Of a DNA stretch of 43,075 bases, positions 1 through 43,075 are shown in pieces; within the stretch, counting starts at the first letter, position 1; the number at the start of each line of letters is the position of its first letter. The DNA is taken from NCBI GenBank assembly GCA_002862205.1, contig PKCN01000012.1, forward strand, positions 1 to 43,075, in the 5' to 3' direction. Under the pieces are notes generated by a model that was given only the letters and a program-made list of their open reading frames with translations, searched no databases and was not told the origin of the DNA. The translations under genes and the position numbers were made by a program. The DNA comes from Planctomycetaceae bacterium. Its GTDB lineage: Bacteria; Planctomycetota; Planctomycetia; Pirellulales; Pirellulaceae.

Positions 1-1194
1 ACCACCGCCGGCCATCCATGAAGAGAAACAGTGTTTATGATGTTCTCGGCCTGCGTGGTTAGCGTCTTTGTTAAATGGTGTGCGTCCAAATTCGGTTGTC
101 CAGACAACGAGTGTTCGATCCAGCATGCCACGTTGCTTGAGGTCGGTTAACAAACCAGCGATTGGTTGATCGATTGCCTTGGAAAGCCGCTCATGATCAC
201 CCATGTTCCCGTGGGAATCCCAGTTGTTGCTTGAGCCGACATCGATCAGTTCAAGAAATCTTACGCCTCGTTCTGCGAGCCGGCGTGCCACGAGACATTG
301 CCAGCCAAAACCTTCGGTGGTCTCAGCGTTGACACCGTAGAGTTCCAATGTCGAAGCGGATTCCTTGGAAATATCAAAGGCTTCTGGTGCCTCGCGTTGC
401 ATTCCAAAGGCGGTTTCAAAGGAGCGAATGCGGGCCTCGAGGGTTTGGTCTGCTGCCCGAGTGTGTTGGTACGACTCATTCAATCTCTCACGGAACTGCA
501 GTTCCATTTGTTGCAGAGATGTATCGATAGTGCGTGGCTGTAGGTTGGGCAGCGGTGTCTTTCCAGGAATCACGTGTGTCCCCTGGTGGCAGGCGGGGAG
601 AAAGTCGCTGCCCCAAGTTTGGGCCCCTGCGTAGGGTGCGGCAGGCGCAAGGACCATGAAAGACGGTAGGTTCTGATTTTCGCTTCCCAGTCCATAGCTG
701 ACCCAGGCCCCAGCACTGGGTCTCGCGAATTGGGCTGAGCCGGTGTGCGCTGCCAAAGTTGCCTTGTCGTGTCCATCACTGTCACAGTGCATCGCGTTGA
801 GGACACACACGTCATCAATCACCTCGGCAAGTTTCGGGAAGAGTTCGCTTACCCAAGTACCACTCTTGCCGTGTTGTTCAAACGAGTAACGCGGTTTGAT
901 CAGGAAACGCTTGAATTCACCCGCTTGATTAAGCCAACGTGATGCTGTGATTGATTTGCCGTCGTCAGTACTCAGTTGCGGTCGGTGGTTGAATGTATCG
1001 ATGTGCGATACTCCACCGGTGGAGTAGAGAAAAATGACACGGTCTGCTTTGGGGGCATGATGCGCAGATTTCGCAGCGAGTGGATTGTCAGCAGCTTGAC
1101 TCAGTTCGTTGCAGAGACCTGCCAATGCGGTCGCTCCGAACCCACCCGAAGCGAGTTTCAGAAATTCACGGCGTGTTGGTAAAAAGGAGTTCAT
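1..1194 (-). CDS. DUF1501 family secreted protein, C-terminus cut by window edge
   Basis: The frame is open from an ATG at 1194 to base 1, so the C-terminal part lies outside the window. The start reads MNSFLPTRREFLK, a twin-arginine-like RREFLK signal, followed by a hydrophobic stretch and AA, typical of exported DUF1501 proteins. Family motifs are visible: RVIFLYSTGGVSHIDTF near the N-terminus and EFGRTP followed by GREHH near the truncated end, in the alkaline-phosphatase-like fold usually assigned to the family. It begins 18 bases after the stop of the DUF1549/DUF1553 gene upstream, the usual planctomycete two-gene operon. The biochemical function of DUF1501 proteins is not established; the pair is thought to act in the periplasm. 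No lesion was seen in the visible part. Confidence 0.9.
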   Translation of the reverse strand, partial: MNSFLPTRREFLKLASGGFGATALAGLCNELSQAADNPLAAKSAHHAPKADRVIFLYSTGGVSHIDTFNHRPQLSTDDGKSITASRWLNQAGEFKRFLIKPRYSFEQHGKSGTWVSELFPKLAEVIDDVCVLNAMHCDSDGHDKATLAAHTGSAQFARPSAGAWVSYGLGSENQNLPSFMVLAPAAPYAGAQTWGSDFLPACHQGTHVIPGKTPLPNLQPRTIDTSLQQMELQFRERLNESYQHTRAADQTLEARIRSFETAFGMQREAPEAFDISKESASTLELYGVNAETTEGFGWQCLVARRLAERGVRFLELIDVGSSNNWDSHGNMGDHERLSKAIDQPIAGLLTDLKQRGMLDRTLVVWTTEFGRTPFNKDANHAGREHHKHCFSSWMAGGG

Positions 1195-1212
1195 GTGACG
1201 AACGGCTTTTGA

Positions 1213-4200
1213 TTAATCCAGGTATAGAAAAGCGTTGCTTGTGAGAAGCACGCGGGCAAAGGCGGACAACGCCCGCAACTCCGTGCCGGCTTCATTAGAC
1301 GGGTCGGCTTCATTAGACGGGTCGGCTTCATTAGACGGGTCGGCTGATCGTGTCTGATAGGCTGATAGGAACTCGATCCCGTTTTCAACGAGTTGGTTTT
1401 CGGGAACACGCCCATGGGCAGTCAGGAATGCCCATTCCAGCTTGGTGCGTGTATCGCCCGGGACGGCATGGATCCGTCTGGCAAATTTCGCGGCCTGTTC
1501 GTGCACAAACGGCGAGTTCATCAGGAATAATGCCTGTGAAGGGGTGGTGGTCGGCAGACGGTCAGCAACGCTCTGATTCGGGTCGGCAGCATCAAACAGG
1601 GACAAGTATGGGTCTCGACGATTACGCTGGATCATCATGTAAATGCTGCGGTGAGCCGATTCATAAACCCCGTGGAAAGGATTGTGGATGGTAAATGCCC
1701 AAGTATCGACCGGTGGAAACGGATGCGCAGTGGGCGTCGATCTGTTGAGTTGGCCGCTGACCATCAGCATCGCGTCTCGTATCGATTCAGCATCCAGTGC
1801 TCTTCGTGAAAACCGCCAGTGAAAGCGATTCGCTGGATCAATTTTCATGTTTTCATGATGGTCATCACTGCCGAGTTGGTACGTTCGGGATGACATGATG
1901 ATGCGATGCAGATGCTTGATTGACCAACCGGATCTAATGAACTCCGAGGCAAGCCAGTCCAGCAGTTGGGGGTGGGTCGGGGCTTCTCCTCGTGAACCAA
2001 AGTCACTCGGAGTGCCGACAATGCCCTGACCGAAATGCCAACTCCAGACACGATTGACGAATACTCTCGCGGTCAATGGGTTGGTGGGCCGGGTGATCCA
2101 ATTGGCAAGGTCCAGCCGACCACTTCCTGTCCCTGGCGTGACTGCCTGTCCACCCAGTATTTCGAGATTTCGTCGGGGAACTTCCTTGTCAAGCCGGAAC
2201 GGATCACCACGTAACTGGATACGGGCATTGATGGGGTCAGCCTCTGCAACCGCGTAAGCGACAGGATAAACAGGTCGCGATGCCAGTGACTTGCGTTGCT
2301 CCGCCAAACTTTCCAGTTGGGTGTCAAGTTCTGTCAGCCGCTTCTTTTGGGAGGCTTGAGTTGCAGGATCAGCGGAACTTGTCGAGTCAGGTTTGGCAAA
2401 AGCACGAGCTTGTAGCCCAATGTTGTCAATGTCTCGTTCGCAGGCAGCGCCTGGAACATGTCCAAATCCGTCGCAGATGAAACAATCAGCGACCCCATCC
2501 CAATTGGGGTCGGTCGCTTTGTTGTCAAATTTGATGGTTGAATCAGCGGTGGCAACGGTGCCTGAGTAGGTTTTTGAAACGGGGTCGACCTCGACTTGCA
2601 GCGTGTGCCACGTTCCGGGGGTCAGCTTGCAAATGGGCTCCCATTGCTTTCCGTTTCGTAGTGCGAGTTCTCGCGAGGTTGCACTGAATTCCACGGCCAG
2701 GGATTCGACCACGCCGCGTCCCAGGTATACCCGGAATGCTCCCGGGTGTTGGGGCGAGTCGAGGGGCCTGAAATCAACCGTGAAATGGATCTTTTTCGCG
2801 GTGGTTGTGTTGAGTGCCTTTGGGAACACATAGCGGATTCCATCGGTAGGTTTGCCGCTCCCCATCCGCACGCCCGTTTTCCCAGCAGGGTGAATGTGGA
2901 CAAATGGGCTTTGAGCGTCTGCTCGGAGTTCGATGGGGCCTGCGCTGACCCACGGATTTGCAAGCGGGTTGCCTGTGCTTTGTGCTTCGAAACCCAAGTC
3001 CAAGCCACCGCCACGATAGTTCGGGTTGAACTGTAACTGCTCGTCCTTCAGTTGGCTGATTTGACGATCCATTTGAGAGAGTGCTGTGGTGCGTTCGGAA
3101 TCCAGTTGCGAGACCACACTGGGGGGAACAAGGGGAGGGAAATGAGCCGGACGTTTCTGTTCCTCGCCCCCGGGAAACGCCCACTTCGAACTTTGTAGGA
3201 TGCCATACCACGCGTAATAGTCAGCTGCGGAGATGGGATCGTATTTGTGGTCATGGCAGCGGGCGCATCCCACGGAAAGCCCCAAGAGTGAGCGACCGAG
3301 CGAATCAATGACGTCTGCAAAATCGAGGTATTGAAACGCAGGTGAAGCTTTGTAGCCGTAGCGTTTCCCGATGGCGAGGAAACCAGTGGCGGTGACGCGG
3401 TCGGCATATTCTGAGATTGCACCCTCGCCAGCGAGAATGTCACCGGCGATTTGTTCGCGAACAAATTCATCGTAAGGCGTGTCCGCGTTGAATGCATTGA
3501 TGACCCAATTGCGATACTTTGCAGCCTCGCGAACTGGATAGTCCGAACCATCACCCGCGGTGTCCGCATAGCGAGCAACGTCGAGCCAGTGACGTCCCCA
3601 ACGTTCTCCATAAGCAGGTGAGTTCAGTAGCCTGTCAATCAAGGATTCAAACGCCCGCGGCGACTCATCTTCAACAAAAGTCTTGACTTCTGCAGCGGTC
3701 GGTGGCATTCCGGTCAGGTCAAAGGTCGCACGTCGAATCAAGGTCTGGCGATCAGCATTCGGAACGACTCGCAATCCTTTTTTGTCGAGATGATCTTTGA
3801 TGAATGCATCGACGGGATTTTGCGACCAGGTGGCGGAGTGTATCTCAGGTGGCTCAGGTGATGTGAGAGATTTGAATGACCAGAAATTGCGCGCTTGCTG
3901 GGGATCAAGTCGCTGTGCATTCGCGCGTTCGCTCTCGCGACGCGGGTCAGTTGCGCCACTCTGAATCCAAGCTTCAATGTTCGCGATTTCACTCGCCGTT
4001 AACTTTTTGTCCGGTGGCATCTGCAGTTCCGGATCTTCGTATTTAATGGCTCGAAGCAGCAAACTGCTTTCGGGGTGTTCGGGCTCAATCGCGACGCCGC
4101 GATCACCGCCCCGCTGCCAACCCTCTCGTGAGTCCAGTCGAAACCCACCTTCTTGCTTCTGTTGACCGTGACATTCAATGCAGTGTTGTGTGAGCAGCGG

Positions 4201-4317
4201 GCGTATGCGGTTTTCAAAAAAATCGTCCGGCGATTCGGCTGCGTTGACGGTAGCACCTTGTTGGGCTGTGATCAAAACACAGCAAACGAGATAGCAGAGC
4301 GTTTTGTGCCGCGTCAT
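1213..4317 (-). CDS. PSCyt1/DUF1549/DUF1553 planctomycete cytochrome-like protein with ConA-like insert
   Basis: This gives about 1034 residues from the ATG at 4317, chosen because it directly precedes a good signal peptide (MTRHKTLC, a hydrophobic core, then VNAA). An upstream ATG at 4380 would add 21 residues before the signal. A c-type-heme-like CIECH lies at about residues 46-50 (PSCyt1), then DUF1549 with FDLTGMPP and a second CxxCH (CARCHDHKYDPI), then DUF1553 with NPLTARVFVNRVW near the C-terminus. Between the DUF domains is a segment of roughly 200 residues resembling a laminin-G/concanavalin-like sandwich (VHIHPAGKTGVRMGSG, then a stretch with GTWHTLQVEVDP). Three tandem copies of DPSNEA occur about 25 residues before the end. 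It is first in an operon with the DUF1501 gene. Electron transfer or polymer handling in the periplasm is inferred only. Confidence 0.92.
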   Translation of the reverse strand: MTRHKTLCYLVCCVLITAQQGATVNAAESPDDFFENRIRPLLTQHCIECHGQQKQEGGFRLDSREGWQRGGDRGVAIEPEHPESSLLLRAIKYEDPELQMPPDKKLTASEIANIEAWIQSGATDPRRESERANAQRLDPQQARNFWSFKSLTSPEPPEIHSATWSQNPVDAFIKDHLDKKGLRVVPNADRQTLIRRATFDLTGMPPTAAEVKTFVEDESPRAFESLIDRLLNSPAYGERWGRHWLDVARYADTAGDGSDYPVREAAKYRNWVINAFNADTPYDEFVREQIAGDILAGEGAISEYADRVTATGFLAIGKRYGYKASPAFQYLDFADVIDSLGRSLLGLSVGCARCHDHKYDPISAADYYAWYGILQSSKWAFPGGEEQKRPAHFPPLVPPSVVSQLDSERTTALSQMDRQISQLKDEQLQFNPNYRGGGLDLGFEAQSTGNPLANPWVSAGPIELRADAQSPFVHIHPAGKTGVRMGSGKPTDGIRYVFPKALNTTTAKKIHFTVDFRPLDSPQHPGAFRVYLGRGVVESLAVEFSATSRELALRNGKQWEPICKLTPGTWHTLQVEVDPVSKTYSGTVATADSTIKFDNKATDPNWDGVADCFICDGFGHVPGAACERDIDNIGLQARAFAKPDSTSSADPATQASQKKRLTELDTQLESLAEQRKSLASRPVYPVAYAVAEADPINARIQLRGDPFRLDKEVPRRNLEILGGQAVTPGTGSGRLDLANWITRPTNPLTARVFVNRVWSWHFGQGIVGTPSDFGSRGEAPTHPQLLDWLASEFIRSGWSIKHLHRIIMSSRTYQLGSDDHHENMKIDPANRFHWRFSRRALDAESIRDAMLMVSGQLNRSTPTAHPFPPVDTWAFTIHNPFHGVYESAHRSIYMMIQRNRRDPYLSLFDAADPNQSVADRLPTTTPSQALFLMNSPFVHEQAAKFARRIHAVPGDTRTKLEWAFLTAHGRVPENQLVENGIEFLSAYQTRSADPSNEADPSNEADPSNEAGTELRALSAFARVLLTSNAFLYLD
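1287..1345. repeat. 18-bp coding tandem repeat, 3 copies plus 5 bases
   Basis: Perfect 18-bp direct repeats start at 1287, 1305 and 1323, with a partial copy at 1341. They lie in the DUF1549/DUF1553 gene and encode (DPSNEA)3 on the minus strand. The unit is divisible by three, so copy-number change would keep the frame. Confidence 0.95.
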
Positions 4318-4701
4318 GACGCAGGGCCCGCTGTGAAGTATCGTGGCGAGGGAGATTCGGATGGCAGATGTCATAATCACGTCACTTGCAAATTACCCCA
4401 AGACCTCAAATCCGTAGTCCCACAGCAGTGGCTGTTCATCTGCTGGTTTTTTAATGTCGCAGGGTGGATTCAGCACGCATTTGTTCAGCACGGAATGGAC
4501 AACCAGTAGGGTGCCCATCATTATGCACAAAGATCGACTTCGGGTGTTCCCGGCTGCTGAGAGAAAGCCCAGGTTTCTCGAAAGCGTTGGCCGCACTGCG
4601 AGGATTCAGGAAAATTCGCGAATGCCGGCTAGCAAACGCGAAACGCCAGGTTGCTGAGATCACTTCACTCGAACGGGAACTTTCTTCAACCAATTCCTAT
4701 G
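4318..4701. other. Intergenic stretch, no gene recognised
   Basis: This interval lies between the end of metF and the signal-peptide start of the DUF1549/DUF1553 gene. All frames hold only short ORFs without recognisable content. It should carry the promoter for the minus-strand operon to its left, but I see no convincing -35/-10 or sigma-54 sequence. Confidence 0.4.
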
Positions 4702-5571
4702 TCACTTTGATGCGGTTTGCATCCCATCCAACAAGGCAGCAGCTGCATCACTCTTGTTCAGAACATAGTAATGGATTCCCGGTACTTGCTGGGCCATGAG
4801 ATCCGCGGTTTGTTCTCGCGCGTGGTCCACGCCTATCCGGAATTGGTCTGCCGGGTCATCCGAGGCCGTCATCGCAGAGGCGAGTTCTGAAGGAATGGCG
4901 GCCTTGCACATACTAGCAATACGGGTTGCTTGCTTGAAATTCGTGACGGGTAGGATTCCAGGGATGATTGGGATCGTTATGCCCACGGCATCGCAGCGAT
5001 CGCGGAAGCGGTAGTAATCGATGTTATCGTAGAACAATTGAGTGATGATGATATCCGCACCCGCGTCGACCTTTCGTTTCAAATTGTCAAGGTCTGTCTG
5101 TGCATCAGGTGCTTCCTGGTGGACCTCCGGATAACCTGCGACTGCGATACCGAAGTCAAATTGCTCGCGGATCAAGTCCACCAACTCGTTGGCGTATTGA
5201 AGCCCTCCCTGAACCGCCTGGAATTCGGTTGTGCCCTGGGGTGGGTCGCCGCGGAGGGCAACGATGTAATCCGTTCCGCGTTCTTTTGCTTCGGTGAGAT
5301 AGGCTTGCAGTTCTTCCACCGTGGAGTTCACGCAGGTCAGGTGGGAAGCAACTGGCAGGTTTGTCAGCTCACGAACCTTTTGCAGAACATCCAGCGTTGC
5401 TCCTTGAGTGGAACCACCGGCGCCATAAGTGCACGTGAAAAATGCGGGCTCAAATTGGGTCAGGCGAGTGACGTTTTCACACAGGGTATGCAAACCTGCT
5501 TCGGTCTTTGGTGGAAAAAGCTCAAACGAAATGGCGCATCGCGACGTCGTGAAATGTGACGCGAGACTCAT
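4702..5571 (-). CDS. metF: Methylenetetrahydrofolate reductase
   Basis: The protein has 289 residues, the normal length for bacterial MetF. It reduces 5,10-methylene-THF to 5-methyl-THF with FAD, supplying the methyl group for methionine synthesis in the cytoplasm. Motifs seen are SFELFPPKT near residue 15 (catalytic Glu), TYGAGGST near 48, LRGDPP, AGYPEVH and ITQLFYD, all characteristic of the FAD TIM barrel. The frame stays open upstream to 5868, but that extension would be a polyproline tract generated by a trinucleotide repeat, so I start at the ATG at 5571 (MSLASHF). No Shine-Dalgarno is evident there. The 5' leader contains the repeat at 5609-5722. No SAM or other riboswitch could be recognised. 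Confidence 0.93.
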   Translation of the reverse strand: MSLASHFTTSRCAISFELFPPKTEAGLHTLCENVTRLTQFEPAFFTCTYGAGGSTQGATLDVLQKVRELTNLPVASHLTCVNSTVEELQAYLTEAKERGTDYIVALRGDPPQGTTEFQAVQGGLQYANELVDLIREQFDFGIAVAGYPEVHQEAPDAQTDLDNLKRKVDAGADIIITQLFYDNIDYYRFRDRCDAVGITIPIIPGILPVTNFKQATRIASMCKAAIPSELASAMTASDDPADQFRIGVDHAREQTADLMAQQVPGIHYYVLNKSDAAAALLDGMQTASK

Positions 5572-5608
5572 GGTGATGCCTGTGGAAGGTGGTGATTGAA
5601 AAATTGTT

Positions 5609-5722
5609 CGACGTCCAATGTTTCGACGTCTGATGTTTTGACGTCCAATGTTTTGACGTCCAATGTTCGACACACGCGGCGGCGGCGGCGGCGGTGGTGG
5701 TGGTGGTGGTGGTGGTGGTGGT
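5609..5722. repeat. Composite repeat: 15/16-bp units then (GGC)5(GGT)10
   Basis: Four imperfect copies of a 15-16 bp unit built on GACGTCCAATGTTT occupy about 5609-5668. After a short spacer, five GGC triplets (5678-5692) and ten GGT triplets (5693-5722) follow. The block lies just upstream of the metF start, so it is either 5' leader or, if translation began further upstream, an Arg/Gln/Asn plus polyproline N-terminus. Confidence 0.93.
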
Positions 5723-5812
5723 GCATACGGGGCACTGAGACACCGAAGGTCCCCCGGGAGACCGGTTTTTGAAGTAGTCGGTTCACCGGAAATCTGCGGT
5801 TCAGGACTGATA

Positions 5813-6649
5813 TTAGTCCGAATCCGGTCGTTTTGCACCGGGCCACAATTTTGACGATGCATGACCATTGACCAGAACGCCTTTACGATTCCAACCGAGA
5901 TACGCAGTCACGCTTGCGGGGCAATACCTCAAGGTCAGCCCACAGCGGCGTTGGTTGCTGTGGTTGGGCGAGGAACCGTGGACCAGTAAGTCGCTATGAA
6001 TCGAGATTTGGCCGGCCGTTAACGGGGTGAGCTGGTGCTTGCCGTACTGTTGAGGATCTTTGACTGACTGGTTCAACACATTTTCCGATTCGCTTGCCGA
6101 CGCTTCAAAATCAATCAGACCGTGACGATGCGAGCCCGTGTAGACCTCCATGCATCCGTTTTTCTGGTCTGCATCATCGATCGCAAGCCAGACCGTCACC
6201 GCTTTGGACGGTGTCAGGGGCCAATAACTACAGTCCTGATGCCAGTCGACACGTTTTCCATCCATCGGCATCTTGCAGAAAAAATGACTCCCCCAGCCAA
6301 CCACGTCCTCGCCCAGCAGATCACGAACGTAAGACACCAGCAGGGGGTGGTTGAGTATGTCCCAGACACGTCCATGCTTCAGGTGCGCACTGCTAATGGA
6401 ATAACTGTCTTGGCCTGAGGCTAATGTTTCCTCCAATAGTTTATCAAAGTAACTGCGGATCTCGATGATGGATCGTTGGTCGTACAGATCCAGTGGCCCT
6501 AGGTATCCCTCGCGATTCCACGTGTCGATGCAGGCAACAGAGAGGCTGCTGGGATCGTGATTGGAAGTCGGAAAAAATCGAATGTCGCGTTCAACCGTGG
6601 CAATCGATTTCTGGTCTGGGGTGATGTCGAAGTCAGTGGACTGTTGCAT
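5813..6649 (-). CDS. Phytanoyl-CoA dioxygenase (PhyH) family protein
   Basis: This 278-residue protein belongs to the Fe(II)/2-oxoglutarate dioxygenase superfamily. The iron triad is visible as H137 and D139 in WHQDCSYWPL and H224 in LLVHGSSPN, with a 2-oxoglutarate-binding Arg candidate just after it in the RRCGLTLRY segment (about 234-241). The segment GCMEVYTGSHRHG is also typical of the family. These enzymes hydroxylate diverse small molecules or lipids; the substrate cannot be told from sequence, and planctomycetes carry many paralogues. The gene reads toward metF with a gap of about 240 bases holding a repeat, so co-transcription is uncertain. It is divergent from the HEAT gene at 6894. 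No Shine-Dalgarno sequence stands out at the ATG. Confidence 0.9.
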   Translation of the reverse strand: MQQSTDFDITPDQKSIATVERDIRFFPTSNHDPSSLSVACIDTWNREGYLGPLDLYDQRSIIEIRSYFDKLLEETLASGQDSYSISSAHLKHGRVWDILNHPLLVSYVRDLLGEDVVGWGSHFFCKMPMDGKRVDWHQDCSYWPLTPSKAVTVWLAIDDADQKNGCMEVYTGSHRHGLIDFEASASESENVLNQSVKDPQQYGKHQLTPLTAGQISIHSDLLVHGSSPNHSNQRRCGLTLRYCPASVTAYLGWNRKGVLVNGHASSKLWPGAKRPDSD

Positions 6650-6893
6650 GGTGAAACACGAGAATCTCTGGGTGACGTTGCTGAGCGAAAGAAGGTAACG
6701 AGACCGAGTCCAGGATCGCTAGCATTTTTCATATCCGGGCTTGCGTGAAACACTCGATCTGCCGTATTTCCCTACTTATCTATAGTTTAACATCCCGGCA
6801 TCCATTTCGGCAGTCTTGCTGAATGGAAACGGGGGTGCACCCTGGAACTTTTTCGTCGATTGCCTTGTCTGCGACGAATGGGGGATAGCTGGA

Positions 6894-7493
6894 ATGTCAA
6901 ATCCTGATTCCGAAAATGCATTGGCTCGTGGTCTGATGTCGATGCCGGCTGACCAAACTTGGAGTGGTATCGCATCTCGCATTGACTGGCACCAGAAACT
7001 CAGCTCAGGCAATTGCGAGGTCCAGTTGGAAACGCTGGTTGAGCTGGGAAAGCATGACAATGTTTCTGGGGTGTGCGAGTTGGTGATAGGACTTGCAGGG
7101 AGCCGGATTGATTCGCTTCGTGCTGCGGCGGCAACGGCACTCGAGAGGTCTGTGCAGCCCAGTTCTGTCGAGACTCCAGCCTTGATCGCAGCATTGGCGG
7201 ATGTGACGGATGGAGAAATTAGCTACTGGGCAGCAACTTTGTTGGGTCGGCTGGGTCTGCAAGCGATGGACGCAACCGGGGCTTTGTGTGATTGCGTGCA
7301 GGAGTCTTCTTTTCTCCCCGCCAGAGAACGAGCGGTGTGGGCGTTGTTGAAAATTGGACCCGCGGCTCGCGAAGCAATGCCTGTTTTGAAATCGGTCCGT
7401 GAGACTGCGCCAGCGAGGCTCCGGACGCTTTGCCAGAATGCCATTGAGGAGATCGGAATCGGCCTCAACGCGACTGGGCAAAGAGCAGCGTAG
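6894..7493 (+). CDS. HEAT-repeat protein
   Basis: The protein has 199 residues from the ATG at 6894 (MSNPDSENALARGL). The frame is open upstream to 6816, but that extension is unlike a normal N-terminus. It is built of helical pairs of the HEAT/PBS-lyase type, for example SLRAAAATALERS, YWAATLLGRLGLQA and RERAVWALLKIGPAA, each ending in the small-residue pattern of HEAT repeats. There is no signal peptide or catalytic motif, so a cytoplasmic scaffolding or binding role is likely; partners are unknown. It is followed after 25 bases by a 12-bp tandem repeat and then the EEP-fold gene. Confidence 0.8.
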   Translation: MSNPDSENALARGLMSMPADQTWSGIASRIDWHQKLSSGNCEVQLETLVELGKHDNVSGVCELVIGLAGSRIDSLRAAAATALERSVQPSSVETPALIAALADVTDGEISYWAATLLGRLGLQAMDATGALCDCVQESSFLPARERAVWALLKIGPAAREAMPVLKSVRETAPARLRTLCQNAIEEIGIGLNATGQRAA

Positions 7494-7518
7494 TTGCTCA
7501 TTCGGGGCGGCACGAGGC

Positions 7519-7572
7519 AAAGACAGGGACAAAGACAGGGACAGGGACAAAGACAGGGACAAAGACAGAGGC
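7519..7572. repeat. 12-bp tandem repeat downstream of HEAT gene
   Basis: Four copies of AAAGACAGGGAC (starting at 7519, 7531, 7549 and 7561, the last degenerate) are interrupted by one half unit at 7543-7548. The array is non-coding on the assigned genes and lies 25 bases after the HEAT gene stop. On the minus strand it reads as a CTGTCC-rich tract. Confidence 0.93.
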
Positions 7573-7675
7573 GACATTCACGCACGTGAGGCTCCCCACA
7601 AGTCAATGCGGTGTGACGCGCCCGCAAGTTGCGGTGAACTGATGTGAGTATCTTCTTAACGGCTTGGAAATCAAA

Positions 7676-8887
7676 ATGGTCAGGTTTTTAAAACGCAAAC
7701 GACGTTCCAGTAAAGGTAAGAAGGGTAGCGACGGGAATGGAAATGGATCTCAGAACACTGCGGGTCAGCAAGTGGCCAGCAACGGCAATGAAGCTAACGC
7801 TCGGAGTGATAAGGAGGTCCATCGACCTGCCAAGGCGCATATCCCACTCACGCGATTCATTGGTCCTGTCTTGAGTGTGGCCGGTATTTTTTTTGTGCTT
7901 AGCTTGGTTGTGACAGGCAACGTCGACCTGGCAGCGATTCATTTTGGTAGCGCTCCCAGATCGGGATCGGGATCTGCCTTTGCTGCTGGGACGCCTTCAA
8001 ACATTCAGCCAGTCAGTTTGCCAGTTCCCACGGGTAAGTCTCCACAAACCATGAGTTTGGGGACGTTCAGTATCCAGAATTTTGATGCAACCAAGGCGAA
8101 TGATGCCGGAATCATCTCGGTGCTTGCCAGTGTGATTTCGAGATTTGACATCGTTGCAATTCAAGGCATTTCGAAAGACGCTGCAGGCATCGCAACGCTC
8201 ATGCGGAAACTCAAGGCTTCTGGTGGTCAATTTGGCTCACAAGTCAGCCCGCCTGTGGGGCGTGAAGGTGAGATGCAGTGTTTTGCGTTCATCTGGGATG
8301 AGGCAAGAATGCAATTGACGCCTGGTAGCGTTTTTGTGGTGCAGGATCCGACCGACCGCATGAAATTTGAGCCGATGGTAGGGTCGTTTGAGACACGTTT
8401 TGGTTCTACCGGCGGACGTAGTCCGTTTCGTTTCACGCTCATCAATGCCCATGCCAATCCCAGTGGGGTGAGTGTGAACTCGCCGTTGAACGAAATGAAT
8501 GTTCTGGATGACGTGTATCAGAGTGTGCGGCAATATGGATATCAGAAAACCGGCGAAGAAGACTTTATTCTGCTGGGTAACTTGGGAGTCAATACGGCCG
8601 GGCTCGGAGAGTTGGGCAAAATACCAAATCTTGTTTCCATTGGTGGAGATTGTCTGACTGACACATTGCAGACAAAAACTCTCGACCACATTCTGATGGA
8701 TCAGACGAGAACTCGTGAGTACACGGGACGTTTTGGTCTGGTTGATCTACAGAAGCAATTTGGGCTTACCCAGGAACAGGCCTTGATGGTGAGTGATCAT
8801 CTGGTTCTGTGGGCAGAGTTCAGTGTGTATGAAGTCCCCGCTTTTAACGGCGTGGCCACCGGGAATCGGAACGCTCGAAGATATTGA
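7676..8887 (+). CDS. Membrane-anchored endonuclease/exonuclease/phosphatase-fold protein with altered active site
   Basis: The protein has 403 residues from the ATG at 7676; an in-frame TTG at 7664 is an alternative. The N-terminus is very basic (MVRFLKRKRR), then Gly/Asn-rich, with one membrane helix at about 61-80, which puts the C-terminal domain outside the cytoplasm. Residues 128-382 follow the EEP order: SIQNFD, DIVAIQGI, INAHANP (H259), ILLGNLGVN, LDHIL and VSDHLVLW (D374, H375). In active EEP enzymes the second motif ends in QE and the fourth is GDFN-like. Here the metal-binding Glu is Gly164 and the Asp is Asn302, so catalysis by the usual mechanism is doubtful. It may be a binding protein. 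Substrate unknown. Confidence 0.82.
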   Translation: MVRFLKRKRRSSKGKKGSDGNGNGSQNTAGQQVASNGNEANARSDKEVHRPAKAHIPLTRFIGPVLSVAGIFFVLSLVVTGNVDLAAIHFGSAPRSGSGSAFAAGTPSNIQPVSLPVPTGKSPQTMSLGTFSIQNFDATKANDAGIISVLASVISRFDIVAIQGISKDAAGIATLMRKLKASGGQFGSQVSPPVGREGEMQCFAFIWDEARMQLTPGSVFVVQDPTDRMKFEPMVGSFETRFGSTGGRSPFRFTLINAHANPSGVSVNSPLNEMNVLDDVYQSVRQYGYQKTGEEDFILLGNLGVNTAGLGELGKIPNLVSIGGDCLTDTLQTKTLDHILMDQTRTREYTGRFGLVDLQKQFGLTQEQALMVSDHLVLWAEFSVYEVPAFNGVATGNRNARRY

Positions 8888-9092
8888 AACCAGGTCCGGT
8901 GGACCACTGCTGCAAGTGAAATCGAGACTCGCCAACGGTGTGGTTTCAACACTCAAGTTGGTCGCTCCTGGCAGACCAACGGTGTACTTGCCGGGTTTTG
9001 AGTCAAACTGGCTTATGGTCTGTGAAGCACAAATATTTTGCCGCCGCGTCAGTCGCAAACAGGACTTGGTGCGGTTGTGGGATTGAGGATGT

Positions 9093-9127
9093 GCGTTGGC
9101 TCAGGCAGCGTTGGCTCAGGCAGCGTT
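9093..9127. repeat. 15-bp duplication spanning the acyltransferase stop codon
   Basis: GCGTTGGCTCAGGCA occurs at 9093-9107 and 9108-9122, followed by a partial third copy. On the minus strand each copy contains an in-frame TGA, so the acyltransferase gene has its stop at 9116-9118 and an identical spare stop 15 bases on (9101-9103). Confidence 0.93.
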
Positions 9128-10093
9128 GCGTTTTTCGATTTTAGCGAGCCGTGCCGCGACACGTGGGGGTGGAGTGCGCCAGCGGCGATGCAGCCACCAA
9201 TACTGCTCGACAGAATCATTGATGTCTTTGGCAAGTTCCGCGTTGTACCAACGAGTCAGGGTTGTGATTGATTCGCAGTGACCCTCGGGATCGTCCTCAG
9301 GGTCAGCAATCGCCGAGCACGACATCTCGAAACGCATGGGGCTTCCTGTGATGCGAGTGGTGGAACCAATCATCATCGGCGCGTTGGAACTGAGAGCAAA
9401 CAGTGAGAGTGCTTTGTGGCAGGATGCTGGGACACCGAGAAAATTCACCCAGCAACCTTTTGGCCCCGCGTGTTGGTCGGCTAGCAGGGTAAGGATTCCA
9501 CCCTCTTTGAGGTGGGAATCGACCGTCGGCGCACATCCCTCTTTGTCGACCATGTGTTGACCTTTGGCGCTGCGAAAGCGTTGTACCCAGTGATGCAGAA
9601 AGATGTTATCGAGTTTTCGGGCGATCGTCAGGGTGCTAAATCCCATCAGTCCGGTGAGGTATCCGCCAACCTCGAAATTTCCAAAATGCCCAGTGACGGT
9701 GACCTTGGGGCGGCGGCTCAGGAGGTGGCGAAGGGTTTGGCGATTCTCGCGAAAGACGATGTAATCGCTCCAGTTGGTCAGGTGCAGACGGCGTTGCGCC
9801 CAGGCGATTTCACAGACCATCAGCAGCAAGTGGTGCCACATGGCGTATTCAAGACGTTTGCGATCCTGGTCGGAGGCGTCTGGGAAGATCTGGTCGAGAT
9901 TCTGTTTTGTGATGTCATGACGGATCTTGAGCGGTCCTGTCGCCAGCCATGCCAGCCCGTGGCAAAGTCGATCGCCCATGTCAGTGGGCAGCGTTTGGAG
10001 CACTGAAATCAGAATGCGAACGGTAGCGTAAAGCACGAAATCGATGCACAGCGTGGTGATTCGCTGAAAACGCTGCCGGTAGTTGTTGTTCAT
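9116..10093 (-). CDS. LpxL/HtrB-type lysophospholipid or lipid A acyltransferase
   Basis: The protein has 325 residues from the ATG at 10093 (MNNNYRQRF), close to the roughly 300-residue family norm. The open frame extends to 10156, but that part lacks family features. A hydrophobic N-terminal helix (about 16-36) anchors it to the inner membrane. The catalytic HX4E motif is seen as TGHFGNFE (H136, E141), with the family's basic and aromatic region WWLHRRWRTPP near the C-terminus. By family it transfers a secondary acyl chain onto lipid A or a related lipid, which agrees with the Gram-negative-like envelope of planctomycetes. It is divergent from the GlmU-like gene across 187 bases. A 15-bp duplication straddles the stop. 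Confidence 0.9.
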   Translation of the reverse strand: MNNNYRQRFQRITTLCIDFVLYATVRILISVLQTLPTDMGDRLCHGLAWLATGPLKIRHDITKQNLDQIFPDASDQDRKRLEYAMWHHLLLMVCEIAWAQRRLHLTNWSDYIVFRENRQTLRHLLSRRPKVTVTGHFGNFEVGGYLTGLMGFSTLTIARKLDNIFLHHWVQRFRSAKGQHMVDKEGCAPTVDSHLKEGGILTLLADQHAGPKGCWVNFLGVPASCHKALSLFALSSNAPMMIGSTTRITGSPMRFEMSCSAIADPEDDPEGHCESITTLTRWYNAELAKDINDSVEQYWWLHRRWRTPPPRVAARLAKIEKRNAA

Positions 10094-10280
10094 CACTGCC
10101 GCAGTCACGGTGGCTTCCTTGCATTCGGTTCTCAAAACTGCCGTAATTGTCGCCAATTTGCGGATTCGAAATCCAGATGAATTCGCACGGCTTGTTAGTT
10201 TTGCTGCGAGAGTACACGATTGTCAGGGTGCGGCCCTGATTTGGGGGCCATTTTCCTGTTCAAGAAGCGGATTTGTTGGA

Positions 10281-11030
10281 ATGAACGAACCTTGTGCTGT
10301 GGTTCTGGCGGCTGGAAAGGGGACTCGCATGAAGAGCGAACTGCCCAAAGTTCTCTGTCCCGTCGTCGGCAGGCCCATGATCCACTTTGTGCTTGATGCA
10401 CTCGAAAAGGCCGGGATTCGGCGACATATTGTGGTCGTGGGACACGAATCAGACATGGTAGAGGCAGAATTGAAGGCTCGCGGTGGAGATCGTCATTTCG
10501 TGTTGCAAAGTCCCCAGTTAGGGACGGGACATGCCGTTCAGGTGTGTCGGGAAATTCTTGCCCAGCAGCAGGGGCCCACGATCGTCGTCGCGGGGGATTC
10601 TCCTCTGATACAGGCTTCCAGTCTCGAGGAACTCCTGCAGCATTTTGAGCAAACACAGCCTGCCTTGTTGCTGGGTACCTTGGAAAAGGCCGATCCCACA
10701 GGATTGGGCCGCATCGTTCGTGATTCACAGGGAGAATTCACGGGGATCGTTGAACACAAGGATGCTTCTGCCGAAGAATTGGCGATTCGTGAGGTGAACA
10801 TGAGCACCTATCTGTTCCAAACCCCGGATTTGTTGCAGGTTTTGGAACAACTGAGCGACGACAACGCCCAGTCTGAGTACTATTTAACAGATTGTGCGAG
10901 ATTGCTCCGTGAGGCGGGGCGACCGGTGGCAGCGGTCCCGGTTCTCAAAGAGTGCGAATCATTGTCGATCAACAACGTCGACGAACTCAGTCAAGTTGAC
11001 GAAAAAATGCGAGCTATGGGTTATGCGTGA
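10281..11030 (+). CDS. GlmU-type UDP-sugar pyrophosphorylase, nucleotidyltransferase domain only
   Basis: The protein has 249 residues from the ATG at 10281. It has the signature LAAGKGTRMKSELPKVL at residues 9-25, the metal and sugar region VAGDSPLI near 105, and the pattern QLGTGHAV, as in the N-terminal uridylyltransferase domain of GlmU. Full-length GlmU is about 450 residues with a C-terminal left-handed beta-helix acetyltransferase, which is absent here. It therefore probably forms UDP-GlcNAc (or another UDP-sugar) from a sugar 1-phosphate, and acetylation must be done elsewhere. Its TGA stop at 11028 overlaps the ATG of prs at 11023, so translation of the two is likely coupled. Upstream are 187 bases shared with the divergent acyltransferase. 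Confidence 0.9.
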   Translation: MNEPCAVVLAAGKGTRMKSELPKVLCPVVGRPMIHFVLDALEKAGIRRHIVVVGHESDMVEAELKARGGDRHFVLQSPQLGTGHAVQVCREILAQQQGPTIVVAGDSPLIQASSLEELLQHFEQTQPALLLGTLEKADPTGLGRIVRDSQGEFTGIVEHKDASAEELAIREVNMSTYLFQTPDLLQVLEQLSDDNAQSEYYLTDCARLLREAGRPVAAVPVLKECESLSINNVDELSQVDEKMRAMGYA

Positions 11031-11973
11031 ACTGAAAATTTTCAGTGGTCGTGGCAACTTCGATTTGTCCGCGAAAATCTGTAGACATCTGCATCTAGAG
11101 CCAGCTGCCATCACGCTCGGGAAATTTCCCGATGGTGAGAATTTCTGCAAGCTGGATGAGGATGTTCGAGGTCGCGATATCTTCCTTGTTCAGCCCACGG
11201 CACCCCCGGTCAATGACAACCTGATGGAGTTGTTGATCATGATCGACTGTTGCAAACGTGCCAGTGCCGAGCGAATCACGGCGGTGATTCCTTATTATGG
11301 ATATGCACGCCAGGACCGCAAAGATGAGGGCCGTGTTCCCATCACGGCCAAACTGGCGGCTAATTTGGTGACCCGCGCCGGTGCTGACCGTGTATTGACG
11401 ATGGATCTTCACGCAGCACAAATCCAAGGATTCTTTGACGTACCGGTGGACCATCTCTATGCGGCCCCCGTCCTGAATGAACACTTCAGCGATCTCGGTA
11501 TGGAGGGCGATGATATCGTCGTTGTGAGCCCGGACGAAGGAAGCATCAAACGTGCCCTCGGCCATAGCAAACGACTCGGTGGCACGCTGGCGATCGTAGA
11601 CAAAAGACGGACCAGTGCGTTGGAGGTCCGTCAAAGCACCATCATTGGCGGCCCGGTCGATGGAAAAGTTGCGCTGCTGTTTGACGACATGATCAGTACA
11701 GCGGGCTCCATTTGTGGCGCAGCCCGACTGGTTCATGAGGCTGGTGCCAGAGAAATTCACATCGCGGCCACGCATGGTGTGATGTGTGGACCGGCAATCG
11801 AAAAATTGCGTGACGCGCCGATCAATTCGATTGTGGTGACAGATTCGATTCCAATCCCCGAAGAAAAGCAGCTACCCAATCTGGTCAAACTGACGGTCGC
11901 ACCATTGCTGGCTGAGGCCATCAAACGCATTCATCACGATCAGTCGATCAGTGAGTTGTTTCGGGAGCGGTGA
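11023..11973 (+). CDS. prs: Ribose-phosphate pyrophosphokinase (PRPP synthetase)
   Basis: The protein has 316 residues, standard for bacterial class I PRPP synthetase, which makes PRPP from ribose 5-phosphate and ATP for nucleotide, His and Trp synthesis. Motifs are KFPDGEN, IPYYGYARQDRK (about 89-100, ATP-binding flexible loop), the family signature DLHAAQIQGFFDVPVDHL (about 128-145), VSPDEGSIKRA, and the PRPP-binding loop LLFDDMISTAGS. The open frame reaches back to 10894 in another reading of the GlmU-like gene. The ATG at 11023 gives the conserved MRELKIFSGRGN start and overlaps the preceding stop by 8 bases, a layout suited to coupling of UDP-sugar and PRPP synthesis. Confidence 0.97.
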   Translation: MRELKIFSGRGNFDLSAKICRHLHLEPAAITLGKFPDGENFCKLDEDVRGRDIFLVQPTAPPVNDNLMELLIMIDCCKRASAERITAVIPYYGYARQDRKDEGRVPITAKLAANLVTRAGADRVLTMDLHAAQIQGFFDVPVDHLYAAPVLNEHFSDLGMEGDDIVVVSPDEGSIKRALGHSKRLGGTLAIVDKRRTSALEVRQSTIIGGPVDGKVALLFDDMISTAGSICGAARLVHEAGAREIHIAATHGVMCGPAIEKLRDAPINSIVVTDSIPIPEEKQLPNLVKLTVAPLLAEAIKRIHHDQSISELFRER

Positions 11974-12084
11974 GTCACAGGCAGGCTGGTTCCACCGTTC
12001 ATTGGCTAATGGGCGTTTGTGCGGCCTGAGTGAGGCCTCAATCATCTCTTACCAGCAGTGATAAACCATCTGGAACGCCTTCAT

Positions 12085-12126
12085 GATTCGGCATGCAAGG
12101 CGACTGATTCGGCATGCAAGGTGACT
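12085..12126. repeat. 21-bp tandem duplication upstream of ketopantoate reductase gene
   Basis: Two 21-bp copies at 12085-12105 and 12106-12126 differ at one base (GCGACT versus GTGACT at the end). Each contains the palindrome GCATGC. The pair ends 19 bases before the start codon at 12146, so copy-number change could alter the 5' leader. Confidence 0.93.
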
Positions 12127-12145
12127 CTGGCAGGCGAGGCGAGGC

Positions 12146-13099
12146 ATGGTGACAAATACACGGTTTGGGATCATCGGAGGTGGAGCACTGGGCGGGCTGT
12201 ATGGTTGCCTGTTGGCCAAAGCCGGTTACGAAGTCCATTTCCTGCTCCACAGTGACGTTGATCACGTTCGCAGGCATGGCTGGAAGGTCGAAACACCGTT
12301 GGGTGATTTTGAGCTCGCCGATGTGTTGGTTCATGCTTCGGCCGAATCAATGCCGCCCTGTGATGTCACTGTGGTTGCATTGAAAACCACGCAGAATGGA
12401 ATTCTGGCTGAGCTTTTGCCAAAGCCGACCTCGCAAGGTGGTCGTGTTCTGGTGCTGCAGAACGGGTTGGACATCGAGCGGGATTCAGCAGCCGTCGTCG
12501 GACCTGAACGTGTGCTGGGAGGGTGTTGTTTCCTGTGCAGCAATAAGGTGGGGCCCGGACATGTCAGGCATCTTGACCATGGACGGATCCTGTTGGGTGA
12601 CTATCACCCTTCAGGCGAGCAGGTTTCCCAGCATGCATTGGCGATCTGTGATGATTTGGTGCATGCCGGAATTGACGCAAAGGTGGTGGCCGATCTGGCC
12701 ACGGCTCGGTGGAAAAAATTGATCTGGAATATCCCTTTCAATGGTTTGTCCGTTGCGCTCAATGCGTCGACTGATGAGTTGATGGACAATCCGGAATCCT
12801 GTGCGTTGGCTCGAAGTCTGATGAAGGAAGTGCATCAGGCGGCGGCGGCATGTGGCTCGGTCATGAGCGGGAGGGTGATTGAAACAACGCTCGAGGTGAC
12901 AAGGGAAATGGTGCCGTATGACAGCAGCATGAGACTTGATTATCTGAATCACAGACCGATGGAAGTTGAAGCGATCTTTGGGAATCCAATTCGGGCCGCG
13001 ATTGAGCGCGGTTGTGAAATGCCGCGCGTGCAAGTGCTTTATCGGCAGCTCTTGTTTCTCAATCAGCAACGCCTGGCGTCACGAATCGCAGCACAATGA
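12146..13099 (+). CDS. Ketopantoate reductase (ApbA/PanE) family
   Basis: The protein has 317 residues, the normal family length. By family it reduces 2-dehydropantoate to pantoate with NADPH on the way to pantothenate and CoA, in the cytoplasm. The dinucleotide fold shows as IIGGGALGGLYG near residue 8, then VVALKTTQN (catalytic-domain loop) and VLQNGLD. The C-terminal helical domain has ARWKKLIWNIPFN (Lys and Asn substrate residues) and SMRLDYLNHRPMEVEAIFGN with the conserved Ser and Glu region. The family also contains reductases of other 2-oxo acids, so panE is probable rather than proven. A 21-bp duplication lies immediately upstream, and the dCTP deaminase gene is convergent 58 bases downstream. 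Confidence 0.88.
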   Translation: MVTNTRFGIIGGGALGGLYGCLLAKAGYEVHFLLHSDVDHVRRHGWKVETPLGDFELADVLVHASAESMPPCDVTVVALKTTQNGILAELLPKPTSQGGRVLVLQNGLDIERDSAAVVGPERVLGGCCFLCSNKVGPGHVRHLDHGRILLGDYHPSGEQVSQHALAICDDLVHAGIDAKVVADLATARWKKLIWNIPFNGLSVALNASTDELMDNPESCALARSLMKEVHQAAAACGSVMSGRVIETTLEVTREMVPYDSSMRLDYLNHRPMEVEAIFGNPIRAAIERGCEMPRVQVLYRQLLFLNQQRLASRIAAQ

Positions 13100-13157
13100 A
13101 AGAAAAACCGGTAGTCATGCTGCGGCCAAGCCCCGGGATTGGCTGCTCATGTCCCTG

Positions 13158-13736
13158 TCATTTGCTGCCGTGCAACAATTCGTCAAAATTCAGTTCCAAT
13201 TGTGTGTCCTGGTCATCGCCACCAAGTTCACGAAAAATCAGGCTGGGTTGGATGTCGCGACTGTTTTGATATTTATCACTGCAGTACGATTCGGCTTCAC
13301 CTTCCAACGACAGGTAATAAATCTGACACACTTCCATGTTGGGGTAGATGCGAACAGGCTGAACACAGTGCATTTCCAACGTCCATGTGCCGCAGTAACC
13401 CACATCGCCAACGCTGCCACCGGGATTGATGAACAGTCCGAGACGTCCCAGAGAACTGCGGCCCTGAATCATTGGAACCACGCTACGGGTCTCGGTGTAT
13501 TCCACCGTGCGACCGAGGTACAGCAGATTGGGCTGCAGAGTGAGCCCTTCCGGGGGAATCTCAAGCCGCCGGTAGCGATTGGGAGAGGCTGCATCAAGGA
13601 CCACTTCTTCGTAAACGAGTAGTTCGTCGTGCAGGGCAAGGTTGTAACTGTTGGGGTTGAGACGCTCCTCTGAAAAAGGCTCAATCCGCAAGTCTTTATC
13701 CTTGCGTCGCAAGATCTCGTGACCCGAAAGCAGCAT
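13158..13736 (-). CDS. dcd: dCTP deaminase
   Basis: The protein has 192 residues, matching the family (about 190). It deaminates dCTP to dUTP, feeding dTMP synthesis. Seen are NPNSYNL near 27-33, the signature QGRSSLGRLGLF (R93, S94, S95, R98), GDVGYCGTWTLEM with the catalytic Glu at 121, and the C-terminal SDKYQNSRDIQPS. Some family members are bifunctional deaminase/dUTPases; I cannot decide this from motifs alone. The ATG at 13736 has no clear Shine-Dalgarno. The gene is convergent with the ketopantoate reductase gene and divergent from the Bax-inhibitor gene across 280 bases in which I recognised no regulatory site. Confidence 0.95.
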   Translation of the reverse strand: MLLSGHEILRRKDKDLRIEPFSEERLNPNSYNLALHDELLVYEEVVLDAASPNRYRRLEIPPEGLTLQPNLLYLGRTVEYTETRSVVPMIQGRSSLGRLGLFINPGGSVGDVGYCGTWTLEMHCVQPVRIYPNMEVCQIYYLSLEGEAESYCSDKYQNSRDIQPSLIFRELGGDDQDTQLELNFDELLHGSK

Positions 13737-14016
13737 GATCAGTCTTGGTGTGTTGCGGAAAATTCGGGAAGAGGTGCTTCGTCAAACAAACCCGAGAGGA
13801 AAACCCCAGAGTTTGATTTATGGTGGGGTTCACACCCCTGTGCCCGAGATTGTCGGGGACGAATGGCGGCTCGTCAATCATTTCCCCTCGCACCAATGGA
13901 AGATGGTCGCGTATATTAAGATATCAGCCACACGGAGCGGTATTTTCGCTACTTTTTGTCACCGAAACTGTTTTCCGTAGATCACGCCTAATCAGCAAAA
14001 CAAGGAAACCTACGCG

Positions 14017-14751
14017 ATGTCGCACGTTGATCAGAATAATCCATACGCCGTAAATCTGGAAAATGCAGTCATTTCCGCGCCGGAAAGTGTACGGGCTGCC
14101 TTCATTCGACGCACTTACACCCATTTGACAGGGGCTATTTTGGCACTGATCGGGCTGGAATTCGTGCTTTTTAATGCCGTTCCGCAAGCAACCATGCAAG
14201 GCATGGTTGCCACCATGACGGGTGGCTACGGCTGGCTGTTGGTCATGGTCGGTTTCATGGCTGTGAGTTGGGTGGCACGTAGTTGGGCCAATAGTGGTTC
14301 TTCTGCACCGATTCAATACGCCGGTTTGGCTTTGTACGTGGGTGCGTGGGGCGTGATGCTGCTACCCATCCTCTACATCTGTATCAGTGTTTTGGGTGAA
14401 CCCAGTTTGCCCGCTACGGCCGCAGTGATCACCGGAGTTGCGTTCCTTGGATTGACCGCGGTCGCGTTCATCACCCGCGCTGACCTGAGCAATTGGGGCC
14501 GCTATCTGATGATCGGTGGATTTGTTGCGATGGGAGTCATTGTTGCTGGAATTCTCTTCGGATTTTCGCTTGGACTGTGGTTCTCAGCGGTGATGGTCGC
14601 CTTCATGTGTGCCTACATCCTTTACGACACGTCCAACGTAATCCACCACTTTGGGGTCGATCAGCACGTTGCGGCTTCCTTGGTGCTGTTTGCTGATGTC
14701 GTGATGCTGTTCTTCTACGTGCTGAGGATCCTGATGGCGTCACGCGAGTAA
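14017..14751 (+). CDS. Bax inhibitor-1 / YccA family membrane protein
   Basis: The protein has 244 residues with about seven hydrophobic segments, beginning near residue 37 and ending with a helix before MASRE. The family pattern RAAFIRRTYTHLTGAI opens the fold, and the pH-sensor region is present as YDTSNVIHH followed by LVLFADVVMLFFYVLRIL, where the two Asp residues match those that gate calcium leak in bacterial BI-1 homologues. It sits in the inner membrane. A role in ion leak or membrane-protein quality control is known for relatives and is inferred here. No operon partner is close. Confidence 0.93.
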   Translation: MSHVDQNNPYAVNLENAVISAPESVRAAFIRRTYTHLTGAILALIGLEFVLFNAVPQATMQGMVATMTGGYGWLLVMVGFMAVSWVARSWANSGSSAPIQYAGLALYVGAWGVMLLPILYICISVLGEPSLPATAAVITGVAFLGLTAVAFITRADLSNWGRYLMIGGFVAMGVIVAGILFGFSLGLWFSAVMVAFMCAYILYDTSNVIHHFGVDQHVAASLVLFADVVMLFFYVLRILMASRE

Positions 14752-15104
14752 ACGCTCGCCCAAAGTTGAAAGCCTGCTCGCGTTTTTGGTGAACCGGCCA
14801 ATGACACCCGTCTGGTCGTACTGCTCAGAGCTATGTCGCACCGCAATGCGACCGTGGATGTCTGAGTGATTAGATGGGTGCGGAGGGTGACTACAGAAAT
14901 AATTGCTCGGAATTGTGCACGCACTGAGCGTTTGACAGCGGTCCTAAACTAAACTGAAGGGAAGGTCGGAAGTCTGCTGGCTGTTGCTGAACCAAGTCCG
15001 CCCATGACACCCGGTCTTCCCAGCATTGACAAAACTTACCTCGTGGAATTGGCGAGATAAGATCACGAAGGAATCTTCGTTGACACTGCCTGCTCGAATT
15101 TCCG

Positions 15105-15152
15105 CGTACGGTAGTTTGTTGGCACGGTAGTTTGTTGGCACGGTAGTTTGTT
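15105..15152. repeat. 16-bp tandem repeat, 3 copies, upstream of Lon-domain gene
   Basis: Copies at 15105-15120 (two changes), 15121-15136 and 15137-15152 have the unit GGCACGGTAGTTTGTT. The array lies 66 bases before the start codon at 15219 and is non-coding; 16 is not a multiple of three. Confidence 0.95.
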
Positions 15153-15206
15153 GGCGTTGGTGTTGGAGTTTGTTACTGCTGGTGTTTGTTGCGCTGTTGT
15201 TTGTTC

Positions 15207-15211
15207 AGGAG
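15207..15211 (+). promoter_or_regulatory. Ribosome binding site deciding the Lon-domain start
   Basis: AGGAG lies 7 bases before the ATG at 15219. It favours that ATG over the in-frame TTG at 15186. Confidence 0.75.
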
Positions 15212-15218
15212 ACAAGTG

Positions 15219-15950
15219 ATGGACGATCTGGATGCTGTGACTCGATTGCCAGACGATTTTGACGGTCGGGTGAGGTTGTTTCCTTTGCCTGACCAAGTGC
15301 TTTTTCCGCACGCCATGCAGCCTTTGCACATCTTTGAGCCAAGGTATTGCGAAATGCTCAGTGAGGCTCTTGCTGGTGATCATCTGATTGCGATGTCCAC
15401 ACTGACCGGGGGTGACAGCAGCGGGATTCTTGCGGATCCAACGATCGCATCCACCGTGTGTCTCGGCCGGATTATTTCGCACGCCGAGGTAGAAGAGGGG
15501 CGGCACAATATTCTTCTGGTTGGGGTTCGACCAGCTCGAGTGGTCACTGAGTTAGACACAGGGCGGGCGTTTCGCATGGCTGCGGTTGACGTTTTGGATG
15601 ATGTTTATCCACCCGCTGGTGCAACACAGCGGGGTCAACTCAAAAGTGAACTGCTCGAAGCGTTTGGCGAAGTGATTCCCGCGAGTGTCAATGCTCAGCA
15701 GAATTTACACGATCTGATGGCCGGACAAATGGGGTTGGGGCCGATTACGGACATCATCTCCTACACGCTCCCGTTCACGGTTGAGGAGAAGTTGCGGCTG
15801 CTTGGCGATGCGAACGTCGATTCCAGAGCCACCGAGCTTGTCGGCCTATTGCGTAGTGGCAGCGTTGACTTGCAATCAGGGTCCACGGTTGAGCTCGCGG
15901 AGAACACACGGGACAATCAGCAATTTCCGCCTCCCTTTAGCCTCAACTGA
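15219..15950 (+). CDS. Stand-alone Lon protease N-terminal (substrate-binding) domain protein
   Basis: The protein has 243 residues from the ATG at 15219, which has a good AGGAG. It matches the Lon substrate-binding (PUA-like) domain: LFPLPDQVLFPHAMQPLHIF then EPRYCEML, followed by the beta-rich core (VCLGRIISHAEVEEGRHNILLVGV) and a helical tail with ISYTLPFTVEEKLRLLGD. The AAA+ and protease domains of Lon are absent, as in many short bacterial members. These may deliver or sequester substrates, but their function is not settled. The gene is monocistronic in appearance, preceded by a 16-bp repeat and followed by an 18-bp duplication. Confidence 0.9.
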   Translation: MDDLDAVTRLPDDFDGRVRLFPLPDQVLFPHAMQPLHIFEPRYCEMLSEALAGDHLIAMSTLTGGDSSGILADPTIASTVCLGRIISHAEVEEGRHNILLVGVRPARVVTELDTGRAFRMAAVDVLDDVYPPAGATQRGQLKSELLEAFGEVIPASVNAQQNLHDLMAGQMGLGPITDIISYTLPFTVEEKLRLLGDANVDSRATELVGLLRSGSVDLQSGSTVELAENTRDNQQFPPPFSLN

Positions 15951-15966
15951 GCACGAGTGAATTCTC

Positions 15967-16002
15967 GGCACTGCCTGATGGTGTGGCACTGCCTGATGGT
16001 GT
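15967..16002. repeat. 18-bp perfect tandem duplication after Lon-domain gene
   Basis: GGCACTGCCTGATGGTGT occurs at 15967-15984 and 15985-16002, 16 bases after the stop codon of the Lon-domain gene, in non-coding DNA. Confidence 0.95.
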
Positions 16003-16148
16003 GGGGAACAACGCGACGCATGACCTGATGCGGGCACTTCACGCTGCATGCACCTCGCTAGCTAGCTTGAAAAGCGATGCTTTCAGTTGTACCGACTTTG
16101 GACGCGTTGCCGTGAATACGTCAGCCCAAAACAAATTGTTTTGATGGT

Positions 16149-17465
16149 CTATTGACCAAAACGCGGTGCTGGGGTGGGAATTGTATCGAGGATTGCTTTG
16201 ACCATCTTCAATGCCGCTGCCCGCTTTTCAGGTGCTTTTTCCGGAAACCCAATTTCAGCGGTCAGGAAACCACGCTTCGGATCCCGCTTGACCCCTTTGA
16301 AGCCAACGTCTTCCAGATCAACACCCAAAATGCAAGCGATGGAGGCGATTGCCAAATCGCCCAGTTGGGTCTCGATTCTGCCTTGTGCCGTAAAAGAGGC
16401 TTCGGTGCTTGAACGGGGGTTGCTCAGAAGTGTGCTAATGGCCAAAAGATCACTCTGATTTCCAAACCTTGCCATCGCCTGTAAGCTTGCAGCCAAGGCG
16501 TGAAAGCTGACGTTTTTGTGGTTCGCGATGGTGTCGTGAGCTAGAAGACGACTGGCCTCGCGGAGGTTCCAGTCCATGCCGTACAAAAACACCTTCTCGC
16601 GATTTTCTATACTCGTTTGTCGCATCCATTTATCAAGTAACATGCTGTAAGGGGGGAACAGCCGCGTGTTCTTGCGGAGGCCGGTTCCCGTCTCACATTG
16701 CAATACCCTTAAGATAAGAAGTTCACAGGCAGATGGCATTTTGACGTTAGGGTCGGTGAGCGGCAGCAGAAGAGCAAAAGCGTCTGCGTTGGTCGGGAAA
16801 CGCCTGTTTTGTGTTGCTTGAACGGTGGCGATGGCCTTTTCCAACGCAATGCTTCGGTCGCGTGTTGTAAGTTGCCATTGCATTGATTCTGGCACAGCGG
16901 GATGGTCTTGCACGAGATTGATGAACAGCTGTCGGGTGGTGAAACTGTCCTCTTTCAAAATATTTTTTATTTCCGCCCAGCCTTCAAAGTTCACATCCTT
17001 CATCGCCAGGAAGTCCTCAGTTTTGACTTCGATCAGACCATCAATGAGTCGGTCGACCAATTCACTGATTCGGCTTTTGGTGTCTTGATCTGTCGTGACT
17101 TGCAACTGTTTCCTCAGACTTCTCAGCGCCGGAACTCCGATTTGGAAAAGCTCGCTTGATGCGTTTTCACGTAGCAAAAAATTGGGAGCTGCCAGTTGTT
17201 CGATCAGGGCGTTTATTTTCGCTTGCTGTTCAGGGGTTGGGGTTGTTTCGTCAGCGCCGTCGGCCAGCGTTTGTTGGCTTGACGTTTGTTGTGTGTTTGG
17301 ATCCTGTGCAGTGTTTGCGGTGGGGGTTGTCGCGTCTTTGGTGTCCTGGCTCAACACCTGGCCAGAGCACGCAAGCCAAAGAAAGCACGCAAGCCAAAGT
17401 AACAGCACCGCGCTGGCAGATGACCGATTCAACGCTCGGATGCTCGCAATACTGTTCGGCATCAT
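16149..17465 (-). CDS. Secreted HEAT-like protein of unknown function
   Basis: The protein has 438 residues with a start at the MM pair (17465/17462). The N-terminal segment is a signal peptide whose core contains the duplicated LWLACF / LWLACS, ending near LSQD. A Thr/Gln/Ala-rich linker (about 42-78) follows, then a helical domain beginning INALIEQLAAPNFLLRENASSELFQIGVPALRSLRKQL, which matches the opening HEAT-type unit seen in many planctomycete exported proteins. The remainder is helical, with no catalytic motif. A periplasmic binding role is a guess. The gene stands alone; upstream are 437 bases without a gene. Confidence 0.8.
   Translation of the reverse strand: MMPNSIASIRALNRSSASAVLLLWLACFLWLACSGQVLSQDTKDATTPTANTAQDPNTQQTSSQQTLADGADETTPTPEQQAKINALIEQLAAPNFLLRENASSELFQIGVPALRSLRKQLQVTTDQDTKSRISELVDRLIDGLIEVKTEDFLAMKDVNFEGWAEIKNILKEDSFTTRQLFINLVQDHPAVPESMQWQLTTRDRSIALEKAIATVQATQNRRFPTNADAFALLLPLTDPNVKMPSACELLILRVLQCETGTGLRKNTRLFPPYSMLLDKWMRQTSIENREKVFLYGMDWNLREASRLLAHDTIANHKNVSFHALAASLQAMARFGNQSDLLAISTLLSNPRSSTEASFTAQGRIETQLGDLAIASIACILGVDLEDVGFKGVKRDPKRGFLTAEIGFPEKAPEKRAAALKMVKAILDTIPTPAPRFGQ
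17366..17401. repeat. 18-bp duplication inside a signal peptide
   Basis: AGCACGCAAGCCAAAGAA at 17366-17383 is repeated at 17384-17401 with the last A/T position changed. In the minus-strand gene it doubles the sequence LWLAC within the hydrophobic core of the signal peptide. Confidence 0.93.
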
Positions 17466-17902
17466 TCCGATCCCTTATGGGTGGCTCTCGGGGGTGAGCT
17501 AGGGTAGGGGGTTTTGGCTGCCCTCAAGAGGGAAGCCCGTGATCACGTTGATCGGAGGTTTAGCATGAATCGTCACTTCGGGGGAAGCTGGGAAGCTCGA
17601 GGTACCATTTCCAGAGCTCACAGCTGATCTATTCGTTAGATTCCACCCGACATAACGGTTATTAGTTTACATCAAACAGCGAGGTGTCGGTGTTCCAGAA
17701 TTGTAGCGGGCTGCGAAGCTACAGCGATTAAACTAGTTGACCAGATGTTCTCGGGTGAGACCCCTTAGGAAAACGCGAAAACGGTTGTCGATTTCCGGTT
17801 TGGTGGGTAACCTTATGTATGACGCAAGCGGAACTTCTTCGCTAGCAACGCGTCCCTTTGAGGGATTTGCGGCCGATTGCAGCCTCTACCTGCTAAAGAG
17901 CC
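17466..17902. other. Divergent intergenic region, no gene recognised
   Basis: 437 bases separate the secreted HEAT-like gene (minus) from the first trans-sulfuration gene (plus). It should hold both promoters. I looked for SAM or cobalamin riboswitch cores ahead of the PLP enzyme and could not support one. Confidence 0.4.
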
Positions 17903-19270
17903 ATGCCAACAAATATGTCGATTGATTCTGACGCCAGCGACTTGGGTCGTGGGGCGAACAATGAGGCCGATACGGTCTCTGAGCTTGACGATTCCCGCCC
18001 ATCACGCGGATTTTCTGAGACCTCTTCGGGGAAGCACCTCGAACAGGAGGGGGGTTTGCCCGCTGGCGAAACCTCGGCTGATGTCAAAGAGCGGTTGCAG
18101 CAAGCCGGTTGTTCTACCCAAAGTGTCCATGCGGGTGAAAAACGCCAGAAGGCCGAAGGCTCCATCTCTGCTCCGATTTTCACGGCGTCCACCTTCACCT
18201 TCGAGTCGACTGACTCGTTGATGCGGTTTGTCGAAGGCAAAGAAGATCGTGATGAATACGGTCGTTATGGCACGCCCAATGAGCGTACTTGCGAAGCGAA
18301 ACTTGCGGCTCTGGAAGGTGCAGAAGAAGCGATTATTTACAGCTCTGGCATGGCTGCGATCGTCGGTTTGCTGATGAGTCGTTTGAGTGCGGGTGATGAA
18401 ATCGTGTTCTTCGATCAGTGTTACCATCGCAGTCGAGAATTCTGCGCAAAGCACTTGGCCCGCTTCGGGGTCGTTACCCGTGAGGTTCCCACCGGCGATT
18501 TCGATGCGATGGAGGCGGCTATCAACTCGAACACAAAAATGCTTGTAAGTGAATCTCCCACCAATCCGCACCTGACTGCCGTCGATCTGGAAAAGTTTGT
18601 CGCGTTAGGAAAGGCAACGGAGGTCGAAACTTTAATCGATGCCACTCTCGCAACGCCATTCAATCTCCGTCCGATCGAGTACGGTGTCGATTTTGTATTG
18701 CACTCAGCCACGAAGTACTTGGGAGGGCATAACGATTTACTGGCGGGGGTGATCTGCGGACGCAGCGAGGCTCTTGAACCCGTGCGTTCGCTGCGAGGTA
18801 TCCTCGGAAGTGTCAATTCAGCACACAACATGTACTTGCTGGAAAGAGGACTAAAGACATTTGAATTGCGGATGCAGCGGCATAACGAGAATGGTCAGCG
18901 AATCGCCGAATTCCTTGAACAACATCCGCGTGTCGAACGAGTGTATTACCCCGGATTGACTTCGCATCCTACTCATGAAATTGCGGCGTCCCAAATGCCT
19001 GGATTCGGCGGTTTGATCACCTTTTTGGTCAAGGACGCAGACTGGAAGAAGACCTCGCAGATCGTTGATGCTGCCAAAATCCCGCGAATCGCGCCCAGTT
19101 TGGGTGGGGTCGAATCGTTGATTGAACAACCACTCGTGATGAGCTACTTCCACTGTACGCCGGAGGAGCGAGCAAGGTTTGGGATCTACGACAACATGAT
19201 CCGTATGTCGTGTGGAATAGAGAATGCCGAGGACTTGATTGCGGATCTGAAACAGGCTTTGGAAGCGTGA
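17903..19270 (+). CDS. PLP-dependent trans-sulfuration enzyme (cystathionine gamma-synthase-like), N-terminally extended
   Basis: The protein has 455 residues, about 65 more than usual. Core motifs are DEYGRYGTPN (about 117-126, active-site Tyr region), YSSGMAAI (147-154), ESPTNPHL, and the PLP lysine K271 in HSATKYLGGHND, ending with SLGGVESLIEQP and RMSCGIENAEDL. By family it acts in Cys/Met interconversion (cystathionine gamma-synthase, -lyase or O-acylhomoserine sulfhydrylase); I cannot separate these. Residues 1-65 are acidic and Ser/Gly-rich with no recognisable domain. A TTG at 18095 would give a normal-length protein, so the start is uncertain. It is followed by a related gene at 19545, suggesting a paired pathway. 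Confidence 0.88.
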   Translation: MPTNMSIDSDASDLGRGANNEADTVSELDDSRPSRGFSETSSGKHLEQEGGLPAGETSADVKERLQQAGCSTQSVHAGEKRQKAEGSISAPIFTASTFTFESTDSLMRFVEGKEDRDEYGRYGTPNERTCEAKLAALEGAEEAIIYSSGMAAIVGLLMSRLSAGDEIVFFDQCYHRSREFCAKHLARFGVVTREVPTGDFDAMEAAINSNTKMLVSESPTNPHLTAVDLEKFVALGKATEVETLIDATLATPFNLRPIEYGVDFVLHSATKYLGGHNDLLAGVICGRSEALEPVRSLRGILGSVNSAHNMYLLERGLKTFELRMQRHNENGQRIAEFLEQHPRVERVYYPGLTSHPTHEIAASQMPGFGGLITFLVKDADWKKTSQIVDAAKIPRIAPSLGGVESLIEQPLVMSYFHCTPEERARFGIYDNMIRMSCGIENAEDLIADLKQALEA

Positions 19271-19544
19271 TTGTAAAGCCGGGCTGCATGCTCGCCATGC
19301 GCGAAGCCACGCATGGGCATAAGGTGAGGTAGCTGGGTGTCCAAAGGGATGATCTACTTGGGCTGCGTCGCAGGGACGGTCGACTCGACGGCAGGTGGGT
19401 TGACGATCATCGCACTTGTCTTGGTTTGGCGAAACGTTGCTGGACACATACGCTCCGTCAACGCCACATGAAATTCTTGTCCAACGCCATGGTCATGGCA
19501 CAAAGTCTCTTTTTAACTTCGAATGGGTCACGGAAGTGAATGAA

Positions 19545-20723
19545 ATGAGTGAACGAGATAATCAGCCCAAGTTGGATTCTGCAGATAGTTTCCGGACACG
19601 GGCGATTCATGTTGGCAACGAGGTTGACCCAGCCACGGGAGCGGTGATTCCACCCGTCCATTTTGCCAGCACGTTTGAACAACCTGCTGCAGGTGAATGG
19701 GGCAAATTTGATTATTCACGTAGTGGCAATCCCACTCGCAGTCAAATGCAATGCACCTTGGCGTCGCTGGAAGGTGCGATTGGTTCTTTAGCGTTTTCTT
19801 CGGGTATGGCTGCAATTCATTGTGTCACGATGATGTTGAAAACAGGAGACCATGTGGTGGCCGGCTGTGACTTGTATGGCGGCGCTTATCGGTTGTTGCA
19901 TAAAGTCTGCGATAGGTCCGGAGTGGAGGTGACGTTGGTTGATATGACGGACACTTCTGCGGTCGCACAGGCTATCAATCAGAATACCAAGCTTGTGTGG
20001 GCTGAAACCATCGGTAATCCTCGGTTGAGTATTCCGAATCTGGCCGAACTGGCAGGGGTTGCGCACGCGAAGGGAGCGCTCATTGGGGTGGACAATACCT
20101 TTGGCACTCCCGTTCTGATCCGCCCTCTGGAGCACGGGGTCGACATCGTCATGCACTCGGCGACAAAGTATTTGGGAGGTCATAGTGACTGCCTTGGAGG
20201 AACGCTCGCTGTTTCGGATCAGAGCCTGTTAGATGAACTGTATTTTCTGCAAAATGCGACTGGTGCCGTGCTCGACCCGTTGACCTGTTTCTTGGTCTCG
20301 CGGGGAATGAAAACGCTTGACCTGAGGGTGCGGGCCCAGAGTGAGACGGCCTTGAAATTGGCAGAATTTCTGGAAGCTCATCCCCGAGTTTCCAACGTGC
20401 TTTACCCAGGCCTGGAGTCCCATCCGCAGCATCGACTCGCAGGTGAGATTTTTGAAGGTGGCTTCGGCGCTATGCTTACCTTCGAACTCGATGGGACGAT
20501 TGAACAGACAGCGGCAGCGTGCGGGGCGACGCGGTTGTTTCGACTTGCAGTCAGTTTAGGGGCGGTGGAGTCGCTGATCGAACAACCTGCCACAATGTCG
20601 CATGCCAGTTACGATCCCGTTGATCGAGCTCGGTTTGGAATCAGTGATGGACTGATACGACTTTCAGTGGGGTTGGAGTCATTTGAAGATCTCAGAGCTG
20701 ATATTGAGCAAGCGATCGCCTGA
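19545..20723 (+). CDS. PLP-dependent trans-sulfuration enzyme (cystathionine gamma-lyase/synthase family)
   Basis: The protein has 392 residues from the ATG at 19545, a normal family length; GGAAG about 9 bases upstream supports this start over the open frame back to 19416. Motifs are RAIHVGNEVDPATGAVIPP, FDYSRSGNPTR (56-65), FSSGMAA (84-90), VDNTFGTPV and the PLP lysine K208 in HSATKYLGGHSD, with SLGAVESLIEQPATMSH near the end. It belongs to the same family as the gene at 17903 but differs throughout (for example the canonical VDNTF against IDATL), so the pair is an old duplication or two separate acquisitions, not a recent copy. It probably makes or cleaves cystathionine in the cytoplasm. 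Confidence 0.93.
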   Translation: MSERDNQPKLDSADSFRTRAIHVGNEVDPATGAVIPPVHFASTFEQPAAGEWGKFDYSRSGNPTRSQMQCTLASLEGAIGSLAFSSGMAAIHCVTMMLKTGDHVVAGCDLYGGAYRLLHKVCDRSGVEVTLVDMTDTSAVAQAINQNTKLVWAETIGNPRLSIPNLAELAGVAHAKGALIGVDNTFGTPVLIRPLEHGVDIVMHSATKYLGGHSDCLGGTLAVSDQSLLDELYFLQNATGAVLDPLTCFLVSRGMKTLDLRVRAQSETALKLAEFLEAHPRVSNVLYPGLESHPQHRLAGEIFEGGFGAMLTFELDGTIEQTAAACGATRLFRLAVSLGAVESLIEQPATMSHASYDPVDRARFGISDGLIRLSVGLESFEDLRADIEQAIA

Positions 20724-20797
20724 GCGTGGACTTTGGCAGCCACGATGTAGAAAACCGACCCGATTCGCTTGTCCTCGATTTGCTTGCTCTCGATTCG

Positions 20798-22393
20798 CTA
20801 TTTGCAAGAGCGATTACTGATCAGGGAGTTGGGAGTTGCTGCCCTGAAAGATGCGTGAGAAAACGGTCGCCGTTCATGGCCCGCTGGAAGCTTCGCGTCG
20901 TCTGTTTTGTGCCGCTTCGCGTTGTTTATTTTGTTCCGCTTAGCTTCGTCGGTTTTGTTCCGCTCCGTGTCGTCGGTTTTGTGCCGCTTCGCGTCGTCTG
21001 TTTTGTGCCGCTTCGCGTCGTCTGTTTTGTGCCGCTTCGCGTCGTCGGTTTTGTGCCGCTTCGCGTCGATGCAGATGCACTCTTTTCCATTGCGCAGGAA
21101 TATTTTTTGATTGGCAAATGCTGGCGCTGCCCACACGACTTTGCGACCAAACGCAACGTCGGTGGAATCCAGGACATGGGTTCGGTCCAGCTCTTGGTAG
21201 CCTTGGCGACTCATCTTTGCAATCACAAGATCTCCCTGTTCTGTGAACAGCCAATATCGATCGGATTGCCTGATGATGAAGGCGGTTCCTGTTCGAAGTG
21301 CTCGCTTTGAGTGCAGTGGCTCCAAACTGCTCCAGACACGCTTCCCGGTCGCGAAGTCGATACCAAATAGAGTTCCATCCTGGTGAAAACCATACAGCAT
21401 GTCCTGATCTAAAAATGGCTGGACGTTGACCGGTGAGATGGCAGCGTCAGAAATATCCTGCCATAGCATGGTGGCTCCGGGTTGGTCCTCTGAGAGTCTG
21501 AGCATTATGTTCTTTTTCGAGAATCCGGCAGCGTACAACAGGTTCCCGGACTTGATGGGTGACATGATCACGGATCCGTTGGATGCCTGGTAATCGATCG
21601 TCCAATAGTGTTTGCCATTGTCAGGGTTGAGGGCACTGACACCGTCGGGATGGAAGATGATCAGCTGAGGTCTGCCAGCTGCCCTGATGAGGACAGGGGG
21701 AGCGTAACCTTGACCACTTGATGACAGCGATCTCCAAGTCTCTTTTCCGGTGAATTTGTTGAGGGCGATGACAAGAGAGTCTGGACCGCCAGCGATGCAG
21801 ATCAGTTTGTCGTCGACAACCAGCGGGTGACCGGCATAACCCCAAATCGCCGGTTGGGTTGAATAGTCGGCCGGCAGGTTGCGTGACCAGCGAGCATGGC
21901 CCGTCGTCGCATCAAGGCAGTGGAGCTTGCCTTCGGCTCCGAGCGTGTAAACACGATCTTCGTCAATATTGGGAGTGCACCGCGGCCCTGCGGGATAGGA
22001 AATTGTATAAGTGACTGGATCCTCATGTTTCCAAAGTAGTGACCCAGTGCGTTCATCCAAGCAGAGGATCCGTTCTTTGCCACGCGAAATTATGCCTTGT
22101 GGTGATTCGTTGAGGGGAAGCTCGGGTTGAAAATCAGCGATGTAGACCCTTCCCCGGGAAACCGCAGGACCCGCATATCCGCCGCCGACGGGATGACGCC
22201 ACAGAATGTTCACGCCCAACTTTGGAAACGACTCAATGATGTTCGATTCACGCCATACGTTGTCCCGGTTGCGACCCATCCATTGGGGCCAATCTTCGGC
22301 CAGACAGACAGGATTCGGAGGCGACAACAACCAAGCCAGGGTGAATAATATCAGTGAAATCAGCGGTGAGCGTGAGGATCGCAATTTGCACAT
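20798..22393 (-). CDS. Exported PQQ-like beta-propeller protein with octapeptide-repeat tail
   Basis: The protein has 531 residues from the ATG at 22393 (MCKLRSSRSPLIS), chosen because it starts a clean signal peptide ending VCLAEDW; the frame is open to 22540. WPQWMGRNRDNVW opens the PQQ-repeat propeller, and blades are visible as GRVYIADF, RILCLDERTGSLLWKHE, LHCLDATTGHARW, VIALNKFTGKETW and FGIDFATGKRVW. No dehydrogenase motifs are seen, so it is probably a scaffold like other planctomycete PQQ-domain proteins. After the last blade (KECICIDA) the protein continues into about seven copies of KRHKTDDA, a charged tail that the fold does not need, and ends with about 30 unrelated residues. It is divergent from yidD. 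Confidence 0.88.
   Translation of the reverse strand: MCKLRSSRSPLISLILFTLAWLLSPPNPVCLAEDWPQWMGRNRDNVWRESNIIESFPKLGVNILWRHPVGGGYAGPAVSRGRVYIADFQPELPLNESPQGIISRGKERILCLDERTGSLLWKHEDPVTYTISYPAGPRCTPNIDEDRVYTLGAEGKLHCLDATTGHARWSRNLPADYSTQPAIWGYAGHPLVVDDKLICIAGGPDSLVIALNKFTGKETWRSLSSSGQGYAPPVLIRAAGRPQLIIFHPDGVSALNPDNGKHYWTIDYQASNGSVIMSPIKSGNLLYAAGFSKKNIMLRLSEDQPGATMLWQDISDAAISPVNVQPFLDQDMLYGFHQDGTLFGIDFATGKRVWSSLEPLHSKRALRTGTAFIIRQSDRYWLFTEQGDLVIAKMSRQGYQELDRTHVLDSTDVAFGRKVVWAAPAFANQKIFLRNGKECICIDAKRHKTDDAKRHKTDDAKRHKTDDAKRHKTDDTERNKTDEAKRNKINNAKRHKTDDAKLPAGHERRPFSHASFRAATPNSLISNRSCK
20889..21071. repeat. 24-bp coding tandem repeat, about 7.5 copies
   Basis: The unit is 24 bp around GCCGCTTCGCGTCGTCTGTT. 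Copies at the right end are nearly identical and those toward the left (20889-20960) have diverged. It encodes KRHKTDDA-type octapeptides in the PQQ protein on the minus strand. Its openness in several frames creates spurious ORFs on the plus strand. Confidence 0.95.
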
Positions 22394-22619
22394 GAATCCA
22401 CTCGTGCGGTCTGAGTGACCGAGGATAATCAAAGACGCGTGAAACCGAATCATCAGTTTTACCACTTTGTCTCCATGCCGTGTGGGTGGAATGCCCGATA
22501 TCAAACACCGTGCTGGTTCGGTAAACAGCGTGGCGTACAATGGACGCAGATGTCAGATCGTGCCATCAGATCGTTAGCGGCGATTGTGAGTTAACGCAGT
22601 CTCAGAAATGCAGTAGGGC

Positions 22620-22624
22620 AGGAG
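22620..22624 (+). promoter_or_regulatory. Ribosome binding site of yidD
   Basis: AGGAG lies 5 bases before the ATG at 22630 and fixes the short YidD start against the open frame back to 22540. Confidence 0.75.
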
Positions 22625-22629
22625 CACCG

Positions 22630-22851
22630 ATGTTAAAACGTATTCTGGTTGGTGCTATGATCCGTGTGATCCGGTTTTATCAGGTTGGGATCAGCCCCCT
22701 GTTGGGGCCTTGTTGCCGTTTTACACCGACCTGCAGTCAGTATGGAATTGAGGCAATTCGCAAGTACGGTCCGATCGGGGGAGTTTGGAGGACTGCTTGG
22801 CGGATTCTACGCTGTAATCCTTGGTGCAAGGGTGGTCACGATCCACCATGA
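22630..22851 (+). CDS. yidD: Membrane protein insertion efficiency factor YidD
   Basis: The protein has 73 residues, the normal size of this small family. YidD associates with the inner membrane and assists YidC/Sec insertion of membrane proteins. The family core is intact: [34 protein letters not shown], then [16 protein letters not shown]. The N-terminus is an amphipathic basic helix ([14 protein letters not shown]). In most bacteria yidD lies near rnpA and yidC; here it is alone, divergent from the PQQ gene and convergent with the DUF1559 gene 30 bases downstream. Confidence 0.95.
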
Positions 22852-22881
22852 TAAGTCGCAGGGGAGGGAGAGTCCGGGGTT

Positions 22882-23913
22882 CTAATCGCGTTGAATCAGC
22901 TCACGGTTCCCTCGTGTACCCAAGGCGCGCCAGAGTTCGAGATCCACTGAATCGGTAATGCTGCTGACAGAGCCATCAAGAAAGGTGGCATGGACCATGC
23001 CAATGTGGTAACTACGCGAGTTGATCGATGCGTAGGTTGGATTGCCGGCGATCCCGTTTTTGCCTTCCTGCCATGAATTGAAATCGATGTCGTAGATATT
23101 GCCATCGCTGTGCGTGTACACGCAATTTGTGTTGGGCGGCATCGTGGTAGTGACGCCGGTGTGGTGGACTCGACCATCAGGCCATTCCGTATGTCCCGTG
23201 TTCTTGAACTGTGATGCGAGAGCCGCGTTTGCAACCACATCCTCCGCATATCGGGGAACAGCCGTATCGGCTGGACCACCATTACGCAGATAGTGAGTCC
23301 ACGCTTTGACCTCCGCAGCCAGCAGGGTTTGGCTCGTTCCGTCCAGGCAGTCGCGGTACCGGAGAAATGAGTTAGGAAAAAACATGCCGTCGCCGCCCTT
23401 GTTGGTGGTGGGGTCATAGACATACCAAGTTCCAAAATTGAATCCGTAAGTGGTCGGGTAAAGCAGTGGCCGCCCCCGACCCGGATTCCGCACCTGGTCG
23501 CTGCCAGGGTCGCTTGGGCAGGCGTAGATCGCCAACTTGATATTGTCGATCGCCGATTGGTTATCCCAACCGATTGATAAGTCAATCTTCTCGTAAAGAC
23601 TGCCCTGCTCGTGAAATGGCAATATTCGGCCATGCACGCCCCAGGAACCATTGTTCCCGGTACTGGTCACCGTCCGATCCACCACCGAGGATGGTGGAAA
23701 TTTCTTGTATGCACTCTCGTAGTTTTGGCAAGCCAGAGAAATCTGCTTCAAATTGTTCTGGCACTGCATGCGTCGGGCAGCTTCCCGAGCCGCCTGCACG
23801 GCAGGTAGAAGCAGTCCGACAAGTACCCCAATGATTGCGATCACGACGAGTAGCTCCACAAGGGTGAAGCCGCTGTGACGTTCGTTTTTATGATTGTTTC
23901 TGCGTGTCATCAT
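22882..23913 (-). CDS. DUF1559 prepilin-like protein with N-terminal methylation motif
   Basis: The protein has 343 residues. It starts with a basic leader and GFTLVELLVVIAIIGVLVGLLLPA, a type IV prepilin cleavage/methylation site (cut after Gly, Phe at +1, Glu at +5), then AAREAARRMQCQNNLKQI, the hallmark of planctomycete DUF1559 proteins. The family's C-terminal HX9DG motif is present (H followed nine residues later by DGSVSS). Planctomycetes carry dozens of these pseudopilin-like proteins, whose role is not established; assembly at the inner membrane through a type II/IV-like system is inferred. It is divergent from the sensor kinase operon, with 602 bases between. Confidence 0.95.
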   Translation of the reverse strand: MMTRRNNHKNERHSGFTLVELLVVIAIIGVLVGLLLPAVQAAREAARRMQCQNNLKQISLACQNYESAYKKFPPSSVVDRTVTSTGNNGSWGVHGRILPFHEQGSLYEKIDLSIGWDNQSAIDNIKLAIYACPSDPGSDQVRNPGRGRPLLYPTTYGFNFGTWYVYDPTTNKGGDGMFFPNSFLRYRDCLDGTSQTLLAAEVKAWTHYLRNGGPADTAVPRYAEDVVANAALASQFKNTGHTEWPDGRVHHTGVTTTMPPNTNCVYTHSDGNIYDIDFNSWQEGKNGIAGNPTYASINSRSYHIGMVHATFLDGSVSSITDSVDLELWRALGTRGNRELIQRD

Positions 23914-24222
23914 CTGGTAGCAGGCAAATGTTCGTTGGTCAAACAGGATAAATATTGTTGGGCCGTTTCTATCTTCTATCTTGATTCGAGCAACTTCTGT
24001 GCCAAACGTAAGATGTGGCGATTGAATAGAATTTCAATGCCTAGATAGAGCAACTTTACTGAATGAGATGGATATTCCGCCAAGAGGTTGCCTGTTTCAC
24101 CGATGTGGAATCGGACTTGCTTGGGTTGCGGAGATCCGTCAAGGCATGGCAATCTGTCGGCAGGGGAGCATGCCAAGTATTCTGGCCGCTAGAGGGAAAG
24201 CTCGGCTTTTGTATCTCGCCGA

Positions 24223-24392
24223 TCAGGGGAGTGGTGAAGCAGGGGAGTGCTAAAGCAGGGGAGTGCTAAAGCAGGGGAGTGGTGAAGCAGGGGAGTGCTG
24301 AAGCAGGGGAGTGCTGAAGCAGGGGAGTGCTGAAGCAGGGGAGTGGTGAAGCAGGGGAGTGCTGAAGCGGGGGTGTGGTGAAGCAGGGGATA
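24223..24392. repeat. 16-bp tandem repeat, 10 copies plus a partial, upstream of sensor kinase
   Basis: Copies begin every 16 bases from 24223 to 24383, with the unit GCAGGGGAGTGCTGAA. Variation is confined to a few positions (GTGCT or GTGGT, GAA or AAA), giving a mosaic of variant copies. It is G-rich on the plus strand and non-coding. Confidence 0.97.
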
Positions 24393-24504
24393 GACCGCCT
24401 GCAGGGCATTGGTCCGTGAGAAGGAAAAAGGCCGTGGCTGCGGGATGCCGTCATGAAGAAGATTTCGTACCCCCGCGGCGTGAGGGGTGTGGTTTTACTG
24501 TTTT

Positions 24505-24509
24505 GAGGA
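24505..24509 (+). promoter_or_regulatory. Ribosome binding site supporting a TTG start
   Basis: GAGGA lies 6 bases before the TTG at 24516. No ATG is available near the first membrane helix of the kinase, so this site supports TTG initiation. Confidence 0.65.
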
Positions 24510-24515
24510 TCCGTT

Positions 24516-26021
24516 TTGCTAAATCGATTTCAGTCATTGAGAGTGCGTTTGCTCTTTCCTCTTCTTGCGGTCGCCGTGGTGGCATCGCTGGGGGTGGCTG
24601 CCGCATCATATTGGTTGGGTGATCGTTGGGAACGTCAGCAAGTCGCACGCAGGTATCAAGAAATTGAATCCACGTTAAGCACTGCATCGTTCCCGTTGAC
24701 GCCTTTGGTTGTGAAGTCGATTGCCGATTTGACTGGTACTGATCTGATCACCTTGGATGAAAATAATATTGTCTCGCAATCAAGTCTGCCATTGCCATCC
24801 GGTTCGTCGATTGAGAGGTTGGTATTGAAACATCAGAAGCGGTTTTCCGATGACGTAATAGCGATTGCATCTGAAAACTATCGATACTCAACCTTTGCCT
24901 TGCGTACTGCAACACAGGACAATCAGCTTTGGGTAGCTGTCTTGTTCAACGAGTCTGATTTGCGAGAAGCACGCTGGCGGATGGCAAGCTTTCCGCTGCT
25001 CACAGGATTGTCCACGATCATTCTGTTGACCTCCGTGACGCTACTCTTTGCAAGCAGGTTGGTGCGGCGGTTATCTACCTTGCAGGAGTGTGTTGGACGA
25101 ATATCAGCGGGGGAGTTCACTGCAATCGTTCCTAACGAGGCAAATGACGAGGTTGGCAGGCTTGGGGTTGCTGTCACTCGGATGAGCGAGCAATTGCTGA
25201 AAATGCAGGAAAGATTGCAGCGCCAACAGGGAGAAAAAGTTCTCCATCAGGTTGCCGGTGGACTGGCACATCAGTTGCGTAACAGTATCACCGGAGCCAG
25301 AATGGCGCTTGAGTTGCACCAGCAGAGATGCGAACTGTCGGATGACAGTCTCGATGTCGCGTTGGGTCAGCTTGAGGAAACCGAGGCTCATGTCCGAAGG
25401 TTACTGACCGTGGCATCGGGTAGAGAAGAACCGGAGTCGCCAGAGATCGCTTTGGCATGCCTGCAGGACTCGATGCGGGCGCTGATCACAACCGCCAAAC
25501 ACCTCAGAATCGAACTCAATACGAACTTTGCACCAGAACTCGGTAACGTCAGGGTCAGTGATGGGCCAAGTTTACAGGCAGCGTTTTCCAATCTTGTGCT
25601 CAATGCGATGTATGAGGGAAGCCGAGTAACAGTTGAGTGTGCATTACTTTCGGAAGACGTTGAGCCGACCCGAGGCACATTGGAAAATCGAGCGGATGGG
25701 CGAAAGCCTGGCTCCGCAGCGAATGTTCATCCTCTGGCCAGTGTGCAAATGTCAGGGGATTTCGCATTGTTGACGGTGTGTGACAACGGCAAGGGACCGC
25801 CGCCTGATGTTGCCAGCGAAATATTCGAGCCGTTTGTCACTTCAAAACCAGAAGGATTGGGGCTTGGGTTGCCCCTCGTGGCAAGATGTGCCCGCCGATT
25901 GGATGGCGCAGTGCATTGGGATCGCGTTGACCAGCAAACAAGGTTTTCACTCAGGTTTCGAGTTTCAACACCACCGGCCGACGCGGATGGATTCGAGCAG
26001 AATGCGAGCGTGATCAAATGA
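24516..26021 (+). CDS. Sensor histidine kinase (NtrB-like output, HAMP, two membrane helices)
   Basis: The protein has 501 residues from a TTG with GAGGA upstream. Membrane helices lie at about 12-33 and 159-180, enclosing a periplasmic sensor of about 125 residues with no motif I recognise. Then come a HAMP-like segment (181-235), the H-box GGLAHQLRNSITG with the phospho-accepting H252, the N-box FSNLVLNA (N363), the G1 box DNGKGPPPD and the G2 region EPFVTSKPEGLGLGLPL. It autophosphorylates on His and should pass phosphate to the regulator whose ATG overlaps its TGA (ATGA at 26018-26021). The signal sensed is unknown. The long 16-bp array upstream may influence expression. Confidence 0.93.
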   Translation: MLNRFQSLRVRLLFPLLAVAVVASLGVAAASYWLGDRWERQQVARRYQEIESTLSTASFPLTPLVVKSIADLTGTDLITLDENNIVSQSSLPLPSGSSIERLVLKHQKRFSDDVIAIASENYRYSTFALRTATQDNQLWVAVLFNESDLREARWRMASFPLLTGLSTIILLTSVTLLFASRLVRRLSTLQECVGRISAGEFTAIVPNEANDEVGRLGVAVTRMSEQLLKMQERLQRQQGEKVLHQVAGGLAHQLRNSITGARMALELHQQRCELSDDSLDVALGQLEETEAHVRRLLTVASGREEPESPEIALACLQDSMRALITTAKHLRIELNTNFAPELGNVRVSDGPSLQAAFSNLVLNAMYEGSRVTVECALLSEDVEPTRGTLENRADGRKPGSAANVHPLASVQMSGDFALLTVCDNGKGPPPDVASEIFEPFVTSKPEGLGLGLPLVARCARRLDGAVHWDRVDQQTRFSLRFRVSTPPADADGFEQNASVIK

Positions 26022-27469
26022 GTAAACAAACGGCATGCACCATTCTTGTTGTGGATGATGAACCTTCAATCTGCTGGGGTTTCGAGCGGTTGCTCACTGA
26101 GCAGGGTCACAGGGTATTGACTGCGTCCTCGGCCGAAGAAGGGCTTGAAAAAGCCACTGCCCATCCGATTGATTTACTGGTGCTCGATGTGCGGTTGCCG
26201 GGAGAAGATGGAATCAGTGCGTTGCCACGCTTTCGGCACGCCATCGGTGATGCGCCTGTGGTTGTCATGACTGCCTTTGGTGATCTGGAGACCGCTGTGG
26301 CTGCAATTCATGGTGGAGCCAGTGAGTATCTGACCAAACCGTTCAAGCTGGAAGATGCTTCACGAGTCTGTCAGGCCATGTTGGTGCAATCCCAGCAAGA
26401 TCAACAGCAGGTCTTCGATGCCTCCGAAATCCAACCCGCAGATGGTTCGGTCCTTGTCGGGCGATCAGCCGCGATGCAACAGGTGTTCCGGCGAATTGCA
26501 CTGGTCGCGGATAGCGAACTGTCCGTGCTGATTACGGGTGAAACCGGGACGGGCAAGGAACTGGTTGCCGCTGCAATTCATCGACACAGTCGGAGACGGG
26601 ATGCTTCCTATGTTGCCATTGCGCCGGTGTCGCTCAGTGAGTCGGTGATTGAAAGTGAGTTGTTTGGGCATGCGAAGGGCGCGTTCACGGGGGCCGCTGA
26701 GGCCAGAAAAGGCCTGTTTGAGTTGGCCGATGGTGGAACTGTGCTGCTGGATGAAATCGGTGACCTTCCGATGGCAACCCAAGTGAAGTTGCTGCGGGTG
26801 ATTGAACAGGGCGAGTTCACTGCGGTAGGCGATTTAAGATCAAGAAAATGTGATGTGCGTGTCATCGCTGCAACAAATCGCAACCTCAAGACAGGCGTCG
26901 AGGATAGTACCTTTCGCGAAGATTTGTTGTACCGGTTGAGTGCGGTCGCTATTGAATTGCCACCATTGCGTGAACGCAAAGATGATATCCCGCTTCTTTG
27001 TGAGTATTTCCTCAGGCGGCTCGGGTACCCGGGAGCCGCGGCCGCGATCTCGGATGATTTGATGCGTCAGTTGCAGGCACGCAATTGGTTTGGCAATGTA
27101 CGCGAGCTTCGCAATGCCGTGGAACACGCTTCCGTGATGGCACGTGGACGCGTGTTTGAGGTGACAGATTTTCCTGTTTCCCAACAACGGAGCCGCGCAG
27201 CAATGGGGACGCAGGGCATGTCCCTGGATACTCTGGTCGAGCAATGGAGTCGCGATCAGTTGTCTGCCGCCACTGACGGAGCGATGACGGATCTGTATGA
27301 CCGTATGATCAATGCCACAGAGCCAGCTCTGTTGAGAGTGGTGCTTGAGTACACTCGCGGCAATCGAGCGGCCGCAGCCCAGTTGCTGGGGATGCATCGC
27401 GGAACACTGCGAGACCGGCTCAAACGGTATGAAGCCGATGAATTGGGGCAGGACGAAGAAAAGGCTTGA
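26018..27469 (+). CDS. Sigma-54-dependent NtrC-family response regulator
   Basis: The protein has 483 residues in three domains. The receiver has acidic D13/D14, phospho-acceptor D57 (LVLDVRLPG), T85 and K107. The AAA+ domain has Walker A GETGTGKE (174-181), the sigma-54 contact loop GAFTGA (221-226), Walker B TVLLDEIGD and an arginine-finger region FREDLLYRL. The C-terminus is a Fis-type helix-turn-helix (NRAAAAQLLGMHRGTLRDRLKRYE). When phosphorylated by the upstream kinase it should hydrolyse ATP to open sigma-54 promoters. The 4-base overlap with the kinase gene implies translational coupling. I found no GG-N10-GC sigma-54 promoter nearby, so its targets are not identified here. Confidence 0.96.
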   Translation: MSKQTACTILVVDDEPSICWGFERLLTEQGHRVLTASSAEEGLEKATAHPIDLLVLDVRLPGEDGISALPRFRHAIGDAPVVVMTAFGDLETAVAAIHGGASEYLTKPFKLEDASRVCQAMLVQSQQDQQQVFDASEIQPADGSVLVGRSAAMQQVFRRIALVADSELSVLITGETGTGKELVAAAIHRHSRRRDASYVAIAPVSLSESVIESELFGHAKGAFTGAAEARKGLFELADGGTVLLDEIGDLPMATQVKLLRVIEQGEFTAVGDLRSRKCDVRVIAATNRNLKTGVEDSTFREDLLYRLSAVAIELPPLRERKDDIPLLCEYFLRRLGYPGAAAAISDDLMRQLQARNWFGNVRELRNAVEHASVMARGRVFEVTDFPVSQQRSRAAMGTQGMSLDTLVEQWSRDQLSAATDGAMTDLYDRMINATEPALLRVVLEYTRGNRAAAAQLLGMHRGTLRDRLKRYEADELGQDEEKA

Positions 27470-27470
27470 A

Positions 27471-29243
27471 TCAATCGCCTATCCAATTCACCTTCCCCGC
27501 TTTTTTAGCGGAAAAGCCTACAATTTTCAGATTCGCTTTTCCCGTTACCGGCGAGCCCTCTTCCATACTGGCCTCTTCGAGCTCTACCGTTCCGCTAATG
27601 AGTTTGATTGCCCCCGGATTGATTGACAGCATCGTGAAAAATGCAATCATGCTGCCTTCAATCAAGATTCCATTGACGGGAACTTTCTTTTTCGAAGGAT
27701 GGAAATCTTCTGGTTTTACCTTGGCAATCAAGGTTAGTGTTTGGTTATCCTGTTGACGCACGCCGGTGAAGATGATGGTCGGCGTTCGGATGCCATCCCG
27801 AGCTTGATCGTTGTAATGATCGTTCAACTTGGTCGTCACGCCCATGCTGCTGAAGACGATTTCTTCGTCCGACAGGGTGACGTCCGCATTCGTCTCGCCT
27901 TGGGATTCCGGATCCGAGGGTGCTTTCTTTGTCCACTTTGCTTGGAATTTTCCCTTCAATTCACCATACTGAATCACGAGTCCCGGGATCCGCGGACCAA
28001 CGTTGATGGCAATGGGCCATTGCTCCATTTTCTCTTCAATCTTACCGCGTCGCGTTTTTATGAATCCACGGACTCGGTCTGTACCGCCGTTGAAACGACG
28101 CTCACTCAAAACCTCGGGCGAGAGCATGTTCTCAACCCGGTCGACCTCGGCTAACAGTTTCTCCTCATTCCAGGTCGTGGCCAAAATGGTTTTGAATGAC
28201 TTCAAGTATCGGGCACGCATTTCCGGGTGATGGTACAGACGGTTAGCGAGTGCGGCACTTGTGTGCACCGAAATGTTCTTGATGGGATCGATGATCCGTG
28301 GGACATATGTGGTGAAAGCCGAGTCGGCGCCCCATGGCATGAAGCACAAACGCGAATCCTCTGGATTCTCGTACACGAAAAAGTTGTTCTGGTTGTGCGT
28401 GTATCCGTCCCAGAACCCGATCAGACTTTCGGTAGCCCAAAAACGCATGAAGGAGTCAACGTTTACAAGCGACTCCAGCTCATCCAGATCGAGTTCAGGT
28501 TTCTCCAGTAGTTTGGTCAGTTTTTCAATACCTGTGGTCTTCTTGTGTTTGCTCTTGTACTCAAACCGTTGTTGGGCAGACGGTAAGACGTCGGCAAGAG
28601 TTCCTTCGGCTAGTAAGCCTGTACCGTCACCGAATACCCGTGCGAGCATCGGGGGTTTGACCGATTCGACATGCGAGTAGATCCCAAGCGATTCGCCATT
28701 GACGGAAACCTTGGCGAAGCTGCATCTGGGAGCGGGCACACCATTCTCGGAGAACAGCTTGTAGGACAGGTACTGGCTCAGCTTGGAGTCGTCTTGTTTG
28801 TTGTTGTTGAGCGTCAAGCGATCAATTTCACCATAGGGCGCTTGTTTCTTGTACCTGTCAAACCGGATTTTCAGTGAGGGCCGTTTTGTGTCCAGCGAAC
28901 CCAGAAAGCCCTTCTTGCGGATACCAACGTTATTGATCTTTTTCCCATCGATCGTGACGTCTGCTTTGACGTATTCAAATGGCGATTCTGCTGGGGATTT
29001 GGCCTGCAACGAAGAGAAGAAGTCTCTTGACTGCTCACACAACTGGTTCCATTCCTCAGGGTCAACCTCGATCTCCACATTCAGGAGGTGAGAGGGATCA
29101 AAAAGGCCGTCAGCTTCCGACGAACTGTCGTCGCCTTTGCGGCCGCTCTGGTCACTGTAGGCGGAATCGGTGAACAGGAACATCGAAACCAGCAAGGCTA
29201 ATGATGTAAGGGTGATTGTGAGGTTATTCAGTGATTGTTGCAT
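27471..29243 (-). CDS. Exported CotH-family (spore coat H kinase-like) protein
   Basis: The protein has 590 residues from the ATG at 29243, the start of a clear signal peptide (MQQSLNNLTITLTSLALL, ending near TDSAYS); an upstream start at 29282 would add 13 polar residues. CotH features are seen in order: VGIRKKGFLGSLDTKRPSLK, LTLNNNKQDDSKLSQYLSYK, CSFAKVSVNGESLGIYSHVE, then the active-site region WDGYTHNQNNFFVY with MPWGADSAF. Bacillus CotH is an atypical protein kinase phosphorylating coat proteins; here the signal peptide points to secreted or surface targets. The C-terminal 150 residues have no family I can name. It is convergent with the NtrC gene, with no gap to speak of. Confidence 0.9.
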   Translation of the reverse strand: MQQSLNNLTITLTSLALLVSMFLFTDSAYSDQSGRKGDDSSSEADGLFDPSHLLNVEIEVDPEEWNQLCEQSRDFFSSLQAKSPAESPFEYVKADVTIDGKKINNVGIRKKGFLGSLDTKRPSLKIRFDRYKKQAPYGEIDRLTLNNNKQDDSKLSQYLSYKLFSENGVPAPRCSFAKVSVNGESLGIYSHVESVKPPMLARVFGDGTGLLAEGTLADVLPSAQQRFEYKSKHKKTTGIEKLTKLLEKPELDLDELESLVNVDSFMRFWATESLIGFWDGYTHNQNNFFVYENPEDSRLCFMPWGADSAFTTYVPRIIDPIKNISVHTSAALANRLYHHPEMRARYLKSFKTILATTWNEEKLLAEVDRVENMLSPEVLSERRFNGGTDRVRGFIKTRRGKIEEKMEQWPIAINVGPRIPGLVIQYGELKGKFQAKWTKKAPSDPESQGETNADVTLSDEEIVFSSMGVTTKLNDHYNDQARDGIRTPTIIFTGVRQQDNQTLTLIAKVKPEDFHPSKKKVPVNGILIEGSMIAFFTMLSINPGAIKLISGTVELEEASMEEGSPVTGKANLKIVGFSAKKAGKVNWIGD

Positions 29244-29430
29244 CTGGGAAGCCGTGAAATGGTGCAGGTGGTCAACACGCATGCAAGTGTGCTGAGTTGG
29301 GGTTGTATCTCTGCGCGGTTTGAAATCTACCGCCGGAAAACGTCAGCGAGAAACCTGTGGATCTTGTCAAGCATGTGAAATTACGTGGTAGAACCCGTGG
29401 TGTAGATGTTAAACTCTACTGCCAATCGAC

Positions 29431-29466
29431 GAATTTGAGCTCGAATTTGAGCTCAGATTTGAGCTC
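29431..29466. repeat. 12-bp tandem repeat, 3 copies, each with a GAGCTC palindrome
   Basis: Units start at 29431, 29443 and 29455 (GAATTTGAGCTC, the third with AG for GA at its start). It is non-coding, 76 bases before the DUF1549/DUF1553 start at 29542. The three identical 6-bp palindromes have the look of a repeated binding site, but a replication-slippage origin is equally possible. Confidence 0.93.
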
Positions 29467-29541
29467 ACACTTCCCTGACAATGTAGTGTACTACGTTTTG
29501 GTTGTCCTGCCTTACATCACTGTTCCTTCTGCAGTTTCAAT

Positions 29542-32046
29542 ATGTTTCGCACTGTCCTGCTGATCGCCACTTGTTCGTTGCACCTCTCGTTGTGCAGTTG
29601 GGTGCACAGCGATGATTCTGTACGGGCTGCCTTCTTTGAAACGAAAATTCGCCCTGTGCTTGTTGCAGAGTGTTACGAATGTCACTCATCATCGTCTAAA
29701 AGCGTGAAGGGCGGGTTACTGATTGATACACGCGAAGGGATCAGGCGTGGTGGCGAGAGTGGCCATGGGGTGGTACCTGGCGAACCGGCTGATAGTTTGA
29801 TTCTCGACGCGATGCGTCATGATGGGCTGGATATGCCTCCGGAAAAAAAACTTGCTGCAAATGTAGTTGAGGACTTCCGAAAGTGGATTCTTGCGGGGGC
29901 GTATGATCCGCGTGACGGCAAAAGTGAGTTGGTTCGGGACACGGTTGATCTTCAGCAAGCACGTGAGTTCTGGTCTTTTAAAGTTGCAAAATCGGTACCA
30001 ATTCCCGCTGTGAATCAGCATCAATGGGGAAAAACTGCGATCGATCCGTTCATCCTCTCACGACTGGAGGCAAAGGGGCTTCGGCCAGCGGATGATGCTG
30101 ATCCCCAAGCGTTGGTTCGCAGAATATTTTTTGACATCGTTGGACTTCCTCCATCTGTTCAACAGGTACAGAGCTTTGTAACGGCAAGCAGGCTGAATGC
30201 CGATGCTGCGATTGATGAGCTTGTCAGCCAACTGTTGGAAACACCGCAGTTCGGTGAACGGTGGGGAAGGCATTGGCTGGATGTCGTTCGGTATGCAGAG
30301 TCAACCGGAATGGAGCGTAACGGAACATTCACATCGGCATGGCGCTATCGCGATTACGTTATCGACGCGTTCAACCGCGGCCTGCCCTATGACCAGTTCA
30401 TTCGAGAACAGATTGCGGGAGATTTGTTGGATGCATCTTCGAGCGATGAACGGACTCGCATGCTGACGGCAACCGGGATGCTGGCGATTGGCCCCAAGTC
30501 GCTCAATGAAACCAATAAAGAAAAGTTCTTGATGGATGTGGTGGATGAACAGATCGATGTGGTTAGCCGTGCGTTTCTCGGTGTGACTGCCAGTTGCGCG
30601 CGGTGTCACGATCATAAGTTTGATCCGATTCCGCAGTCCGAGTACTACGCGTTGGCGGGAATTTTTGCCAGCACTCGAACGCATTATGGAACAGCAAAGG
30701 CAAATGGGAATCGCAACCCGGGGCAACTGATTTCAATTGACGGCGGTGATGTCAGCCTCGTTGCAGTCAGTGGAGGCAGTAATGGAAAAAATGAAGTTAA
30801 ACGGATTCGAAACCAGTTGAAAAAACTTGTCCGAAAGTTGGCGGCCAACAAGAAACAATTGGCAGCAGCAAAGAATTCCAAAGCCCGGGAACAAGCGCAG
30901 GCACAAGTACGAGACACGGAGGATTCGCTCAAGCGTTTCAGGAATCGATTGCGACAAGTGGAGCAGAACGCTGAGACGGGTTCATCTGATGCAACGCTGT
31001 TGATGGGCGTGGGGGAGTCAAACAAACCGGCAAATACCCGGCTCCGGATTCGAGGGGAACCAAATGATTATGGTGTTGTGGTTCCACGTGGGTTTCTGAC
31101 GATTGGTTCCGAAACCGAACATCCGGTGTTGCAACATGGCGGCAGCGGACGAAGGGAATTGGCTGATTGGATTGCTCGTGCAGAGAATCCGCTCACCGCC
31201 CGCGTTGCTGTCAATCGTGTCTGGCAACATCTGTTGGGACGCGGTATTGTCGCCACGGTAGATAACTTTGGTGCCAATGGCGTTCGTCCAAGTCATCCCT
31301 TGTTATTGGATCATCTGGCGACCGAGTTTGTGGCGTCTGGTTGGTCGATCAAGCAACTGATACGCCAAATCATGGTGAGCCGTGTTTATCGACTTGCGGC
31401 AAAGGTGCAGGGAACACCTCAACTGGCCGTATGCGTTGCCGCAGATCCAGATAACGAACTGTTTTGGCGAATGAATCAACGTCGCCTTGAGGGCGAGGCG
31501 ATTCGTGACGCCATGCTTTCGGTCAGCGGTGAATTGGATCTTCAGCCGCGAAAGGCGTCACCCGTTGTCGGTTTGGGCGAGGGGCTGATCGGTCAAACCG
31601 TGAAGGTCGATAGGCTGCAAACTGATGATCGAATGCGGAGCGTTTATCTGCCCATCCTCCGCGGAGCCGTTCCGGAAATGCTGTCTCTGTTTGATTTTCC
31701 AGAACCAAGTATCGTGGGTGGCAAACGTAATGTGACGACAGTTCCAACGCAGGCGTTATTCATGATGAACAGCCCCGTTGTCTTGAAGCTGTCTCAACGT
31801 TTCGCGGCAAGACTGCTGGCAAGTGGCGGAATGGATCCGGCAGCGAGGGTTGCATTGGGCTATCGAATTGCACTGGCTCGCGATCCTACTCCAGACGAGG
31901 TCAAACGCGTTGTGACGTTCATGGTCGACGCCAGAGAGACATTGAGGCAAGTTGAGAAGTTGGACCGGGAAGAAACTCAATTGGCTGTGTGGGCAGGCTT
32001 TTGCCAATCGCTCTTGGGGTCATCCGAATTCCGGTACTTGAATTAG
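29542..32046 (+). CDS. PSCyt1/DUF1549/DUF1553 planctomycete cytochrome-like protein
   Basis: The protein has 834 residues. A signal peptide (MFRTVLLIATCSLHLSLCSW) precedes CYECHSS (PSCyt1 heme-like motif), then DUF1549 with FFDIVGLPPS, ERWGRHWLDVVRYAES and CARCHDHKFDPIP, and DUF1553 with NPLTARVAVNRVWQHLLGRG and TVPTQALFMMNSP. Between the two DUF domains, where the copy at 1213 has a ConA-like insert, this one has a Lys/Arg/Gln-rich coiled coil of about 60 residues (VKRIRNQLKKLVRKL onward). It is followed after 90 bases by a DUF1501 gene and then two sulfatases, suggesting a shared periplasmic job on extracellular polymers; the exact reaction is unknown. Confidence 0.94.
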   Translation: MFRTVLLIATCSLHLSLCSWVHSDDSVRAAFFETKIRPVLVAECYECHSSSSKSVKGGLLIDTREGIRRGGESGHGVVPGEPADSLILDAMRHDGLDMPPEKKLAANVVEDFRKWILAGAYDPRDGKSELVRDTVDLQQAREFWSFKVAKSVPIPAVNQHQWGKTAIDPFILSRLEAKGLRPADDADPQALVRRIFFDIVGLPPSVQQVQSFVTASRLNADAAIDELVSQLLETPQFGERWGRHWLDVVRYAESTGMERNGTFTSAWRYRDYVIDAFNRGLPYDQFIREQIAGDLLDASSSDERTRMLTATGMLAIGPKSLNETNKEKFLMDVVDEQIDVVSRAFLGVTASCARCHDHKFDPIPQSEYYALAGIFASTRTHYGTAKANGNRNPGQLISIDGGDVSLVAVSGGSNGKNEVKRIRNQLKKLVRKLAANKKQLAAAKNSKAREQAQAQVRDTEDSLKRFRNRLRQVEQNAETGSSDATLLMGVGESNKPANTRLRIRGEPNDYGVVVPRGFLTIGSETEHPVLQHGGSGRRELADWIARAENPLTARVAVNRVWQHLLGRGIVATVDNFGANGVRPSHPLLLDHLATEFVASGWSIKQLIRQIMVSRVYRLAAKVQGTPQLAVCVAADPDNELFWRMNQRRLEGEAIRDAMLSVSGELDLQPRKASPVVGLGEGLIGQTVKVDRLQTDDRMRSVYLPILRGAVPEMLSLFDFPEPSIVGGKRNVTTVPTQALFMMNSPVVLKLSQRFAARLLASGGMDPAARVALGYRIALARDPTPDEVKRVVTFMVDARETLRQVEKLDREETQLAVWAGFCQSLLGSSEFRYLN

Positions 32047-32125
32047 GGTTCTTTAATCCTTGGCGGTTGTGCAGCGATATGCTGTGATGGAACACGAAAA
32101 TCTGTTTTTAACTTAAACAAATCAC

Positions 32126-32129
32126 AAGG
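32126..32129 (+). promoter_or_regulatory. Ribosome binding site selecting the ATG of the second DUF1501 gene
   Basis: AAGG lies 7 bases before the ATG at 32137. The in-frame GTG at 32131 would sit too close to it. Confidence 0.55.
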
Positions 32130-32136
32130 TGTGAAA

Positions 32137-33540
32137 ATGTTTTCAAGACGCAATGCTCTCGTATCTTCAGGGTGCGGATTTGGCTACCTTGCGTTTTCAG
32201 CGCTTGCAACAGAAGCGGCTGAGCGTGGTCAACAGAATCCGCTGGTGCAACGTAAACCCCATTTCCCTGCGGCGGCCAAGCGTGTCATTTTCCTCTGCAT
32301 GCGTGGTGGACCGTCGCATGTTGATACCTTCGATTACAAGCCGCAACTCGACAAGTTTGATGGGAAGGGACCAGGAACTGCGGCAACTGGGTTGAATGTG
32401 CAAAAGGGGCGGAAACTAAAAAAATCACCATGGAAATTTCAGCAGCATGGGGAAAGTGGATTGCCCATCTCTTCGCTTTATCCTCACCTTTCGCGTCATG
32501 CGGATGATCTGTGTCTGCTGAACGGGTCGTACACTGATATTCCCAATCATCCGCAAGCACTGGTTCAGTTGCATACGGGTAGCTTTCAATTTGTCCGCCC
32601 CTCAGTAGGCGCGTGGGTCCTTTATGGTTTGGGAACCGATAATCAGGATCTGCCCGGCTTTATCACTATCAAACCCCCAGCACGTTTGGGTGGAGCGCAG
32701 AATTATGGCAGTGGGTTTTTGCCTGCGGTCTATCAGGGAACACCGATCAGTGACATTCGGTCGTCTTCGCCCATTGCCAATGTGCGGAACCCGAATGTTT
32801 CGAAATTGATGCAACGGAAACAGCTCGATTTACTTCAAGCGATGAATCGGGACTCAGCAGAACGCAATCCATTGAACTCGGAACTTGAGGGCGTGATTGA
32901 GTCCTATGAACTTGGGTATCGCATGCAGTCCGCGGTGCCTGAGGTCTTGGACTTGGCCAGTGAATCTGCAAAGACGTTATCGAGTTACGGGATTGGGAAC
33001 GCCAAAAGTGATGAGTTCGGACGGCAGTGTCTGATGGCGCGGCGGTTCGCTGAGGCGGGGGTTCGTTTCATTGAATTGACGCATGAAGGATGGGATCAGC
33101 ACAATAACCTGAGTGCCAAGCTGAGTTCGAATTGTGAGGCGACTGATCTGCCCATTGCTGGTCTGATTGGCGATCTGAAACAGCGGGATATGCTCAAAGA
33201 CACTCTGGTAATCTGGAGTGGGGAGTTTGGAAGAACTCCTGCGGTTCGTAGAAGCGATGGACGTGACCATAATGCGACCGGCTACACGGTTTGGATGTGC
33301 GGAGCAGGGGTCAAGGGGGGAATTCGATACGGAGCGACTGACGACTTTGGAATCGCTGCGGTGGAAGACCGAATGCATGTGCATGATCTGCATGCTACCA
33401 CGTTGCATTTGCTGGGCCTTGATCACACAAAACTTACCTATCGGTATGCAGGGCGTGATTTCCGTTTGACGGACGTGTACGGAAGGGTGGCCTCAGAAAT
33501 CATCGCCTCGACCAACGATCGAGCTAAGCACAACGGCTAA
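32137..33540 (+). CDS. DUF1501 family secreted protein
   Basis: The protein has 467 residues from the ATG at 32137 (MFSRRNALVSSGCGFGYLAF), with a twin-arginine-like SRRN and hydrophobic stretch ending at LATEA. Family motifs are KRVIFLCMRGGPSHVDTFDYKP, GLPISSLYPHLSRH, EFGRTPAVRRSDGRDHN and the C-terminal LHLLGLDHTKLTYRYAGRDFRLTDVYG, so it is complete. It pairs with the DUF1549/DUF1553 gene upstream. Its last six codons (RAKHNG) and stop lie inside a 13-bp tandem array that runs on for another 118 bases. Function of the family is not established. Confidence 0.94.
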   Translation: MFSRRNALVSSGCGFGYLAFSALATEAAERGQQNPLVQRKPHFPAAAKRVIFLCMRGGPSHVDTFDYKPQLDKFDGKGPGTAATGLNVQKGRKLKKSPWKFQQHGESGLPISSLYPHLSRHADDLCLLNGSYTDIPNHPQALVQLHTGSFQFVRPSVGAWVLYGLGTDNQDLPGFITIKPPARLGGAQNYGSGFLPAVYQGTPISDIRSSSPIANVRNPNVSKLMQRKQLDLLQAMNRDSAERNPLNSELEGVIESYELGYRMQSAVPEVLDLASESAKTLSSYGIGNAKSDEFGRQCLMARRFAEAGVRFIELTHEGWDQHNNLSAKLSSNCEATDLPIAGLIGDLKQRDMLKDTLVIWSGEFGRTPAVRRSDGRDHNATGYTVWMCGAGVKGGIRYGATDDFGIAAVEDRMHVHDLHATTLHLLGLDHTKLTYRYAGRDFRLTDVYGRVASEIIASTNDRAKHNG

Positions 33541-33658
33541 GGACAACGGCTAAGGACAAGGGCTAAGGACAAGGGCTAAGGACAAGGGCTAAGGACAAGG
33601 GCTAAGGACAAGGGCTAAGCACAAGGGCTAAGCACAAGGGCTAAGGACAACGGCTAAG
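33521..33658. repeat. 13-bp tandem array, 10 copies plus 8 bases, over the DUF1501 stop codon
   Basis: Units start at 33521, 33534, 33547 and so on to 33638, with the sequence GGGCTAAGGACAA and a few variants (CGG or GGG, AGC or AGG). Every unit carries TAA, and because 13 is not divisible by three the stops fall in all three plus-strand frames. The second unit supplies the real stop of the DUF1501 gene. Confidence 0.97.
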
Positions 33659-33809
33659 AGGGGGCTCCCGTTGAGGTTGTTGGCTGCCGTGCTGAGGAGA
33701 GTCGGTGGCTACAGACGACAGGTGTCGGGATGGCATGCGGTTCCGATGGCAGACACGGTGGGTGATGGATTGGAATGGATAGAAAATTGTTTTCAATGAC
33801 AGGTGAATC

Positions 33810-35249
33810 ATGGTTTTTTCGGTTTTGCCACGGCTGGTGGCTGTGTGCGTCGGGTTGGTTGGGATTTTGGGCTGCTGTACCTGGGTTAGCGCAGCGACAA
33901 AGCCGAACTTTGTGATCATCTTCATTGATGACATGGGCTATGGTGACATTGGGCCTTTTGGTTCCACTTTGAATGACACGCCCCATCTTGAGCAGTTGAG
34001 CGCGGAAGGAATGAAGCTGACAAGTTTCTATGCGGCGCCGGTCTGCTCAGCGTCCCGTGCTCAAGTTTTGACAGGGAGCTATGCACCGCGCGTTTCAGTG
34101 CCGGGTGTCTTTTTTCCGGCGGGCAGACTGGGACTCAATCCAAGCGAAGAAACCGTTGCGGATTATTTACAGAAGTTGGGTTATGAAACTTCCTGCATTG
34201 GCAAGTGGCATCTCGGCGATCAACCTGAATTCCTGCCGACACGGCAAGGATTTGATCACTACTTTGGCATTCCCTATTCAAATGATATGCAGCGTGTCGA
34301 CGCCAAAACGGGACGTCGTGTCGTTCCACTTTTGCGTGATGAGACAGTCGTGGCCCTGTTGGAAGATGAAGGCCAAAGGCAAGTCACTCGGGACTACACA
34401 ACGGAGGCAGTGAAGTTCATTTCAAAGAAACGCGACGAGCCATTCTTTCTTTACATGCCTCACACGGCAATGCACATTCCTCTCTTCCCGCATGAGAGTT
34501 TTCAAGGCTCGTCACGTAATGGTGTGTATGGTGACTGGGTGAAAGAGGTTGATTGGAGCGTGGGGGAGGTCATGAAAGCCCTCAAAGAGAACGACCTCGA
34601 CAGGAATACGTTGGTGATTTTTACTAGCGACAATGGCCCATGGGCGTCCAAGGGGGCGAACGGCGGAGTGTCGGGGCCTTTGCGTGGCAGTAAAGGAGGT
34701 ACTCTCGAGGGTGGAGTGCGTGAACCCACGATTGTGCGGTGGCAAGGTAAGATCCAAGCTGGCAGCACCTGCGATGCAATTGCAGGTACCACCGATGTGC
34801 TCCCCACACTCGTCTCGATGGCCGGTGGGAAGCTCAACCCTGACATCAAAATCGATGGTAAGGATATCACGGACTTGCTGTTTGGTAGAACGACGGAATC
34901 CCCACACGAAGCGTGGCATTATTTCAAAGGCAACACTCTGGAAGCGATTCGTTCTGGTCCATGGAAACTGGCGCTCAAACCTCAGAGCCTCGGGATGGGG
35001 ATTCGTGAAAAGCCACAAGATCTGCTGGTGAAGAAGCTTCGCCTTTACAATCTGGATGACGAGATTGGTGAAATCACCGATGTTGCCCAACAACATCCCG
35101 AGGTAGTTGCCCGGTTGCTGCGTCTGGCCGAGGATATGCGCATGGATCTTGGTGCTGCAGGCAACCATTCGGGTGTGCGACCTCCCGGTAGGGTCGAGGC
35201 ACCGGTCACTCTTTACCCGGTCCAGCAACGGGTGAGGCGAAAAAAATAG
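33810..35249 (+). CDS. Sulfatase, formylglycine-dependent
   Basis: The protein has 479 residues. An N-terminal signal ends either at VSA-AT (signal peptidase I) or at ILGC (possible lipobox). NFVIIFIDDMGYGDIG gives the metal-binding Asp pair. The active-site signature VCSASRAQVLTG holds Cys79, which must be converted to formylglycine by a sulfatase-modifying enzyme not present in this window. GKWHLGD (Lys/His pair), LVIFTSDNGPW and RGSKGGTLEGGVREP complete the type I sulfatase fold. It desulfates an exported-substrate ester, probably of an algal sulfated polysaccharide given the neighbours (inference). It is separated from the DUF1501 gene by the 13-bp array and about 150 bases. Confidence 0.95.
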   Translation: MVFSVLPRLVAVCVGLVGILGCCTWVSAATKPNFVIIFIDDMGYGDIGPFGSTLNDTPHLEQLSAEGMKLTSFYAAPVCSASRAQVLTGSYAPRVSVPGVFFPAGRLGLNPSEETVADYLQKLGYETSCIGKWHLGDQPEFLPTRQGFDHYFGIPYSNDMQRVDAKTGRRVVPLLRDETVVALLEDEGQRQVTRDYTTEAVKFISKKRDEPFFLYMPHTAMHIPLFPHESFQGSSRNGVYGDWVKEVDWSVGEVMKALKENDLDRNTLVIFTSDNGPWASKGANGGVSGPLRGSKGGTLEGGVREPTIVRWQGKIQAGSTCDAIAGTTDVLPTLVSMAGGKLNPDIKIDGKDITDLLFGRTTESPHEAWHYFKGNTLEAIRSGPWKLALKPQSLGMGIREKPQDLLVKKLRLYNLDDEIGEITDVAQQHPEVVARLLRLAEDMRMDLGAAGNHSGVRPPGRVEAPVTLYPVQQRVRRKK

Positions 35250-35330
35250 TCCCTGCACTCGGGTTGAGATTTAGGTCATGTGGGTGCATGAAGGAAGATT
35301 TGGTCTGATACCTTGAACGAGTGTGTTTGT

Positions 35331-36848
35331 ATGCAAACGATGAATCTTTGGTGCCGTTTCGTGTTTGTCTGTTGTGTCCTCGCCACGGAGGTTGAGGTGG
35401 CGGCTCAACAGAACGAGGCCTTGGACCTTGGAACCCAGCCGCAAAAGCAGTCCGCGAACAGGTCCACGGAGGTCGTTTTTCCTGCCAGCGACGAAGCGAT
35501 CTCGATTCGCCAGAAGCGTCTTGGGCAGTATCGAGTCTCGGGTGCGGAGGGACCGCATCCAAACGTGGTTTTGATCCTGGCGGATGATCTCGGATATGGT
35601 GATCTGGGATTTCAAGGCTCGACAAGTATCCCCACCCCGCACATTGACAAGCTTGCGACGCAGGGGGTGAGGTTTTCGAATGCTTATGTGACCGCGGCAA
35701 GTTGCAGTCCTTCGCGGGCAGGATTGTTAACGGGGTGCTATCAACAACGTTTTGGGTTCGAATTCAATACGGCGGGCGCAGCCGTGACAGAACGTTTTTC
35801 GCGTGGTTTGGATCCAGCAGCCGTGACTCTGGCAGACGTGTTGAAACGGGCCGGGTACAAAACGGGGATGTTCGGGAAATGGCATCTTGGCACAAGGCCA
35901 CACCTCCATCCGTTGAGCAGAGGGTTTGAGCAGTTTTATGGTTTTCTGGCAGGAGCCCATTCTTTCTTACCGGTTGAACGATCCGAGCCTGACCACTCGA
36001 CCATCATGCGAGGTCGGACGCCACTCAAAGAGGATGATTATCTGACCGATGCGATCGCGCGAGAGACCGTTGCCTTTATCAACAATGCCGGCGATTCGCC
36101 GTTTTTTGCGTACGTACCATTCAACGCGGTTCACACTCCCATCGAAGCGACTCCAGCGTACCTGAGTCGCTTTTCAAGCATCCAGAACCCCCGGCAGCGA
36201 GCATACAATGCCATGACCAGTGCCTTGGACGATGCGGTGGGAAGCATCCTCAAAGCGATCAGCGACCGCGGGTTGGAGCAGTCTACGTTGGTTGTTTTTG
36301 TGAATGACAACGGTGGCCCCATTTATACCGGTGTGCAGAGTAATGGGGACCTGAAGCTGGGCAAGCTTTTCCTGTTCGAGGGTGGAATTCGCGTTCCCAT
36401 GGTCATCAAGTTGCCTGGTGTCATTGGGGCCGAGACAACGTATGTGCCGATGGTCAGTACCCTTGATCTGTTTCCGACCATTTGTCGTCTCGCAGGCATT
36501 GATGTTTCCCCGGTCAAACCAATGGATGGGGTCGATTTGATACCGTTTCTCGCAGGAAATCTGGCTGGGCTGCCGCATGAAGCATTGTTTTGGAGTAACG
36601 GCCCCAACACCGCAATGCGCATCGGCAATTGGAAATTCGTTCAATCACGTGACAGCACATGGTTGTTCGATCTCTCCAAGGATCCGGGTGAGAGGAACGA
36701 TTTGAGTGCTGGAAACCAGGGGCGTTGCAAACAGATGCAACGCCAGATTAAAGATTGGCGTGAATCGATGCCCGCACCCGCTTGGCCAAGTAAGCCGCAA
36801 CGACGGATCATTTCGGTCGATGGCAAGCCGTATCAGCTAAACATCTGA
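35331..36848 (+). CDS. Sulfatase, formylglycine-dependent, second copy
   Basis: The protein has 505 residues from the ATG at 35331; ATG at 35340 and TTG at 35313 are alternatives and no good Shine-Dalgarno distinguishes them. The signal peptide (LWCRFVFVCCVLA) is followed by about 45 low-complexity residues before the domain. Motifs are NVVLILADDLGYGDLG, the FGly signature SCSPSRAGLLTG (Cys125), GKWHLGTRPH, LVVFVNDNGGP and FEGGIRVPMVIKLPG. It is clearly diverged from the sulfatase at 33810, so the pair probably acts on different positions of one substrate (inference). Only 81 bases separate the genes, consistent with co-transcription. It is convergent with the barrel gene at 36856. Confidence 0.95.
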   Translation: MQTMNLWCRFVFVCCVLATEVEVAAQQNEALDLGTQPQKQSANRSTEVVFPASDEAISIRQKRLGQYRVSGAEGPHPNVVLILADDLGYGDLGFQGSTSIPTPHIDKLATQGVRFSNAYVTAASCSPSRAGLLTGCYQQRFGFEFNTAGAAVTERFSRGLDPAAVTLADVLKRAGYKTGMFGKWHLGTRPHLHPLSRGFEQFYGFLAGAHSFLPVERSEPDHSTIMRGRTPLKEDDYLTDAIARETVAFINNAGDSPFFAYVPFNAVHTPIEATPAYLSRFSSIQNPRQRAYNAMTSALDDAVGSILKAISDRGLEQSTLVVFVNDNGGPIYTGVQSNGDLKLGKLFLFEGGIRVPMVIKLPGVIGAETTYVPMVSTLDLFPTICRLAGIDVSPVKPMDGVDLIPFLAGNLAGLPHEALFWSNGPNTAMRIGNWKFVQSRDSTWLFDLSKDPGERNDLSAGNQGRCKQMQRQIKDWRESMPAPAWPSKPQRRIISVDGKPYQLNI

Positions 36849-36855
36849 TCGAACG

Positions 36856-38055
36856 CTAGAAATGCAGAGTGAGTGCAGCGCTGGCACCATGAAACAGGGC
36901 ATTGCCCTCGTTGTCGCTGCCGGTTCCGGTGAAGAAATTGGTAGCCTGCAGTTGATCGGTTGCGATCGCGACACGCTCCATCAAAAAGAGTTCGTACCCG
37001 CCGCTGATGGTGATGCAGTGCGTGATGGGTGCTTGCAGGCCGACTCTGAATTCACCAACGAAGGCTGCTGTGTCAGCAGGGGAATCGGCACGTTGCCCGA
37101 CCGCGCCAGTGAGGATGGAGGTTTGTTCAGCGTCGTTTCCGTAGAGGCCTATTTTTGCTGACCACGTCAGCCATCGGCAATCAAACAATGACATGTCGGG
37201 GATGCTGGTGATTCCAACCTGAACGCCGTACAGATCGTTTTGGGTTGTGGTTCGATAGGTCACGGGGGCAGTTGGCGAACTCAGTTCGGTGGTAAGCTCC
37301 TCGTTGAGCCCGATGTATCTGAGACCTGCGATGTACTGGAATGGACAGTAGGTGACGAATTGCCAATTGGCCTCGATTCCATACAGATCAGAGTGATACG
37401 TGGCGTCGATGGATGTGATGTCGCCGACGAACACAGGCAACGCAGCATGGATCTCAGCGGTCCCCCCGGCGGCGGTTGATGATCTTGCCGCTAGTGTTTC
37501 AATGCCCATGAAGCGTAATTCAAACGAGTTCTCGTTCCATTTGAGTCGCCGAATGGCAACGTCAATTCCTGGCTCCCATCCAAATTCAAGATCATCTCGG
37601 TTGATTTGGCGAATAGGGTTGGTTGAGTCACTGATCAAAACACCCGCGCTGGGAGTCACACGCGTGAACGCAAGGGCGCGAGCGGTACCCAGCCATTGAG
37701 GCTGATAGCCTTCACAGCGGTTCCGGGAATCTTGAAACTGATTCGCGAATCGTTTTGTGTTGCATTCTCGGCATTGGCAAGCCGACATCACGCCCGGCAA
37801 ACTGTCGCTGCCTGATGACAGGTCCAGATTGTCCGTAGAAGTACATCCCATATCGCACAGAGGTTGCGGCTCGCAGTCACAGTCGCAAACAGAACTGTCG
37901 CATACGTTGCATTGGGCAGCATAGAGATTCGAGGTAAATACCAATGAAAACGCAATCAGCATGAAACCCGTGAGGGCCAAGATCGCATTGACCCGCCCTG
38001 CTTGCGGAAAGACGCATGCAGGGAAGTCGCCCTTGTTGTAGACACTCGATGGCAC
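36856..38055 (-). CDS. Cys-rich, probable outer-membrane beta-barrel protein (BBP7-like)
   Basis: The protein has 399 residues from a GTG at 38055; an ATG at 37962 would shorten the signal. A hydrophobic leader (VNAILALTGFMLIAFSLVF, ending LYAA) precedes a stretch dense in Cys (CNVCDSSVCDCDCEPQPLC and more Cys to about residue 105). The rest alternates polar and apolar residues in beta-strand fashion (FELRFMGIETL, FQYIAGLRYIGLNEEL, ITISGGYELFLMERVAI) and ends in ALTLHF with a terminal Phe, as outer-membrane barrels do. It resembles the planctomycete BBP7 beta-barrel group, though I assign it from pattern rather than a fixed motif. The Cys cluster may form disulfides or bind metal. Confidence 0.72.
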   Translation of the reverse strand: MPSSVYNKGDFPACVFPQAGRVNAILALTGFMLIAFSLVFTSNLYAAQCNVCDSSVCDCDCEPQPLCDMGCTSTDNLDLSSGSDSLPGVMSACQCRECNTKRFANQFQDSRNRCEGYQPQWLGTARALAFTRVTPSAGVLISDSTNPIRQINRDDLEFGWEPGIDVAIRRLKWNENSFELRFMGIETLAARSSTAAGGTAEIHAALPVFVGDITSIDATYHSDLYGIEANWQFVTYCPFQYIAGLRYIGLNEELTTELSSPTAPVTYRTTTQNDLYGVQVGITSIPDMSLFDCRWLTWSAKIGLYGNDAEQTSILTGAVGQRADSPADTAAFVGEFRVGLQAPITHCITISGGYELFLMERVAIATDQLQATNFFTGTGSDNEGNALFHGASAALTLHF

Positions 38056-38473
38056 AGTTGATTTTCCACGTTGGACATGCTTCGGCTTGAACGCAGGGTC
38101 AGGTTATACGTCCACGTCCTTAAGCCTCCATCGGCAGGCAGAATCGTGATGATTGATAAAATCGGAATAATCGGACGAACTTTCTCATTCTCGCCAAGTT
38201 ATCATCGGGAACGGCCGGTTGGTCGATGGATGTTGAGTGGGCACACGTTTTGTTGGCATTGTGGTGGCGATAGCATCGTGGGAACGCTTTGCTGTTGATT
38301 GCGTCCAATTGACGTGACCACGCCCATCTGGATGCCGGATTGAGGATGCCGGATTGAGGGTGCTGGCGTGATGTGTGCAGTGCCTTGTGTCGCCTGTTGT
38401 CACCAAGGGCAGTGCCAGTGTTGGGCATGATGGAGAGCCTGATGCCGTGTTTTTCCCTCGTAAATTGGATTTG
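38056..38473. other. Divergent intergenic region with a 14-bp duplication
   Basis: 418 bases between the barrel gene and the giant surface protein gene. GGATGCCGGATTGA is repeated perfectly at 38330-38343 and 38344-38357. No ORF or RNA gene is supportable. Both promoters should be here but none is obvious. Confidence 0.6.
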
Positions 38474-41400
38474 ATGAAACCAAGCCCTCCCTCGCATCGC
38501 TCGAAACGCGGTTGCTCGAAGCGTCAAGTGCTTCGGCGGCGGAAGCTGCTTCGTAGGCTTTCACTTGAGCCGCTTGAAGAGAAACGGCTTCTTGCGGTCT
38601 TTGCGGTAAACAGTGTTGCGGATGCTGTAGACCAGAATCCAGGTGATGGGATTTGCGAAGTTGCTCCGGGAGGATCGTGCACTCTGAGAGCGGCAATCAT
38701 GGAGGCCAATTCATGGGGGAGCAGCGAGCAGTCTGATCAGATCGCGATACCTGCTGGGGAGTATGTATTTTCTTTGCCTGGAAACGGGAATCTGGCGGGC
38801 GATCTCGATATCACACAATCGGTAATCCTGACCGGTGCCGGTGCCGCAAACACGTTCATCGATGCGAACGGGTTCGATCGGGTATTTGATGTGCAAAGTG
38901 GGAGTGTCGAAATACGTGGTGTCACAATTCGTGGCGGCGTGGTTGATGACACGGAGGCTTTGCTGGAGGGCACTGGTGGTGGAGTGCGAAATGAAGGGAC
39001 GTTGGTGATTGCCGACAGTGTTGTGACCGGTAATCGGGCGACGCGTGGCGCAGGTCTGGGCAATTACAACGGTACCTTGAACGTTCAACGTAGTGTCATT
39101 ACTGGCAATGGAGATGCCTCGACTCAATCTGGTGGTGGCATTGAGAACTATTCGTATTACGATCCCGCTTCGCTGTCTGTTACCGACAGTACGGTATCTG
39201 GTAACCGGGCAACCAATGGCGGCGGATTGAATAACCATGCTTACGACGGCGTGGCATCTGCAGTGTTGTCAGGCAGTACGATCTCCGGGAATAACGCGGA
39301 GGTAGGTGGCGGAGTTGCAAATCGAGCGGTGTACTATGCTGAGCAGGGCGCCAATGCTGCATTGACCATCGTTGGCAGTACCGTGTCGGGAAATGTGGCT
39401 TCGCAAAGTGGCGGAGGAGTACATAGTCAAGCGACTTCCGATAGTGCGGCAACCCTGAGCATCAGCAATAGCACGATTGCGGAGAACACAGCCGCCGGTG
39501 GAACAGGAGGTGGCATTCATGTCGTCGACGGTCCGGGAGTGAGTGCGATGCTCACGAGCGTGCTGGTGGGTGATAACACCGCAGTGGGCGCCGGGCAGGA
39601 TCTGGCAAGTGTATCGCTGTCAGCAAGTTACTCGCTGGTTGAGACAACCAATGGACATGGCCTGGTCAACGGTGCGAACAACAATCAGGTGGGTGTCGAT
39701 GGGCAGATCTCAGGATTGGCTGATAATGGTGGTTTAACGTTCACGCATGCGGTCGCCGCAGGAAGTCCGGCCATTGACCAGGGGTCAAATCCAAACGGAC
39801 TTTACGGTGACCAACGCGGCAGCGGGTTTGCACGCATCGTCGATGATGGGACGGTAACCAACGCCAGTGATGGGACAGATGTGGGATCCATTGAGGTAGG
39901 CCAGATCGGGGCAGTTTATGATTTTGGTGACGCCCCAGATTCAATCATGGTTGGGGGAACGCAACGATCGTACCCGTCTCTCTTGGCGTCTGATGGGGCG
40001 CGTCATCAGGTGGTGGTTGGTGGCCCCCGTTTGGGAACGGCGGTTGCCGATCCGGAAGCGGATGCCTTTCCCGCTGCCAACGCAAGTGGCGATGATCTCG
40101 TTGGATTTGACGATGAAGATGGACTCGCGTCCACTGGCATCACACTGACTCCCGGCACCCTGATGGATGACCTGCTCCTTTCCCATGATGTGGGCAGTCT
40201 GGGTGCATTCTTGAATGTCTGGATTGACTTGAACATTGATGGTGATTGGGATGATTCGGGTGAACAGGTAATCGATGATCTGGCTGTACCTCCCGGAGCG
40301 TCAATGACCTCGCTGGACGCGGTTCAGGTTCCCCTGGGAATGCCCGCTGGTACAACGTTTCTGAGAGCCCGGATCAGTACAGAATCAGGACTCGAGGTAA
40401 CCGGTGCGGCAGTGGATGGTGAGGTCGAGGATTTTTCGCTGGCGGTGGGCAGTGCACCAACTCAAATCGCTGATCTTTCCATCGCTAACGTTGTCGACAA
40501 TTCCGAACCCGGGCTGGATGACACCGTTCGGTTTTCGGTCAGCGTGATGAATTCTGGTCCCGTGGCCGCCACAGGGATCGAAATCTCGGCGCTGCTGCCG
40601 TTCGAACTGTTCTTCCAGTCTGCACAAGCCAGTCTTGGTGTGTACGACGATTTCGATGGATTGTGGCTGCTTGACCAACTCTTGCCAGGTCAGTCCGCTT
40701 CCTTGCAAATTGACGCCATCGTGGAAACAACTGATCCCGTTATATTGACGGCGGAAATTGTTGCTTCAGACCAAGCAGATTCGGATTCGACACCCGGCAA
40801 CGGGATTAGCAGTGAAGATGATCAGGCAACTGCCGCGTTGGGTACGTGTCTTGCCGCCGCTCCCTTGCATTCAGGGTTGAATAGTCTGCGATATGTTTGT
40901 GCTTCACCCGGAGCCTTCACGGGATTTGTTCGTGGCACCGAGAGAGGAACAACAACCTTCCCGGATTATCAAGTGACCGTTGATATTGCCAATGCTGAAC
41001 AAATGGCGATAGGGATTGCAGATGGAAACGGCGTGGCCGAGGTGCTTGTTCACGTCGAAGAGGCGGCACTTGGTGAAACGTTTTATGTGCAGGCTTTCGA
41101 AATGTTTCCGGCTGTGCAAAAAGGAAACACTCTTTCGTTAGGGGAAGCAGAACAGTTTCTTCGAGCGGCGAATATCGGTGCCGGAGCCGAAAAGCTGCAG
41201 AAAGAAGTGCTCCAGCCAACTATTCTTCAAGCGCTGACAAGTTGGCACTCTGCGGGAGCCGATTCAGCTGTATTGAGGAAACTTGCCAACGTTTCAGTGA
41301 CCATTGCTGATCTACCAGGTAACGTGCTTGCGAGAACAGTGGGGCGCGCGATTGTGCTTGATCAAGATGCTGCCGGAAATGGCTGGTTTGTTGATGCCTC

Positions 41401-42151
41401 GCCTTGGGATCAGATTGAGTTTGGTGGCATCGAGGGCGCGGGTTACGCAATCAGTGGAGCAGCATCGAACAGGATCGACCTGTTGACCACACTGACGCAC
41501 GAGTTTGGCCACCTGTTGGGGCTTGATGATTCTCGTAACGTCAATGATGTGATGAACTATCTGCTGGGGACTGGGCGTCGAATCTTGCCTCAGCCGTCTG
41601 ACTCCTCTGAGAGTGATTTCGATATTAGCCGAGATGGGAAGGTCACGACGTTGGATGCGTTGTGGGTGATCAATTACCTCTCTCGCCAAGACACGGCAAG
41701 TCTCGACGGTAGGTTTTGGAACGGTCATCAAAATATGGATTGGGCACCACTGGACACCAATCGGGATGGGCGTTTAAGTGCGATGGACGCACTCCACGTC
41801 ATCAACCATATTTCGCGCGTGCAGGCGGCGACCGGGGAGGCGGAACAAAGCGGATTGCCCAGTACAACCCAGGTGCGAACCATGTTGGTCGATAACGTGC
41901 ACTCCGAAATATTGCGTGATGGGTTTGGGCGGGCTGTCGGTTCCAATGCGCCTCGTGCTGAATCTGCCGTTCAAGGCCGTGGGAAAGCAACGAACTCGCA
42001 GGATTTCCAATTCCAAAGGGTGGGGCCAAACCATATTGAGCCAGCAGCACCTGGTAACTGCGTCTCGCGAGCCACAGGGATCGCGGCGATTGACGCTCTG
42101 TTATCGAACAGAGAGGACGCAGTTTTCAAGCACTGGAAACCGCGTGACTGA
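38474..42151 (+). CDS. Giant multidomain surface protein: beta-helix, GEVED, DUF11-like, metalloprotease-like and dockerin modules
   Basis: The protein has 1225 residues from the ATG at 38474, ahead of the planctomycete export-type N-terminus (RRRKLLRRLSLEPLEEKRLLAV); the frame is open to 38375. In order: CTLRAAIMEANS near 69-80 (CSLREAI-like), right-handed beta-helix repeats rich in SGNRATNGGG (to about 430), a choice-of-anchor end (AIDQGSNPNG, DVGSIE), a GEVED domain (about 481-655, DFGDAPDS, GFDDEDG, VEDFSL), a DUF11/CARDB-like domain (666-786), a module ending in the zinc motif HEFGHLLGLDDS (about 1009) with a Met-turn-like DVMNYLL, and two dockerin-type calcium loops (DISRDGKVTTLDALWVINYL and DTNRDGRLSAMDALHVINHI). 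It is probably an adhesin or exoprotein with possible self-processing; protease activity is inferred. Confidence 0.9.
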   Translation: MKPSPPSHRSKRGCSKRQVLRRRKLLRRLSLEPLEEKRLLAVFAVNSVADAVDQNPGDGICEVAPGGSCTLRAAIMEANSWGSSEQSDQIAIPAGEYVFSLPGNGNLAGDLDITQSVILTGAGAANTFIDANGFDRVFDVQSGSVEIRGVTIRGGVVDDTEALLEGTGGGVRNEGTLVIADSVVTGNRATRGAGLGNYNGTLNVQRSVITGNGDASTQSGGGIENYSYYDPASLSVTDSTVSGNRATNGGGLNNHAYDGVASAVLSGSTISGNNAEVGGGVANRAVYYAEQGANAALTIVGSTVSGNVASQSGGGVHSQATSDSAATLSISNSTIAENTAAGGTGGGIHVVDGPGVSAMLTSVLVGDNTAVGAGQDLASVSLSASYSLVETTNGHGLVNGANNNQVGVDGQISGLADNGGLTFTHAVAAGSPAIDQGSNPNGLYGDQRGSGFARIVDDGTVTNASDGTDVGSIEVGQIGAVYDFGDAPDSIMVGGTQRSYPSLLASDGARHQVVVGGPRLGTAVADPEADAFPAANASGDDLVGFDDEDGLASTGITLTPGTLMDDLLLSHDVGSLGAFLNVWIDLNIDGDWDDSGEQVIDDLAVPPGASMTSLDAVQVPLGMPAGTTFLRARISTESGLEVTGAAVDGEVEDFSLAVGSAPTQIADLSIANVVDNSEPGLDDTVRFSVSVMNSGPVAATGIEISALLPFELFFQSAQASLGVYDDFDGLWLLDQLLPGQSASLQIDAIVETTDPVILTAEIVASDQADSDSTPGNGISSEDDQATAALGTCLAAAPLHSGLNSLRYVCASPGAFTGFVRGTERGTTTFPDYQVTVDIANAEQMAIGIADGNGVAEVLVHVEEAALGETFYVQAFEMFPAVQKGNTLSLGEAEQFLRAANIGAGAEKLQKEVLQPTILQALTSWHSAGADSAVLRKLANVSVTIADLPGNVLARTVGRAIVLDQDAAGNGWFVDASPWDQIEFGGIEGAGYAISGAASNRIDLLTTLTHEFGHLLGLDDSRNVNDVMNYLLGTGRRILPQPSDSSESDFDISRDGKVTTLDALWVINYLSRQDTASLDGRFWNGHQNMDWAPLDTNRDGRLSAMDALHVINHISRVQAATGEAEQSGLPSTTQVRTMLVDNVHSEILRDGFGRAVGSNAPRAESAVQGRGKATNSQDFQFQRVGPNHIEPAAPGNCVSRATGIAAIDALLSNREDAVFKHWKPRD

Positions 42152-42515
42152 AGAAGCCCGATGGTGGGCTGACCGCTTTGGCAATCCAATGTGCAGTATA
42201 TTGCATGATGGCAATGAGTGTTGTGCTGTGTGCTAAGGGTCGGCCAGCTCGGCCTGATCCTCTGTTTGCAGCCCACCAGAGTGACCGCCCGTGCATGTTC
42301 GCCTGCTGACACCAGCAAGAGGCGAAAGCGCCGCAAGAGGAAGAAGAAGGAAGCGACGTGTGGGCCGCTTAAGGCCGAGTAAGCAAGCTTAAATGAGCTG
42401 TGGGAGTCCGGCCCTCAGAATATCCACGTCTCGCCCCACGGCGTCGCCGCAACCTGGCCTCGGAATACGCGGAGACGTCGAGGAAACCAAGGTAACAAAG
42501 TAATACAAGTTAAGG
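42152..42515. other. Junction region between bacterial and foreign high-GC sequence
   Basis: No planctomycete-like gene lies here. On the plus strand a frame open since before 42240 ends at a TAA at 42380-42382 with a very basic tail (KRRKRRKRKKKEATCGPLKAE). An acceptor-like CTGACACCAG just before this tail would suit a eukaryotic last exon. AT-richer spacer follows to 42515. The change from bacterial to foreign DNA must fall between 42151 and about 42516; I cannot place it more closely. Confidence 0.45.
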
Positions 42516-43075
42516 TCAGGAAAACGCCTCGTCCAGCTCCTCCCTTCGAGCCATGAGCAGCTCACGCGCCTGGGTAAGCCTCGACTCCGTCGACCTCGTG
42601 CCAAAAGCCCAGAGCACGTCCTGGGGCGGCGCGAGCCCCATCGGCGGTCGGAGCGCGCGCCACGCCGCGAACGACACGGCCCGCAGCTCGTCGATCTCGG
42701 CGGGCGTGTCGACGACGTCGCCGTACGCGTCGCGGAGCGGCGCGTCCGCCTCGAAGTCGCACTCGGCGGCGGCCGCGAGCGCCGCCGCCGCGGCGTCGGC
42801 GAGCGGCCGGTCGACGCCGATGTCGAGCTCCTCGGGCGTCCCCCGCAGCGCCGCGCGGATGAAGTCGTGGTGCCGGCTGCAGTCGTCCGCGAGCGGCCGG
42901 AGGCGGTGGACCGCGTGGACCTGGGACGACGACGACGCGTCGAAGGACGATCCCCGTCAGCGGCCGCGGCGCCGCCGCGACCCGCGTATCAGACGCCGGC
43001 GCGCCTACGGGACTCTGCTTGATCTCGTCGACCCACGCGTCCTCGAGAACCGCGCTGCCGCCGACGGCGGCGACG
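42516..43075 (-). CDS. Partial GC-rich, probably eukaryotic gene with one intron
   Basis: Stop TGA is at 42516-42518; the gene runs off the right edge, so its N-terminus is missing. Exon 2 (42518-42920) encodes an Ala/Asp/Glu/Arg-rich protein (for example FIRAALRGTPEELDIGVDRP, STESRLTQARELLMARREEL, ending DEAFS). Exon 1 (43009-43075) encodes VLEDAWVDEIKQSP in a different frame. Removing 42921-43008 joins the two in phase. Third codon positions are almost all G or C, unlike every gene in 1-42.1 kb. I do not recognise the family. A GC-rich alga is my guess for the source. Alternatives are a frameshifted gene from a GC-rich bacterium, or sequencing error at the frame change. Confidence 0.5.
42921..43008 (-). 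other. Putative spliceosomal intron, 88 nt
   Basis: Read on the minus strand it starts GTAGGC and ends CCCAG, with a branch-point-like GCTGAC about 50 bases before the acceptor. It contains in-frame stops for the exon 2 frame. Its removal keeps a phase-0 junction between CCC and GTC codons. No transcript evidence is available here. Confidence 0.4.

Follow-up and report, generated by a model that had tools for sequence, protein, structure and literature searches.

A foreign GC-rich fragment at the end of a Planctomycetaceae contig, most probably left there by chimeric assembly

Introduction

In the passages on GUNC drawn on here (PMC8201837), misassembly that produces chimeric contigs is presented as a recognised, though fairly uncommon, kind of error in metagenome-assembled genomes, and the corresponding passages of a review on contamination (PMC8862208) describe chimeric sequences arising when similar regions are merged in metagenomic assembly. 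The locus considered in this study almost certainly belongs with such cases. The window, that is, the whole stretch of DNA that was analysed, is the entire contig C36 of a Planctomycetaceae assembly (G000:C36:1-43075; 43,075 bp), and the DNA of anomalous composition lies at the physical end of this contig. The source assembly comprises 7.77 Mb in 451 contigs, with listed values of 98.73% completeness and 2.88% contamination; its genes are consistent with a planctomycete.

A first-pass annotation of the same DNA had put forward an assembly chimera as its leading reading. This reading is upheld by the native continuation of the locus on another contig (C290), by the gene order of congeners and by the chimeric far end of C290 itself, and on these sequence comparisons the end of C36 is almost certainly an assembly chimera rather than a biological feature. 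The features discussed below are as follows.

38375..42151, plus strand: native planctomycete gene beside the junction, encoding a 1258-aa protein with DUF11, GEVED, matrixin (M10) and dockerin-type matches (ORF list, Pfam, congeners)
42031..42197, plus strand: last native stretch, overlapping the end of C290 (164 of 167 positions identical)
42197..42198, no strand: most likely chimeric join, where the window and the reverse complement of C290 diverge (sequence comparison)
42198..42515, no strand: probably foreign and probably non-coding or gene-end sequence, GC 0.56-0.58 (composition, comparison of loci)
42516..43075, minus strand: GC-rich foreign coding sequence, 3' part of a gene with its stop at 42516 (ORF list, codon-position GC, shuffles)
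42921-43008, minus strand: possible 88-nt GT..AG intron, not established (GT..AG ends, frame join, shuffles)

The breakpoint and the native continuation

Contig C290 (7,727 bp, same assembly) ends in 167 nt that correspond to window positions 42031-42197, with 164 identical positions and three mismatches. At 42198 the window departs abruptly from the continuation of C290, which encodes an M16 peptidase, a Rieske protein, a methyltransferase and part of an M3 peptidase, and whose GC content lies between 0.47 and 0.57 except at its far, chimeric end. When positions 42152-43075 were compared with the whole genome, the one other match consisted of the 46 native bases common to C290. The first-pass annotation had the sequence change from about 42516, and the comparison with C290 corrects this position, since the window leaves native sequence already at 42198; the breakpoint is best placed at 42197/42198 rather than near 42516. 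It is simplest to assume one break at this point. There may be another closer to 42516, because the 318 nt of 42198-42515 have a GC of 0.56-0.58 and returned no match at E up to 0.01 among the loci compared, except those of the same place.

The gene order of congeners was then set beside this arrangement. The last native gene has counterparts encoding proteins 70-71% identical in five congeners, all above 1300 bits, and an M16 gene follows convergently in four of these five (G005, G007, G008 and G018), so that gene order in four of the five closest relatives agrees with the native continuation. In G018 only 86 aligned nt of the M16 gene precede the contig end, and in the fifth close congener, G017, the contig is cut after the counterpart of the last gene. 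This adjacency was seen only beside the closest copies, those giving the five strong hits; among the weaker hits, G012 (a 54% identical copy) shows no M16 match within more than 12 kb downstream, G015 shows none in the less than 800 nt left before its contig end, the contig of G014 ends after the last-gene match, and the match in G006 covers 185 residues and lies on a contig other than that of its M16 gene. Because of the C290 overlap together with the M16 gene order in congeners, the native chromosome is taken to continue on C290, and the final 878 nt of C36 to be foreign. Foreign-like sequence reaches the contig's physical end, and the native continuation is found on another contig, as would be seen in an assembly chimera.

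Within the region 42149-42156, C290 carries T for G at 42150 and at 42156. The T at 42150 abolishes the stop of the 1258-aa gene and, as read by eye, would add seven residues, so the C-terminus of this gene differs between C36 and C290. The 167-nt overlap with its three mismatches suggests strain variation here, and the last bases of C36 may come from another strain.

Composition and coding signal of the GC-rich end

The background GC content, measured in 400-nt windows over positions 1-42000, has a mean of 0.534 and a range of 0.47-0.59. At 42501-43000 it rises to 0.736, and the jump to very GC-rich DNA noted at first pass therefore stands, from about 0.53 to this value. Segment by segment, GC content is 0.578 at 42198-42382, 0.556 at 42383-42515, 0.747 at 42516-42922 and 0.773 at 42923-43010. 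On the minus strand, the frame 42956-42516 has GC fractions of 0.755, 0.544 and 0.932 at codon positions 1, 2 and 3, respectively, and the codon-position GC spread of 42516-42920 was reached by none of 1000 dinucleotide shuffles. The earlier description of a minus-strand frame with G or C at nearly every third position is thus borne out, both by its GC3 and by this periodicity. Since no shuffle attained the codon-position pattern, the minus-strand frame ending at 42516 looks like coding DNA, in a style very unlike that of the adjacent native gene, whose GC3 is 0.525 as against 0.93. The plus-strand basic tail described as ending at 42382 is likewise present; Pfam gave no match for its 54-aa frame, nor for two other short frames there.

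The earlier annotation had also reported an 88-nt GT..AG segment containing CTGAC, whose removal joins two frames. Such a segment exists on the minus strand at 43008-42921, and with it removed the two frames are joined, with G or C at 20 of 22 and 126 of 134 third positions. What does not hold is the claim that the frame opens only if this segment is removed, as the real sequence has 50 GT..AG segments of 50-200 nt that open the frame, and the same effect follows from 397 single-base deletions or C insertions. At least one frame-opening segment was present in 381 of 500 shuffles. In favour of an intron, none of the three unspliced frames is open through the whole 560-nt stretch, although such a frame occurs in 215 of 500 shuffles. 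GC3 of at least 0.92 was reached by a rescued frame in none of 500 shuffles, compared with 3 of the 50 real candidates, the 88-nt segment (0.930) among them, and this reveals the periodicity of coding DNA together with a switch of frame from one piece to the other. An intron and a frameshift error would both explain this switch equally well. Frame rescue by GT..AG segments is no commoner than chance (381/500 shuffles), and the proposal that an intron marks the DNA as eukaryotic is accordingly not supported; on the shuffle control and the single-base check, the intron was rejected as a diagnostic.

Affinities of the foreign protein

Searches with the foreign protein returned little. It matched no Pfam family, and its single match in the PDB, to a cytochrome P450 at E 0.011, is not convincing. 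In the collection of genome contigs, a scan reaching close relatives only gave one weak match of 39 columns (L022). Viral contigs gave none, and tblastn against plasmids and phages likewise returned nothing at E up to 0.01. At the DNA level, 42152-43075 had no match in plasmids and 42198-43075 none in phages, and Rfam had none in the window at the gathering score.

In the 391 other genomes of the phylum, the only weak match to the foreign protein lies in G226, a member of the same family as the window's genome, with 37% identity, 29.1 bits and an E of 4.3e-6 for one genome. By tblastn the match scores 41-43 bits over about 100 residues (35% over 101 columns at 41.2 bits), which exceeds the best of 30 shuffled queries (28.1 bits), the shuffles having been run on the smaller search space of the compared loci. 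The matched ORF in G226 encodes 229 aa, shows no Pfam family above the cut-off and lies near an ORF that resembles an integrase by eye. A distant relationship may be indicated by this alignment. Naming a family from it was considered and rejected, the match being too isolated.

The donor of the GC-rich fragment was probably eukaryotic, for example a microalga, with coding regions biased towards GC. A eukaryotic donor is the likelier because GC content falls outside the coding frame and because the far end of C290 is cathepsin-B-like. The GC3 of the two foreign pieces differs, at 0.93 on C36 and 0.72 on C290, and each may have had its own donor.

A second chimeric contig end

Positions 1-531 of C290 (locus L003) hold a fusion of cathepsin-B-like and M3 peptidase sequence, so that the assembly has another chimeric end besides that of C36. 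The first approximately 510 nt encode a papain-family fragment (PF00112, 2.6e-22 in Pfam), whose best solved relative is procathepsin B (1pbh, 1.9e-26 in the PDB), and this fragment breaks directly into approximately the last 296 residues of an M3 peptidase. In the ten best congener rows the M3 counterparts lie within open frames of 699-756 aa, and shorter frames of 138-614 aa occur in G007, G009, G010 and G012. DNA identity to the M3 genes of seven congeners begins at C290 nt 508-510, and the cathepsin protein match extends to residue 175, that is, to nt 525; at least 16 nt at this join therefore fit both genes, with conserved residues in two different frames. The word common to both genes may be as long as 21 nt. 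A join inside a shared word can be produced by a de Bruijn assembler at a small word size, or by template switching during library preparation.

The cathepsin-like piece was found in none of 21 congeners and in none of the viral contigs, and in the 391 other genomes of the phylum it gave weak hits of at most 29.6 bits in five. Its papain family has one match in G000, on C290 itself. The same family also turned up in 3 of the 14 prokaryotes used as controls, and the C290 piece can therefore be called eukaryote-like but not demonstrably eukaryotic.

Contig C169 (L132, 9780-10664) carries another M3 peptidase, which shares 83% identity with that of C290. In congeners, searches at E up to 1e-60 gave one M3 match in 20 of 21, with two adjacent pieces in G009. 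The copy on C169 is either a paralogue or contamination from a related planctomycete.

Contig ends across the assembly

Exact end overlaps of one size are a mark of a de Bruijn graph whose final word is about that size. In G000, six contig pairs share exactly identical ends of 123 nt, as counted over 61 whole contigs and 19 contig starts out of 451, and because of these overlaps the assembly points to a de Bruijn method. The C36/C290 overlap, at 167 nt and inexact, departs from this pattern.

The contigs surveyed were chosen by number, not randomly, from the 451. Of these, 83 were taken whole, C36 and C290 included (a first pass covered 62 contigs, 40 of them readable), and 22 of the 83, all shorter than 3,000 bases, came out as N and were set aside, which left 61 whole contigs that, together with the 19 contig starts, provided 141 ends. 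The foreign end of C36 has the highest GC content of all 141, at 0.767, followed by a runner-up value of 0.608 that is common to the chimeric end of C290 and one other end. Since C290's chimeric end equals another end in this respect, screening by GC content would miss joins of its type, and no rate of chimeric joins is given for this reason.

Two further contigs of the assembly overlap at their ends, the 3' end of L068 with the 5' end of L134, over hundreds of bases at 94-97% identity, which suggests a strain mixture or a repeat.

Competing explanations

The end of C36 almost certainly arose in assembly: a de Bruijn-type assembler working on mixed DNA passed from the planctomycete to a fragment of another organism at 42197/42198 and left 878 foreign bases on the contig's end, and the true continuation of the chromosome is C290 with its convergent M16 peptidase gene. 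A join at a short word common to both genomes would be the most likely mechanism, as suggested by the at least 16 nt on C290; chimeric library reads would provide an alternative giving the same picture. The same assembly error with a GC-rich bacterium in place of a eukaryote as donor is unlikely. In its favour, a GC3 of 0.93 would likewise be typical for a bacterium rich in GC, the intron is not established, and the planctomycete match in G226 scores above the best shuffled query. Against a bacterial donor, GC content drops to 0.556-0.578 outside the coding frame, a fall that most GC-rich bacteria do not display, and apart from G226 the protein has only the 39-column genome match from the close-relative scan and none in plasmids or phages at the tblastn threshold. 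The first 67 nt and the remainder also share one GC3 pattern but not one frame, which is what an intron would produce, and the cathepsin-B-like piece of C290 hints that the sample contained eukaryotic DNA, though proteins of eukaryotes are abundant in the PDB.

It is highly improbable that eukaryotic (algal) DNA was truly inserted into the bacterial chromosome, or into that of one strain. The contig does run unbroken through the junction, and the three mismatches in the C290 overlap mean that two haplotypes may exist; the narrower version, in which one strain carries a eukaryotic insertion 3' of the dockerin/M10 gene and the ancestral locus persists in the strain to which C290 belongs, is nevertheless extremely improbable. 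The assembly itself contains the native continuation, which agrees with the gene order of the closest congeners, the foreign piece reaches the contig end with no return to bacterial DNA, another contig end is chimeric too, and none of the 21 congeners has the cathepsin-like piece. Transfer from a eukaryote to a bacterium would leave host DNA on both flanks, and here the segment ends with the contig. With the native continuation found on C290, real gene transfer was rejected. Equally improbable is a genuine planctomycete GC-rich island formed by a recently acquired bacterial gene: the match in a genome of the same family would fit it, but that match is the sole one in the phylum's 391 other genomes, its ORF lacks a Pfam family and sits by an integrase-like ORF, and natively the chromosome continues on C290. 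An assembly chimera is the reading retained.

Comparison with known systems

Foreign fragments, probably of eukaryotic origin, sit on no fewer than two contig ends of this assembly, and neither checks based on prokaryotic marker genes nor prokaryote-based quality scores would be expected to see end fragments of this kind. The frame at 42516-43075 and the cathepsin/M3 fusion on C290 should consequently not be taken as planctomycete genes or as evidence of transfer between kingdoms.

Lateral gene transfer from a eukaryote to a planctomycete would resemble this locus in that DNA of foreign composition is joined to planctomycete DNA; it differs in that here both the assembly and close congeners have the native locus without interruption, and no second flank is present. 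The locus is like the chimeric contigs described in the cited GUNC passages (PMC8201837) in that fragments of different genomes occur in one contig, here with a de Bruijn signature in the assembly that contains C36 and C290 and, at one of the two joins, a short shared word. It differs from them in that the foreign part is probably eukaryotic and confined to contig ends.
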